The notes beneath the pieces were generated by a model. It made no database searches. It saw nothing but the letters and a program-made list of their open reading frames with translations, and was not told where the DNA came from. The translations under genes were made by a program, and so were the position numbers. Positions 1-41,050 of a stretch of 41,050 nucleotides of DNA are shown here, one piece after another (position 1 is the first letter of the stretch; every line of letters starts with the position of its first letter). Origin of the DNA: a virus; the IMG/VR virus record IMGVR_UViG_3300049893_000824, positions 1-41,050 of that record. One strand, given 5' to 3'.

Positions 1-122
1 GAAGTATCATCCCGACAGACGAAGGCGGTCGGCGCCGTCCTGTCGGGGGGTGCCTTTCGCGTAGCGAAAGGGCGGGGGGCGGCAGCCCCCCCCCATACTC
101 GCCGGACCTCATCCGGCGAGGT
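1..122. repeat. Cluster of short inverted repeats at the left end
   Basis: This stretch is non-coding and consists almost entirely of small palindromes. Arms at 11-18 and 40-47 (CCCGACAG/CTGTCGGG) match over 8 bp. Arms at 53-60 and 64-71 (CCTTTCGC/GCGAAAGG) leave a 3-base loop. G- and C-runs at 74-80 and 85-91 pair around GGCA. Arms at 98-106 and 112-120 (CTCGCCGGA/TCCGGCGAG) leave a 5-base loop. None is followed by a T-tract on either strand, so I do not call terminators. The region lies downstream of the primase-helicase gene, which is read leftward. Its role is unknown; an origin, packaging site or RNA-processing region are all possible. Confidence 0.75.
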
Positions 123-174
123 GGTACTGGTACTGAGCATATATATATATAGGGGAAATCTCAGTACCAGTACC
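123..174. repeat. 15-bp perfect inverted repeat around an AT tract
   Basis: Arms 123-137 (GGTACTGGTACTGAG) and 160-174 are exact reverse complements over 15 bp. They flank a 22-base spacer containing an alternating AT run (139-151). Each arm is itself a direct repeat of GGTACT. It lies 16 bp past the stop codon of the primase-helicase gene. The lack of a T-run argues against a simple intrinsic terminator. An easily melted AT core between protein-binding-like arms next to a replication gene fits a replication origin or a regulator site. That reading is inference. Confidence 0.8.
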
Positions 175-190
175 GCTCATGTCCAAGGAA

Positions 191-2668
191 TCAGGGTGTT
201 TCTCCCTCGTCCTGACCCGTGGCATCCTTGTAGAGCTTCAACACCTTGCCACGCTCCGTCGGGAGATCGCACCCCTCCGGTCTGCGCTCCCCGGTGAGCA
301 GCCTGCAGAGCCCGTTGCCGCTCGTGATGCCATAATCTTTGATGATCTTGCGTGCCTCCTCCAGGCGGCCCTCCTCGGTCAGACCCTTGGGTTTGTACGC
401 GTCAAGATAGCTGCGATCCTTGTGCTGGGCGATCGTCCTCCTGTTGACCAGCCTTCTCAGCGCCTTGTTGAGGTCAGCCGCCTTTGGGTTGAACTTGCTC
501 TTGATCCTCACCCTAACCGCATCAAGGAGGACATCCGTCAAGATGCCGTCGAGTTTCGTTGCCTCGCTCTTCTGGAACACCTCAAGGATCGCGGTCTCAA
601 GGGCCTGGGATCGCTTCGCCTCTTCTTCCTCCAGGGCCTTATCCGCCTCGGCTTGCGAGGCCGGGACCAGGGCCGGGCCGACGAGCGGCTTCCCAGTCAT
701 CTTGTCCAGGATGGGCACCCCGAGCTTGGTCGTCCGGTTCTGCGGGAACTCTTGGATCTTGGCCGTCGAGATGATTCCGTCCTCTCGCTTCCCGTAGGAC
801 GACTTGAGCTGGGTCAGGTTGAGCATCTTGGACGAGTCCTCGGTGATCGTCAGGATCGAGTCGAAGCACGCCGTGAGGGCGGTGCTGCCGCGGACCCGGT
901 CCATGCCCGTGACTGGAACGCCACTCTGCATGGACTTGCCCGTGTGGTGGGTGGCTGCCCATGCGACGCCGTATTTGTCGCTGGCGTTCGCCAGGGCTCG
1001 AATGGCTGGCGTGACCACGGCCGAGTCGTTCTCGTTGGCCGAGCCCAGACAGATGCTCAGCGTGTCGAGGATGATGAGCGCCGGAAGTTGGCCGTGCTTG
1101 ATCTTATACTTGAGGATGAGCGTCTCGATCGAGGGGGCTCGCTTGACCTCGTCACCTAGTTCAGGTCCCCTGCTCACGATCTCCAGCGGGAACTTGCCCT
1201 TGCGTGGAAGCTTCGCGTAGGTCCTGTAGGCAGCGAGACGTCCGGTCCATGTCCTGTATTTCTCGGCCGAACAGATGAGCACGCCACCGGGCGTGGTCTT
1301 GAAGTTACGCCATGGCAACCCATGAGTGAGCGTCAAGGCGAACTCAGCCGCATGAAGCGACTTGCCAGCGCCGGGCGCCGCCACGAGTAGGGTGCAACCG
1401 CCCTTCGGGATCAGGTCCTGGATGACCCACTCGGTCTCGGGCAGTTGGTCGATCTTCTCCTCGTCGAACCATTCGCCGCCAAACGGATCCTGATCCGTGA
1501 GTGCAACGGACCGCAGGAGCTCCTCGATCGAACCGCCCGCGTGATAGGCCTGGATGATTCGCGCCTGCAGCGCCTCCGGGGTCTCTGGCGGCTTGGACTG
1601 GGGAGCCTTCGGCACAATCTCGTGGCCCGGCGCCATCGGCGGGTAGGCTGGCTCGACGCGCTCCTGCGCCTTGAGTTCGCGCTCCTGCTCCTCCTCATAC
1701 TCGCGGATCGCGTCGCGCTCGGCCTGATCGTCCGGGTCCGGCGGCGGCTCCATGGGCAGGAGTTGCGTCGCCTCGACAAGTTCGAGCAGCTTGTCGAACG
1801 TGCCGCCATTGGCGAGCCAGTCCACAACGTCGCCACCCTTGGGCAGGCCGGGCAGCCTCAGCACACTCACGCTCTTCACCCGGGCGAGCCGCAGCGCCTC
1901 GATCACGTCGCGGCAATAGTCCTCGCCCGGCTCGTCGTTGTCCGGCAGGATGCAGATGTTGGCGCCCGCGAGCGGCGCCCAGTTGGTCTTGCGTGCGGCC
2001 TTGGCCCCGCCGGACGATGTCACGGCGAGCAGGCCGATCTCGGCCAGTGCCTCGGCGCACTTCTCGCCCTCGACCACGAACACGTTGCGATACTTCGGGT
2101 CGGTGCGCGATAGCTCGAACAGGTTGTAGATCGGTCGCGGCTCAGGCATGGCGCCAAGGACCACCTTGCTGCCTTCGTTGAACAGCGGCCTGTAGGTCTT
2201 CTCGCCGTTCCACAGTTGAATCCGCAGCACGGTGCCAACGTCGTAGCCGGACTCGTTGCGATAGGTGTAGCAGCCGGTGACCTTGCCGGTCCGCGAGTAT
2301 CTGGCGATCGCTGCGTTCAGGTCAGGGAACTCCTCGGGCTTGGACTTGGGTTCAGGGGTGCCGTAGCTCAGCTTGGAGGCGCCCGGACCACGCGACGGGA
2401 TCCTCGGGCTCGGAAGCGCATAGATCCGAGGGACGCCTCCGGTCAACCGGTCGATGGCGCCAAGCACTGCCTCCTGGCTGCACCCGGCGAAGCAGTGCGC
2501 TACGTAGCCGCGCTTCGTGTCGGGGGCCCGCTTGATCGACAGCGACGGGTTGTTGTCGTCGTGCGCAGGACAGCAAGCCATGCGCGAGTCGCCGTCGCCG
2601 CGGACGCCGCTGAGATGCGAGAGAACCAGGTCGAACTGGTCGTGGAAGGAAGCAGAGATTCCGGTCAT
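191..2668 (-). CDS. Primase-helicase (zinc motif, TOPRIM, RecA-like ATPase)
   Basis: This 825-residue protein probably makes primers and unwinds DNA at the phage fork. An N-terminal zinc motif of the phage primase type is visible (C33-P-A-H36-D-D, then H58-C-F-A-G-C63). A TOPRIM fold follows with VEGEK at 199-203 and PDNDEPG at 242-248, giving the catalytic Glu and DxD. After an acidic, proline-containing linker comes a RecA/RepA-like ATPase with Walker A APGAGKS at 431-437 and Walker B LIILD at about 531-535, then a THHTGK segment. A GTG-started extension to 2854 is open but reads through two hairpin/terminator structures and has no family-like sequence. I therefore start at ATG 2668, just before the conserved region. 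The ribosome site is weak. No polymerase gene accompanies it, so host polymerase is probably used. Confidence 0.88.
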   Translation of the reverse strand: MTGISASFHDQFDLVLSHLSGVRGDGDSRMACCPAHDDNNPSLSIKRAPDTKRGYVAHCFAGCSQEAVLGAIDRLTGGVPRIYALPSPRIPSRGPGASKLSYGTPEPKSKPEEFPDLNAAIARYSRTGKVTGCYTYRNESGYDVGTVLRIQLWNGEKTYRPLFNEGSKVVLGAMPEPRPIYNLFELSRTDPKYRNVFVVEGEKCAEALAEIGLLAVTSSGGAKAARKTNWAPLAGANICILPDNDEPGEDYCRDVIEALRLARVKSVSVLRLPGLPKGGDVVDWLANGGTFDKLLELVEATQLLPMEPPPDPDDQAERDAIREYEEEQERELKAQERVEPAYPPMAPGHEIVPKAPQSKPPETPEALQARIIQAYHAGGSIEELLRSVALTDQDPFGGEWFDEEKIDQLPETEWVIQDLIPKGGCTLLVAAPGAGKSLHAAEFALTLTHGLPWRNFKTTPGGVLICSAEKYRTWTGRLAAYRTYAKLPRKGKFPLEIVSRGPELGDEVKRAPSIETLILKYKIKHGQLPALIILDTLSICLGSANENDSAVVTPAIRALANASDKYGVAWAATHHTGKSMQSGVPVTGMDRVRGSTALTACFDSILTITEDSSKMLNLTQLKSSYGKREDGIISTAKIQEFPQNRTTKLGVPILDKMTGKPLVGPALVPASQAEADKALEEEEAKRSQALETAILEVFQKSEATKLDGILTDVLLDAVRVRIKSKFNPKAADLNKALRRLVNRRTIAQHKDRSYLDAYKPKGLTEEGRLEEARKIIKDYGITSGNGLCRLLTGERRPEGCDLPTERGKVLKLYKDATGQDEGETP

Positions 2669-2675
2669 GAGAGGC

Positions 2676-2703
2676 TTGCGACGCCAGGGTTCTCTGCTAC
2701 ACT
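2676..2703 (+). promoter_or_regulatory. Putative sigma70-like promoter, unit 1
   Basis: TTGCGA (2676-2681) and TACACT (2698-2703) are separated by 16 bp and match four of six consensus bases each. It points right, opposite to the primase gene, and lies 35 bp before the first terminator hairpin. The match is only moderate, so the position in front of a terminator is the main support. Confidence 0.35.
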
Positions 2704-2709
2704 GCACAA

Positions 2710-2783
2710 GCACGAGTCTTGTAGCTTGCAGTGCACCAGAGCCCCGGCAGGGCGTCGAATATCCGGCCGGGGCTCTTCTCTTT
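2710..2783 (+). ncRNA. Candidate small RNA 1, antisense to the primase leader
   Basis: Transcription from the promoter-like sequence at 2676-2703 would start near 2710 and stop at the terminator ending near 2783, giving an RNA of about 74 nt. It contains TTGTAGCTT at 2719-2727, which recurs in the second unit. The DNA at 2700-2733 can also fold (CACTGCA/TGCAGTG plus CAAG/CTTG with a bulge). It could act on the primase mRNA leader, which it overlaps in antisense, or in trans. The layout recalls lambda oop RNA beside replication genes, but no sequence similarity is claimed. Confidence 0.35.
2738..2783 (+). terminator. Intrinsic terminator, plus strand, unit 1
   Basis: A perfect 10-bp stem AGAGCCCCGG (2738-2747) / CCGGGGCTCT (2767-2776) is followed by TCTCTTT. 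No T-run lies on the other side, so it should act rightward. No plus-strand protein gene precedes it. Confidence 0.65.
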
Positions 2784-2818
2784 ACCGCGGCCCCCGGCCC
2801 GGGACAAGAGCCCCAGCC

Positions 2819-2847
2819 TTGACCGAGACCGCATCCGCCTGCATCAT
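2819..2847 (+). promoter_or_regulatory. Putative sigma70-like promoter, unit 2
   Basis: TTGACC (2819-2824, five of six consensus bases) and CATCAT (2842-2847, four of six) are separated by 17 bp. It points right and lies 30 bp before the second terminator hairpin, copying the arrangement of unit 1. Confidence 0.4.
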
Positions 2848-2853
2848 CCCCCA

Positions 2854-2917
2854 CGGCTTGGAGATGATAGAGGGCTCCCCCACTAGGGTTTGTAGCTTTG
2901 CCTAGTGGGGGCTTTTT
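2854..2917 (+). ncRNA. Candidate small RNA 2, antisense to the primase upstream region
   Basis: Transcription from the promoter-like sequence at 2819-2847 would give an RNA of about 64 nt ending at the strong terminator at 2877-2917. The nonamer TTGTAGCTT recurs here at 2890-2898, in the loop of the terminator hairpin, where it would be exposed for base pairing. Repetition of the same promoter, nonamer and terminator plan within 240 bp is the main evidence. Confidence 0.4.
2877..2917 (+). terminator. Strong intrinsic terminator, plus strand, unit 2
   Basis: A perfect 11-bp stem, CCCCCACTAGG (2877-2887) pairing with 2901-2911, has a 13-base loop and is followed by CTTTTTCTC. This is a textbook rightward terminator. 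On the minus strand the hairpin lacks a T-run. Confidence 0.8.
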
Positions 2918-3133
2918 CTCGCATCCCGCGGAGAATCGCTCTGGCCGAGCGCGCGCGATAGCGCTGTGCGAGGATGGACTGCCCCAAGGAGCCTACCCTG
3001 ATCGCGGCAGCCGTTGGGGTGGACTGCCGCGACGCTGGTTCTTCGCCGATGGTCAGTCGGCGCGGCGCGCGATGAAGCTCCGTCACAGGTGGGGGCGCGC
3101 CACCAGCAGCCCCTCGGGGCGTCCGGTGTTCGA

Positions 3134-3484
3134 TCAGTCGCTCTCAGGGTGGGGCAGCTTCTTCGCCGCCTTCGGCGCGTTAGCCGCATCAGCCCTGGCT
3201 AGCTCCAGGTTGAGTTCCAAATGGATCTGCTCGTATCGAGCACGCGACCGCGCGCGCATACAGAGCAAGCATCCGCCGCCATGCACGTAGCGGATATCCG
3301 TGTCGCAGGTTCGGCACTTCTTGTTGCTGCGATAGACACGGTGCCCGGCCCGAGCAGCACGCAGCTTCGCGCTGCGAGCGCCTTCGGTCGGCTCCTGCTG
3401 GATCAGGTCGTGGTCGTAGAGGTTGATTGACTTGCCGCGATAGAGCGCGCGCATCGCGTTCTTCGCCCTGAGATGGTGACTCAC
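3134..3484 (-). CDS. Small zinc-ribbon protein, unknown function
   Basis: The product has 116 residues. Two CxxC pairs (CRTC and CLLC, about 17 residues apart) in its middle suggest a structural zinc site, followed by basic residues and a helical, charged tail. I choose the GTG at 3484 because it overlaps the stop of the preceding gene (GTGA) and has GGGAGA about 8 bases upstream, a typical coupled start. An open frame continues upstream to 3748, but its translation is a shadow of the neighbouring gene. It belongs to the leftward replication operon. The zinc pattern resembles that of phage HNH/endonuclease VII-type proteins, but I see no catalytic histidine motif, so no activity is assigned. 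Confidence 0.65.
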   Translation of the reverse strand: MSHHLRAKNAMRALYRGKSINLYDHDLIQQEPTEGARSAKLRAARAGHRVYRSNKKCRTCDTDIRYVHGGGCLLCMRARSRARYEQIHLELNLELARADAANAPKAAKKLPHPESD

Positions 3485-3804
3485 AGGATCTTCTCCCAGC
3501 GGCCTGACTTGATGGTGCCGTCGCGATAGCGCAGCTCCTTGAGTCGCGCATCGAGACACGCATCGAGCGGCAGGCCGAGTTGCTCGCTCGATGCCGTGAG
3601 CAGGATCAGTATGTCCGCGATCGCCTTCGCTACGCGCTCCGGCCTGCGCAGCGCCACGTTCGCTTCGAGTCGCGCCATGCGCGTCACGAGCTGGTAGTGC
3701 TTCTCGACGAGCGATGTCTTGTGGACTAGCTCGCGCGCGTCGAGCCACGCCCTGGCGCGTTGCCAGAGCGGAGGCTCGACTTCCTTAGCTTTGCGCGATG
3801 CCAT
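3481..3804 (-). CDS. MazG-like protein (putative)
   Basis: The product has 107 residues and is mostly helical. The segment AKAIADILILLTASSEQLGL followed by a run ending in a DARLKELRYRDG-like stretch resembles the second half of MazG-type nucleotide pyrophosphohydrolases, where an ExxD-like helix and a helical pair form the fold. The full metal-binding ExxE..ExxD signature is not clear, so the enzyme may be divergent or the likeness structural only. MazG proteins hydrolyse NTPs or (p)ppGpp and are common in phages. It begins two bases after the SSB-like gene and overlaps the next gene by four bases, so it is co-transcribed with the replication genes. Confidence 0.45.
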   Translation of the reverse strand: MASRKAKEVEPPLWQRARAWLDARELVHKTSLVEKHYQLVTRMARLEANVALRRPERVAKAIADILILLTASSEQLGLPLDACLDARLKELRYRDGTIKSGRWEKIL

Positions 3805-3806
3805 GA

Positions 3807-4070
3807 TCAGAACGGCAGCGCAGGATCGTCACTCGCGGCAGGCACGCGCGGACCCTTATCGTCGCGCGGCTCGAAGCACGAGATCATCACGCTGTCCGAG
3901 CCCTCCTTGAAGGGAAGCCCGGCGAGGTTGATCGCACGCTGCAGCACGAGGAACATGCCGCCCTGCTCGCCCTCGAAGGCGGCGCCGATGTTCAAGTAGC
4001 GCTTCTTGGTCTCGCCGCCCTTCTGGTAGGTGCCGGTGACTGCAACTAGGTCGTAGAGTTTCTTAGCCAT
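3807..4070 (-). CDS. Putative phage single-stranded DNA-binding protein
   Basis: The product has 87 residues. It opens with MAKKLYDLVAVTGTYQKGGE, a beta-strand pattern seen in short phage proteins annotated as SSB-like, and ends in an acidic, hydrophobic tip (DDPALPF). That tip resembles the C-terminal protein-interaction tail of bacterial SSB (DDDIPF). The body could form a small OB-like barrel, but this is inference from strand pattern and tip. It overlaps the RusA gene by eight bases and stands among recombination genes, which fits a role in coating single strands for the annealing protein and primase. Confidence 0.5.
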   Translation of the reverse strand: MAKKLYDLVAVTGTYQKGGETKKRYLNIGAAFEGEQGGMFLVLQRAINLAGLPFKEGSDSVMISCFEPRDDKGPRVPAASDDPALPF

Positions 4071-4620
4071 CTTCGTTCTCGGTTGTGGTGGGTTCGCCCG
4101 CGGGTTCAGCCGGGGCTTCGTTGGTTGCGATGGACACGGTCACCCTCACCGCGCCACCTTCGGCGGGCCGCGACGCAAGACGCGCCGAGACCACGCAGAA
4201 TCGTTTATCATTGATCGCCATGCAGTCAGCCAGGGCGTCGATGCCAGACTTCATCCGGCCGACGAGGTTGTCTACGTCGTAGCTCCGGCGCGATGGCGCC
4301 GCGAACACGAGGCCAAGCCAGAGCGCTCGCCCGCTATCGCGCAAGGCCTTCACGATGGCGACCGTGTCCGCCGAGCCAGCCATCTGTTCCAGCACGGCAG
4401 CGCGCACTCGCGCCTTTGCGCGGATGATCGCGTTGGCACGGGTGCGGTAATGGATCGCCGCGTTCGGGCTCAACTCGATTGCGGGCCACGGTAGGTCAAA
4501 CCAGACCGAGGGCGCCCCGGATTCTCGGTCGAGCAGATTGCCCTGGGCCGTGAGCCTGAGTAGGTCTACCGCCGCGAAATACTTCGACGGCACCGGCTGT
4601 GGCGTAGGGCGCTTTCTCAT
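4063..4620 (-). CDS. rusA: RusA-family Holliday junction resolvase
   Basis: The product has 185 residues; RusA proteins are usually about 120-150, so this one has extra N- and C-terminal tails. The family core is clear: LSPNAAIHYR at about 51-60, then SYDVDN at 113-118 supplying the metal-binding aspartates, followed by K124, D128 and IND at about 136-138. RusA cuts four-way junctions symmetrically, which in phages resolves recombination and replication intermediates before packaging. It is the first gene of the leftward operon, and a sigma70-like promoter lies directly upstream. The C-terminal 25 residues are rich in Glu, Pro and Thr and look disordered. Confidence 0.85.
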   Translation of the reverse strand: MRKRPTPQPVPSKYFAAVDLLRLTAQGNLLDRESGAPSVWFDLPWPAIELSPNAAIHYRTRANAIIRAKARVRAAVLEQMAGSADTVAIVKALRDSGRALWLGLVFAAPSRRSYDVDNLVGRMKSGIDALADCMAINDKRFCVVSARLASRPAEGGAVRVTVSIATNEAPAEPAGEPTTTENEDG

Positions 4621-4630
4621 GTGCTCGTGG

Positions 4631-4660
4631 ATTCTAGTGGGGGATCGACTTCCGAAACAA
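4631..4660 (-). promoter_or_regulatory. Putative promoter of the leftward replication operon
   Basis: On the minus strand TTGTTT (4655-4660) and TAGAAT (4631-4636) are separated by 18 bp. TAGAAT matches five of six -10 bases. It lies directly upstream of the resolvase start at 4620, so the untranslated leader would be very short. A palindrome at 4660-4676 adjoins its -35 element. Confidence 0.4.
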
Positions 4661-4676
4661 CTTTTCTAGAGAAAGT
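4660..4676. promoter_or_regulatory. Operator-like palindrome with TCTAGA core
   Basis: The sequence ACTTTTCTAGAGAAAGT is a near-perfect palindrome centred on TCTAGA, with one mismatched pair. It lies between the divergent leftward (4620) and rightward (4727) operons. The nonamer TCTAGAGAA recurs at 39312-39320 in the other clear intergenic promoter region. A repressor or activator site is inferred. Confidence 0.4.
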
Positions 4677-4726
4677 AGTAGTGCAACGGAACCGATAGGG
4701 TAGTGTCACCCGTCCGAGGAATCCCC

Positions 4727-5011
4727 ATGAAAAAGCTCCACAATCATCCGCAGCCCGTGCAAGGCTGCCTCCGTTGCACCGCCGAACGGCTCAACCAGAT
4801 GCTCATCTGGGAGCCGCTACTCGTACGCAATGCGTGCGACCCTGTGACGGCACGCGCGTCGCGCGTTCACGGCTTTCTGGTTCGCGGCCCGTTCCTCACA
4901 GCGATCACCCGCGACGGGATGATCTCCGCGAGCGAGGCCACGTTCTTTCGCCTCGGCTCGGACACGCCGCTCGACATCCACAAGATGTCATCTCAGCAGG
5001 AGGACGTCTGA
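4727..5011 (+). CDS. Small zinc-finger-like protein, unknown function
   Basis: The product has 94 residues. The N-terminus, MKKLHNHPQPVQGCLRCTAE, offers His and Cys residues (H-x-H, C-x2-C) that could bind zinc. The rest shows no family I recognise. I choose the ATG at 4727 because GAGGAA lies seven bases upstream; a GTG at 4703 is in frame but has no ribosome site. It is the first gene of the only rightward operon and ends one base before the exonuclease gene, so the two are probably coupled. A regulatory or accessory role in recombination is possible but not shown. Confidence 0.65.
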   Translation: MKKLHNHPQPVQGCLRCTAERLNQMLIWEPLLVRNACDPVTARASRVHGFLVRGPFLTAITRDGMISASEATFFRLGSDTPLDIHKMSSQQEDV

Positions 5012-5012
5012 G

Positions 5013-5819
5013 ATGAGCAGCGCCTTCCGCGACACGCTCGCCTCGACCGGCTCGGGCGGGCACTGGTACGACTTCCGCGGCGAGCGCATCGACACGGTGC
5101 TCTCGACCAAGGGCGTGCCAATCAAGCCGACCGTAGTCCATGCGCGCAAGCTCGACTTGGCGCCGGGCGTCACGACCATCCTCAAGGCAGCAAACCGCGA
5201 GGCGATCAACAGCTATCGCGAGGGCCAGATCCTCGCCGCCGTCAAGCGTCTGCCGCAGCGTCCGACCGAGCCCGATGCCGACTGGTTCGCTCGCGTGATC
5301 GAGGGTAGCAAGGAGCACGCGAGCAGCGCCGCCGACTTCGGCAGCGAGTTGCACGCGCGCGTCGAGGCTGGCCTCGGCGACCCGGTCAACGAGGACGTGA
5401 TCGTGACCGCCGTGGCAGCCGAACTCGATCGCGTGATCCCGGGCAGCCGGTTCGACTGGCGCATGGAAGTGCCCGCAGTCTCGCCCTATGGCTACGCCAC
5501 GCGCGCAGACCTGTGGCACCCGGGATCCCGCTTCCTCGTGGACATCAAGACCAAGGTTGGCCCGCTCGACGAGCAGGCGATCTGGGCCGATCACCCGATG
5601 CAGCTCGCCGCGACCGCGGCAGCACTGCTGTCATCCGTGCCGCCGACCGACTGCCGTCACGCGATCCTGTTCCTGCGCCGCGACCAAGTCGAGGCCCGAC
5701 TCGTCGAGGTGCCAACCGAGGACATTGCCACCGGCTGGTCCTGCTTCAAACACCTGCTCGCGTTCTGGCAACTGCGCAACCGCGCGCGGCCATCGTGGGC
5801 GCAACCGATTCCCTTCTGA
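5013..5819 (+). CDS. PD-(D/E)XK exonuclease (RecB/lambda-exo type)
   Basis: The product has 268 residues. The nuclease core is visible: a helix containing H114 (SELHARVE), then RADLWHP with D166, and VDIKTK with D177 and K179, giving the D-x(10)-D-x-K pattern of the PD-(D/E)XK fold. A later Q197 (HPMQLAA) matches the QxxxY-like motif of Cas4/RecB nucleases. It would degrade one strand of duplex DNA from an end to expose a 3' tail for the ERF annealing protein encoded next. An AGGAGG-like ribosome site precedes the ATG. The pair resembles lambda Exo/Beta in role, not in sequence. Confidence 0.8.
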   Translation: MSSAFRDTLASTGSGGHWYDFRGERIDTVLSTKGVPIKPTVVHARKLDLAPGVTTILKAANREAINSYREGQILAAVKRLPQRPTEPDADWFARVIEGSKEHASSAADFGSELHARVEAGLGDPVNEDVIVTAVAAELDRVIPGSRFDWRMEVPAVSPYGYATRADLWHPGSRFLVDIKTKVGPLDEQAIWADHPMQLAATAAALLSSVPPTDCRHAILFLRRDQVEARLVEVPTEDIATGWSCFKHLLAFWQLRNRARPSWAQPIPF

Positions 5820-5848
5820 TCCTAAGTCCAACCAACTGAAAGCTAGCC

Positions 5849-6472
5849 ATGAAGAACATCATCACCGCACTTGCCGCCGCTCGCTCCGAGATGGCGTCCC
5901 CCAAGAAGTCCGCCAACAACCCAGCCTTCCGCAGCAAGTTCGCTGACCTTGCCGCGATCCTCGAAGTCACCGAGCCGGTGCTCGGCAAGAACGGACTTGT
6001 CGTTACGCAGACCATCCGCGTCGATGGCGAGCACCACCTGCTCGACACGACTCTGTGGCACACGTCCGGCGAGAGCCTCGTCAGCACCGCCCTGCTGGAG
6101 CCTGAGAAGTGCACGCTCCAGGGACTCGGCTCGGCTATCACCTACCTGCGTCGTTACCAACTGCAGGCGCTGCTCTGCCTCGCCGCAGAGGATGACGACG
6201 GCAACGCAGCCTCAGGGGCGCCGAAGACGACGCCGACCCAGCGCGTCGAGCGCGCGCCAGCGCCCGCGCCAGCAACACCAAGCGAGCCAGCCTCGGCGGC
6301 GGCCCTTGCCATGATCGAGGCGATCGCGAAGGCGACCGACCTTCCCACGCTGACCAAGATCGTGGCGCCGCTGTCCGACGCTCAAGGCGAACTCGCGAAG
6401 ACCCTGTCGGCCAGTGACAAGTCGCATATCCGCACCGCGTTCGTCGCGCGCCGCGGGGAGGTCGCACAGTGA
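5849..6472 (+). CDS. erf: ERF-family single-strand annealing protein
   Basis: The product has 207 residues. Residues 1-120 carry the ERF family pattern: NNPAFRSKFADLAAILE at about 23-39, NGLVVTQ at about 48-54, and QGLGSAITYLRRYQLQALLC at 91-110 followed by AAEDDDGN. An Ala/Pro/Thr linker follows (about 122-155), then a small helical C-terminal domain (about 157-207). ERF proteins anneal complementary single strands and promote genome circularisation or concatemer formation, as in phage P22. The neighbouring exonuclease probably supplies the single strands. The C-terminal domain is repeated as the next gene. Confidence 0.88.
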   Translation: MKNIITALAAARSEMASPKKSANNPAFRSKFADLAAILEVTEPVLGKNGLVVTQTIRVDGEHHLLDTTLWHTSGESLVSTALLEPEKCTLQGLGSAITYLRRYQLQALLCLAAEDDDGNAASGAPKTTPTQRVERAPAPAPATPSEPASAAALAMIEAIAKATDLPTLTKIVAPLSDAQGELAKTLSASDKSHIRTAFVARRGEVAQ

Positions 6473-6708
6473 GCACACTTCAGCAGGCTGTATCCATGGC
6501 TGCGGGCGGCACCCTCCTCTGGGGGCTGCCACTCCCAGCCGCACGAATCCTACTCTTGATCGAGACGGCGCCGACCCGTGATGCGCTCGACCTCGCCATA
6601 GCCCCGCTGGTCGACAAGGCTCACCCGATTCACACCCAGATCACGCCAGCAAACCTGGATGTCCTACGGAAGGCATTTGTCCAATGTCGCGCAAGACTCG
6701 TCGTCTAG
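6469..6708 (+). CDS. Stand-alone copy of the ERF C-terminal domain
   Basis: The product has 79 residues and starts at a GTG overlapping the ERF stop (GTGA), with GGGGAGG just upstream. Its second half aligns with the end of the ERF protein: IAPLVDKAHPIHTQITPANL followed by LRKAFVQCRARL, against IVAPLSDAQGELAKTLSASD followed by IRTAFVARRGEV. The preceding helix also matches (LLLIETAPTRDALDL against LAMIEAIAKATDLPTL). The two genes therefore share a domain, probably by duplication. The small protein could bind the same partner as the ERF tail, regulate the annealing oligomer, or form mixed oligomers; all of this is inference. The N-terminal 25 residues are hydrophobic (AAGGTLLWGLPLPAARILLL), so a membrane association is another option. 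Confidence 0.7.
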   Translation: MSTLQQAVSMAAGGTLLWGLPLPAARILLLIETAPTRDALDLAIAPLVDKAHPIHTQITPANLDVLRKAFVQCRARLVV

Positions 6709-7070
6709 CGCGGGACCACCAGCGCGAGGAGGAACTCGCGCGCCTCGGGCTGCTCACGCCGTCCGAGGCCGCGCACTTCCTCCGCGTAAGTCTGGCGACG
6801 CTGCGCTCATGGCGCCATCGCGGTCGAGGCCCAGCCTTCCTCGTCCTGGGCAAGGTGCAGTTCCGCTATACGTTCGCGGCCCTGATGGAATGGGTGCGAT
6901 GGCTCGAAGGCGAGAACCCGGGCATTCGACTCGGGATCCGCCGCCAGCGCGGAAGACCCACGATGCGCGCACCGCGCGGTCCTAGGCTAAAGGCTGCGCC
7001 TTCGGTAGCTTCACTCGAAGGCCAACCAGCGCCAACCCAATCCCAGCCGCCACCGACAACACCTGACTGA
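6684..7070 (+). CDS. Helix-turn-helix DNA-binding protein (excisionase/MerR-like)
   Basis: The product has 128 residues. A winged helix-turn-helix of the excisionase/HTH_17 type is visible at about 23-70: LTPSEAAHFLRVSLATLRSW, then a short RGRGPAF turn and a strand ending in RYTFAALMEWV. The C-terminal half is basic and then Pro/Gln/Thr-rich, probably disordered. Its start overlaps the previous gene by 25 bases. Its last 89 bases overlap the tail of the oppositely oriented lipoprotein gene. As the only clear DNA-binding regulator in the rightward operon, it could control operon switching. No integrase is present, so an excision role is unlikely. Confidence 0.7.
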   Translation: MSRKTRRLARDHQREEELARLGLLTPSEAAHFLRVSLATLRSWRHRGRGPAFLVLGKVQFRYTFAALMEWVRWLEGENPGIRLGIRRQRGRPTMRAPRGPRLKAAPSVASLEGQPAPTQSQPPPTTPD

Positions 7071-7278
7071 TCCAGCCCGGCGACGTGTCTTCGAGCAACG
7101 CCTTGCGCAGCTCGTCGTGTTGGTCTGGCGTGATGCGACCCGTGTGCCCTAGATGGTCGATTGTCGCTAGCGCGGTCTCTCGATCCTTCGCAACCTGCGG
7201 GTCGTCGAACAGAGCGCACCCCCCGAAGGACAGGCTAGCCAGCAGGAGGATCACCGCCGCCACTTTGAGCTGCTTCAT
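6982..7278 (-). CDS. Small lipoprotein, u-spanin-like architecture
   Basis: The product has 98 residues. It starts MKQLKVAAVILLLASLSFGG and then C21, a signal peptide with a slightly non-canonical lipobox (FGGC). A second hydrophobic segment lies near the C-terminus (about residues 72-88, VLSVAAGIGLALVGL). An N-terminal lipid anchor plus a C-terminal membrane segment is the plan of unimolecular spanins such as T1 gp11, which link outer and inner membranes at lysis; sequence similarity is not evident. The gene starts inside the preceding membrane-protein gene and is the last of the leftward late genes. Alternatives are an entry-exclusion lipoprotein or an unrelated envelope protein. Confidence 0.55.
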   Translation of the reverse strand: MKQLKVAAVILLLASLSFGGCALFDDPQVAKDRETALATIDHLGHTGRITPDQHDELRKALLEDTSPGWISQVLSVAAGIGLALVGLRVKLPKAQPLA

Positions 7279-7516
7279 TCCGTGGAGCCTCGCCGAGTTT
7301 GGCCGCAACGTCAAGGCGGAACAGCACGCGGTCTAGCTTCGCGTCCATGCGGATCAGCATCTCTCGCGTCTGCTTGAGTTCGCCAACCACGTTCGCGGCG
7401 AAGCTCGCAGACAGCGACAGAAACGTGCGGAATCCGATGGCCAGCGCGAGCAGGAACGCGCCCCAGCCACCGAGATCCTTCACAACCACAAGCCACTGCA
7501 TACTGCCGTCCATCAT
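7235..7516 (-). CDS. Small membrane protein, possible holin or lysis accessory
   Basis: The product has 93 residues. One hydrophobic segment at about 14-36 (GGWGAFLLALAIGFRTFLSL) is followed by an amphipathic helix suited to coiled-coil formation (GELKQTREMLIRMDAKLDRV) and a polar tail. The ATG overlaps the stop of the giant gene (ATGA) and AGGAG lies upstream. The end of the gene overlaps the lipoprotein gene by 44 bases in another frame, as lysis genes often do. The shape resembles single-pass holin-like or XhlA-like proteins, but nothing in the sequence is diagnostic. Confidence 0.5.
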   Translation of the reverse strand: MMDGSMQWLVVVKDLGGWGAFLLALAIGFRTFLSLSASFAANVVGELKQTREMLIRMDAKLDRVLFRLDVAAKLGEAPRNEAAQSGGGDPPAG

Positions 7517-10500
7517 TTGACTCCTAGTAGTTGGCTCGCGCGGTCGGCTGCCGCGACGACGCGATTGATCAGGCTCACCGGCACGCCGCTAATCACGGTG
7601 CCGAGCGTAGTCAGGTCGCGAGCAGCGCCTCGCGAGTCCACGTCGCCCGTAGCGATCCTACGCACGCCGCGGAAACTCGACTCAAGCATCGTGACCGCCG
7701 GGGTCGCAAGGATGCGATCGTCGAAGCGGTTCGGCGTGAAGGCGCCAATCGCCGCGTTGAGCACGGTGCCGCCAGGAACCATCGCCACGCTCGCCTGGGC
7801 AGGCGACCCGACGAACATCGAGAACAACAAGTCGTCGATGACCTCATCATCGTCGTCGTTGTCCGGCTGCCCACGCATCGCCGCGGTCATGGCAACGGCA
7901 ACCGCGCTCGGCGCCAGGATCGTGAGCGCCCAGGCGGTCAACATCTTCGGGGCGCCGCGGAATCCAGCGCGGCCAACCGTGTTCTCCCAGACGCTCAAGT
8001 TGAGGTTCGCGAGCATCGCCCAGTAGCTCTGCATCTGCATCATGCTGCGGACGAACGGCGTGCCCGTCTCGAAGTGCGCGACCGACTCGGCCGTCATCTC
8101 GCCTTGCGTCACGCGCACCGCCGCGTCCGCGCGCTGCACCGACTCGGCATGGTCGATGCCCGATGCCATCTGTTCGTTGTATGCAGCGGTCCAGACGACG
8201 TTGTTCACGGCATCCTGCATGAAGCTCTGCGCGAAATACTTGTGGTCCTCGATCCAGTCCTGCAGCCGCGCCCACTTGCCGCGCTCTAGCGTCACGTCGC
8301 GCACGCGCTCGCTGAGTTCGAGCATCTGCTTGCCCTGGGTCTCAGCCATCCACGCCGAGGCTGCCTTGATCTTCTCCGCCGTGTCGCGCGGGTTGAGCAC
8401 GACCTGCATCGCCGCCTTCGCCAGATAGATCGGCGAGACCTTCGACGCAGCCACGATGACGCCAGTCAACTGCTGCAGCGCATTGACGACGTTGCCGCCA
8501 AGCAGCAGCAACGAGGCACGCTTGCGCGCGAAGTTCCAGAAGGCATCGACAAGCGGGCTCTTGCCTCGCTCGCTCACGGTCTGCTGCGCACTGCGCACAA
8601 GCCAAGGAATGAGCATCCTATCCACGACTTGCGAGTCGATGGCGCCGAGCGTCGCGCGAACGTCGCGCCTGCGCAGCAACTTCGACGTTCCGACGATCAC
8701 GGGCTCGACCATCGCGTAGCGAAGCGCCTGCTCCAGGTTGAATCGCACGAGACCCAGGTCGAACGAGAGCGCGTGCGCGTAGTTCGCGCTGCGCTGCTTG
8801 GTCATGCCCGAGCCGGTCGTCGCGACCGTGTTGAGCGGGTTTGCCTCAAGCTGGTCGATCTTGTCGAACGCCTGCGCGTCGAGCACCATGCGACGGTCTG
8901 TCTTTGCCGGGACGTAGCCGCCGTCGATCTCGCCCCAGCGCGTCTTGACCTTCCACGGCTTGATCACCTTCATCGGGAAGCCGCGTAGCTTGTAGTGCGC
9001 CGCCTCGATGTCGCCGCGGATCTCCTCGTGCGCGTCCCAGATCGCGCGCACCACGGCCCAGTCAGACTCGCGGATGATCCCGGTCGCCTCGGCGCGGTCG
9101 ATGAACGCACGCCACTGCGAGTCGTCGAGCTTGCCATCGGCAAGTAGCTTCCCGAACGGACGCTCCTGCCCAAGAATCAGCCTGCGGTAGTTGCCCTCGT
9201 TGCCCATGTGAACGAGCGCCGCGATCAGCTCGGCTCGATTCGCGAACGTGTAGCCAACCTCGCGCGCCTCGATCTTCGCGGAAGGCGAACCGAAGTCGTG
9301 CGCCTCGAACGCGCGACCGAGCCGGTCGAGAATCTCGCGGCGCCGAACGCGGAACGCAGTCAGCGCATTCTTCACCGGGCGCCACACGAGCTTGGTGAAG
9401 GCGCCAGGAGTCCCGTCGCCGTCCATGCTCATCGCCCAAGTCTCGACGCGACGCATGCCAGCCTTCACGGCAAGCAACTGTGCGCCGCGCTCCTCGCTGG
9501 CAGTCACGGCCTTCGTGCGACCGGCCTGCGGCTTCGCCGTGCGCGTCGCGTTCGCCTGGGCGATCAGCTGGTCCGCCGCCGCGTCCATGTCGAGCGCCTC
9601 CTGCTCGACCTCGATCTGCCGCGCCGAGCGCGAGAGCTTCCACAACCCGTCGAGGATGTCGAACTTCGCCACGACCTGACCGCTCGGCATCTCGCTGAAC
9701 GCTCGGCCATCAGCCTGCGCGTCGTCGATCAGTTCGCGCAGTTGCTCATACATCTCGGGATCGAGTCGCGCGAACGTGTCGCGCACCACCGCGATCTTCT
9801 CCGCGTCCCAGCTACCCGGCGCCTGTTTGTGATAGCTCAGGATCAGTTGCATCGCCATGATCGGCGCCAAGTCGCGGCTCTTCGCCAGCTTCTCGTTGCC
9901 GTCAGTGAAGACGCGACGGATCTCACGACCGCGCTTCTCAAGGTCGCGCTGCATGTCGATCACGAGGCGCAGCTTCTGCATCAGCATCAGGTGCTTGCGC
10001 TTCTGCACGATCGCCTCATTGAGGTCGCCCTTCGCTTGAGCCTTGAGCGAAGCACGCGCCGCGTTGTCGGCAGCCCGCTGGATCTTCGCCCATGTCAGTT
10101 CGCGCAACGGCGTCGCGTCGATCTCGGCCTGAGCCGCGAGTTTCGCACCCTCGATGAGCAGGCGCGTTGGCTCGGTCATGCTCGTAAGCACGCGCAGCTC
10201 GGCGGCGATGGCGCGAATGTGCAACTCGTTCGCCATGGCATCCACGATCGCGGCCTGCACCGCCTTCTCGTCGGCGAGTTCGCCATACTCCGCCTCGAAG
10301 CGCTCCTGCACGCGCGCCTCGACAGCTTGCTCGAACGTCGGCTCGTTCATCAGAGACTCGATCAGCTTCACGCCGTCGTCGAACCCGAACCGCTCGGCGA
10401 CCGCATCCGGCGACAGCGACTGCGTCACGCCGAGCAACTTGCCGCGACCGACACCGAGCTTCTCGCGGATCTGCTCCGTCGTGTAGGCCGTGCCGTCCGC

Positions 10501-13500
10501 GCGCAGAATCGTGCGCTCGTCGAGGTAGGCAACGTCAAGACGGTGCGGGCCGGTGATGCCTTCCTCGCTCACCTCGCCATCGCGAATGAACTTCGCCGCT
10601 TGATAGACCGGCTTCTCGCGCAGTTCGTCCTCGACCTCTTGCTTGAGCGCCATGCGAACCTGCATGGCTATCGCCCGCTGCTCGCGCGTGAGGCGCTCCT
10701 GCGTCGCTACAGCCCAGCGCGCGTTGCGCTCCTTCGCCTGAGAGAGCTTCTGGATCGCCTCCTCCTTCTCGTCAGCGAACTCCTGCTGCAGCGCTGCATA
10801 CTCGGCATCTGTGCCAAGGAAGTTCTCGCGCGAAACAAAGGTCGCAGCCTCGCCGCGAGCGAGACGTGCTTGGTCGATCTCCTCCTGACTCGCGAGCATC
10901 CTGTCCAGTGCGCGACGAACACCGTCGCTCAAGCCGGGAAGATCCCGTCCGAACTCGGCCTTGTATTTCTCATTGAGCACGGACTTGATCAGGCCCTTGT
11001 AGACCTCGCGCATCCATGCGGCCAAGCGGCGGAACACGTTCTGAAGCGCCAGCGACGGAGACTTGCCTTCCGAGATGTGGATCTCGAAGCCATAAGCGAG
11101 CGCCTCGTGGTAGGGACGCTGCTGGTCCACGGTCATCTTCGCCCAGTCGTGGACGGTCCAGCCGTCCTTGATCACGCCGCCGAACGTGGCGAACCAGCGA
11201 AGTAGCTCGTTCGCGTCCTCGATGTCCGTGGCCGTGGCGGCACTGGATGCCGCACGCTGCATCAGCATCTCAAGGTAGAAGTGCCCCGTCTCGTGAATGA
11301 ACGAGGACACGTCCGCCTTGCTGTAGAGCATCGCGACAAGGCGCTTCGGATCGAAGGATGCCTTGGCTCGCTGGAACAGCGCATCGGCGCCGCGCTCGCT
11401 CTCCATCCTGTGGGCGACTCGACGCACGGCATCCGCGTGCGACTTGCCACTGCCTGGCTTGTAGAACTCGACGATGTGAGTCTCGGCGAGCTTTGCCGCG
11501 ATCTGGTGATCGCGATAAGCCTCGGGCAGCACTACGCCACCGAACTCGTAGATGCTCGTTGGCTGCGTGCGCTTCGCCTCGAAGTAGTCTGCTGGCGTGT
11601 TCTCGGCGATCCGAACAAGCTCGCGCATCATGTCCACGATCGACATCGCGATGATGTTCTCAAGCGTGTTGGCCGCCTCGATGTCCTCGGCGAACACGCC
11701 AGTTTGGTCGAGCAGCTTGTTCCTGCGGAACGCCTCTAGGACATCGTCCGACGTGATCGCGTCAGCGCCCTTGCCGAGCGACACCAAGTCGCCGACCGAG
11801 ATGGCGAACTTCGAGACGACTTGGCTGTCCTCCTCGACGCTTCCCAAGACATTAGCCGTGCGGAGCGCGTCAATCAGTGCTCGCGCGGTCTTGCTGGACG
11901 AGTTGCTGTTGGCCTTGAAGTGCCTCGCATAGATGTGCTCGACGTGTTCGCGAACGCGGACCTGTGTATCGAGGACGTGCCCGAACAGCGTCTCGATGCC
12001 ACCTTCGTGCGCCATCGTCGAGACGATCCTGCCGCGTGACTTCGACATCTCGGCGAGACTGGAGAACGGGCGCGAGATTGCTGCGCGCGCGGCGCCGTAG
12101 TTGGTGAATCCCTTGTGGCCCTTCAGTTCGCCGAGGCGCGTGTCTACAGCGCCCTCGATGTTCGACCAGTTCTCTTCGTTCATCACCTTCGAGATGTTGC
12201 CGATCGTGAACGGCAGAGTCCTGTCGCGCGGGCTCTCGTTGCGGATCGTGAGCGCCTTCTCGTAGAGCTTGCCAATCGCCTCGTAGACCTGGTCGGTCGT
12301 GAGCCCGATCGTCTGCTGCATATAGTGGTGGCGCGACTCGGTCGTGCCGCGGAATGCCAACTGCCCATGCTGCGCGTAGGCTCGCTTCATCAGAGCGATG
12401 ATCCCCTCGACGCTGCTCAGGCTGCTCACGACCTCCTCGTTACCCAGGATCACAGCCGCGACCAGCGGACGCAGATCGACGTTATGAGCTGGGGCGATGG
12501 CAGCCTTGCCAGATGCTTCATATTCGGCGACCGACTGCAGGTGCTCCTTGATTCCACGCAGCATCCACGAGACCTCCTGCAACTCATAGGATGCGTTGAA
12601 CGCAGACGTAGCATCGCCAACAAAGGCTTCCTGCAGCGCTGGACCGATCACCTTCTCCAAGATAGGACCGGCCTTTGGCGCGTTGATGATCGACAAGGCG
12701 CGGTCGATGCGATCCATCAGAGCCGAGTCCTTCGCAGCCTCAGGCCGCACCTTGTAGACGATGCGATCCGCAGGGAACCGCGCCGTCCATTGGTCGGCAT
12801 CGCGCACATGGACGCCGCCCTTGGTCGGGTCAACCAACGACGACGGCGCCACGAGCGTCGCATCACCGAACTCGGTGAGCGTGCCAACGTCTAGGTTGAC
12901 GACGGCGATGCTGGGGTTGGCGAGCACCGCCGCGTCCTTGTCCTTCGAGAACAGGACCATCTTCGTGAGAGCCTTGGTCTCGATGCTGTGCGTAGCTACG
13001 AGGTTGCGATCCGGTTGCTCATCCTTGAGTTGGAAGAACACATCCTGCTTGCCGCTGTTCTGTTCGAGCGCCGTGGAAACCTCGCGAACTGCCTGCAGGC
13101 GATCCGCCTTGTTGTCGTCCTCGTAGAACCGCACCTCGCGCGTGCGCGCGATCTCTTTGGCTAGGTCCGTGTTCTCCAGACTTCGCGGAAGCACGGCGCC
13201 GCGGAACTCGTGAAGCGGCACGGCGCGCGTTGCCTTCGCCTCGAAGTAGTCTGCAGTCAGTGACTGCGCGCGCTTCGTGATCCCTTGCCATAGCGGAAGC
13301 GTCTGCGCTACGAACTCGCGCAGCTTCGCGCCGTCAATCTCCAGAAGCCCCTGGCGCAGGATCACCTCGCGCACGTCGTCCTCGGTAATCTCGCGATCCA
13401 CAATCGACACGAGGTCGCCGACAGCAATGGCCAGACGCGGGCTCACGACCTCGCCCTGGTAGGCAGTCATCGGACCATGCAACGGGTTGCCCTGGGCGAC

Positions 13501-16500
13501 AGTCTGCGGCCACGTCCCATCCTCGCGCCGCGACAGATCGAGCGCCGCGCGATAGATGTCCTGGACGAACTTCTCAAGGTCAGCAACGAAGTCGTAATCG
13601 AGGTGCGCGTTCTGGGCGACGATCTTGTCGCGGTTGCGGGATATCTCGGCGATCGACGCGAGCCTGCGCGACACGGCAGCGCGGATCGGACCGAAGCCCG
13701 ATATCACCATCATTTCCTTGCGCCGCTTGCCGATCTCGCCGAGGCGCGCGTCCTCACCTTCCTTCCAAGCTGCAGCCTGCATCGCTCGCAGCACGTTGCC
13801 GACAGTTGCTGGAATGAGCTTGCCAACGTCCGGCCCCTCTTCGGGTTTGAACATTGGCGTAACGGTCACCATCTCGGCGACCTTGGCTCGATCCCGATCC
13901 GTGATGATCTCGCCAGCGAACTCGTCGAGCGCCCGGATGAACGTCTCGGGGTCCTTGACGTCGGGATAGCGTCGCTCGAACTCGTCAAGGGCGTGACGCC
14001 CAAACATGCGCTCCCACTTGCCCGAGAGGGCCGCGATGACGGCAGGCCACTGCGCCATATCCTTGAGCATCTCGGACGAGGCATTCTCGTCTCGGTCGTA
14101 TAGCTCGGTCAGCAGCGCGTATATCTTGTGCAGCGCCTTGTAGTATTGGTAGAAGCCGCGCGCGATGAAGTCGCCGCTCGGGTAGATGGTGCCTAGGAAG
14201 TCGAGTGAATCGACGAGACTGCTGCGCTTTGCGTCATGGCGCTTCCACGACCGATCGGCGCGCGCCGCATCGACCATGGATGCCCTGAGGCCGTGAATCG
14301 AGTTGAGAACATACTCCTGCATCGCCTCGATGGTGGCGCGCGGAAGATCGGCCTGGATGTCCTTCGGGTAGCGAGCTGTCCACTGATCGGCATCACGCAC
14401 CAGTGCTGCGCCAGTCTCCGGGTCTACCTGCTCAGGAGATCCGATAAACGAGATGTCGCCGAAGTCGTGCAGCGTATCGACCCTCGTGTTGACGATGGCG
14501 AGCGACGGGGCCACGAGAACGGCGTTCGCACCCTTGGCGACCAGATCCTTCGCAGTCCTCTGGCTCACATTGTGAACCACGACAAGGTCGCGCGGATCGG
14601 GCTCCTTGTCCTCTAGCTGCCGGAAGACGGATCCATCTCGGGCGAGAGTTCCATCGTCGAGCCCGGCTCGGACGGCATCACGTTCCTCGACGGTGATGCC
14701 AATGTTTCGGGCTGCGCTGTCGGATAGCTGGGCGATATCGCGGACGACGGCGTGAGCGCGGGATGCCAGAGATGCTCCAACACCAGATCGCGCACCTGCC
14801 GTAGCCTTGGCAAGTCCGGCTTCGTCGATTGCCGAGCCAGACGCTCTAGCATCGTCCACAAAAGCGTTCTCTGCTGCCGCGACATTTGCTGCAGTTCGCT
14901 CATCGAGAAGACTTGGTAGGCCAGTTGCAAGATATCGGGCCGTTGCACCGATCCGGTCTGTGTCGGTTCCATGGTAGTCAAACAGTAGCGGGTCCGTTGG
15001 GTTGCGCTTGAAGCCGAACGGCTCGAACGCGCTCGCCCAGAACTGCATCTCGGCATCGCTTGTGCCCTCGAACATGCGCAGCCCCTTGGCGCCAAGCTCG
15101 ATGGCCTTGAGCAGGATCGCCGGGGTCGCAATGCCGCGAGCGCCTTGCTCTTCGTTCACCGCGTGCGACACGATCCCCTTGACCGTGTCGTATGCGAACC
15201 AGATGCCGTGCTTGCCCAGTTGGTAGATGCGCAGGTTGCCGCGCTTGTTGCGAATCTCGCGCTCCATCTCGGGCGAGACCGTCTGACCAGTGCGCGCGAT
15301 GGCGTCGATGAACTCGATCGGAGCGATGCCATTCTTCTCTTGGATGACCGTGTTGTCGCGCCAGCGACCGAGCGCCATATCCACGCCAATCGATGCTGTC
15401 TTCTGGTTGAATACGTTCCCCTGGCTGATATCGCCGATTCGATCCACGAGGTCTTGCGTGACCTCAACCACGGGCATCTCAAGCTGGAACGATCGCTCCA
15501 GAGACATGTTCGCGATGTAGTCCTCGCGATCGGTTCCGATCTTCGCGTCGTATTGCGACGGAGTCTTCTTATCCTTGCCCGAGATCGACTGATCGATTGC
15601 GTCTTCCAAAAGTTTCGCCGTGTCTGCGCGAATCACGCCGAGCTTCGCTGCGCGCTGCACTGCCGCACGGCGACTCTTCCATGTCTTGGACTTGCGCCAC
15701 TCCTTGGTCTGGATGAACTCGAACTGCTGGACTTTCGCCTCGAACTTAGCCTTGGCCCAATCGCGCCATAGAACGTCCCAGCCGACCGGCGTCTCCATGA
15801 CTCCGATCACGGTGCCACGGATGCCGAGCGGGAAGTCCGGGTGCGCTGTCGTCCCACCCGTGCCAAGCTCGATGAACGGATTCTCGCGGTCGATGCGAAC
15901 CAGCGCCACGCCCTGGCCCCAGCGATGCCCAGCCATCGACGGCTCGCGCGTAGCGTCGAGGATTAGCTTGGGATCTGGCACGCCAAGCTCGCGCGCACCC
16001 TTGAGCCCGAATGCCTTGAACATGATCGAGCGACCCTCGAATGACAAGGCATCGACATAGGCTCGCATCTGCTCAAGCTCAATGTCCAGGCTGAAGTTGC
16101 GCAGCGCTGGTGCCTTCTTTGTAGCGAGCGCTCGGATCGTGGACTCAAGAGCGCGCTTGTTCGCTTCGGTGATCTTGCCGTCGCGGATGTACGCGATGAT
16201 CGTCGCAAGATAGACCATTGACACGGTCGAGTTGCTCTCGTGCATGTCAGATGACCCGAGCGCCACCATCATCACGTCAGAGCCAAACTCCTCGACCTTC
16301 TTCTGCTTGCTCGATGTTACGCTCTCGCCGCGGTTCGCCCAGACGACGTTGGCCGCCCAGTTGCTTTCGCGCAGCATGAACAGAGGGCCGCCAAGAAGCG
16401 GGATCTCGATCGTCGTCGAGTCGTCGATTCCCTTGTAGGTGCGACCAGCAGCCGTGCGGTCAGCAAGAGTCGGGAAGATCTTCATTCCGACGAGGTCGGT

Positions 16501-19167
16501 CAGCTTGAGCTTCGGGACGCCTTCAAGATCAACGATTCGATCAAGCTCGACTGACTTCGAGTCAAATACTCCGCGGTCCTCCAGCGATGTCTGATGATTG
16601 TCCTGTCGCGCAGCCAAGAACGCTGGCGTGAGCCGCGGGTTGGCGGACGCGGTCTCGACCGTGACGGGCGCCGGGCGCAGTTGCAGGTGCGACTCTTGGT
16701 CGCGAATGAACGCGGCGAGCGACTTCTTCGGGACGACATAGCTCTGCGCTACGCCATCGACGATGTCGGCAGGCTTGGCAAGACCACGATCCGCGAGCCT
16801 CTGCCAGTAGCCGCGCATCGCGTCGCCTTCGACGGCGCCGCTCTTGAGGTCCACGTTGCGCTCGGCTGCACGCTGCGCCGCGAGGATGTGCATGCGGCGC
16901 CCGTAGCCGAGCCGCTGCATCGACGGGTCAATCTGGACACTGGTCACGCTGACGGCCTTCGGGTCGTCGCGGAACAGCAGGAACCCACCGCGCTTGCCCG
17001 GCTCGTCGGCAAGGATCTCGAACCCGCCCACTGACGTGTCCGCATCCTCGGCGACCATCGACGCAACCGCTTCGCGCGACATGCGCGTGATATCGCGCGC
17101 CTGCCGCAAGACCTTCGACGCGATATCGACGCGGTCCTGTCCCGCCTCGATCGTATAGGGGAACCGCAGGAACTCCTGCTCTGGCGTCGTGCCATCGCGC
17201 GCGGCCCTTGCTGCATAGATCGCGGCCATGAACTCGGCCTGCATCTGCACCTGCTCGTCGTTGAAGCGACCAGTCTTCGCGAGTTGCTCGGCGTAGATCT
17301 GGAACACCGTCTGGTGCGACTTGGCGAACTCGTCGTCTTGCTCCAACTTCTCGTTGGCCTTCTCAGCAAGACCTGCGAAGTCGGTCTGAATCTTCTTGAG
17401 CCGCTCGCGCGCGTCGAAGAGCGAGCGCGCGTCCTCGCTCATGCGAACATGGTCGAGCAACGAAGCGCCGAGGTCCGTGCCAGCGAACTTCGCCTCGAAC
17501 GTCTCAACCGGGATGACGACATCGTCCGAGCCGGACTTCACCGCCTTCGCATCGGCAGCAGTCTTGGCGTCGATGTCCGCGAGTTGCGTGAACACGTCAG
17601 GCATCGAAGACAGCACCTGCTCAACTGGCACGCCCTGAGCCGCTGCGATCTTCTCGGCCTCGGCTTGCTGCTTCGCCATGAGCACCTCGACGAGTCGAGC
17701 CTGCTCGATATAGACCTCGGTGGCGCCGACCTTGGCGGCGGACTCGCGCACGATCTTCGCCCAGGCAGCCGGATCGCGCTTCCGCAGTTCATCTTGCTTG
17801 CCAAGCTCGCCGATCTGCTTCCACGCCTCGACAGCCTGGTTCGCGCGATCGACCTCGCGCTTCGACGCGACGAAGTGCATCGCGGGCCCAGGGAACGCGA
17901 GGACCGACATGGCCATGGCCGTCGTCTTCGCAATCTCCTCAAGGCGCGATAGGTTCTCGCCGGTCGTCGGCGCCGGGCTGACCTCGGGCAGGCCCTTGAG
18001 CGCCTGCAGGTTGCGCGCGTAGCGGTCGGACAGGATCGCCGAGACTTCCTGGATCGTCTCGACCCCGGTCTCGCTAGTGACCGCCTCGGCGTAATAGGTC
18101 GCCGCCTTGCGTAGGGCTGCCCCAAGCGTCGGGCGGACAGCCGCCTTCGTCACGCCGCCGACAACCGCCCCCGCCCCTTTGGCCAGCATCTTCTGGCCGA
18201 TCGCGACGAAGGGCTTGGACACGGTGTAGAGGCCCACGAGGTCAATAGCCGCGTTGAACAGGCCCATGCCCGGGCTCGCCTTCGAGGCGATCTCGTGGCT
18301 GTAGCCAGCGCGGCGCAGATCCAAATACTGGTTGCCCGACTCGACCGTATAGGTCGAGGCCGCCCAGCCAGCCATCGTGCCCGTCTTGAGACCCTCAAGG
18401 AACGCGGCGCCAGCGCCAGGAGGACCGCCGACCGCGAGGCCGATCGGAGCCGCGGCGGCGCCGGTGGCCACGCCCGTAGCTAGCGCCTGCGGGACCACGT
18501 CGAGCATCTGGCCGAGCACCTCGGCGGCGGGCTCGAAGTAGCTGCCCGGTGACTTCGGCATCCGCTCCTGGATCCGCTCGATCTCGGCCAACCGATCTCG
18601 GTCGGCTTGCGTATCGACACGGCGGCGCATCCGCTCGCCGATGGCGCCCTGCTCATTGATGAGCATCCCATTGTTGAGCTTGAGCCGCAGCCGCTCCAGC
18701 GTGCCGAGCCCCTGCACTTGATCGTGCGCGATGGCCGCGATCTTGGGGTCGCGCAGCGCACTCGCCACGACTGGCGCGTTACGCTCGATGTCGAGACTCC
18801 GCAGTTCGCGCGCGCGCTGGGCGGCGCGCAGCACGTCCAGGTTGTTCTCGACTGCCGAAGGATCGACCTGCATCTCCTTCGCGATGCGCTGCACCTCGGC
18901 AGCCATGACCGGGTCAGTCTTCGCCGCCTCGTAGAGGTTGCGATAGAGCACCTGCTCCCGTTCCTGCTTGATCTTCTGCGCCTGCTCGCGAGCCCAGTCG
19001 GTCAGGCTCGGCTGTGCAGGCTGCGGGCCGATGATCGGCGCCTGCTTCGGCTCCTGCGCCACCGGCACCGATGGCATCACGCCTGGGCTCGTCGAAGTCG
19101 GTGGCACCTCAACTGCCGGGGGAATCGCCTGCTGCTGGGGAAGGCCGCCGAGGTCGGTGCTGCTCAT
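7513..19167 (-). CDS. Giant polyvalent internal virion/ejection protein (3,884 aa)
   Basis: This one gene fills over a quarter of the window. Position after the gp14- and gp15-like genes makes it the counterpart of T7 gp16 or of the giant ejected N4 protein, but it looks like a polyvalent protein. A Pro/Gln-rich N-terminus is followed by helical and hydrophobic segments (about 230-345). A GNAT-like segment (VQIDPSMQRLGYGRRMH) lies near residue 745. A conserved polyvalent-type region (IPLLGGPLF) lies near 915, and a second acetyltransferase-like stretch near 1350-1400. Two tandem copies of a module of about 530 residues follow (about 1526-2043 and 2054-2599). A zincin motif HETGH lies at 2625-2629, with HEALAYGFEIH downstream. 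Long coiled-coil regions and a hydrophobic C-terminal domain (membrane-like stretch near 3745) complete it. It starts by ATGA overlap with the gp15-like gene. Modification of host targets after ejection is inferred. I see no RNA polymerase motifs. Confidence 0.82.
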   Translation of the reverse strand: MSSTDLGGLPQQQAIPPAVEVPPTSTSPGVMPSVPVAQEPKQAPIIGPQPAQPSLTDWAREQAQKIKQEREQVLYRNLYEAAKTDPVMAAEVQRIAKEMQVDPSAVENNLDVLRAAQRARELRSLDIERNAPVVASALRDPKIAAIAHDQVQGLGTLERLRLKLNNGMLINEQGAIGERMRRRVDTQADRDRLAEIERIQERMPKSPGSYFEPAAEVLGQMLDVVPQALATGVATGAAAAPIGLAVGGPPGAGAAFLEGLKTGTMAGWAASTYTVESGNQYLDLRRAGYSHEIASKASPGMGLFNAAIDLVGLYTVSKPFVAIGQKMLAKGAGAVVGGVTKAAVRPTLGAALRKAATYYAEAVTSETGVETIQEVSAILSDRYARNLQALKGLPEVSPAPTTGENLSRLEEIAKTTAMAMSVLAFPGPAMHFVASKREVDRANQAVEAWKQIGELGKQDELRKRDPAAWAKIVRESAAKVGATEVYIEQARLVEVLMAKQQAEAEKIAAAQGVPVEQVLSSMPDVFTQLADIDAKTAADAKAVKSGSDDVVIPVETFEAKFAGTDLGASLLDHVRMSEDARSLFDARERLKKIQTDFAGLAEKANEKLEQDDEFAKSHQTVFQIYAEQLAKTGRFNDEQVQMQAEFMAAIYAARAARDGTTPEQEFLRFPYTIEAGQDRVDIASKVLRQARDITRMSREAVASMVAEDADTSVGGFEILADEPGKRGGFLLFRDDPKAVSVTSVQIDPSMQRLGYGRRMHILAAQRAAERNVDLKSGAVEGDAMRGYWQRLADRGLAKPADIVDGVAQSYVVPKKSLAAFIRDQESHLQLRPAPVTVETASANPRLTPAFLAARQDNHQTSLEDRGVFDSKSVELDRIVDLEGVPKLKLTDLVGMKIFPTLADRTAAGRTYKGIDDSTTIEIPLLGGPLFMLRESNWAANVVWANRGESVTSSKQKKVEEFGSDVMMVALGSSDMHESNSTVSMVYLATIIAYIRDGKITEANKRALESTIRALATKKAPALRNFSLDIELEQMRAYVDALSFEGRSIMFKAFGLKGARELGVPDPKLILDATREPSMAGHRWGQGVALVRIDRENPFIELGTGGTTAHPDFPLGIRGTVIGVMETPVGWDVLWRDWAKAKFEAKVQQFEFIQTKEWRKSKTWKSRRAAVQRAAKLGVIRADTAKLLEDAIDQSISGKDKKTPSQYDAKIGTDREDYIANMSLERSFQLEMPVVEVTQDLVDRIGDISQGNVFNQKTASIGVDMALGRWRDNTVIQEKNGIAPIEFIDAIARTGQTVSPEMEREIRNKRGNLRIYQLGKHGIWFAYDTVKGIVSHAVNEEQGARGIATPAILLKAIELGAKGLRMFEGTSDAEMQFWASAFEPFGFKRNPTDPLLFDYHGTDTDRIGATARYLATGLPSLLDERTAANVAAAENAFVDDARASGSAIDEAGLAKATAGARSGVGASLASRAHAVVRDIAQLSDSAARNIGITVEERDAVRAGLDDGTLARDGSVFRQLEDKEPDPRDLVVVHNVSQRTAKDLVAKGANAVLVAPSLAIVNTRVDTLHDFGDISFIGSPEQVDPETGAALVRDADQWTARYPKDIQADLPRATIEAMQEYVLNSIHGLRASMVDAARADRSWKRHDAKRSSLVDSLDFLGTIYPSGDFIARGFYQYYKALHKIYALLTELYDRDENASSEMLKDMAQWPAVIAALSGKWERMFGRHALDEFERRYPDVKDPETFIRALDEFAGEIITDRDRAKVAEMVTVTPMFKPEEGPDVGKLIPATVGNVLRAMQAAAWKEGEDARLGEIGKRRKEMMVISGFGPIRAAVSRRLASIAEISRNRDKIVAQNAHLDYDFVADLEKFVQDIYRAALDLSRREDGTWPQTVAQGNPLHGPMTAYQGEVVSPRLAIAVGDLVSIVDREITEDDVREVILRQGLLEIDGAKLREFVAQTLPLWQGITKRAQSLTADYFEAKATRAVPLHEFRGAVLPRSLENTDLAKEIARTREVRFYEDDNKADRLQAVREVSTALEQNSGKQDVFFQLKDEQPDRNLVATHSIETKALTKMVLFSKDKDAAVLANPSIAVVNLDVGTLTEFGDATLVAPSSLVDPTKGGVHVRDADQWTARFPADRIVYKVRPEAAKDSALMDRIDRALSIINAPKAGPILEKVIGPALQEAFVGDATSAFNASYELQEVSWMLRGIKEHLQSVAEYEASGKAAIAPAHNVDLRPLVAAVILGNEEVVSSLSSVEGIIALMKRAYAQHGQLAFRGTTESRHHYMQQTIGLTTDQVYEAIGKLYEKALTIRNESPRDRTLPFTIGNISKVMNEENWSNIEGAVDTRLGELKGHKGFTNYGAARAAISRPFSSLAEMSKSRGRIVSTMAHEGGIETLFGHVLDTQVRVREHVEHIYARHFKANSNSSSKTARALIDALRTANVLGSVEEDSQVVSKFAISVGDLVSLGKGADAITSDDVLEAFRRNKLLDQTGVFAEDIEAANTLENIIAMSIVDMMRELVRIAENTPADYFEAKRTQPTSIYEFGGVVLPEAYRDHQIAAKLAETHIVEFYKPGSGKSHADAVRRVAHRMESERGADALFQRAKASFDPKRLVAMLYSKADVSSFIHETGHFYLEMLMQRAASSAATATDIEDANELLRWFATFGGVIKDGWTVHDWAKMTVDQQRPYHEALAYGFEIHISEGKSPSLALQNVFRRLAAWMREVYKGLIKSVLNEKYKAEFGRDLPGLSDGVRRALDRMLASQEEIDQARLARGEAATFVSRENFLGTDAEYAALQQEFADEKEEAIQKLSQAKERNARWAVATQERLTREQRAIAMQVRMALKQEVEDELREKPVYQAAKFIRDGEVSEEGITGPHRLDVAYLDERTILRADGTAYTTEQIREKLGVGRGKLLGVTQSLSPDAVAERFGFDDGVKLIESLMNEPTFEQAVEARVQERFEAEYGELADEKAVQAAIVDAMANELHIRAIAAELRVLTSMTEPTRLLIEGAKLAAQAEIDATPLRELTWAKIQRAADNAARASLKAQAKGDLNEAIVQKRKHLMLMQKLRLVIDMQRDLEKRGREIRRVFTDGNEKLAKSRDLAPIMAMQLILSYHKQAPGSWDAEKIAVVRDTFARLDPEMYEQLRELIDDAQADGRAFSEMPSGQVVAKFDILDGLWKLSRSARQIEVEQEALDMDAAADQLIAQANATRTAKPQAGRTKAVTASEERGAQLLAVKAGMRRVETWAMSMDGDGTPGAFTKLVWRPVKNALTAFRVRRREILDRLGRAFEAHDFGSPSAKIEAREVGYTFANRAELIAALVHMGNEGNYRRLILGQERPFGKLLADGKLDDSQWRAFIDRAEATGIIRESDWAVVRAIWDAHEEIRGDIEAAHYKLRGFPMKVIKPWKVKTRWGEIDGGYVPAKTDRRMVLDAQAFDKIDQLEANPLNTVATTGSGMTKQRSANYAHALSFDLGLVRFNLEQALRYAMVEPVIVGTSKLLRRRDVRATLGAIDSQVVDRMLIPWLVRSAQQTVSERGKSPLVDAFWNFARKRASLLLLGGNVVNALQQLTGVIVAASKVSPIYLAKAAMQVVLNPRDTAEKIKAASAWMAETQGKQMLELSERVRDVTLERGKWARLQDWIEDHKYFAQSFMQDAVNNVVWTAAYNEQMASGIDHAESVQRADAAVRVTQGEMTAESVAHFETGTPFVRSMMQMQSYWAMLANLNLSVWENTVGRAGFRGAPKMLTAWALTILAPSAVAVAMTAAMRGQPDNDDDDEVIDDLLFSMFVGSPAQASVAMVPGGTVLNAAIGAFTPNRFDDRILATPAVTMLESSFRGVRRIATGDVDSRGAARDLTTLGTVISGVPVSLINRVVAAADRASQLLGVK
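11371..14592 (-). repeat. Tandem duplication of a ~530-residue module inside the giant gene
   Basis: Two consecutive stretches encode related modules: copy 1 at about 14592-13039 and copy 2 at about 13008-11371. Matching landmarks include APSLAIVNTRVDTLHDFGD against ANPSIAVVNLDVGTLTEFGD, RDADQWTARYP against RDADQWTARFP, and near the ends ADYFEAKATRAVPLHEFRG against ADYFEAKRTQPTSIYEFGG. Spacing between landmarks is about 530 codons. The central parts have diverged strongly, so the duplication is old or was under diversifying selection. Confidence 0.8.
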
Positions 19168-21794
19168 TCGCGTGTGATGCCTAGCTTCTTGCGCAATGCG
19201 TCTAGATACGGGCTGACCTTTGCACCATCTTCGCCTTGCTCCATGAGGTCGAGCAGGATGAGTTGGCGCTTCAGCGGAGGAGACCTGTCGATGGTCTCGC
19301 TACCCTTGATCCCACCGATGCCAAGCGACGCCGCCGTGATGTTCTTCTCCAGCCACTTCTCAATCCTCCAGTCGTAATCCTTGCCGCCGAGGTTGATGAT
19401 GTTCATCAGATCCTCGCGAGCGCGAGCCACGTCGTGGTAGAGCGTGAAGGTGCGAACGTCCTCCAAGTAGGCTGGGTTGATCACGCCGTTCCCGCCGGGC
19501 AAATACTTGGGGTTGATCTCGGTATCGCCGAAGGCCCAGTTGAGAGCCGTATCCTTGGCGCCGGTCCACATATTTGAGATGGCCTCGGATGCCTTGGAGA
19601 AGGCTCCCTTCACGAACCTGACCGGACCCTCGACTATTGGACCCCCATACTCAACAGCCTTCATCCTGGCTTCGCGAACTAGGTCCACATTTGCCTCAAG
19701 ACCAGATAGCCATCGACCACGCAGGGTGCCAGACTCGGCGGCGCCCTCGGGTGTGCTAAGACGCTGGGCGATCAGCGATTCGCGGTCGGTGTCAGCCTGC
19801 CTGAGTTCGGCTAAGTATTTCTCATACTCCCACGGAGCCTCTGCCGCCTGCGCCCGCGCAGCCTCGGCAGCAGCCTCCTCGGCGCGACGCTTCGCCTCGA
19901 CCTCGGTCGGCGTGAGGCCGCCGCTGTGCTTCAGGTAGAGCGCCGACAGTTGCCGCGTATCTGGAAGTTCGAGCCCGTCAGCCTTGAACGTGTCGACCAT
20001 AGTCTCGACGAACTCCTTAGGGATCTCGACGGGCTTGATCTCCTTGCCGTCGATCTCGACCGTGACCTCGGCCTTCTGCTCCGCCGTCATGCCGTTGAAC
20101 TCGTACAGCGTGACATCGCGCTTCGACGACATCCAGCCCGGGTCGATCTGACCGACGACTCCAGACTGCTTGGCGAACCAGTCCTCCATGTCCGCGTCGT
20201 TCGCCGGGCGAGCGACTCCGGTCTTCTTGTCGATCACGGGACCATCGCGGAACTTGATGGCCTCGACTTCTAGGCGGTCGATGTCGGCAGCCTTCTCTGG
20301 GATCGGCTTGTCCTTGTCGTCGAGGAACTTGAGGCGCCGCCAAGTCTGCTTGAGCAACGTGCTGAACAAGTCTCGGTTCACGTTGCCGCCGCCAGCCCGG
20401 CTGCTGCGCGTGCCGCCGCCCTGCGAGGCGTCGATCGCCTCCTTCAACACCTCGTCGAGCAGCGACTCGTTGAGCCGACCCTCGAATCGGTCGCGAATCT
20501 GCACCTGCGTCATCTCGCGGATCGGAAGCTCGTAGACTGGAGGCTGGCCCGGGATCGGCGGCCCAAGCTGGCCTGGCGGCAGCGCAGGCGGCCTCGGCGA
20601 GTCAATCATCGCGCCGCCCGGTGGCAGCCCGCGCAGCATGTCCAGTTCGCGCAGCGCCGCCGGGTCCGTCTGGAACCGCTTATTGCTCAAGGTCCACGCT
20701 TGGAGCTGGTCCGCCTTGCCGGTCAACTCAAGCAGCTTGTAGCCTGCTGGATCGAGGCTCTCGAAGTCCTTGATCGACGCCTTCGGATTCTCGCTCAGGA
20801 ACCGCTGCGCCGAGGAGAACACCTCGACGCTCTTCTGCGCATCGGCGTCCTTCCTGTCGCTGTGGTCCTGCCGCAGCATCGTCGCGATGCGTTGGTATGC
20901 GTCGGCGTCGATGTGCTTGGCTGGATCCTTCGACAGTTCGCGCAGGAACGCGATGTTGTCAACCAGCGGACGCGGTTGCTCAGTGATCACGCGGAAGATG
21001 TCGAACTCGTATTCGTCTTTGATGCCACGCCGAACCGTTGTCGAGAGCTTGGCGTAGGTCTCGGGGTCGATGTCGCTGGCAGGACTGAGCTTCTGCAGCC
21101 GCTCAAGCGCCGACTTCGTGTTGCCCTCGTCGAGGTCGCGCTTGATCACGAACTCGTGGACCTCGGAGAGCCGCTTGCGCTTCTCGTCGCGCAGCACGTC
21201 TGGATCCCACTCTTGAAGTGTGCCGAGCCGGTCGATCTCTTCAACCAGGCCGCCCGGACCACGGACTAGCGCCTCGAACTCGGGCGAGTCCGGCTTCACC
21301 ATCATCGCGTCGCGCTGCCGGACGCCGATGCGCTTCGTCGTCGCCGAGATGTCGGCGCTGCGCGATTCCTTCAGGTAGTGCTCGGACGCTGACCCGGTCA
21401 GCCGACGCGAACGCTCCTGCGCGGCGCCAGCGAACATCTGGCGCTGCACGTCGTTGTCGAGCCCCTTGGCTAGCTCGGCCTGCCGCGCGTCGAAGTCCTT
21501 GATGATCTTCCCGTAGCCGCGGACGGCGCTCATGCCCTTCTGCGCCTTGAACGCGCCAAGCTGCTGCGCCTCGAAGTCCGCGAGCGAACCATCGGCCTCG
21601 CGCACGCGCGCGTCGTCGATGTGGTTCTGCGTCTTGATCATCAGGTCCGCGAACTGATTGAGCCCCTGCGACATCGCCTGGACTCCAGCGCTGCTGAAGT
21701 CGCGAACTGGCGTGACTCCAGGCGCCTGCAACTCAGGCAAGCGCATCGCAGTCGGATCGACCTGGGGGAGCGAGAACTCGGGGATTCTTGGCAT
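19164..21794 (-). CDS. Internal virion/ejection protein, T7 gp15-like by position
   Basis: The product has 876 residues, is mostly helical and charged, and has no signal peptide. It lies between a gp14-like gene and the giant gene, matching the gp14-gp15-gp16 order of T7-like ejection proteins, which form the channel that carries DNA across the envelope. The N-terminus (PRIPEFSLPQVDPTAMRLPE) and an initial segment of repeated helices are typical of phage internal virion proteins. A Pro-rich stretch (PPALPPGQLGPPIPGQPPVY) at about residues 400-420 splits two helical halves. An Ala/Glu-rich coiled coil lies near 635-660. It shares ATGA with the next gene. The family is assigned by order and composition, so moderate confidence. 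Confidence 0.65.
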   Translation of the reverse strand: MPRIPEFSLPQVDPTAMRLPELQAPGVTPVRDFSSAGVQAMSQGLNQFADLMIKTQNHIDDARVREADGSLADFEAQQLGAFKAQKGMSAVRGYGKIIKDFDARQAELAKGLDNDVQRQMFAGAAQERSRRLTGSASEHYLKESRSADISATTKRIGVRQRDAMMVKPDSPEFEALVRGPGGLVEEIDRLGTLQEWDPDVLRDEKRKRLSEVHEFVIKRDLDEGNTKSALERLQKLSPASDIDPETYAKLSTTVRRGIKDEYEFDIFRVITEQPRPLVDNIAFLRELSKDPAKHIDADAYQRIATMLRQDHSDRKDADAQKSVEVFSSAQRFLSENPKASIKDFESLDPAGYKLLELTGKADQLQAWTLSNKRFQTDPAALRELDMLRGLPPGGAMIDSPRPPALPPGQLGPPIPGQPPVYELPIREMTQVQIRDRFEGRLNESLLDEVLKEAIDASQGGGTRSSRAGGGNVNRDLFSTLLKQTWRRLKFLDDKDKPIPEKAADIDRLEVEAIKFRDGPVIDKKTGVARPANDADMEDWFAKQSGVVGQIDPGWMSSKRDVTLYEFNGMTAEQKAEVTVEIDGKEIKPVEIPKEFVETMVDTFKADGLELPDTRQLSALYLKHSGGLTPTEVEAKRRAEEAAAEAARAQAAEAPWEYEKYLAELRQADTDRESLIAQRLSTPEGAAESGTLRGRWLSGLEANVDLVREARMKAVEYGGPIVEGPVRFVKGAFSKASEAISNMWTGAKDTALNWAFGDTEINPKYLPGGNGVINPAYLEDVRTFTLYHDVARAREDLMNIINLGGKDYDWRIEKWLEKNITAASLGIGGIKGSETIDRSPPLKRQLILLDLMEQGEDGAKVSPYLDALRKKLGITRE

Positions 21795-21796
21795 GA

Positions 21797-22525
21797 TTAT
21801 CGGCGACGCATCTGGACGCCGCGGTAGTTCAAGTATGCGCCGCCAATGCTGCCAGCCGATCCGAGCAGCGATCCGGCTAGCTCAAGGTCCGGCGAGATTG
21901 TCTTGCGCGACGCCCAGACGTTCTGCGCCGAGACGCCCTGCATCGCCGCCTGCGTGCGATAGTTCAGCGCCTGAATGCGCTGCGCCTCGGCGGCGCGGAA
22001 TGCATTCGCGTTGATCGTCGCCATGTCCGACTTCTTCGCATACTCCATGGTCGTGAACGCCTCGGCAGCCGAGCCGACCGACTCGTCGATCCCGCGCGCC
22101 GCCATCGAGGCACGCAGCGCAGACCGCGCGGCGCCAGCGCGCATCGAATACTGCGAAGCCTGGGCCTGCCCAGTCTGCTGGATGTCCGTGGCCTCGTCCT
22201 CGGCCATGCGAGCGTTCAACTCGCTCATCATCTTCTGGAACTCAAGCGTCTTGGCCTGCGACTTGAGCTGCCAGCGTTGCGACTTGGCGCTGAAGTATCC
22301 GCCGATCGCGCTGTTCACTGCGCCGAACGCGGCGAGGATCATGCCAGCCGACGCGAGGTTCTCGGAACCCCAGCCGCTCGGTTGTGCAGGTGCGTTGCCG
22401 AATAACTCGGGCACCGCTGTGGACTGCGGGCCGTAGCCACTCGACCAAGGCCCAGCCCCGACCCCGATCTCTGATGGCCCTGGACCGAAGCCGCTTGCCC
22501 ATGGGCCGATGTTGAGTCCTGTCAT
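21797..22525 (-). CDS. Internal virion protein, T7 gp14-like
   Basis: The product has 242 residues. A Gly/Pro-rich N-terminus with an imperfect repeat (GPWASGFGP and GPWSSGYGP) precedes a hydrophobic helix at about 58-78 (LASAGMILAAFGAVNSAIGG). Long Ala/Gln-rich helices follow (AKSQRWQLKSQAKTLEFQKM; SMRAGAARSALRASMAARGI). A hydrophobic helix followed by helical repeats is the usual shape of gp14-type ejection proteins that insert in the outer membrane. A GGGAG ribosome site overlaps the end of the preceding region. Its place directly after the tail tubular B-like gene and before two large ejection genes supports the call. Confidence 0.7.
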   Translation of the reverse strand: MTGLNIGPWASGFGPGPSEIGVGAGPWSSGYGPQSTAVPELFGNAPAQPSGWGSENLASAGMILAAFGAVNSAIGGYFSAKSQRWQLKSQAKTLEFQKMMSELNARMAEDEATDIQQTGQAQASQYSMRAGAARSALRASMAARGIDESVGSAAEAFTTMEYAKKSDMATINANAFRAAEAQRIQALNYRTQAAMQGVSAQNVWASRKTISPDLELAGSLLGSAGSIGGAYLNYRGVQMRRR

Positions 22526-22527
22526 GG

Positions 22528-25485
22528 CTAGCTCCCTACCGAGACCTCAAGGGTCAGGTTCGTAATGGTGATTGGCAGCGGGTCCGACTGCGACACGTAA
22601 ATGCGGCCATCGCGCGTCCATGACGGCGAAAGCACGACCTCGACCTCGTCGTTGCGAACAGTCTGCGGCGTGCCGTCGTAAAGGTTCGACCTCACGAGAT
22701 GGTTCGCATCCGGGCCGATCATCACGCCGGACGACCGGATCAGACGCAGCCATGCCTTGTTGACGTTCTTCGTACGGCCCTGGCCGAGCCCGTCGATCTG
22801 CATCGCGACCGGCAGCGTCTGCAGACGAGCCTCGTAACCGAGCCCGACCTGCACAGTCGTGGCTGGATAGTCCAGCGTGATGCTTCCCCCGGTCACAACA
22901 AGGTCGCGATGGACCTTCCCATCGGCGAGCACCTTGACCGTTGCGCCATTGAGCCAGTCAAGGTTTGAGATCACCGTCGCCGGGGCGCCGACGTAGGACG
23001 AACCACAATCGACGAAGAACGAGTCACCAAGCGCTGACGGCTGCATCTGCTCGTCGAGCCGCTCGACGCATCGCGTGAGCTTGCCGTCGATATAGCGCTC
23101 GATCACTGTATAGAGGATGTCCTCGTTCCCCTCGGCGACGACGCAGCACGACTTGAAGTCGCCGCTCGTCTCGTGCTGATGCCACGACGCGATCTGCTCT
23201 TCGGGTATATAGGTGAGCCCGATCAGCGCGCCAGTCGTCGAGACGAACCAGACGACCGGCGTCGGCGCTTGCGACATGCTGATGTCGAGGATGTTCTCAT
23301 GATCGAACAGATGCGCCGCGCGCAGAGACAAGTCGCTCGTCACGAAGCCCTGCGACTGCCAGTTATAGCCAAGCTCGCGCACATGCCCGCCACGCGCCGA
23401 GCAGAACACGAGCGAGTTGTTCACAATCTCGGGCTGCACATTCGACGAGCCCACGTAGGACTGGGGGCGCACCGATACCGAGTCCGCCGTGAGCACGTCC
23501 GAGTTGATGGAACTCACGCGCCACTCGGCGCTGTTCGTGAGTAGCAGCAGCTCGTTGAGCGGCACGATGTGGCGGATCGAGTTCACCTCGCGAGCCAATA
23601 CCTTGAACTTGATGCGATCATCCGCTTGCGACGGCAGATGGTAGGCCATGTCGTTGTTGGTGCCGCTGCGCGTTCCGTAGAACGTCTGGGCCTCAAGGTA
23701 TGAACCGCCGAAGCAGCGACGCTGCTCGAAGTAGCTGACCGTGCTTGGATAGTTGCCGACCGTCGAGAGCGGCGGCGGTGTCGTGTAGATCGGCGGCGTG
23801 AGCCCGGCGTCCGGCGTGATGTTGTCGTCAGTGAACGAGACAGTCGGCGCGTCCACGGTGCCGATGCGCCCGTAGATGCCAGCGATCAGCCTGTAGATGT
23901 TGTATTGCACCGCGCCCGAGACGGCAGTCCACGACACTAGGTTGGTATTGCCGTTCGAGTACATGCCATTGAGCAACGTGATGATGTTGCTCTGAGCAGA
24001 CTCGGTGCCGGTCGCGTCCACCGAGGTCACGCAGTATTTGTTCGTGAAGTCGGGTCGATATGCGATCCGCTCGATCGTCCCGGGCGGCGAGAATGCCACG
24101 CCAGTCGATCCCTGCCACTGCACGCCAGTCAGCAGATCATTCAGCGACATGATCTGCGAGTTGCCGCCGTCAATGGCGCGAACGGTGAACCATTTGCTGT
24201 CCAGCGTCGCGTTGCCAGTTCCGCGGATATAGACGGTGTCGCCCGCGATGATCGACTCGCCAGCGGTGCCGTTCGATGTGACGACGATGGTGCTGCCCGT
24301 GCCCGAGCCTAGGTTCGACGCGACCTGCTGCCGCTTGCCAGCGACCGCGGTGCCCGTGATCGTCGGCGCACCCGTAGATGAGCCGAGCACGACCGGGCTC
24401 AGTGCCCAACGGAACGCGCTGTAGCGGCGAAGCTCCATCGGGTAGTAGTTGCGGTGCGTCAGCGTCACCACGTCCTCGGACTGCGCGAAGTGAACATCGA
24501 GCAAGTCCGGCACCGCATACGGGCTCTGGATCTCAAGGATCGAGCCAAGCCCGTTCACCCCAGGGGCAAAGGCGCCCATGTTGTACCACATCAGCGCATT
24601 GATCGCGCTCGGCGTGATCGGCGTCGTGTGAGCCGACAGACAGCTCCAGCCGTTCCCGTTGTAGCTGACAACGTCGCCAAGCCTGAACGCCCGCGTGATG
24701 GTGTAAGAGCCCGATGGCGTGCCGGTCGAGAGCGGCGATCCGTTCTCGACACTCGCAAGCTGGAACGTCCCAGCGCCAGCCGACTGGATCACGTAATAGA
24801 GGTTGCTCGCGCCGGGCTGGATCGAGCCGCCCGAGATCGCTGACCCAGTCAAGTAGACAAGGTCGCCATTATGAAACCCGTTGCCGCTAGACGAGAACGT
24901 GGTGCCGGACGTTGGCACGATGACGGTGCGCGTCACCTGCGAGGCCCAGTCCGAGATGTTGGCCGTGCCGGTGTAGACCGTCTGACCCTGCGTGTGGAAT
25001 CGCATATAGCCAGCGTCCACGCGCAGCACGCTGCCAACCGCTGGCTGGGTCGGCGACCACGACGAGCCTAGTGTGATCGTCGAGGTTGTGTTGCTGAGAA
25101 CCAGCGCCACAGATCCGCCGCACCAGACGCGCTGGCCCGTGAGCGAGTCGGCGACCAAGGATGCCGTGCTGACCGACACTGTGTTGTAGGTGACGGCTGT
25201 CGCCACGCCGTAGTGGCTGTTTGTGGCGCCGACCTCGATCACGAGCGTCTGATCCGTCGAATAGGTGAACGGGATCAGACGCGCCGAGTCGAACGTCCCC
25301 TGACCCTTGGTCATCTTGACGTAGCGGAACCCGGGGCGCTTCGCCGCGACACCCTGGGGGCGCGCGATGAGGTTGCGCATCAGGCTCGCACCGTTCTGGT
25401 AGACGGTCGTGTCGATGCGCCCATACATCTCGGGACTGAGTTCGCCGCCAGTGAACGACCTCTGGATCAGTCGCGTGTTGGCCAT
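22528..25485 (-). CDS. Tail tubular protein B-like (tail nozzle)
   Basis: The product has 985 residues. The N-terminus, with SFTGGELSPEMYGRID, then YQNGASLMRNLIARPQG and KRPGFRYV, is the hallmark of the tail tubular B/nozzle family of podoviruses (T7 gp12-like). These proteins form the distal tail tube and contact the cell surface. The rest is beta-rich, with many Ser/Thr/Gly strands, and no enzymatic motif was noticed. It follows the tail tubular A-like gene with only four bases between, and the two products are expected to assemble together. Length exceeds T7 gp12 (794), so extra surface domains are probably present. Confidence 0.8.
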   Translation of the reverse strand: MANTRLIQRSFTGGELSPEMYGRIDTTVYQNGASLMRNLIARPQGVAAKRPGFRYVKMTKGQGTFDSARLIPFTYSTDQTLVIEVGATNSHYGVATAVTYNTVSVSTASLVADSLTGQRVWCGGSVALVLSNTTSTITLGSSWSPTQPAVGSVLRVDAGYMRFHTQGQTVYTGTANISDWASQVTRTVIVPTSGTTFSSSGNGFHNGDLVYLTGSAISGGSIQPGASNLYYVIQSAGAGTFQLASVENGSPLSTGTPSGSYTITRAFRLGDVVSYNGNGWSCLSAHTTPITPSAINALMWYNMGAFAPGVNGLGSILEIQSPYAVPDLLDVHFAQSEDVVTLTHRNYYPMELRRYSAFRWALSPVVLGSSTGAPTITGTAVAGKRQQVASNLGSGTGSTIVVTSNGTAGESIIAGDTVYIRGTGNATLDSKWFTVRAIDGGNSQIMSLNDLLTGVQWQGSTGVAFSPPGTIERIAYRPDFTNKYCVTSVDATGTESAQSNIITLLNGMYSNGNTNLVSWTAVSGAVQYNIYRLIAGIYGRIGTVDAPTVSFTDDNITPDAGLTPPIYTTPPPLSTVGNYPSTVSYFEQRRCFGGSYLEAQTFYGTRSGTNNDMAYHLPSQADDRIKFKVLAREVNSIRHIVPLNELLLLTNSAEWRVSSINSDVLTADSVSVRPQSYVGSSNVQPEIVNNSLVFCSARGGHVRELGYNWQSQGFVTSDLSLRAAHLFDHENILDISMSQAPTPVVWFVSTTGALIGLTYIPEEQIASWHQHETSGDFKSCCVVAEGNEDILYTVIERYIDGKLTRCVERLDEQMQPSALGDSFFVDCGSSYVGAPATVISNLDWLNGATVKVLADGKVHRDLVVTGGSITLDYPATTVQVGLGYEARLQTLPVAMQIDGLGQGRTKNVNKAWLRLIRSSGVMIGPDANHLVRSNLYDGTPQTVRNDEVEVVLSPSWTRDGRIYVSQSDPLPITITNLTLEVSVGS

Positions 25486-25489
25486 GGTG

Positions 25490-27805
25490 CTAGCGCCCGC
25501 TCATCCAGGGGACGATATGCTCGGGCTTGATCTGGCGCTGGTTGCTGTCCGACTCGTCAGCCTGCCCGATATAGTACTGCGCCATCTGAGCGCACCGCTT
25601 CGCCTCGGCGGCGCCGACCTCACCCTTGATGATCGGCCCGGCGAGCATGCTCGCTAGGTGCCACGAGAGGGCCATGCGGAACAGCGGCGAGAACTTCGTC
25701 GCGTCCGTGCCGCTCGCCGAGTAGCGGATCACAGCGTTCGCTTGATCCGTGTAGAGGATCTGGCGCCCGAACTCGTCGGTCTCGACCGTGTATGGCTGCG
25801 GGATATATGCGCCCGAGGCCACGATCGGGTAGCTGTTCGCCGGGTATCCCGGGCTGTCGGTCGGCGAGTAGCGCGTGCTGTAGTCATCCTGCACATCGGG
25901 CGGCAGCACCGCAAAACTGGTCGTGCAGTCGCCCGGGATCACGTATGCGTAATCCCACTCGGTCCTCGTGTTGTCCATGGGCACGAGTGCCTTGCGCCTC
26001 GTGGCGAACGTCCAGGACCGCATGTCGAGCATCGAGTCGCGCGCGACCGGGTAGAAGCGCGAGCAGTGCGCTGCCTGCGCGCTGCCGTCCGGCGGGCTGA
26101 TGCTCGTGATCTCGGCGGCGTCGCCGAGGTGCGATAGCGCGAGGTTGCAGATGTCGAGTTCAGCCTGACCGGCAGCCGTGTTCGTCTCGATGATCGAGCG
26201 CCAGCCGAGGAACGCGCGCTCTTCCATGAGCGTTGCGCCATAACCGTTGTAGTGCGCCGTGTCGCCAACCTTGACCGGAGCGTCATCCATTGAGAAGGTC
26301 CGCATATAGCGGTCCTCCTCGGCTATGCGCTCGATGGCTGCGTTGATCCTCTCGTAGAACGGCCAGTAGCCGCCTTTGTTGACGATCTTCGGCTGCACCC
26401 ACGGGATCGCATTGGCGTCGCCAGACCAAAGGTTGCGACTCTTCAGCTCGGCTCGAATGCGAGCCTTGAACTCGCGCAAGTTCGACTCGTAAGCATCCGC
26501 CCATTGCTCATAGCCGCCATCGCTCTCACCTTGAACGTAGAACACGCCGAGACACTGCAGCGTGTCGCCGTCAGCGGCGACGGATGCAATGGCCATGTCC
26601 AACTCGTCCAGAAGCCGCTTGAAGTTTCCGTTCTGCTCGCCGGGAGACCATGAGCAATGCTGCGCTCCATCGTGCCATCCGACGTAAGACTGCGACCCGC
26701 TCGGGATCTCGCTGTGCGCGAGCGGGGTTCCGCCGACATCGCTGGACATTAGATAGATGGTCTCGCCACAGTATTGCTTGAAGCGAAGACCGAGCCCGAT
26801 GGAGTAGGCAATGCCGCGAGACACGACGCCAGTGCCGGTCCCGGTGCGATACCACGGAAGAACATGGAACGAGTTCGGATAGTCAAACCCAGGCGGGAAC
26901 GGGTTCGTGGTCGTGATCTCGCCAAGCACCGACTGCGTCGTCTGCCCCTCGTTCGATGTCCAGGGCAGGAAGTACCCCCAGCGTGAGAACGAGTCGGGGT
27001 CGGCGATCGACTCCGTCGTGATCACAGACGCGGCGCCATTGCCAGGAACAATCGCGAACGTGTCAAGCGCGTGCGGAGGCTGCGCCCACACACCGTCCAC
27101 CGTGACTTGGTAGCCGTTTGATGCGACACTCGCTATCGGGAACTCGACGAAGATGTTCCCCGCGTGGTGGCTGTAGATGCAACGCAGGCGCGCACCAAGA
27201 TAGGTGTGGCGATCCGCAGCCACGCCAGACCCGCAGCGCATAGCTAGCGTGATCGTGGTCTGGTTGTTGGCGACCGTCGCGATCGTCGTGGCAACGTGCG
27301 TGTAGTAGAACTGCTCTCCGGGCTGCGGCGCCGTCGAGAACGGATTGTTGAGCGTCAGCCTGCACGAAGCTCCGGCGGCCATGCCGCTAGGAGAACTCGC
27401 CCCGGTAACGATCCGCGCCTCGCCCGTCAGTCGGCGCAGAATGAAGAACGGGACGAACGAGCTACCGCCGACAGTCGGCGCCGAAGGCCAATACTGAGCC
27501 ACGTCCAGCGTCGTCGTCGTTCCGCCAAGCACACGCATCGCGCCTGGGTAGTCCGTGTAGCCAGTCGCGCTCGGGTTGTATGCTGTGAGAACTCGCAAGC
27601 CAGCAATGGCTCGCCCCTTCAAGTCCACGAAGCCGTAGCCAGGGAACGCCCCGGGCATGGCGAAGCGATCATTGTACGCGCCACTTGTCACGGTCGGCGA
27701 CGTGCGCAAGTCAGCGCCATAGTGGTAGGTCCACCATGTCACAAGGTCGGGAGATGGCCCTGCGTTGCTCTGGCCGAAGGATAGGACGAACTTGCGAACC
27801 GCCAT
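25490..27805 (-). CDS. SGNH esterase fused to a tail tubular protein A-like domain
   Basis: This 771-residue protein joins two parts. Residues 1 to about 540 look like an SGNH/sialate O-acetylesterase-type hydrolase: GQSN at 11-14 with nucleophile candidate S13, QGESD at 425-429, and D515-T-A-H518 as the DxxH block. A beta-rich insertion of about 300 residues separates the first block from the rest. Residues from about 545 match the tail tubular A (gatekeeper) pattern: ICNLALSHLGDAAEI, then HCSRFYPVARDSMLDM and SWTFATRRKAL, ending in RMALSWHLASMLAG. T7 gp11 is about 190 residues and has no such esterase. The fusion would place a deacetylating enzyme at the tail collar, possibly acting on host O-antigen or capsule. 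TGAGGA lies just upstream of the ATG. Confidence 0.8.
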   Translation of the reverse strand: MAVRKFVLSFGQSNAGPSPDLVTWWTYHYGADLRTSPTVTSGAYNDRFAMPGAFPGYGFVDLKGRAIAGLRVLTAYNPSATGYTDYPGAMRVLGGTTTTLDVAQYWPSAPTVGGSSFVPFFILRRLTGEARIVTGASSPSGMAAGASCRLTLNNPFSTAPQPGEQFYYTHVATTIATVANNQTTITLAMRCGSGVAADRHTYLGARLRCIYSHHAGNIFVEFPIASVASNGYQVTVDGVWAQPPHALDTFAIVPGNGAASVITTESIADPDSFSRWGYFLPWTSNEGQTTQSVLGEITTTNPFPPGFDYPNSFHVLPWYRTGTGTGVVSRGIAYSIGLGLRFKQYCGETIYLMSSDVGGTPLAHSEIPSGSQSYVGWHDGAQHCSWSPGEQNGNFKRLLDELDMAIASVAADGDTLQCLGVFYVQGESDGGYEQWADAYESNLREFKARIRAELKSRNLWSGDANAIPWVQPKIVNKGGYWPFYERINAAIERIAEEDRYMRTFSMDDAPVKVGDTAHYNGYGATLMEERAFLGWRSIIETNTAAGQAELDICNLALSHLGDAAEITSISPPDGSAQAAHCSRFYPVARDSMLDMRSWTFATRRKALVPMDNTRTEWDYAYVIPGDCTTSFAVLPPDVQDDYSTRYSPTDSPGYPANSYPIVASGAYIPQPYTVETDEFGRQILYTDQANAVIRYSASGTDATKFSPLFRMALSWHLASMLAGPIIKGEVGAAEAKRCAQMAQYYIGQADESDSNQRQIKPEHIVPWMSGR

Positions 27806-27819
27806 GGAAGATCCTCAGT

Positions 27820-27857
27820 CAGAAGAATCCGCAGCGCCTCACCACAAGGCGCTGCGG
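27820..27857 (-). terminator. Intrinsic terminator between head and tail genes
   Basis: A perfect 11-bp stem (27829-27839 CCGCAGCGCCT / 27847-27857) has a 7-base loop. Read leftward it is followed by ATTCTTCT, a modest T-rich tail. It lies between the second cement protein and the esterase/tail gene and could reduce transcription of the tail genes relative to the capsid genes. Confidence 0.65.
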
Positions 27858-27867
27858 AGAAGCAGGC

Positions 27868-28374
27868 TCAGGTCACGGCGAAGCCGCCAGGGTAGACAAG
27901 GTTCGACTGAGGAACCTGCAACGTCTGGACGATGTCGATCGTGAACTTGCCAGCAGTCGCTGTCGTGGACGTGTGATTGACGAACACCACATACAGATAG
28001 CGCAGCCCAAGGCTCGCCAAGTGCGGGGTGAGTCGGCACGTCACTTTGCTGCCAAGGGCGAGCTTGCGAGCAACAGCGTACGAGGCCGTGGCGCCACCCA
28101 GGTAGCCGAAGCTCCCAATGGTGATGCCAGCCGTGGAGTAGGGCGTCGTGCCCAACATCACGATGGCGCCCCAAGTCTGGTCTGTCGTCATCGCCTCGGT
28201 CACGAGCAACTGCACGTCGAGAGACTCGCCGTCGCCCATGTTGCGATTCTTGAGCAGATCCACGTAGTTCGCGCTGTAGGCAAACCCGCCGATGCCCGCA
28301 GGGTAGGCAGTCGTGCCGCTTGAGTTGACAGGCGCCTGAGCCTCGCTGAGGCGTAGGAAGTGATCACCGATCAT
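27868..28374 (-). CDS. Capsid cement/decoration protein paralogue 2 (Bbp16-like)
   Basis: The product has 168 residues and is beta-rich. It aligns with the gene just upstream (158 residues): FLRLSEAQAP against YLRIATAKAV, MGDGESLDVQLLVTEAM against VGQGEDIFFVFTVTQAF, KLALGSKVTCRLTP against DLALGKQVTMKMSP, and GLRYLYVVFVN against GRRYLCARVVT. Proteins of this type coat BPP-1-like capsids at lattice contacts. The pair probably arose by duplication. An AGAGGAG site precedes the ATG. It has an insertion of about 12 residues (IGGFAYSANYVDLLKN region) not present in its partner and may occupy a different lattice site. Confidence 0.65.
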   Translation of the reverse strand: MIGDHFLRLSEAQAPVNSSGTTAYPAGIGGFAYSANYVDLLKNRNMGDGESLDVQLLVTEAMTTDQTWGAIVMLGTTPYSTAGITIGSFGYLGGATASYAVARKLALGSKVTCRLTPHLASLGLRYLYVVFVNHTSTTATAGKFTIDIVQTLQVPQSNLVYPGGFAVT

Positions 28375-28392
28375 GCTGAACTCCTCTTTGGT

Positions 28393-28418
28393 GGGCCGCG
28401 CCGTCTAAGACGCGGCCC
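28393..28418. other. Hairpin between the two cement-protein genes
   Basis: An 8-bp stem GGGCCGCG/CGCGGCCC (28393-28400 and 28411-28418) with a possible inner stem CGTC/GACG. It lacks a T-run on either side, so it is not a clear terminator. It may slow RNA decay or serve as a processing point between two paralogous structural genes. Confidence 0.5.
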
Positions 28419-28425
28419 TTGTTGG

Positions 28426-28902
28426 TCAGGCGCCCGTAACGAACGAGAAGCCCGAGGTGTAGAACTGCTTCCCGGCCTGCATTCCGATGACAACGTCGCA
28501 GGTGAACGCTCCGACATTGGCCGTGGCGTTGGTCGTCACAACGCGCGCGCACAGGTATCGACGACCCGTGGGCGGAATGAGCGATGATCCCGTGGCCTGA
28601 GTCGTGATCGGGCTCATCTTCATAGTCACCTGCTTGCCAAGAGCAAGGTCCGCAGCGGCGTAGTTGCAGGACTGCGAATGCGGGTAGAAGATTCCAGGCA
28701 CAGCCGTGTCGCCATAGCCGACCTGAAAGTAGGTTTCGCCCGTGGCAGAGAACGCCTGCGTGACCGTGAAGACGAAGAAGATGTCTTCGCCTTGGCCGAC
28801 ATCACGAGCCGCCTGCAGATCGACGGTATCGGTGAGCGTCGTATTCCCCGCGGGCGTCACAGCCTTCGCCGTAGCGATACGCAAGTAGTTGTCTACGTAC
28901 AT
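28426..28902 (-). CDS. Capsid cement/decoration protein paralogue 1 (Bbp16-like)
   Basis: The product has 158 residues. The opening YVDNYLRIATAKAVT followed by DTVDLQAARDVGQGE is characteristic of the Bbp16 family, the cement protein of phage BPP-1, which forms surface knobs that strengthen the capsid. The rest is beta-rich with many Thr/Ala/Gly residues. An excellent ribosome site (ACGGAGGAAC) lies 28 bases after the major capsid gene, fitting high-level expression with the capsid. The neighbouring paralogue is described separately. Confidence 0.75.
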   Translation of the reverse strand: MYVDNYLRIATAKAVTPAGNTTLTDTVDLQAARDVGQGEDIFFVFTVTQAFSATGETYFQVGYGDTAVPGIFYPHSQSCNYAAADLALGKQVTMKMSPITTQATGSSLIPPTGRRYLCARVVTTNATANVGAFTCDVVIGMQAGKQFYTSGFSFVTGA

Positions 28903-28930
28903 TGGATGTTCCTCCGTTTTGATCTTTGGA

Positions 28931-29983
28931 TCAGACAGGGTTCTCGGTGCTCAGGATCTGATCGCACCGACGGATCGGGATACCAAGGAACGACAGGTAA
29001 CTCTGCGCAGTGCCGAACTGCGTGGTTGCTTCGTTGATCTTCAGAGCAGCCTGCGAGCGATCCATCGCCTGGACCGCGAGACCGCTGTGCGCCGTGCGGT
29101 TCATATAGAACACGGGGCGCCCCATCGCGAGGTTCGGAATGCGATACGTCGCGCGGACCATTGCCTTCATCAGGTTGGTCGCGACCGCCGTAGCAGCCTG
29201 GGTGCCCGTGCCAGCGAGCAACTCGGTGACCTTGATGTTGCAGATGCGGACGACGTAGCGCCAGTCCTTGACCACGAGGCCGTTCTTCCACTGGTAGCGC
29301 GTCACGAGCGCCTGCATGCGATCCGTGGCCGAGGCCGTGGTCGCACCGGCAGCCGACGGCGTGTAGACCGTCTGCTCGCCCAGGTCTTCGTGGATCAGGC
29401 CAGCCTTGCTGCCCTTGGGGAACGGGCAGTAGACCGTCTGGTCACCCCAGACAACCAGATACACCGACGTGTTGTCGCCGTTTGCGGCGCCGCCGCACGA
29501 GATGACGTTCTGCGCGTTGCCAGCACCAGTTGACGCCGAGTAGCGCGTAGCAAGGCCAAGGTATTCCCTCGGGTCGTTGCCAGGGTTGCCGTAGAACAGA
29601 GTCGCCGCTTGCTTCTGGTTCATCGCCTCCAAGAAGGCCGTGTCTTCCGACAGGCGGAACGCGGCGGTGCTTCCGTTGAGCATCGCGAGATCCTTGTCCA
29701 CCTCGCTGCGAGCTTCGAGGATGCCGCATGCCTCATCGACCTGGACGGTCGTGGACTTGCTGCTCGGGATGCCCTGGTTCAACGAGCGCCAATAGACATC
29801 CGGCAGGCCGGTGCGGATTACCACGCGCTCGCCGGTCGGGAGGTTCGACTCCTTGAAGACGGCGTCTTGCAGGATCTCGTTCGACTGCGAGAGCAGTTCG
29901 GCCACGATCGGCACCGTGCCGTCCGGGTCAATGCGCTTCGCCCAGTCGGCCAGAGTCAGGTTCGTATTCGTCAAAGCTGCCAT
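28931..29983 (-). CDS. Major capsid protein (BPP-1/epsilon15-like)
   Basis: The product has 350 residues. The N-terminus NTNLTLADWAKRIDPDG is typical of BPP-1-type capsid proteins. Later landmarks are MLNGSTAAFRLSEDTAFLEAM, split here over helix and loop, YLGLATRYS, NTSVYLVVWG, and FPKGSKAGLIHEDLGEQT. These match the epsilon15 gp7/BPP-1 group of HK97-fold capsid proteins. An AGGAGA site lies eight bases before the ATG. The gene follows the scaffold and precedes two cement proteins, the expected head order. No protease gene was found nearby, consistent with capsids of this group that mature without cleavage. Confidence 0.9.
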   Translation of the reverse strand: MAALTNTNLTLADWAKRIDPDGTVPIVAELLSQSNEILQDAVFKESNLPTGERVVIRTGLPDVYWRSLNQGIPSSKSTTVQVDEACGILEARSEVDKDLAMLNGSTAAFRLSEDTAFLEAMNQKQAATLFYGNPGNDPREYLGLATRYSASTGAGNAQNVISCGGAANGDNTSVYLVVWGDQTVYCPFPKGSKAGLIHEDLGEQTVYTPSAAGATTASATDRMQALVTRYQWKNGLVVKDWRYVVRICNIKVTELLAGTGTQAATAVATNLMKAMVRATYRIPNLAMGRPVFYMNRTAHSGLAVQAMDRSQAALKINEATTQFGTAQSYLSFLGIPIRRCDQILSTENPV

Positions 29984-29994
29984 GTCATCATCTC

Positions 29995-30759
29995 CTATTT
30001 CACTTTGGGCGCATAGAGCGCCTCTGCCAAGTCATTGAACGTCCGGGCGCCAGCGGGAAGCTGCGCGCCACGGCCGCCACCAACGAACGAGTCTTCGCTG
30101 ATGGCCTTGCCCGCCTTCCACAGGAGCCGAATCATCTCCGGGTGCGAACCCAGACCAGATGCTTCGAGAAGCTCGCGGAATGCTGGCGAGCCGAGCGAGT
30201 CGAGCGCCTTCTTGGCGATCCCGAGGTTCTGCGTCAGCTTCTGCTGATCGCCTCCGAACTCGGGGTCGCGCTGAGAACTCTCGACCCATGCGGCTCGCAC
30301 TGCCTGAACCTGAGCATCCGCGCGCGCCTGCATGACAGGCGTGAGCTTGTTGATCAGGTTCTGAGCAGCGTCCTTGGGCAAGCCAAGCTCCTTCGCCGTG
30401 CCTTCGTAGGCAGCGAGCACCTCTGCGTCGATGTCGGACCCTTCCGGGGCCGAGATCGTATAGACCGCCTCAGTCGCAGGAGGCTCTTGCGCCCCGGCTG
30501 CTGGCTTGGCGGTCTCGGTCGCGGCAGGCGTTTCGGTCTTGGCTGCTGGAGCCTCGACCTTCGCTGCCGTGGTGCTTGAAGGAACCTTCGCTTGCGCCTG
30601 GGGCGCTGCTGTTGGTGATGCAGCCGGAGCCGGTGCCGCCTTCGGCGCCGGACTCGATGGATACATCCTGGCAGCTAGATCAGCGGGTGACTTGGTCGGC
30701 TGTGCCGTGTTCGTCGTGGCTGCTTGCTGCGTCGGTGATGCGGTCGTCGTGTCGGTCAT
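29995..30759 (-). CDS. Capsid scaffolding protein
   Basis: The product has 254 residues. The first 95 residues are an Ala/Pro/Thr-rich disordered region. A helical part follows: ISAPEGSDIDAEVLAAYEG, a central coiled coil (about 120-165), and DPEFGGDQQKLTQNLGIAKK, LLEASGLGSHPEMIRLLWK, then GKAISEDSFVGGG. These are standard landmarks of scaffolds in this phage group, which guide capsid assembly and then leave. The start lies 80 bases inside the Bbp19-like gene in another frame and has a GAGAGAG site. The position directly before the major capsid gene supports the call. Confidence 0.82.
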   Translation of the reverse strand: MTDTTTASPTQQAATTNTAQPTKSPADLAARMYPSSPAPKAAPAPAASPTAAPQAQAKVPSSTTAAKVEAPAAKTETPAATETAKPAAGAQEPPATEAVYTISAPEGSDIDAEVLAAYEGTAKELGLPKDAAQNLINKLTPVMQARADAQVQAVRAAWVESSQRDPEFGGDQQKLTQNLGIAKKALDSLGSPAFRELLEASGLGSHPEMIRLLWKAGKAISEDSFVGGGRGAQLPAGARTFNDLAEALYAPKVK

Positions 30760-31063
30760 TGCGTTGCTCTCTCAACATCGCGGGGTAAGTCTCGGGCGCC
30801 ACCTCGTGGATCAGTGCGAGGATGCGGTTGCCGTAGCTGCGCTGCCCCTCGTTGAATGCCATCGCCGTGGCCGAAGGTGCGTAGCTCAGGCGGAAGACTC
30901 CGCACTGCTCCAAGATGCGCCAAAGGATCCGTCGCCCTCGTCTGGATGACGTAAGCCATCGAACATCGGCTTCCTCAGTCTCGCGCTCAAGTCGATCGCG
31001 TATCGCACGCTCCTCCTTGCGTCGAACCTGGGCTGCCGTGTCTAGCGGGTCGTCGTCGTCCAT
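30680..31063 (-). CDS. Bbp19-like phage protein
   Basis: The product has 127 residues. The helical core VRWLTSSRRGRRILWRILEQ, CGVFRLSY, then MAFNEGQRSYGNRILALIHE and APETYPAMLREQ matches proteins of the BPP-1 Bbp19 type found between portal and scaffold genes. The role is unknown but the place suggests head assembly. The ATG at 31063 gives an N-terminus (MDDDDPLDTAAQ) like that of relatives. An in-frame GTG at 31093 is a possible alternative, and neither has a strong ribosome site. The C-terminal tail, rich in Asp, His and Arg, is encoded in the overlap with the scaffold gene. Confidence 0.72.
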   Translation of the reverse strand: MDDDDPLDTAAQVRRKEERAIRDRLERETEEADVRWLTSSRRGRRILWRILEQCGVFRLSYAPSATAMAFNEGQRSYGNRILALIHEVAPETYPAMLREQRNDRHDDRITDAASSHDEHGTADQVTR

Positions 31064-31108
31064 GCGCGGTTGTGGCACGAGATCAGCAGGCACAATGGTT
31101 CATGGGCA

Positions 31109-31252
31109 TTATCGCGGCAAATCCCCGACAATGAGCGACACGAGTACCGCCGTGAGCGTGACCATCGTCGCGAGCGCGATCAGGAACGACACGACATCGA
31201 GCCGCGGGTCGCGCGGCAGCATCATCGTGCCAGAACTATGATTGCTCGTCAC
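31109..31252 (-). CDS. Small single-pass membrane protein
   Basis: The product has 47 residues if it starts at the GTG (31252) that overlaps the previous stop as GTGA, or 38 if it starts at the ATG at 31225. One hydrophobic segment (VVSFLIALATMVTLTAVLVS) fills its C-terminal half, followed by a short polar end. It sits among head genes. Small membrane proteins occur in this place in related phages, but the function is unknown. The start is uncertain because neither candidate has a clear ribosome site. Confidence 0.5.
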   Translation of the reverse strand: MTSNHSSGTMMLPRDPRLDVVSFLIALATMVTLTAVLVSLIVGDLPR

Positions 31253-31536
31253 GCGAACAGAGCGATATAGCTCGTGACGTTCGACACGGCAGCCACGCCA
31301 ACGTGACGGATCGGGATCACCTGTCCAGGCACGAGGCCGTCCACGACAAGCGTCGAGAGGTCGGGCAGCGTGAGCGTAACTGACGGCGTAGCGCCGACCG
31401 TGCAGATCATCAGACCCGACGCGATGAGCGGAAGCTGGCTCGCGTCGTAGCCATAGAGGGGCTGTGCCGCCACGTATCGTTCGGCGCCGAATGCCCAGTT
31501 CGCGTGACAAACTGCAGAAGACTTGGGGAGTGCCAT
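31249..31536 (-). CDS. Small head-region protein, unknown function
   Basis: The product has 95 residues. It is beta-rich, with ASGLMICTVGATPSVTLTLP, and ends with a pattern PGQVIPIRHVGV then SYIALFA. This resembles small virion-associated proteins of podoviruses that lie between portal and scaffold genes, but I do not know a named family. I start at the ATG at 31536 because AGAGGA lies six bases upstream; the open frame upstream is a shadow of the staple-like gene. It is co-oriented and closely spaced with head genes, so a structural role is likely. Confidence 0.65.
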   Translation of the reverse strand: MALPKSSAVCHANWAFGAERYVAAQPLYGYDASQLPLIASGLMICTVGATPSVTLTLPDLSTLVVDGLVPGQVIPIRHVGVAAVSNVTSYIALFA

Positions 31537-31547
31537 GGTAGTTCCTC

Positions 31548-31838
31548 TTACGAAAGAAGCGAGCGCACGCTCGCGCCGCCGATGTTCATGTCTGTGATCT
31601 GAAGCGTGACGCATCGCTCCTGCCCGCCGAAGGTCTCGTGGACCTTGACGCATTGCACGATGGCCTCGGCCTCGAAGCGCACGCGCTGTCCTACGCTCGG
31701 CGTCGCCATGCCGAGCTTGTCGAGCGACTCCGACTCAAGCTCGACCTGCAAGCCCTCGGGATAGACCGGCTCGTCGAGTTCGACCTCGCCGGGCATCTCT
31801 TCGGTCTCGGGCTCAGACTTCAGGTTGATCATGGGCAT
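31548..31838 (-). CDS. Capsid staple-like protein
   Basis: The product has 96 residues. An acidic N-terminal third is followed by YPEGLQVELESESLDKLGM, PSVGQRVRFEAEAIVQCVKV and LQITDMNI. This arrangement matches small proteins commonly annotated as capsid staple proteins in epsilon15-like phages, where a minor protein fastens neighbouring capsomers. It begins one base after the portal stop with GAGG upstream. The assignment rests on the pattern and on position between portal and scaffold. Confidence 0.65.
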   Translation of the reverse strand: MPMINLKSEPETEEMPGEVELDEPVYPEGLQVELESESLDKLGMATPSVGQRVRFEAEAIVQCVKVHETFGGQERCVTLQITDMNIGGASVRSLLS

Positions 31839-31839
31839 G

Positions 31840-33543
31840 TCACATCGCCTCGGGTCCGGGGGTCGTGTAGCCGGTCAGGTTGCTCATCACGTCCGACAGC
31901 GCGTTGCGATCCGATGTCGGGATACTCGCGAGGTTTGCGGCAGCCTTGCTCGCCTGCTCGGTCGCGGCGACTTGCTGCTGCGCCGCCATCGCCTGGTTTC
32001 GCGCCGTGCGGACTTGATCCACGACCTCGTTCGGGACGATCATCGACGGCGGGACGCCGAGCATCTCCGAGGTCTCGTCCACCCAGGCGTCCGCGTCGAA
32101 CTTGTCGAGGGCCTCGGGCTTGAACTGGGCAATGCTGCCAAGGCTGACCACAAAGCGATCGACCGAGTTCACGCCGATGGCTCGCTGCGCCTGCGCTAGC
32201 ACCGAGATGAACTCGGGCTTGATGTCGGCGCCAGCCAGCTCTTCCGGGATCGGCGGGAGCTTGCCCGACTGCATCATATAGTGGAACGTCAGGTCGATCA
32301 GCGGCTCAAGCAACTCGTCGTGGAGTCGCTCAAGCACCGGACCCAACTGCAGCATCTTCTCCTCGTGCCGCTCGGCGACCTCGGTCGCAGTCATGCGCCC
32401 TTGGCCGTTGTCGCTGGCAAGCATCAGGAACATGTCCGCGAAGAAGGTCGCATTGATCCGCTGACGATCGTCTTGGATGTTCATCAGCAGGTGCGACGGA
32501 TTCAGCGCGACCTCCCACGCGGGGCGGATGCCATTCGATGCGCCAGCCGAGTCCACGAACGTGATGCCGCCGGGGAGCGTCTCGACATCGCGGTTCTTCA
32601 TCGTCGAAGGCACCTGCAGCGGCGGTTTCGTCTGGTAGTCAATCACCTGCGCAAGGCGAAGGTGCTTGTGCTGCAAGCCCTTGATGTCGCCGAGCGCCTC
32701 CTGCCCGGGGCTGCCGCCATACACATCGCCGCCAGCGACTGACCAACGCGGTGCCAACACGGGGAATATCTCGAACCCGCCTTCGCGCAAGTATTGGCCC
32801 GGGTCGCTACCGACCTCGAAGTAGCACGAGCGCCATGGCATGTTCTTCGCGTCGAGCTTCGTCGAGTCGCGGTCTTCACGCGGCTCGATGGCGTGAATCA
32901 CTGTGACCCACGAGTCTAGGTTGCCCTGGTCGTAGAGGTTGCGCGTCGAGACTGTGCAGTTCTCGTAGCCGAACTCCTTCACCAGTTCGCCGACAGACTT
33001 GTCGAACTCGCGATACATGGTGCAGACGTTGCCCTTGAAGTCCTGCGCGAGCGCAAACTCGCCGACCGTCACGGGATACAGATGCAGGTCGTCCTTCTCG
33101 TCGGGCAACACGATCGCGCACGCCGTGCCGAAGGCGCCGAGTTCCTCATACATCTGATGCAGCACGCGGTAGGTGTTGCTGCGCGCGAAGATCGCGAGCA
33201 TGCGCCGCGTAACCTCGTGCAGCCACGTCGCGACATTGTGATTCTTGCCAAGCTCCGGGTCGAGCGTCGCGAGCTTGAGCCAGGGTCGCGCAGGCGACGT
33301 GGCGCCAGCCATCATGCCTGCCGCTTGCACGCGCAGGGCGCGAGTCGCCGTGCTGTCGTAGATCGCGTTATGGCGGCGCCAGCCTTTATTGCGGTCCTGG
33401 ACGAAGAAGCGCCCGTTGCGCGGCAGCAGGTAGGTGCTGATCTCTTGCCAGTGCGCCCACCATGAAGCGCGCTCTGCCTTGAGCTGACCCCAGCGTAGCT
33501 GGAGCTTGTCGCGCGGCGGAATGGCTTTGGCGAGCGCCTTCAC
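31840..33543 (-). CDS. Portal (head-to-tail connector) protein
   Basis: The product has 567 residues. It begins with a GTG two bases after the previous gene. The region WWAHWQEISTYLLPRNGRFF, then IYDSTATRALRVQAAGMMAG, SPARPWLKL and later ERHEEKMLQLGPVLERLHDE with LLEPLIDLTFHYM is typical of the podovirus head-to-tail connecting family (T7 gp8-like). Twelve copies form the ring through which DNA is pumped by the terminase. A Gln/Ala-rich C-terminal helix (NQAMAAQQQVAATEQASKAA) could form the internal barrel. Its neighbours (terminase, scaffold, capsid) agree. Confidence 0.9.
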   Translation of the reverse strand: MKALAKAIPPRDKLQLRWGQLKAERASWWAHWQEISTYLLPRNGRFFVQDRNKGWRRHNAIYDSTATRALRVQAAGMMAGATSPARPWLKLATLDPELGKNHNVATWLHEVTRRMLAIFARSNTYRVLHQMYEELGAFGTACAIVLPDEKDDLHLYPVTVGEFALAQDFKGNVCTMYREFDKSVGELVKEFGYENCTVSTRNLYDQGNLDSWVTVIHAIEPREDRDSTKLDAKNMPWRSCYFEVGSDPGQYLREGGFEIFPVLAPRWSVAGGDVYGGSPGQEALGDIKGLQHKHLRLAQVIDYQTKPPLQVPSTMKNRDVETLPGGITFVDSAGASNGIRPAWEVALNPSHLLMNIQDDRQRINATFFADMFLMLASDNGQGRMTATEVAERHEEKMLQLGPVLERLHDELLEPLIDLTFHYMMQSGKLPPIPEELAGADIKPEFISVLAQAQRAIGVNSVDRFVVSLGSIAQFKPEALDKFDADAWVDETSEMLGVPPSMIVPNEVVDQVRTARNQAMAAQQQVAATEQASKAAANLASIPTSDRNALSDVMSNLTGYTTPGPEAM

Positions 33544-33544
33544 G

Positions 33545-33877
33545 TTACTGACCTAGCAGCGTGTTGCGCCCCAGGGTGAGTTGGCCCGACGAGACACCGC
33601 CCGGGCCGGTGAGCATGGTCTGCGATGCCTTTGGCTTCGCTGCCGATGCTGCGATGGCAGCCATGTCTGGCTGCTTCTTCGCTTCCTCGGAAGCGCGCTG
33701 CGCCGAGCGGGTTCGCTCAAGCGTCGCCTGGTTGAGCGCGCGCTCCTGCTCGCGCTGCTGGGCAGTCAACGCCTTCTTCTGCGACTGTTGCGCCGAGAGA
33801 CCTTGGTAGACACCGGCGCCCGCAGCAAGGGTTCCTGCTGCAAGGGCTGCTGCGATCGCGCTAGAGAACACGGGCAT
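33545..33877 (-). CDS. Small virion-associated protein, unknown function
   Basis: The product has 110 residues. A hydrophobic N-terminus (FSSAIAAALAAGTLAAGAGV) is followed by a charged coiled coil rich in Gln, Arg and Glu, and a tail with MLTGPGGV and LGRNTLLG. This tail recurs in small proteins encoded beside portal genes of related podoviruses; their role is not established. An AAGGAG site precedes the ATG, and the start overlaps the GNAT gene by 17 bases. A virion or ejection-related role is possible because of the hydrophobic helix plus coiled coil. Confidence 0.62.
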   Translation of the reverse strand: MPVFSSAIAAALAAGTLAAGAGVYQGLSAQQSQKKALTAQQREQERALNQATLERTRSAQRASEEAKKQPDMAAIAASAAKPKASQTMLTGPGGVSSGQLTLGRNTLLGQ

Positions 33878-34322
33878 TTGTCAACTCCTTGACGTAGGTC
33901 TGTTCACGAAGAGCGAAGCCGAGGCGACTGGCCATGCCGTCCACACTCTCTTCGCCCGGAATCTGCAACGTGTGCAGCACGACTGCGTGACACCCTCGTT
34001 CGGATGCCCAGCGCTCTAGCGACTCGACGAGTCGGATGGCAGCAGGGCCGCGGCGGTATTCCGGCTGACACCACCAGGCGAGTTCGATGGCGAGCCGCAC
34101 GTCCGGCGAGAACCACGTGAACGACTCGACCGCGACGAGGGCGCCGTAGGTCACGCCATTGCGCTCGTAAACGAAGATCACCGCGGCATCGCTCGCCAGG
34201 AGTAGGCTCAAGCTGTCCTCGATTCTCTCCATCGGCACATCACGCATCGTTACGTGATCCCGGAACCGCTCGGCGAGCGGGAGGATCGCGGGCAGGTCGT
34301 CGATGGTCGCGCGGCGGATCAT
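33861..34322 (-). CDS. GNAT-family acetyltransferase-like protein
   Basis: The product has 153 residues. The N-terminus MIRRATIDDLPAILPLAERF is the standard first strand and helix of the GNAT fold. A central strand-turn-helix follows (AIELAWWCQPEYRRGPAAIR with LVESLERWASERG), where QPEYRRGPAA corresponds to the acetyl-CoA-binding loop, though its glycine pattern is reduced. A final MASRLGFALREQTYVKE is the usual last segment. The gene stands between terminase and portal, a common place for GNAT genes in podoviruses, where their target is unknown. Confidence 0.75.
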   Translation of the reverse strand: MIRRATIDDLPAILPLAERFRDHVTMRDVPMERIEDSLSLLLASDAAVIFVYERNGVTYGALVAVESFTWFSPDVRLAIELAWWCQPEYRRGPAAIRLVESLERWASERGCHAVVLHTLQIPGEESVDGMASRLGFALREQTYVKELTNARVL

Positions 34323-34367
34323 CGAGCGCCACGAGATCAGCAGGTACCCTAGTTCATGGGCACCGCG

Positions 34368-35909
34368 CTACAGATTCGCGAGCGGGTCGTAATCGCGTGT
34401 CGTGTTGCGCCTGACGAGTGCCTCGATCATCTCAAGGCGACGTGGCGTGTCGAGCAGCGCGAGAACGTAGGCAGTTCCAAAGTCGGGCGATCGACCGATC
34501 TTCGCTTCAATCTCTTCACGCGACGCTACGGCGATGGCGGTGCCGACCATCTTCCAGGTTGGCGCCGCGAGGTCCGCGAGCAGGCGCTGGTCAGGCGGCA
34601 GCGCGACACCGAGGTTCGATTGCGGATCGAGCATCTCGCGCATCTTCCACCAGAGCTGACTGCGCAGATTGCGAAACTGCAGGCGGCCGCTGCGGTCCGG
34701 CGCGGTTGCCTTCTCGGCCACGTTGATCGGCACGACCTGGAGCCCGGCCTGCTCAAGGAAGTCGGTCGGCGACGAGCCCACGCCGATCGAGTCGATATGG
34801 ATCGGCGCCTTGTTACGCTGCGCTGCGACGACGAGCCCGGCTGCGGTCGGCCCGTCAGGCGTTGCCGAGCCCGGATAGACAAGCGGCGTGTCGAACCAGT
34901 TGCCGTGGCGCCGCGCGATGATCGTGTTATCGCGCCCGCCACGAGCGATATCGACGCCGATGCTGTCCATGTCGGCAAGCACGTCAGGCTTCCGCCAGCG
35001 AGCCTGGGCAGCCTCAATCCAGGCGGTCGGGATCACCTGGAACGGATCAGCCTCGATGCCAGCCGTGAACGAGCCATAGAGCAGTTGGCTGCGCAGCGGC
35101 TCAGGCAGCGCCTGCAACTGCGCAAGGTACCCCGTATTGAGAAGGTACGGGTTGTCGGTGATGCGCCCCGGGATGAACGTCATGGACTGGGGCGTGATGC
35201 GTTCGCCATTGTGCTCGAACGTGGCGCCATCAGGTCGCTCGACTCGCTTGCCGTCAACCATCGCGAACCAGCGCAGTTCGCCGGGCGCCGCCGGGTGCGG
35301 GTGCCCCTTGTCGATCCAGGGCGCCAGCCAGTTGAGAATCCAGCGACCTTCAGCCGTGGATGGCGGATTGAATGTCATAAGCACGCGGCACCGCTGGCCT
35401 GGAGTCGTCGTGCGCAGCCAGCCCATGAGGAACGTCGCATCCTCCTCGCGCATGTTCGCCGCCTCGTCAAGGCAGAGCAGATCGCGCGGGCGCCCCTGGT
35501 ATTTCTTGACATCGCCGGGCGCAGGGAATGAGCCTAGCTCCACCTGGACATCGACGCCGTCGTGGCGCTTGAACCGCCAGATGCGCTCGCTGCCGTTGTA
35601 GGAGTCGCGCGACCCGAGCAGTTCGGCGATGCGATCGTTCACCGCGGTGAGTTCGGTGCCGTTCACGCGGAAGATCCCGACCTTGCGGTGCTCGGTGAGC
35701 GCGAGCCCGACAGCGAGGTCCGTCTTGCCAGCGCCTGCAGCGCCGCCGTAGAGCGTGATATCGGCGCGGCTCGCGGCTGCCATCGACTGCGGCCCGGGCA
35801 GCGGGCGCCATGGGCGCGTATCGGACGCGGCGAGGCGTTCGAGTTCCGCGCGTTCGGCTGCCGTGAGGTGCGCGAGCAGTTGCTCAGTCGTCGGGGTTGT
35901 TGCGGACAT
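34368..35909 (-). CDS. terL: Terminase large subunit
   Basis: The product has 513 residues. The ATPase part carries Walker A GGAAGAGKT at 55-63 and Walker B LLCLDEAA with D148/E149; MTFNPPS follows as the coupling motif. The nuclease part has IGVDIARGGRDNT with its first metal-binding Asp, HIDSIGVGSS, and GRSPDFGTAYVLAL with the last Asp. It cuts concatemers and drives DNA into the capsid through the portal. The gene overlaps the small-subunit gene by 26 bases, as is usual. Confidence 0.94.
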   Translation of the reverse strand: MSATTPTTEQLLAHLTAAERAELERLAASDTRPWRPLPGPQSMAAASRADITLYGGAAGAGKTDLAVGLALTEHRKVGIFRVNGTELTAVNDRIAELLGSRDSYNGSERIWRFKRHDGVDVQVELGSFPAPGDVKKYQGRPRDLLCLDEAANMREEDATFLMGWLRTTTPGQRCRVLMTFNPPSTAEGRWILNWLAPWIDKGHPHPAAPGELRWFAMVDGKRVERPDGATFEHNGERITPQSMTFIPGRITDNPYLLNTGYLAQLQALPEPLRSQLLYGSFTAGIEADPFQVIPTAWIEAAQARWRKPDVLADMDSIGVDIARGGRDNTIIARRHGNWFDTPLVYPGSATPDGPTAAGLVVAAQRNKAPIHIDSIGVGSSPTDFLEQAGLQVVPINVAEKATAPDRSGRLQFRNLRSQLWWKMREMLDPQSNLGVALPPDQRLLADLAAPTWKMVGTAIAVASREEIEAKIGRSPDFGTAYVLALLDTPRRLEMIEALVRRNTTRDYDPLANL

Positions 35910-36396
35910 GATCCCAGTCGCCGGTCGCGTGATCGTGCAGGTGCGGCGTGTGCTCCGCGTTGTAGCGGTCGAGGGCGGCCTTCATCAGGGCCGCGACCTT
36001 CGTGCTGCGCTCGGCGTCGCTGATCACGACGGGATGCTCCTCGTCGCCGGTCAACTGGACCCTATCGCCATACTTGCGCGAAGTCTTCGACAGGAGCTTG
36101 AGGCGCGTGTCGATGCGCAGCCTCGCCCAAGCGATCTGCCCGCTATCCATCTGGCCGGACGCGAGCGTGCGCGGTTCCTCGTCAGCGATGCCTAGGATCT
36201 CCTCGGCGACGACATCGTGCCCAACGTCCAGCGCCTCGCGATAGCGCGCGTCGAACTCGGGGTGCGCGCGGCGCCATCGCGTGATCGTGAGCAGGGAAGG
36301 GTTGCCTTCGATCAGGCACCAGCGCGATGGCTGGCCGCCGTCGGCAACCCACTTGAGTATCTCGTCCGCTGCGAGCTGGTCGAATGGCTCAGTCAT
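35884..36396 (-). CDS. terS: Terminase small subunit
   Basis: The product has 170 residues. A helix-turn-helix-like N-terminus (ADEILKWVADGGQPSRWCLI, then NPSLLTITRWRRAHPEFDAR) is followed by YREALDVGHDVVAEEILGIA and a central pair of helices (about 86-110) that fit oligomer formation. This is the pattern of small terminases that recognise the packaging site. It directly precedes and overlaps the large-subunit gene. GGAG lies nine bases before the ATG. The acidic and His-rich C-terminus (HTPHLHDH) is encoded in and beside the overlap. Confidence 0.8.
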   Translation of the reverse strand: MTEPFDQLAADEILKWVADGGQPSRWCLIEGNPSLLTITRWRRAHPEFDARYREALDVGHDVVAEEILGIADEEPRTLASGQMDSGQIAWARLRIDTRLKLLSKTSRKYGDRVQLTGDEEHPVVISDAERSTKVAALMKAALDRYNAEHTPHLHDHATGDWDHVRNNPDD

Positions 36397-36628
36397 AGTT
36401 GCGAAGCTCCACGTTTCTCCTATCGAGCCTGCATATCTTGGCGATGCACCAGTAGCTGACCATGAACTGCTGCGCCAGCACCTTCAGCGGCACGCCTTCA
36501 TCCTCACGCAGGCGTCGGATCTCGTTCACCTGTATATCGGTAAGTCGAGCGCGCGGGTGAGATTCACCGCAGCGATGGCCGGTAGGGCCACGGTGAACAC
36601 CGTCTTCGTCGATGATCGTGTTCCTCAT
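36389..36628 (-). CDS. Small HTH protein (homing-endonuclease-tail-like)
   Basis: The product has 79 residues. The C-terminal part, RARLTDIQVNEIRRLREDEG then PLKVLAQQFMVSYWCIAKIC, is a resolvase-type helix-turn-helix of the sort found at the end of HNH homing endonucleases. The upstream HRCGESHPRA resembles the short link before that helix-turn-helix. No nuclease domain precedes it, so it is either a remnant or a small DNA-binding protein. ATGA overlap and a GGAGAG site link it to the preceding gene. It stands just before the small terminase gene, where homing elements often insert. Confidence 0.6.
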   Translation of the reverse strand: MRNTIIDEDGVHRGPTGHRCGESHPRARLTDIQVNEIRRLREDEGVPLKVLAQQFMVSYWCIAKICRLDRRNVELRNYD

Positions 36629-36876
36629 GTGTCACTCTCCTTGATCACAGCCAGTAGCAAGTCGATGTTGGTTGCCAGCAAGATCAGCCCAAGCTTCTCG
36701 CGCGTGCTGAGTCCGTTGATCGCATGGGCTCCCTTGCCACTGTGGAAGATGGAATGCCCATAGCTGCAGCCTTCCAGGAACAGATTGATATGGCTGTCGC
36801 CACCAAGCAGGTCGCGAGCGAACGTGAGCAGGTTGGCCGCATTCTCGCGGCGGAAGCGCGCGGCGTCAGTCGACAT
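36625..36876 (-). CDS. Hypothetical protein, 83 aa
   Basis: I do not recognise a family. The product is mixed, with a hydrophobic C-terminal helix (REKLGLILLATNIDLLLAVI) and a Gly/His/Ser-rich middle (YGHSIFHSGKGAHA). I choose the ATG at 36876 because GGAGG lies eight bases upstream; an ATG six bases earlier is too close to that site. It overlaps the MazG-like gene by 11 bases and the next gene by four, so it is translated in a tightly packed operon. Confidence 0.6.
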   Translation of the reverse strand: MSTDAARFRRENAANLLTFARDLLGGDSHINLFLEGCSYGHSIFHSGKGAHAINGLSTREKLGLILLATNIDLLLAVIKESDT

Positions 36877-37105
36877 CGTCATCGCCTCCGACACTCTGTT
36901 GTTGCAGAAGCGCCAGTCGCGCCGACTGCAGTCGCGACCACAGCACGATGGACCAACCGGCCACGTCCTCAAGCTCCTGCTGGATCTCGTCGAGCAGCGC
37001 GTCGGGGCTGCGTGACCAGGAGCGATCGCCGTATTGGCGTTGGCCCGCATGCATACGTTCCGTGACACGCGCGAAGAACGCTGCGATCTTATCGTCGAGT
37101 TGCAT
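36866..37105 (-). CDS. Small MazG-like/NTP-pyrophosphohydrolase-like protein
   Basis: The product has 79 residues. The stretch GQRQYGDRSW, then LLDEIQQELEDVAGWSIVLW resembles small phage proteins of the MazG-like type, with an ExxxE-x-D arrangement that could bind metal. Only one helical hairpin is present, so it would need to dimerise and could be degenerate. It starts with ATG overlapping the stop of the preceding gene (TGATG). A Gln-rich and acidic tail (QQQSVGGDDDVD) closes it. Confidence 0.45.
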   Translation of the reverse strand: MQLDDKIAAFFARVTERMHAGQRQYGDRSWSRSPDALLDEIQQELEDVAGWSIVLWSRLQSARLALLQQQSVGGDDDVD

Positions 37106-37362
37106 CAGCCTAATCCTAGCGAGTCAAGCTCGGCGAGTCTCGACTCAACGTCGTTCAGAACCTCGGACAGCTTGGCTTGAGAGCGATACTGCACTTCGGC
37201 CAGCCAGCCACGGTCGTCACTGTAGTGAAGATGCGAATCGGTAATCGGGAACTCCATCAGGGCGTCTTGCAACAGCACGCGAACATGCGCGAGGCGTTTG
37301 CGATAGCCGGGCGCGAAGGTGCGGAGGTGTGGGGCGTCTGGATTGAGCGGTGGGTATTTCAT
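37105..37362 (-). CDS. Hypothetical protein, 85 aa
   Basis: I do not recognise a family. The product starts MKYPPLNPDAPHLRTFAPGY and is helical and charged later (SQAKLSEVLNDVESRLAELD). I choose the ATG at 37362, which overlaps the stop of a 32-residue membrane-protein gene as ATGA; a longer open frame to 37425 is a shadow of that gene. No strong ribosome site is visible, so translation is probably coupled. Confidence 0.55.
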   Translation of the reverse strand: MKYPPLNPDAPHLRTFAPGYRKRLAHVRVLLQDALMEFPITDSHLHYSDDRGWLAEVQYRSQAKLSEVLNDVESRLAELDSLGLG

Positions 37363-37457
37363 GCGAACACCGCCAGCGCGAAGAACGCGAAGATGATGAA
37401 GGCGGCGCCGATGGCCTCTAGGCAATCGGCGAGAGTCAGCTTAGAGTTCGGTTCCAT
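37359..37457 (-). CDS. Very small membrane protein, 32 aa
   Basis: This short gene reads MEPNSKLTLADCLEAIG, then a hydrophobic segment AAFIIFAFFALAVFA and stop. AGAGGAG lies nine bases before the ATG. The ATG overlaps the stop of the preceding gene (TAATG) and its own stop overlaps the next ATG (ATGA), so it fits exactly into the operon. Both the ribosome site and the coupling at both ends argue that it is real. A small membrane protein in an accessory cluster could modify host physiology or lysis timing; the role is unknown. Confidence 0.7.
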   Translation of the reverse strand: MEPNSKLTLADCLEAIGAAFIIFAFFALAVFA

Positions 37458-37771
37458 TACGACCAGCTCCTCTTGTTAGCGTTAGCGTGCAGGCGCTTCG
37501 CGACCCAGGCTCTAAAGTGCTCCGGGTGTTCGTTGTGGTAGGTGAGAAAGTCCTGGCGCGTCATCTCGATGATGTGCTGCGTGTAGTCCTCGGTGTTCGA
37601 GAGGTTCTCCGTAGCGATATCCCAACGGACTTCGTCAGGCAGCCACGGGCAGCCGCTCTCTTCGACGAGTTCATCGACAGCGTGCGACAGACAGTACGTC
37701 CACAGCATTACACCATAGACGCCGTCCTGGTTACAGCCGCGGTGCTCGCAACGTGGTGGTAGGTTTCTCAT
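37457..37771 (-). CDS. Hypothetical Cys/His-containing protein, 104 aa
   Basis: The product starts MRNLPPRCEHRGCNQDGVYG and continues with TYCLSH; these Cys/His residues (C8, C13, C27, H30 region) could bind zinc. The remainder is helical and acidic with a Trp/His-rich end. AAGGAG lies eight bases before the ATG. I do not recognise a family. It precedes the small membrane-protein gene with a one-base overlap. Confidence 0.6.
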   Translation of the reverse strand: MRNLPPRCEHRGCNQDGVYGVMLWTYCLSHAVDELVEESGCPWLPDEVRWDIATENLSNTEDYTQHIIEMTRQDFLTYHNEHPEHFRAWVAKRLHANANKRSWS

Positions 37772-37791
37772 GTTAGCTTTCTCCTTGTAAG

Positions 37792-38364
37792 TCAGATGGT
37801 GATCTGGTTGTCGTCGATCTCGGTCGCGAGGTTGCTCGTGGCCACACAGAGCTTGCTGTCGATGTCACGCTCGACGCTGCCGCGGATCGCCTCGATGATG
37901 TGCGCCACCTCGTCCTCGCGGTCGCACCGCATGACATGGCGTCTCGCTCCATAGCGGAACGTGATCGCCCTGGGGAAGTCAGGCCCGCCCTTGAGCGACT
38001 CCTCGATCAGCGACTGCACCAGGGGCAGCGGCACCTCGGCGAGGTCCATGGTCGCCCTCGTATTGTCATACGATGCGCCGCAGCCGCGCACGAGGCGCAG
38101 AGGTTCGTTCGTTTCGAGGTCGGCGTTTACGAGGACGACGTCGACGAAGTAGGTTCGCAGCGGCACGATACGGACGAGGCACTCGCCCGAGCGAAGCATC
38201 GAGAGCTGCGACGCTAGGTTGCTGACCCGGCGTGTCATGCTGTTCACGCGACGGTCGCGAGCCTCGATGGCGTAGTTGAGCGCCGAGAGAATGCCCTCGC
38301 CGATGTCGGACGCGGGCGCCTTTGCGATGAGGTCTCGCAGATACTTGATGTCGTGTATATCCAT
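37792..38364 (-). CDS. Hypothetical protein, 190 aa; member of local paralogue group
   Basis: The N-terminus (MDIHDIKYLRDLIAKAPASD, then LSALNYAIEARDRRV) resembles the starts of the genes at 38481-38696 and 38723-39268, suggesting a shared helical N-terminal domain. The C-terminal part differs: beta-rich with CLVRIVPLRTYFVDVVLVN and later RAITFRYGARRHVMRCDRED. I do not know its function. The likeness to the other two is weaker than theirs to each other. No strong ribosome site precedes the ATG. Confidence 0.6.
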   Translation of the reverse strand: MDIHDIKYLRDLIAKAPASDIGEGILSALNYAIEARDRRVNSMTRRVSNLASQLSMLRSGECLVRIVPLRTYFVDVVLVNADLETNEPLRLVRGCGASYDNTRATMDLAEVPLPLVQSLIEESLKGGPDFPRAITFRYGARRHVMRCDREDEVAHIIEAIRGSVERDIDSKLCVATSNLATEIDDNQITI

Positions 38365-38373
38365 GGTCTGGTC

Positions 38374-38484
38374 TCAGTAGTTGGATCGCTTCGGGCAGAC
38401 GACGTAGAGCAGTGGACCCATGGTGTAAGTCTCGATGCCTGCCGCCTGAAGGATGGCGCGTGCATCGTCGAGGCGATATGTTAG
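38374..38484 (-). other. Protein-like reading frame without a start codon
   Basis: Between two genes a frame reads LTYRLDDARAILQAAGIETY, then TMGPLLYVVCPKRSNY and stop at 38374-38376. The composition looks like real protein, not a shadow. No ATG, GTG or TTG in this frame lies near its beginning; the frame runs back into the 71-residue gene that ends at 38481. It may be a gene whose start was lost, a second part reached by ribosomal frameshift from the 71-residue gene, or the result of a sequence error. Confidence 0.35.
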
Positions 38485-38696
38485 GCAACCGAAACGCCTG
38501 CGTCGATGACGCGCGTCAGGTCGGCGACGCGGCGCTTGAGTTCCTCTTCGGGCAGGCCGTCGATGATCTTGGCTTCGAGTTCGCGAATGCGATCCTCGTA
38601 GCGGCCGATCTCGATTGAGAGCCGCATGGCGACATCGGTGAGACCGGGCGTCTGGACGATCAAGCGGAGCACTGCATAGGCTTGGGTGATCAGCAT
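38481..38696 (-). CDS. Small hypothetical protein, 71 aa; paralogue group member
   Basis: I choose the ATG at 38696 because AAGGAGA lies nine bases upstream. The product aligns with the beginning of the next upstream gene: MLITQAYAVLRLIVQTPGLT against MDINEARQVLRAINTNPALQ, and AMRLSIEIGRYEDRIRELEA against ADRLSTAICRYETRERELLA. It is helical and probably forms a coiled coil. Function unknown. Confidence 0.68.
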   Translation of the reverse strand: MLITQAYAVLRLIVQTPGLTDVAMRLSIEIGRYEDRIRELEAKIIDGLPEEELKRRVADLTRVIDAGVSVA

Positions 38697-38722
38697 GGGA
38701 CTGGTTCTCCTTGGGTTGTGAG

Positions 38723-39268
38723 CTATTGGACGCTGATGCCGAACTTGGTGAGCGAGTCGAGCTTCTCCCGTGCCCACAGGATCTTGCAGGCGATCAAGGC
38801 GTCAACGACCTGCTTGGCTTTGATGCGGATCGACTCGGCAGTCACGCCCGACTGCTGGGTGAAACCACTGGTCGAGTTTGCCTCGCCAACGACCGCGACG
38901 TAGACGTTGACTTGGCTTTGACCAGATGCGAGGAGTTCCGAGATGACGGTGCTCGCCGCCGTGGGGCATGCGTCCGATGCCCAAGACAGGGTCAGCGCGC
39001 GCAGTCCCTTGCGGTATACCGTGAAGAACGGGTTGAACGGCTTCAGGGCGCGACGGGTGGCGGGCTTGACCGGCAGACGGCAGTGGATCGTGATCCGCAC
39101 CTTGGCCAGGTCAGGCTTGGCCGCCTCGGCCGCGGCAATCTCGGCGAGCAGCTCGCGCTCGCGAGTCTCGTAGCGACAGATCGCCGTGCTGAGGCGGTCA
39201 GCCACAGCCTGGAGGGCCGGGTTCGTGTTGATGGCGCGGAGAACTTGACGGGCTTCGTTGATGTCCAT
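38723..39268 (-). CDS. Hypothetical protein, 181 aa; paralogue group member
   Basis: The N-terminal 45 residues share a domain with the neighbouring 71-residue protein and, more weakly, with the 190-residue protein. A beta-rich part follows (KVRITIHCRLPVKPATRRAL, VNVYVAVVGEAN) and a final helix. I choose the ATG at 39268; its ribosome site is weak, but the paralogy fixes this start. It lies just downstream of a region with two TCTAGA boxes, so it is probably the first gene of a transcript. Function unknown. Confidence 0.65.
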   Translation of the reverse strand: MDINEARQVLRAINTNPALQAVADRLSTAICRYETRERELLAEIAAAEAAKPDLAKVRITIHCRLPVKPATRRALKPFNPFFTVYRKGLRALTLSWASDACPTAASTVISELLASGQSQVNVYVAVVGEANSTSGFTQQSGVTAESIRIKAKQVVDALIACKILWAREKLDSLTKFGISVQ

Positions 39269-39305
39269 GACGACGAGTATTACCCTTCCATCGTCCATCT
39301 GGGAC

Positions 39306-39341
39306 ATAATATCTAGAGAATCTTCTAGAGGTTGGCGCAAG
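39306..39341 (-). promoter_or_regulatory. Promoter/operator region with paired TCTAGA boxes
   Basis: Two TCTAGA boxes lie at 39312-39317 and 39324-39329, 12 bp apart, forming an inverted repeat CTAGA/TCTAG. On the minus strand TATTAT (39306-39311) could be a -10 element for the gene at 39268. No good -35 is visible at the right distance, so an activator may be needed or the boxes may replace it. TCTAGAGAA is shared with 4665-4673. A 7-bp stem (39335-39341 with 39359-39365) lies just beyond. Confidence 0.4.
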
Positions 39342-39382
39342 TCGCGGTGCCATCGAGGCTTGCGCAGCAAAGAATCTTTTCT

Positions 39383-39625
39383 CTACGTCTCGTCGCCCTC
39401 GGGGGCGGCGCGACGCAGTTCGTCGATGGCGGCGGTCAAGGTCTCGCTCCAGGGCTCGCGCCCGCAACAGGCCCGGTCGTCATCGTGGATCATGTCGATG
39501 TCCTGGGCTCCGCCGCCACGGTGTGCGCGCAAGAGGGTCGAGGTGAAGCGGGCCCAGGATAAGGGCTCGCGATCGACAAGGTCCGCGTGATCGAAGCGCG
39601 GCGCCGGGCGGCGAAGCGGCTTCAC
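39383..39625 (-). CDS. Hypothetical protein, 80 aa
   Basis: The product starts with a GTG that overlaps the stop of the preceding gene (GTGA), with GAGG seven bases upstream. It is Arg- and Asp-rich (FDHADLVDREPLSWARFTST; DDDRACCGREPWSETLTAAI), with no family I recognise. It is the last gene of the cluster that starts at 40819. The coupling is the main reason for accepting it. Confidence 0.5.
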   Translation of the reverse strand: MKPLRRPAPRFDHADLVDREPLSWARFTSTLLRAHRGGGAQDIDMIHDDDRACCGREPWSETLTAAIDELRRAAPEGDET

Positions 39626-39996
39626 GGGGCACCTCGCAGCCGCTTGAGCCGGGCCTGCACGTCCGCGAGGCGGAAGCTCTTCCGCTCGGCCTTTAGCCGC
39701 GCCTTGCGTTCGCGAGTCTCGCCGATGCTTTCGAGCTTGCCGCGCACCAAGTCAGGCACCGCGTCCGGGTTGAAGACGCGCAGCGGCTGCCCGCACCCGG
39801 TGCAAGTCTCGGGCAGCTTGGTACCGGCTGCGCTGATCGTGATGACGTCGTGGCCGCGCGACTCGCGGAAGGCTGGACTGACCGGGTTGCTGGTACCACA
39901 GGTCAGGCATCGGCAGAGCCACAGATCGGTCGTCCGGGCGGCGCGAGCGGCGGCGCGGCGTGAGTGGGTCGTGGGGGTTGGGACGGGCATGGTCAC
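39622..39996 (-). CDS. Zinc-ribbon protein, 124 aa, unknown function
   Basis: Two Cys pairs are visible (LWLCRCLTCGTSNP and ETCTGCGQPLRVF), the arrangement of a zinc ribbon, followed by a basic helical tail (RERKARLKAERKSFRLADVQ). The first residues MTMPVPTP are identical to those of the next upstream gene, because a 21-bp DNA repeat covers both gene junctions. The start is either the GTG at 39996 or the ATG six bases later; AAGGAAGG lies upstream. It could bind nucleic acid. Confidence 0.62.
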   Translation of the reverse strand: MTMPVPTPTTHSRRAAARAARTTDLWLCRCLTCGTSNPVSPAFRESRGHDVITISAAGTKLPETCTGCGQPLRVFNPDAVPDLVRGKLESIGETRERKARLKAERKSFRLADVQARLKRLRGAP

Positions 39997-39997
39997 T
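39977..39997. repeat. 21-bp direct repeat at a gene junction, copy 1
   Basis: This sequence is identical to 40270-40290. It covers the GTGACCATG start of the zinc-ribbon gene including the overlapping stop of the gene before. Its core is TTGGGACGGGCATGGTCAC. Confidence 0.85.
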
Positions 39998-40289
39998 TGG
40001 CCTTCCTTTTAGCCGAGGCTGGAGCGCGTTTGGCGGCGAACACCAACCTGTCGCGGATGACGATGCGCCCTTGGTCGATGAGGTTGGCGATGCAGTCCTC
40101 GACGAGTTCAAGCACCTTATCATCGTAGAGCTCCTCGGACTCAAACAGACTCCTCGGGACGGAGTCTTGGTAGTAGTCCCAGTCGAGCGCGACGAGAGCC
40201 CTAGCAAAGTCAGCGAGGTTGCGACCACGATGGTAGCCACGGAGAAGGCCGTGGACTGGGTCTTTTGGAGTTGGGACGGGCATGGTCAC
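39993..40289 (-). CDS. Hypothetical protein, 98 aa; paralogue of the next gene
   Basis: The product shares its end with the 177-residue protein encoded just before it: LIDQGRIVIRDRLVFAAK against LIEAGRIVIRRNLAFAAE. An earlier segment also matches: LADFARALVALDWDYYQDSV against LGDLAEELGKPDWKSYRDLV. It starts at GTG 40289 or the ATG six bases on; GGGGGAGG lies upstream. Its N-terminal MTMPVPTP is shared with the zinc-ribbon protein. No known family is recognised. Confidence 0.65.
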   Translation of the reverse strand: MTMPVPTPKDPVHGLLRGYHRGRNLADFARALVALDWDYYQDSVPRSLFESEELYDDKVLELVEDCIANLIDQGRIVIRDRLVFAAKRAPASAKRKAK

Positions 40290-40290
40290 T
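40270..40290. repeat. 21-bp direct repeat at a gene junction, copy 2
   Basis: Identical to 39977-39997. It covers the start of the 98-residue gene and the stop of the 177-residue gene. Confidence 0.85.
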
Positions 40291-40819
40291 CGCCCTCCCC
40301 CTTGACCGGGGCCAGGGCGAACTCGGCGGCGAACGCCAAGTTGCGGCGGATGACGATGCGTCCGGCCTCGATGAGTTCGACGAGGGCGGTCTCGAAGGAT
40401 TCGCTCACCTGGCCCAGGGAGCGACCGGCGAGTCTCTCGTCTGTCCGACGGAAGTAAAGGCCCTCCACCAGCTCGTCAGCGACCCGGTCGAGGGGAAGGT
40501 AAATGCCACCGGGGTGCTTGAGCATCTCGGCCATGACAAGGTCGCGGGCCCACGCATCCTCCTCGCCATACGGACTCGGGTTCCGAATCCTGGCGAACTC
40601 GGAGCACCCGATCTTGGCGAGCTCGATGAGGTCGTCGCACTCCACAGGCACGAGGTCTCGGTAGCTCTTCCAGTCGGGCTTGCCGAGCTCTTCGGCTAGA
40701 TCCCCCAGGCGACGGCCCCAGGGGTGGAGGAAAAGGAGGTCTTCGAGATTGAGACGCAGATCCTTCAACTGATCGGGGGTGAGGACCGGCTTGGCCGGTT
40801 CGCGTGAAGATTCACTCAT
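40286..40819 (-). CDS. Hypothetical protein, 177 aa; paralogue of the following gene
   Basis: I choose the ATG at 40819 because AGGAAG lies eight bases upstream; an open frame to 40930 has no such support. The product is helical and acidic. Its segments LGDLAEELGKPDWKSYRDLV and LIEAGRIVIRRNLAFAAE recur in the 98-residue neighbour, which lacks about 75 middle residues. The alternation of helices with a strand-like GRIVIR suggests a small winged-helix fold, but this is only an impression. First gene of the right-end transcript. Confidence 0.68.
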   Translation of the reverse strand: MSESSREPAKPVLTPDQLKDLRLNLEDLLFLHPWGRRLGDLAEELGKPDWKSYRDLVPVECDDLIELAKIGCSEFARIRNPSPYGEEDAWARDLVMAEMLKHPGGIYLPLDRVADELVEGLYFRRTDERLAGRSLGQVSESFETALVELIEAGRIVIRRNLAFAAEFALAPVKGEGE

Positions 40820-41050
40820 AGCTTTGCTTCCTAAAATGACGTTGCCATTCTCCGATCCCGCCGCGGACAGCCCAAGGTAGGTTGCCGCCGAGATCGTGGC
40901 GCCACGGGGCGCGTAGACGGGTTGTATCACAAGGCGATCCGGGGACGCAAGGCTCGGTTGAAGGAACGCACCCGCCGAGCCCTGCGCTGATCCTTATCGA
41001 GTCTGGGGGGCGGACGGCGCGGAGCGCCGCCGGGGCGCAGCCCCTTGGAT
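40820..41050. other. Non-coding right end with hairpins
   Basis: No gene is visible. Stems occur at 40951-40957/40975-40981 (GGCTCGG/CCGAGCC), 41015-41020/41024-41029 (CGGCGC/GCGCCG) and 41032-41036/41040-41044 (GGGGC/GCCCC). None has a T-run. Joined to base 1, the last four bases complete a palindrome GGATGA-AGTA-TCATCC. The region may be continuous with the left-end hairpin cluster. Confidence 0.7.
40922..40950 (-). promoter_or_regulatory. Putative promoter of the right-end cluster
   Basis: On the minus strand TTGCGT (40945-40950) and GATACA (40923-40928) are separated by 16 bp, with a TG just before the -10 as in extended -10 promoters. The -10 overlaps a small palindrome TTGTGATACAA (40922-40932), a possible operator. 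The leader to the ATG at 40819 would be about 100 bases. Confidence 0.35.

Follow-up and report, generated by a model that had tools for sequence, protein, structure and literature searches.

Apart from the OOP RNA of the lambdoid phages, few antisense RNAs directed against replication genes are known in phages. In phage lambda, OOP (the pO-oop-tO unit) is a short RNA with its own promoter and intrinsic terminator that opposes the replication operon; it and cII overlap by 52 bases at the 3' end of the latter (PMC12197685, PMC5869508). Plasmid genes for countertranscribed RNAs (ctRNAs) and RNAII occupy the gap that precedes a replication gene, against which they are directed (PMC3155836, PMC4485353). 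In pSYSA of Synechocystis, the antisense RNA asRNA1 is encoded beside the primase-helicase replication gene CyRepA1 (PMC9978351).

The stretch of DNA considered here (the window) is a virus record of 41,050 bp with 64% GC, whose portal, capsid and terminase match those of the BPP-1/epsilon15 podoviruses and place it in that group. The contig IMGVR_UViG_3300047309_000083, of only 6.8 kb, is 84% identical to it in the portal and is taken to be of the same genus. According to a codon-usage model, almost every gene is on the minus strand. Rightward genes are found only at 4727-6472, a segment that includes an exonuclease and an Erf-like annealing protein, and from 7 to 41 kb all genes run leftward. 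The leftward replication genes begin with that for a RusA-like resolvase and end, after a gap of 465 bp, with that for the primase-helicase (Table 1); the highest-ranking promoter-like site of the minus strand, located before the RusA-like gene, is likely to be the start of this operon. The gap is internal to the operon and directly upstream of the primase-helicase gene. Within it, on the strand opposite to the primase and overlapping no called gene, are two short rightward units, each consisting of a promoter-like site and an intrinsic terminator.

The preliminary description of this region likened its layout to lambda oop, and the parallel is a fair one: in both cases, a short unit ending in an intrinsic terminator is directed against a replication operon from a position beside a replication gene, with a promoter of its own in lambda and promoter-like sites here. 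However, there is one unit in lambda and two here, cII is absent and the units are clear of any gene whereas OOP reaches into the 3' end of cII, and no sequence relation to OOP was found. With the repABC ctRNA and RNAII of pMV158, the units share a position in the gap immediately upstream of a replication gene, a 5' tail followed by a terminator hairpin, and complementarity to the (here putative) leader. In contrast to those systems, there is no repA, repB or copG and no leader terminator on the sense strand, and the gene opposed encodes a phage primase rather than a plasmid Rep protein. The repABC ctRNA lies between repB and repC, whereas the neighbours here are a gene for a zinc-ribbon-like small protein and that for the primase-helicase, and the score of the Rfam model RF00489 (ctRNA_p42d), 14.6 bits, is below its cut-off of 50. 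As tested, the units fall outside both the OOP and the ctRNA families. The pSYSA asRNA1 is similar in being a cis-antisense RNA that adjoins a primase-helicase replication gene, but it is 153 nt long and complementary to the small gene ssr7036, and not, as here, to a non-coding leader. Like countertranscript RNAs, the units are opposite and complementary to the putative leader of a replication gene and end in an intrinsic terminator, and they are plausibly a new member of the cis-antisense RNAs that control replication. If this is true, the presence of such a pair opposite a primase leader in BPP-1/epsilon15-group phages would point to a wider use by phages of plasmid-style countertranscript control of replication, and a systematic survey of the gap preceding the replication gene is feasible across the group.

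Table 1. Features of the gap upstream of the primase-helicase gene and of the adjoining replication genes
Feature	Position	Strand	Remarks
Primase-helicase gene, opposed by both units	191..2668	-	PHROG DNA primase/helicase, AAA_25
Non-coding gap, 465 bp, between primase-helicase and next leftward gene	2669..3133	.	empty in codon-usage gene model
Unit 1 promoter-like site, TTGCGA-16-TACACT	2676..2703	+	rank 37/82,050; local shuffle p 0.054
Long hairpin in putative primase mRNA leader	2681..2752	-	ends 12 nt before start codon
Predicted short RNA 1, ~74 nt	2710..2783	+	weak 5' hairpin, then terminator; predicted from promoter-like site and terminator
Nonamer TTGTAGCTT, copy 1	2719..2727	+	3' arm of weak 5' hairpin, unit 1
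Intrinsic terminator 1	2738..2783	+	stem 2738-2776, 15 positions, one mismatch; tail TCTCTTTA
Unit 2 promoter-like site, TTGACC-17-CATCAT	2819..2847	+	rank 9/82,050; local shuffle p 0.005
Two strong hairpins of putative leader	2841..2920	-	
Predicted short RNA 2, ~64 nt	2854..2917	+	~23-nt 5' tail, then terminator hairpin with 13-nt loop; predicted as for RNA 1
Promoter-like site facing unit 2, TACAAA-19-TATCAT	2864..2894	-	rank 4/82,050; good -10, poor -35
Intrinsic terminator 2	2877..2917	+	stem 2877-2911, 11 perfect pairs, 13-nt loop; tail CTTTTTCT
Nonamer TTGTAGCTT, copy 2	2890..2898	+	terminator loop, unit 2
Gene for zinc-ribbon-like small protein, adjoining gap	3134-3454	-	
MazG-like gene	3481-3804	-	
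Leftward replication gene	3807-4070	-	
RusA-like resolvase gene	4063-4593	-	
Top minus-strand promoter-like site, TTGTTT-18-TAGAAT	4631..4660	-	before RusA gene; rank 2/82,050

Two rightward intrinsic terminators had been reported from this gap, and both are indeed there, as hairpins with T-rich tails. Under a stringent definition that requires 10 or more net pairs, 8 or more GC pairs and 5 or more T in 8, there are three terminators on the two strands of the genome, namely the two in the gap and one at 27858-27828 on the minus strand, whereas dinucleotide-shuffled genomes contain a mean of 0.03. Among 296 co-directional gaps of 60-800 bp in contigs of related phages, a strong terminator is present on the opposite strand in three (~1%) and on the same strand in 14. 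With two of the genome's three sites located here, against the shuffled expectation and the rarity of such sites in related gaps, the pair is real and unusual. A terminator scan in which loops are limited to 8 nt or fewer missed both hairpins. Elsewhere in the genome, strong hairpins at 28393-28418 and 27828-27858 occupy short gaps between structural genes, the latter being the leftward terminator.

No rightward gene is present upstream for the two terminators to serve, and the codon model supports no plus-strand protein gene in the gap, in agreement with the earlier statement that none precedes either terminator. A 13-codon open reading frame (MIEGSPTRVCSFA) at 2864-2905 of the plus strand lies within unit 2 and ends in the terminator stem; a GGAG touches its start codon, a spacing too short for normal initiation.

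Each terminator has a promoter-like site at a suitable distance ahead of it. Sites were ranked over 82,050 positions with an approximate sigma70 weight matrix, and the local shuffle p value is the frequency of equally good sites. Both hexamer pairs named in the preliminary description are present, with the ranks and p values listed in Table 1. A 9-of-12 consensus scan, which returns matches at the rate expected by chance, finds the site of unit 2 and not that of unit 1. The two sites support the view that each unit may have its own promoter, that of unit 1 appearing weak. The hairpins are 139 bp apart and the promoter-like sites 143 bp; a second unit had been placed 240 bp after the first, but this figure is the span of the whole element and the units are separated by ~140 bp. 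The minus-strand promoter-like site that faces the unit 2 site had been missed. It is a candidate promoter for the primase, and its predicted start point and that of unit 2 are ~3 bp apart.

The nonamer previously seen in both units, with its second copy in the terminator loop, is confirmed and occurs exactly twice in the window. When the sequences are shuffled, two RNAs of such size and composition have a 9-mer in common in 2.8% of cases (p ~0.028). As proof that one unit is a duplicate of the other, TTGTAGCTT was rejected, with p ~0.03 and no longer stretch in common. Because it is part of a stem arm in unit 1 and of a loop in unit 2, it argues weakly at best for common descent or a common seed. 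Of the earlier notion of two related small RNAs, then, the two short rightward units stand as the best reading, while their relatedness comes down to one 9-mer in differing structural contexts.

We tentatively favour, with slightly less than even confidence, the explanation that the two units exert cis-antisense and opposing-promoter control over the primase. Each would pair a promoter of the sigma70 type with an intrinsic terminator in the gap ahead of the primase-helicase gene and would yield an untranslated RNA, of ~74 and ~64 nt, respectively, that is an exact complement of the primase mRNA leader, itself presumably transcribed. These RNAs would lower or time primase synthesis in cis, their pairing with the leader either blocking translation or exposing the leader to RNase III, and transcription of unit 2 may additionally oppose that from the facing leftward site. 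This reading is preferred because there are two strong rightward terminators with promoter-like sites ahead of them and no rightward gene upstream; the geometry also matches that of the plasmid countertranscripts and is similar to that of OOP and pSYSA asRNA1. Against it are the weak promoter of unit 1, searches that found no homologue of the gap, the absence of such terminators in more distant primase relatives, and a predicted accessibility of the start codon that does not change cleanly on binding of RNA 1. Furthermore, RNA 2 would be outside the primase leader if the facing site at 2864-2894 were the sole promoter of the primase. Control of the primase leader by two rightward units had been suggested before; the terminators, the gap and the orientation of the units hold, the promoters are supported, and the interpretation as a whole, with its putative transcripts, pairing and effect on the primase, is partly supported.

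The main rival, which we consider somewhat doubtful, is an insulating double terminator. Here the tandem terminators would stop rightward antisense transcription from passing through the leftward replication genes, and the promoter-like sites would be chance or minor features. The terminators are by far the strongest part of the evidence, and a source for such transcription can be envisaged: the top sigma70-like site genome-wide, TTCACT-15-TAAAAT at 40811-40837 of the plus strand, is located inside a leftward gene and would read antisense toward the gap and the primase if the genome were circular. No terminal repeat that would prove circularity is shown in the record, however, and no rightward gene lies upstream. 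The suitable spacing of the two promoter-like sites, one with a local p value of 0.005, also speaks against insulation.

It is unlikely, in our view, that the inverted repeats act chiefly on the sense strand, as hairpins of the primase leader involved in translation control or RNA processing, with the plus-strand terminators as a by-product. The minus strand of the gap does fold even more strongly than the plus strand, a feature absent from the preliminary description. As minus-strand RNA, 2681-2760 has a predicted folding energy of -41 kcal/mol (z -3.9) and 2841-2920 one of -36.1 kcal/mol (z -4.4), the second and fifth most extreme, respectively, of 2050 genome windows, and the gap contains overlapping alternative inverted repeats, one of which involves the first primase codons. 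As the fold is strong on both strands, structure alone cannot decide which of them matters. The T-rich tails, however, are present at both hairpins on the plus strand only, with none on the minus strand, and speak for rightward termination; by a hand estimate, the chance of a T-rich 8-mer at this base composition is ~0.7% per hairpin.

An elaboration of cis-antisense control, which strikes us as improbable, would have the podovirus control its own replication in the manner of a plasmid. Tandem countertranscripts with a common loop seed, together with facing promoters whose start points are ~3 bp apart, would make the primase leader subject to a dosage-sensitive switch, with the region of the start codon refolded when RNA 1 binds. 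Refolding of the leader by RNA 1 as such a switch was considered and rejected: the alternative pairing exists, but the predicted accessibility of the start codon does not change cleanly.

We regard it as very unlikely that the gap next to the primase gene is a replication origin or carries hairpins for primosome assembly, with the nonamer pair possibly a protein site. A large non-coding gap does adjoin a replication gene, and the cumulative GC skew has a maximum at about 2-4 kb and, roughly half a genome away, a minimum at about 22-23 kb, but a skew maximum conventionally marks the terminus and not the origin. There is also no iteron array, the nonamers number only two in the window, and the T tails would be left unexplained. 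The direction of the genes is unchanged at the skew minimum. Slightly less probable again are small RNAs that act in trans on messages of the host or of other phage genes and use the loop nonamer as their seed. RNA 2 does expose the nonamer in its 13-nt loop, and the size is typical of phage sRNAs, but no other translation start in the window forms a duplex better than those of random stretches once the number tested is allowed for, and the window has no further copy of the nonamer complement, so that trans action on other phage genes found no support.

Searches of phages, of plasmids and of 16 related viral records found no DNA similar to the gap, and exact-pattern scans of IMG/VR for the unit 2 loop and the unit 1 5' hairpin gave no match. 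The CCACTAGG/CCTAGTGG stem was rejected as a family marker after a scan returned 70 loci with unrelated loops and contexts. No Rfam family reached its gathering score in the window, matches with E values up to 10 being sub-threshold and of unrelated kinds. Primase-based searches of IMG/VR and GTDB genomes recovered only distant relatives without the double terminator; L006 and L013, more distant in their primases, have no such terminators upstream.

Some members of the same phage group that have other replication genes also carry hairpins on the opposite strand just upstream of the replication initiator, which lends the favoured reading some support. In L260 and L269, such a hairpin, its T tail weak, precedes an O-like initiator. 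In the L088 type, an opposite-strand hairpin, again with a weak T tail, is found 40-80 bp before the replication initiator in 15/15 loci (L300-L314). In all 15, its flanks, GGTTAGA... and ...CGTTTCGCTT when read against the direction of the gene, are conserved, and their alignment shows compensating double changes in five of the 25 predicted pairs of the aligned region, two of them in the hairpin. Because the flanks are conserved and the T tail is weak, this hairpin may act on either strand, and its resemblance to the gap element is best taken as analogy, not homology. Many related phages have, next to the tail tubular gene, a recurring sense-strand terminator of a form like GGGGCCGT.GGGAAACCACGGCCCC-TTTT (for example, L264 36495, L055 15636, L077 16027, L266 27666 and L265 30743), and bidirectional variants of it are present in L051, L084 and L088.
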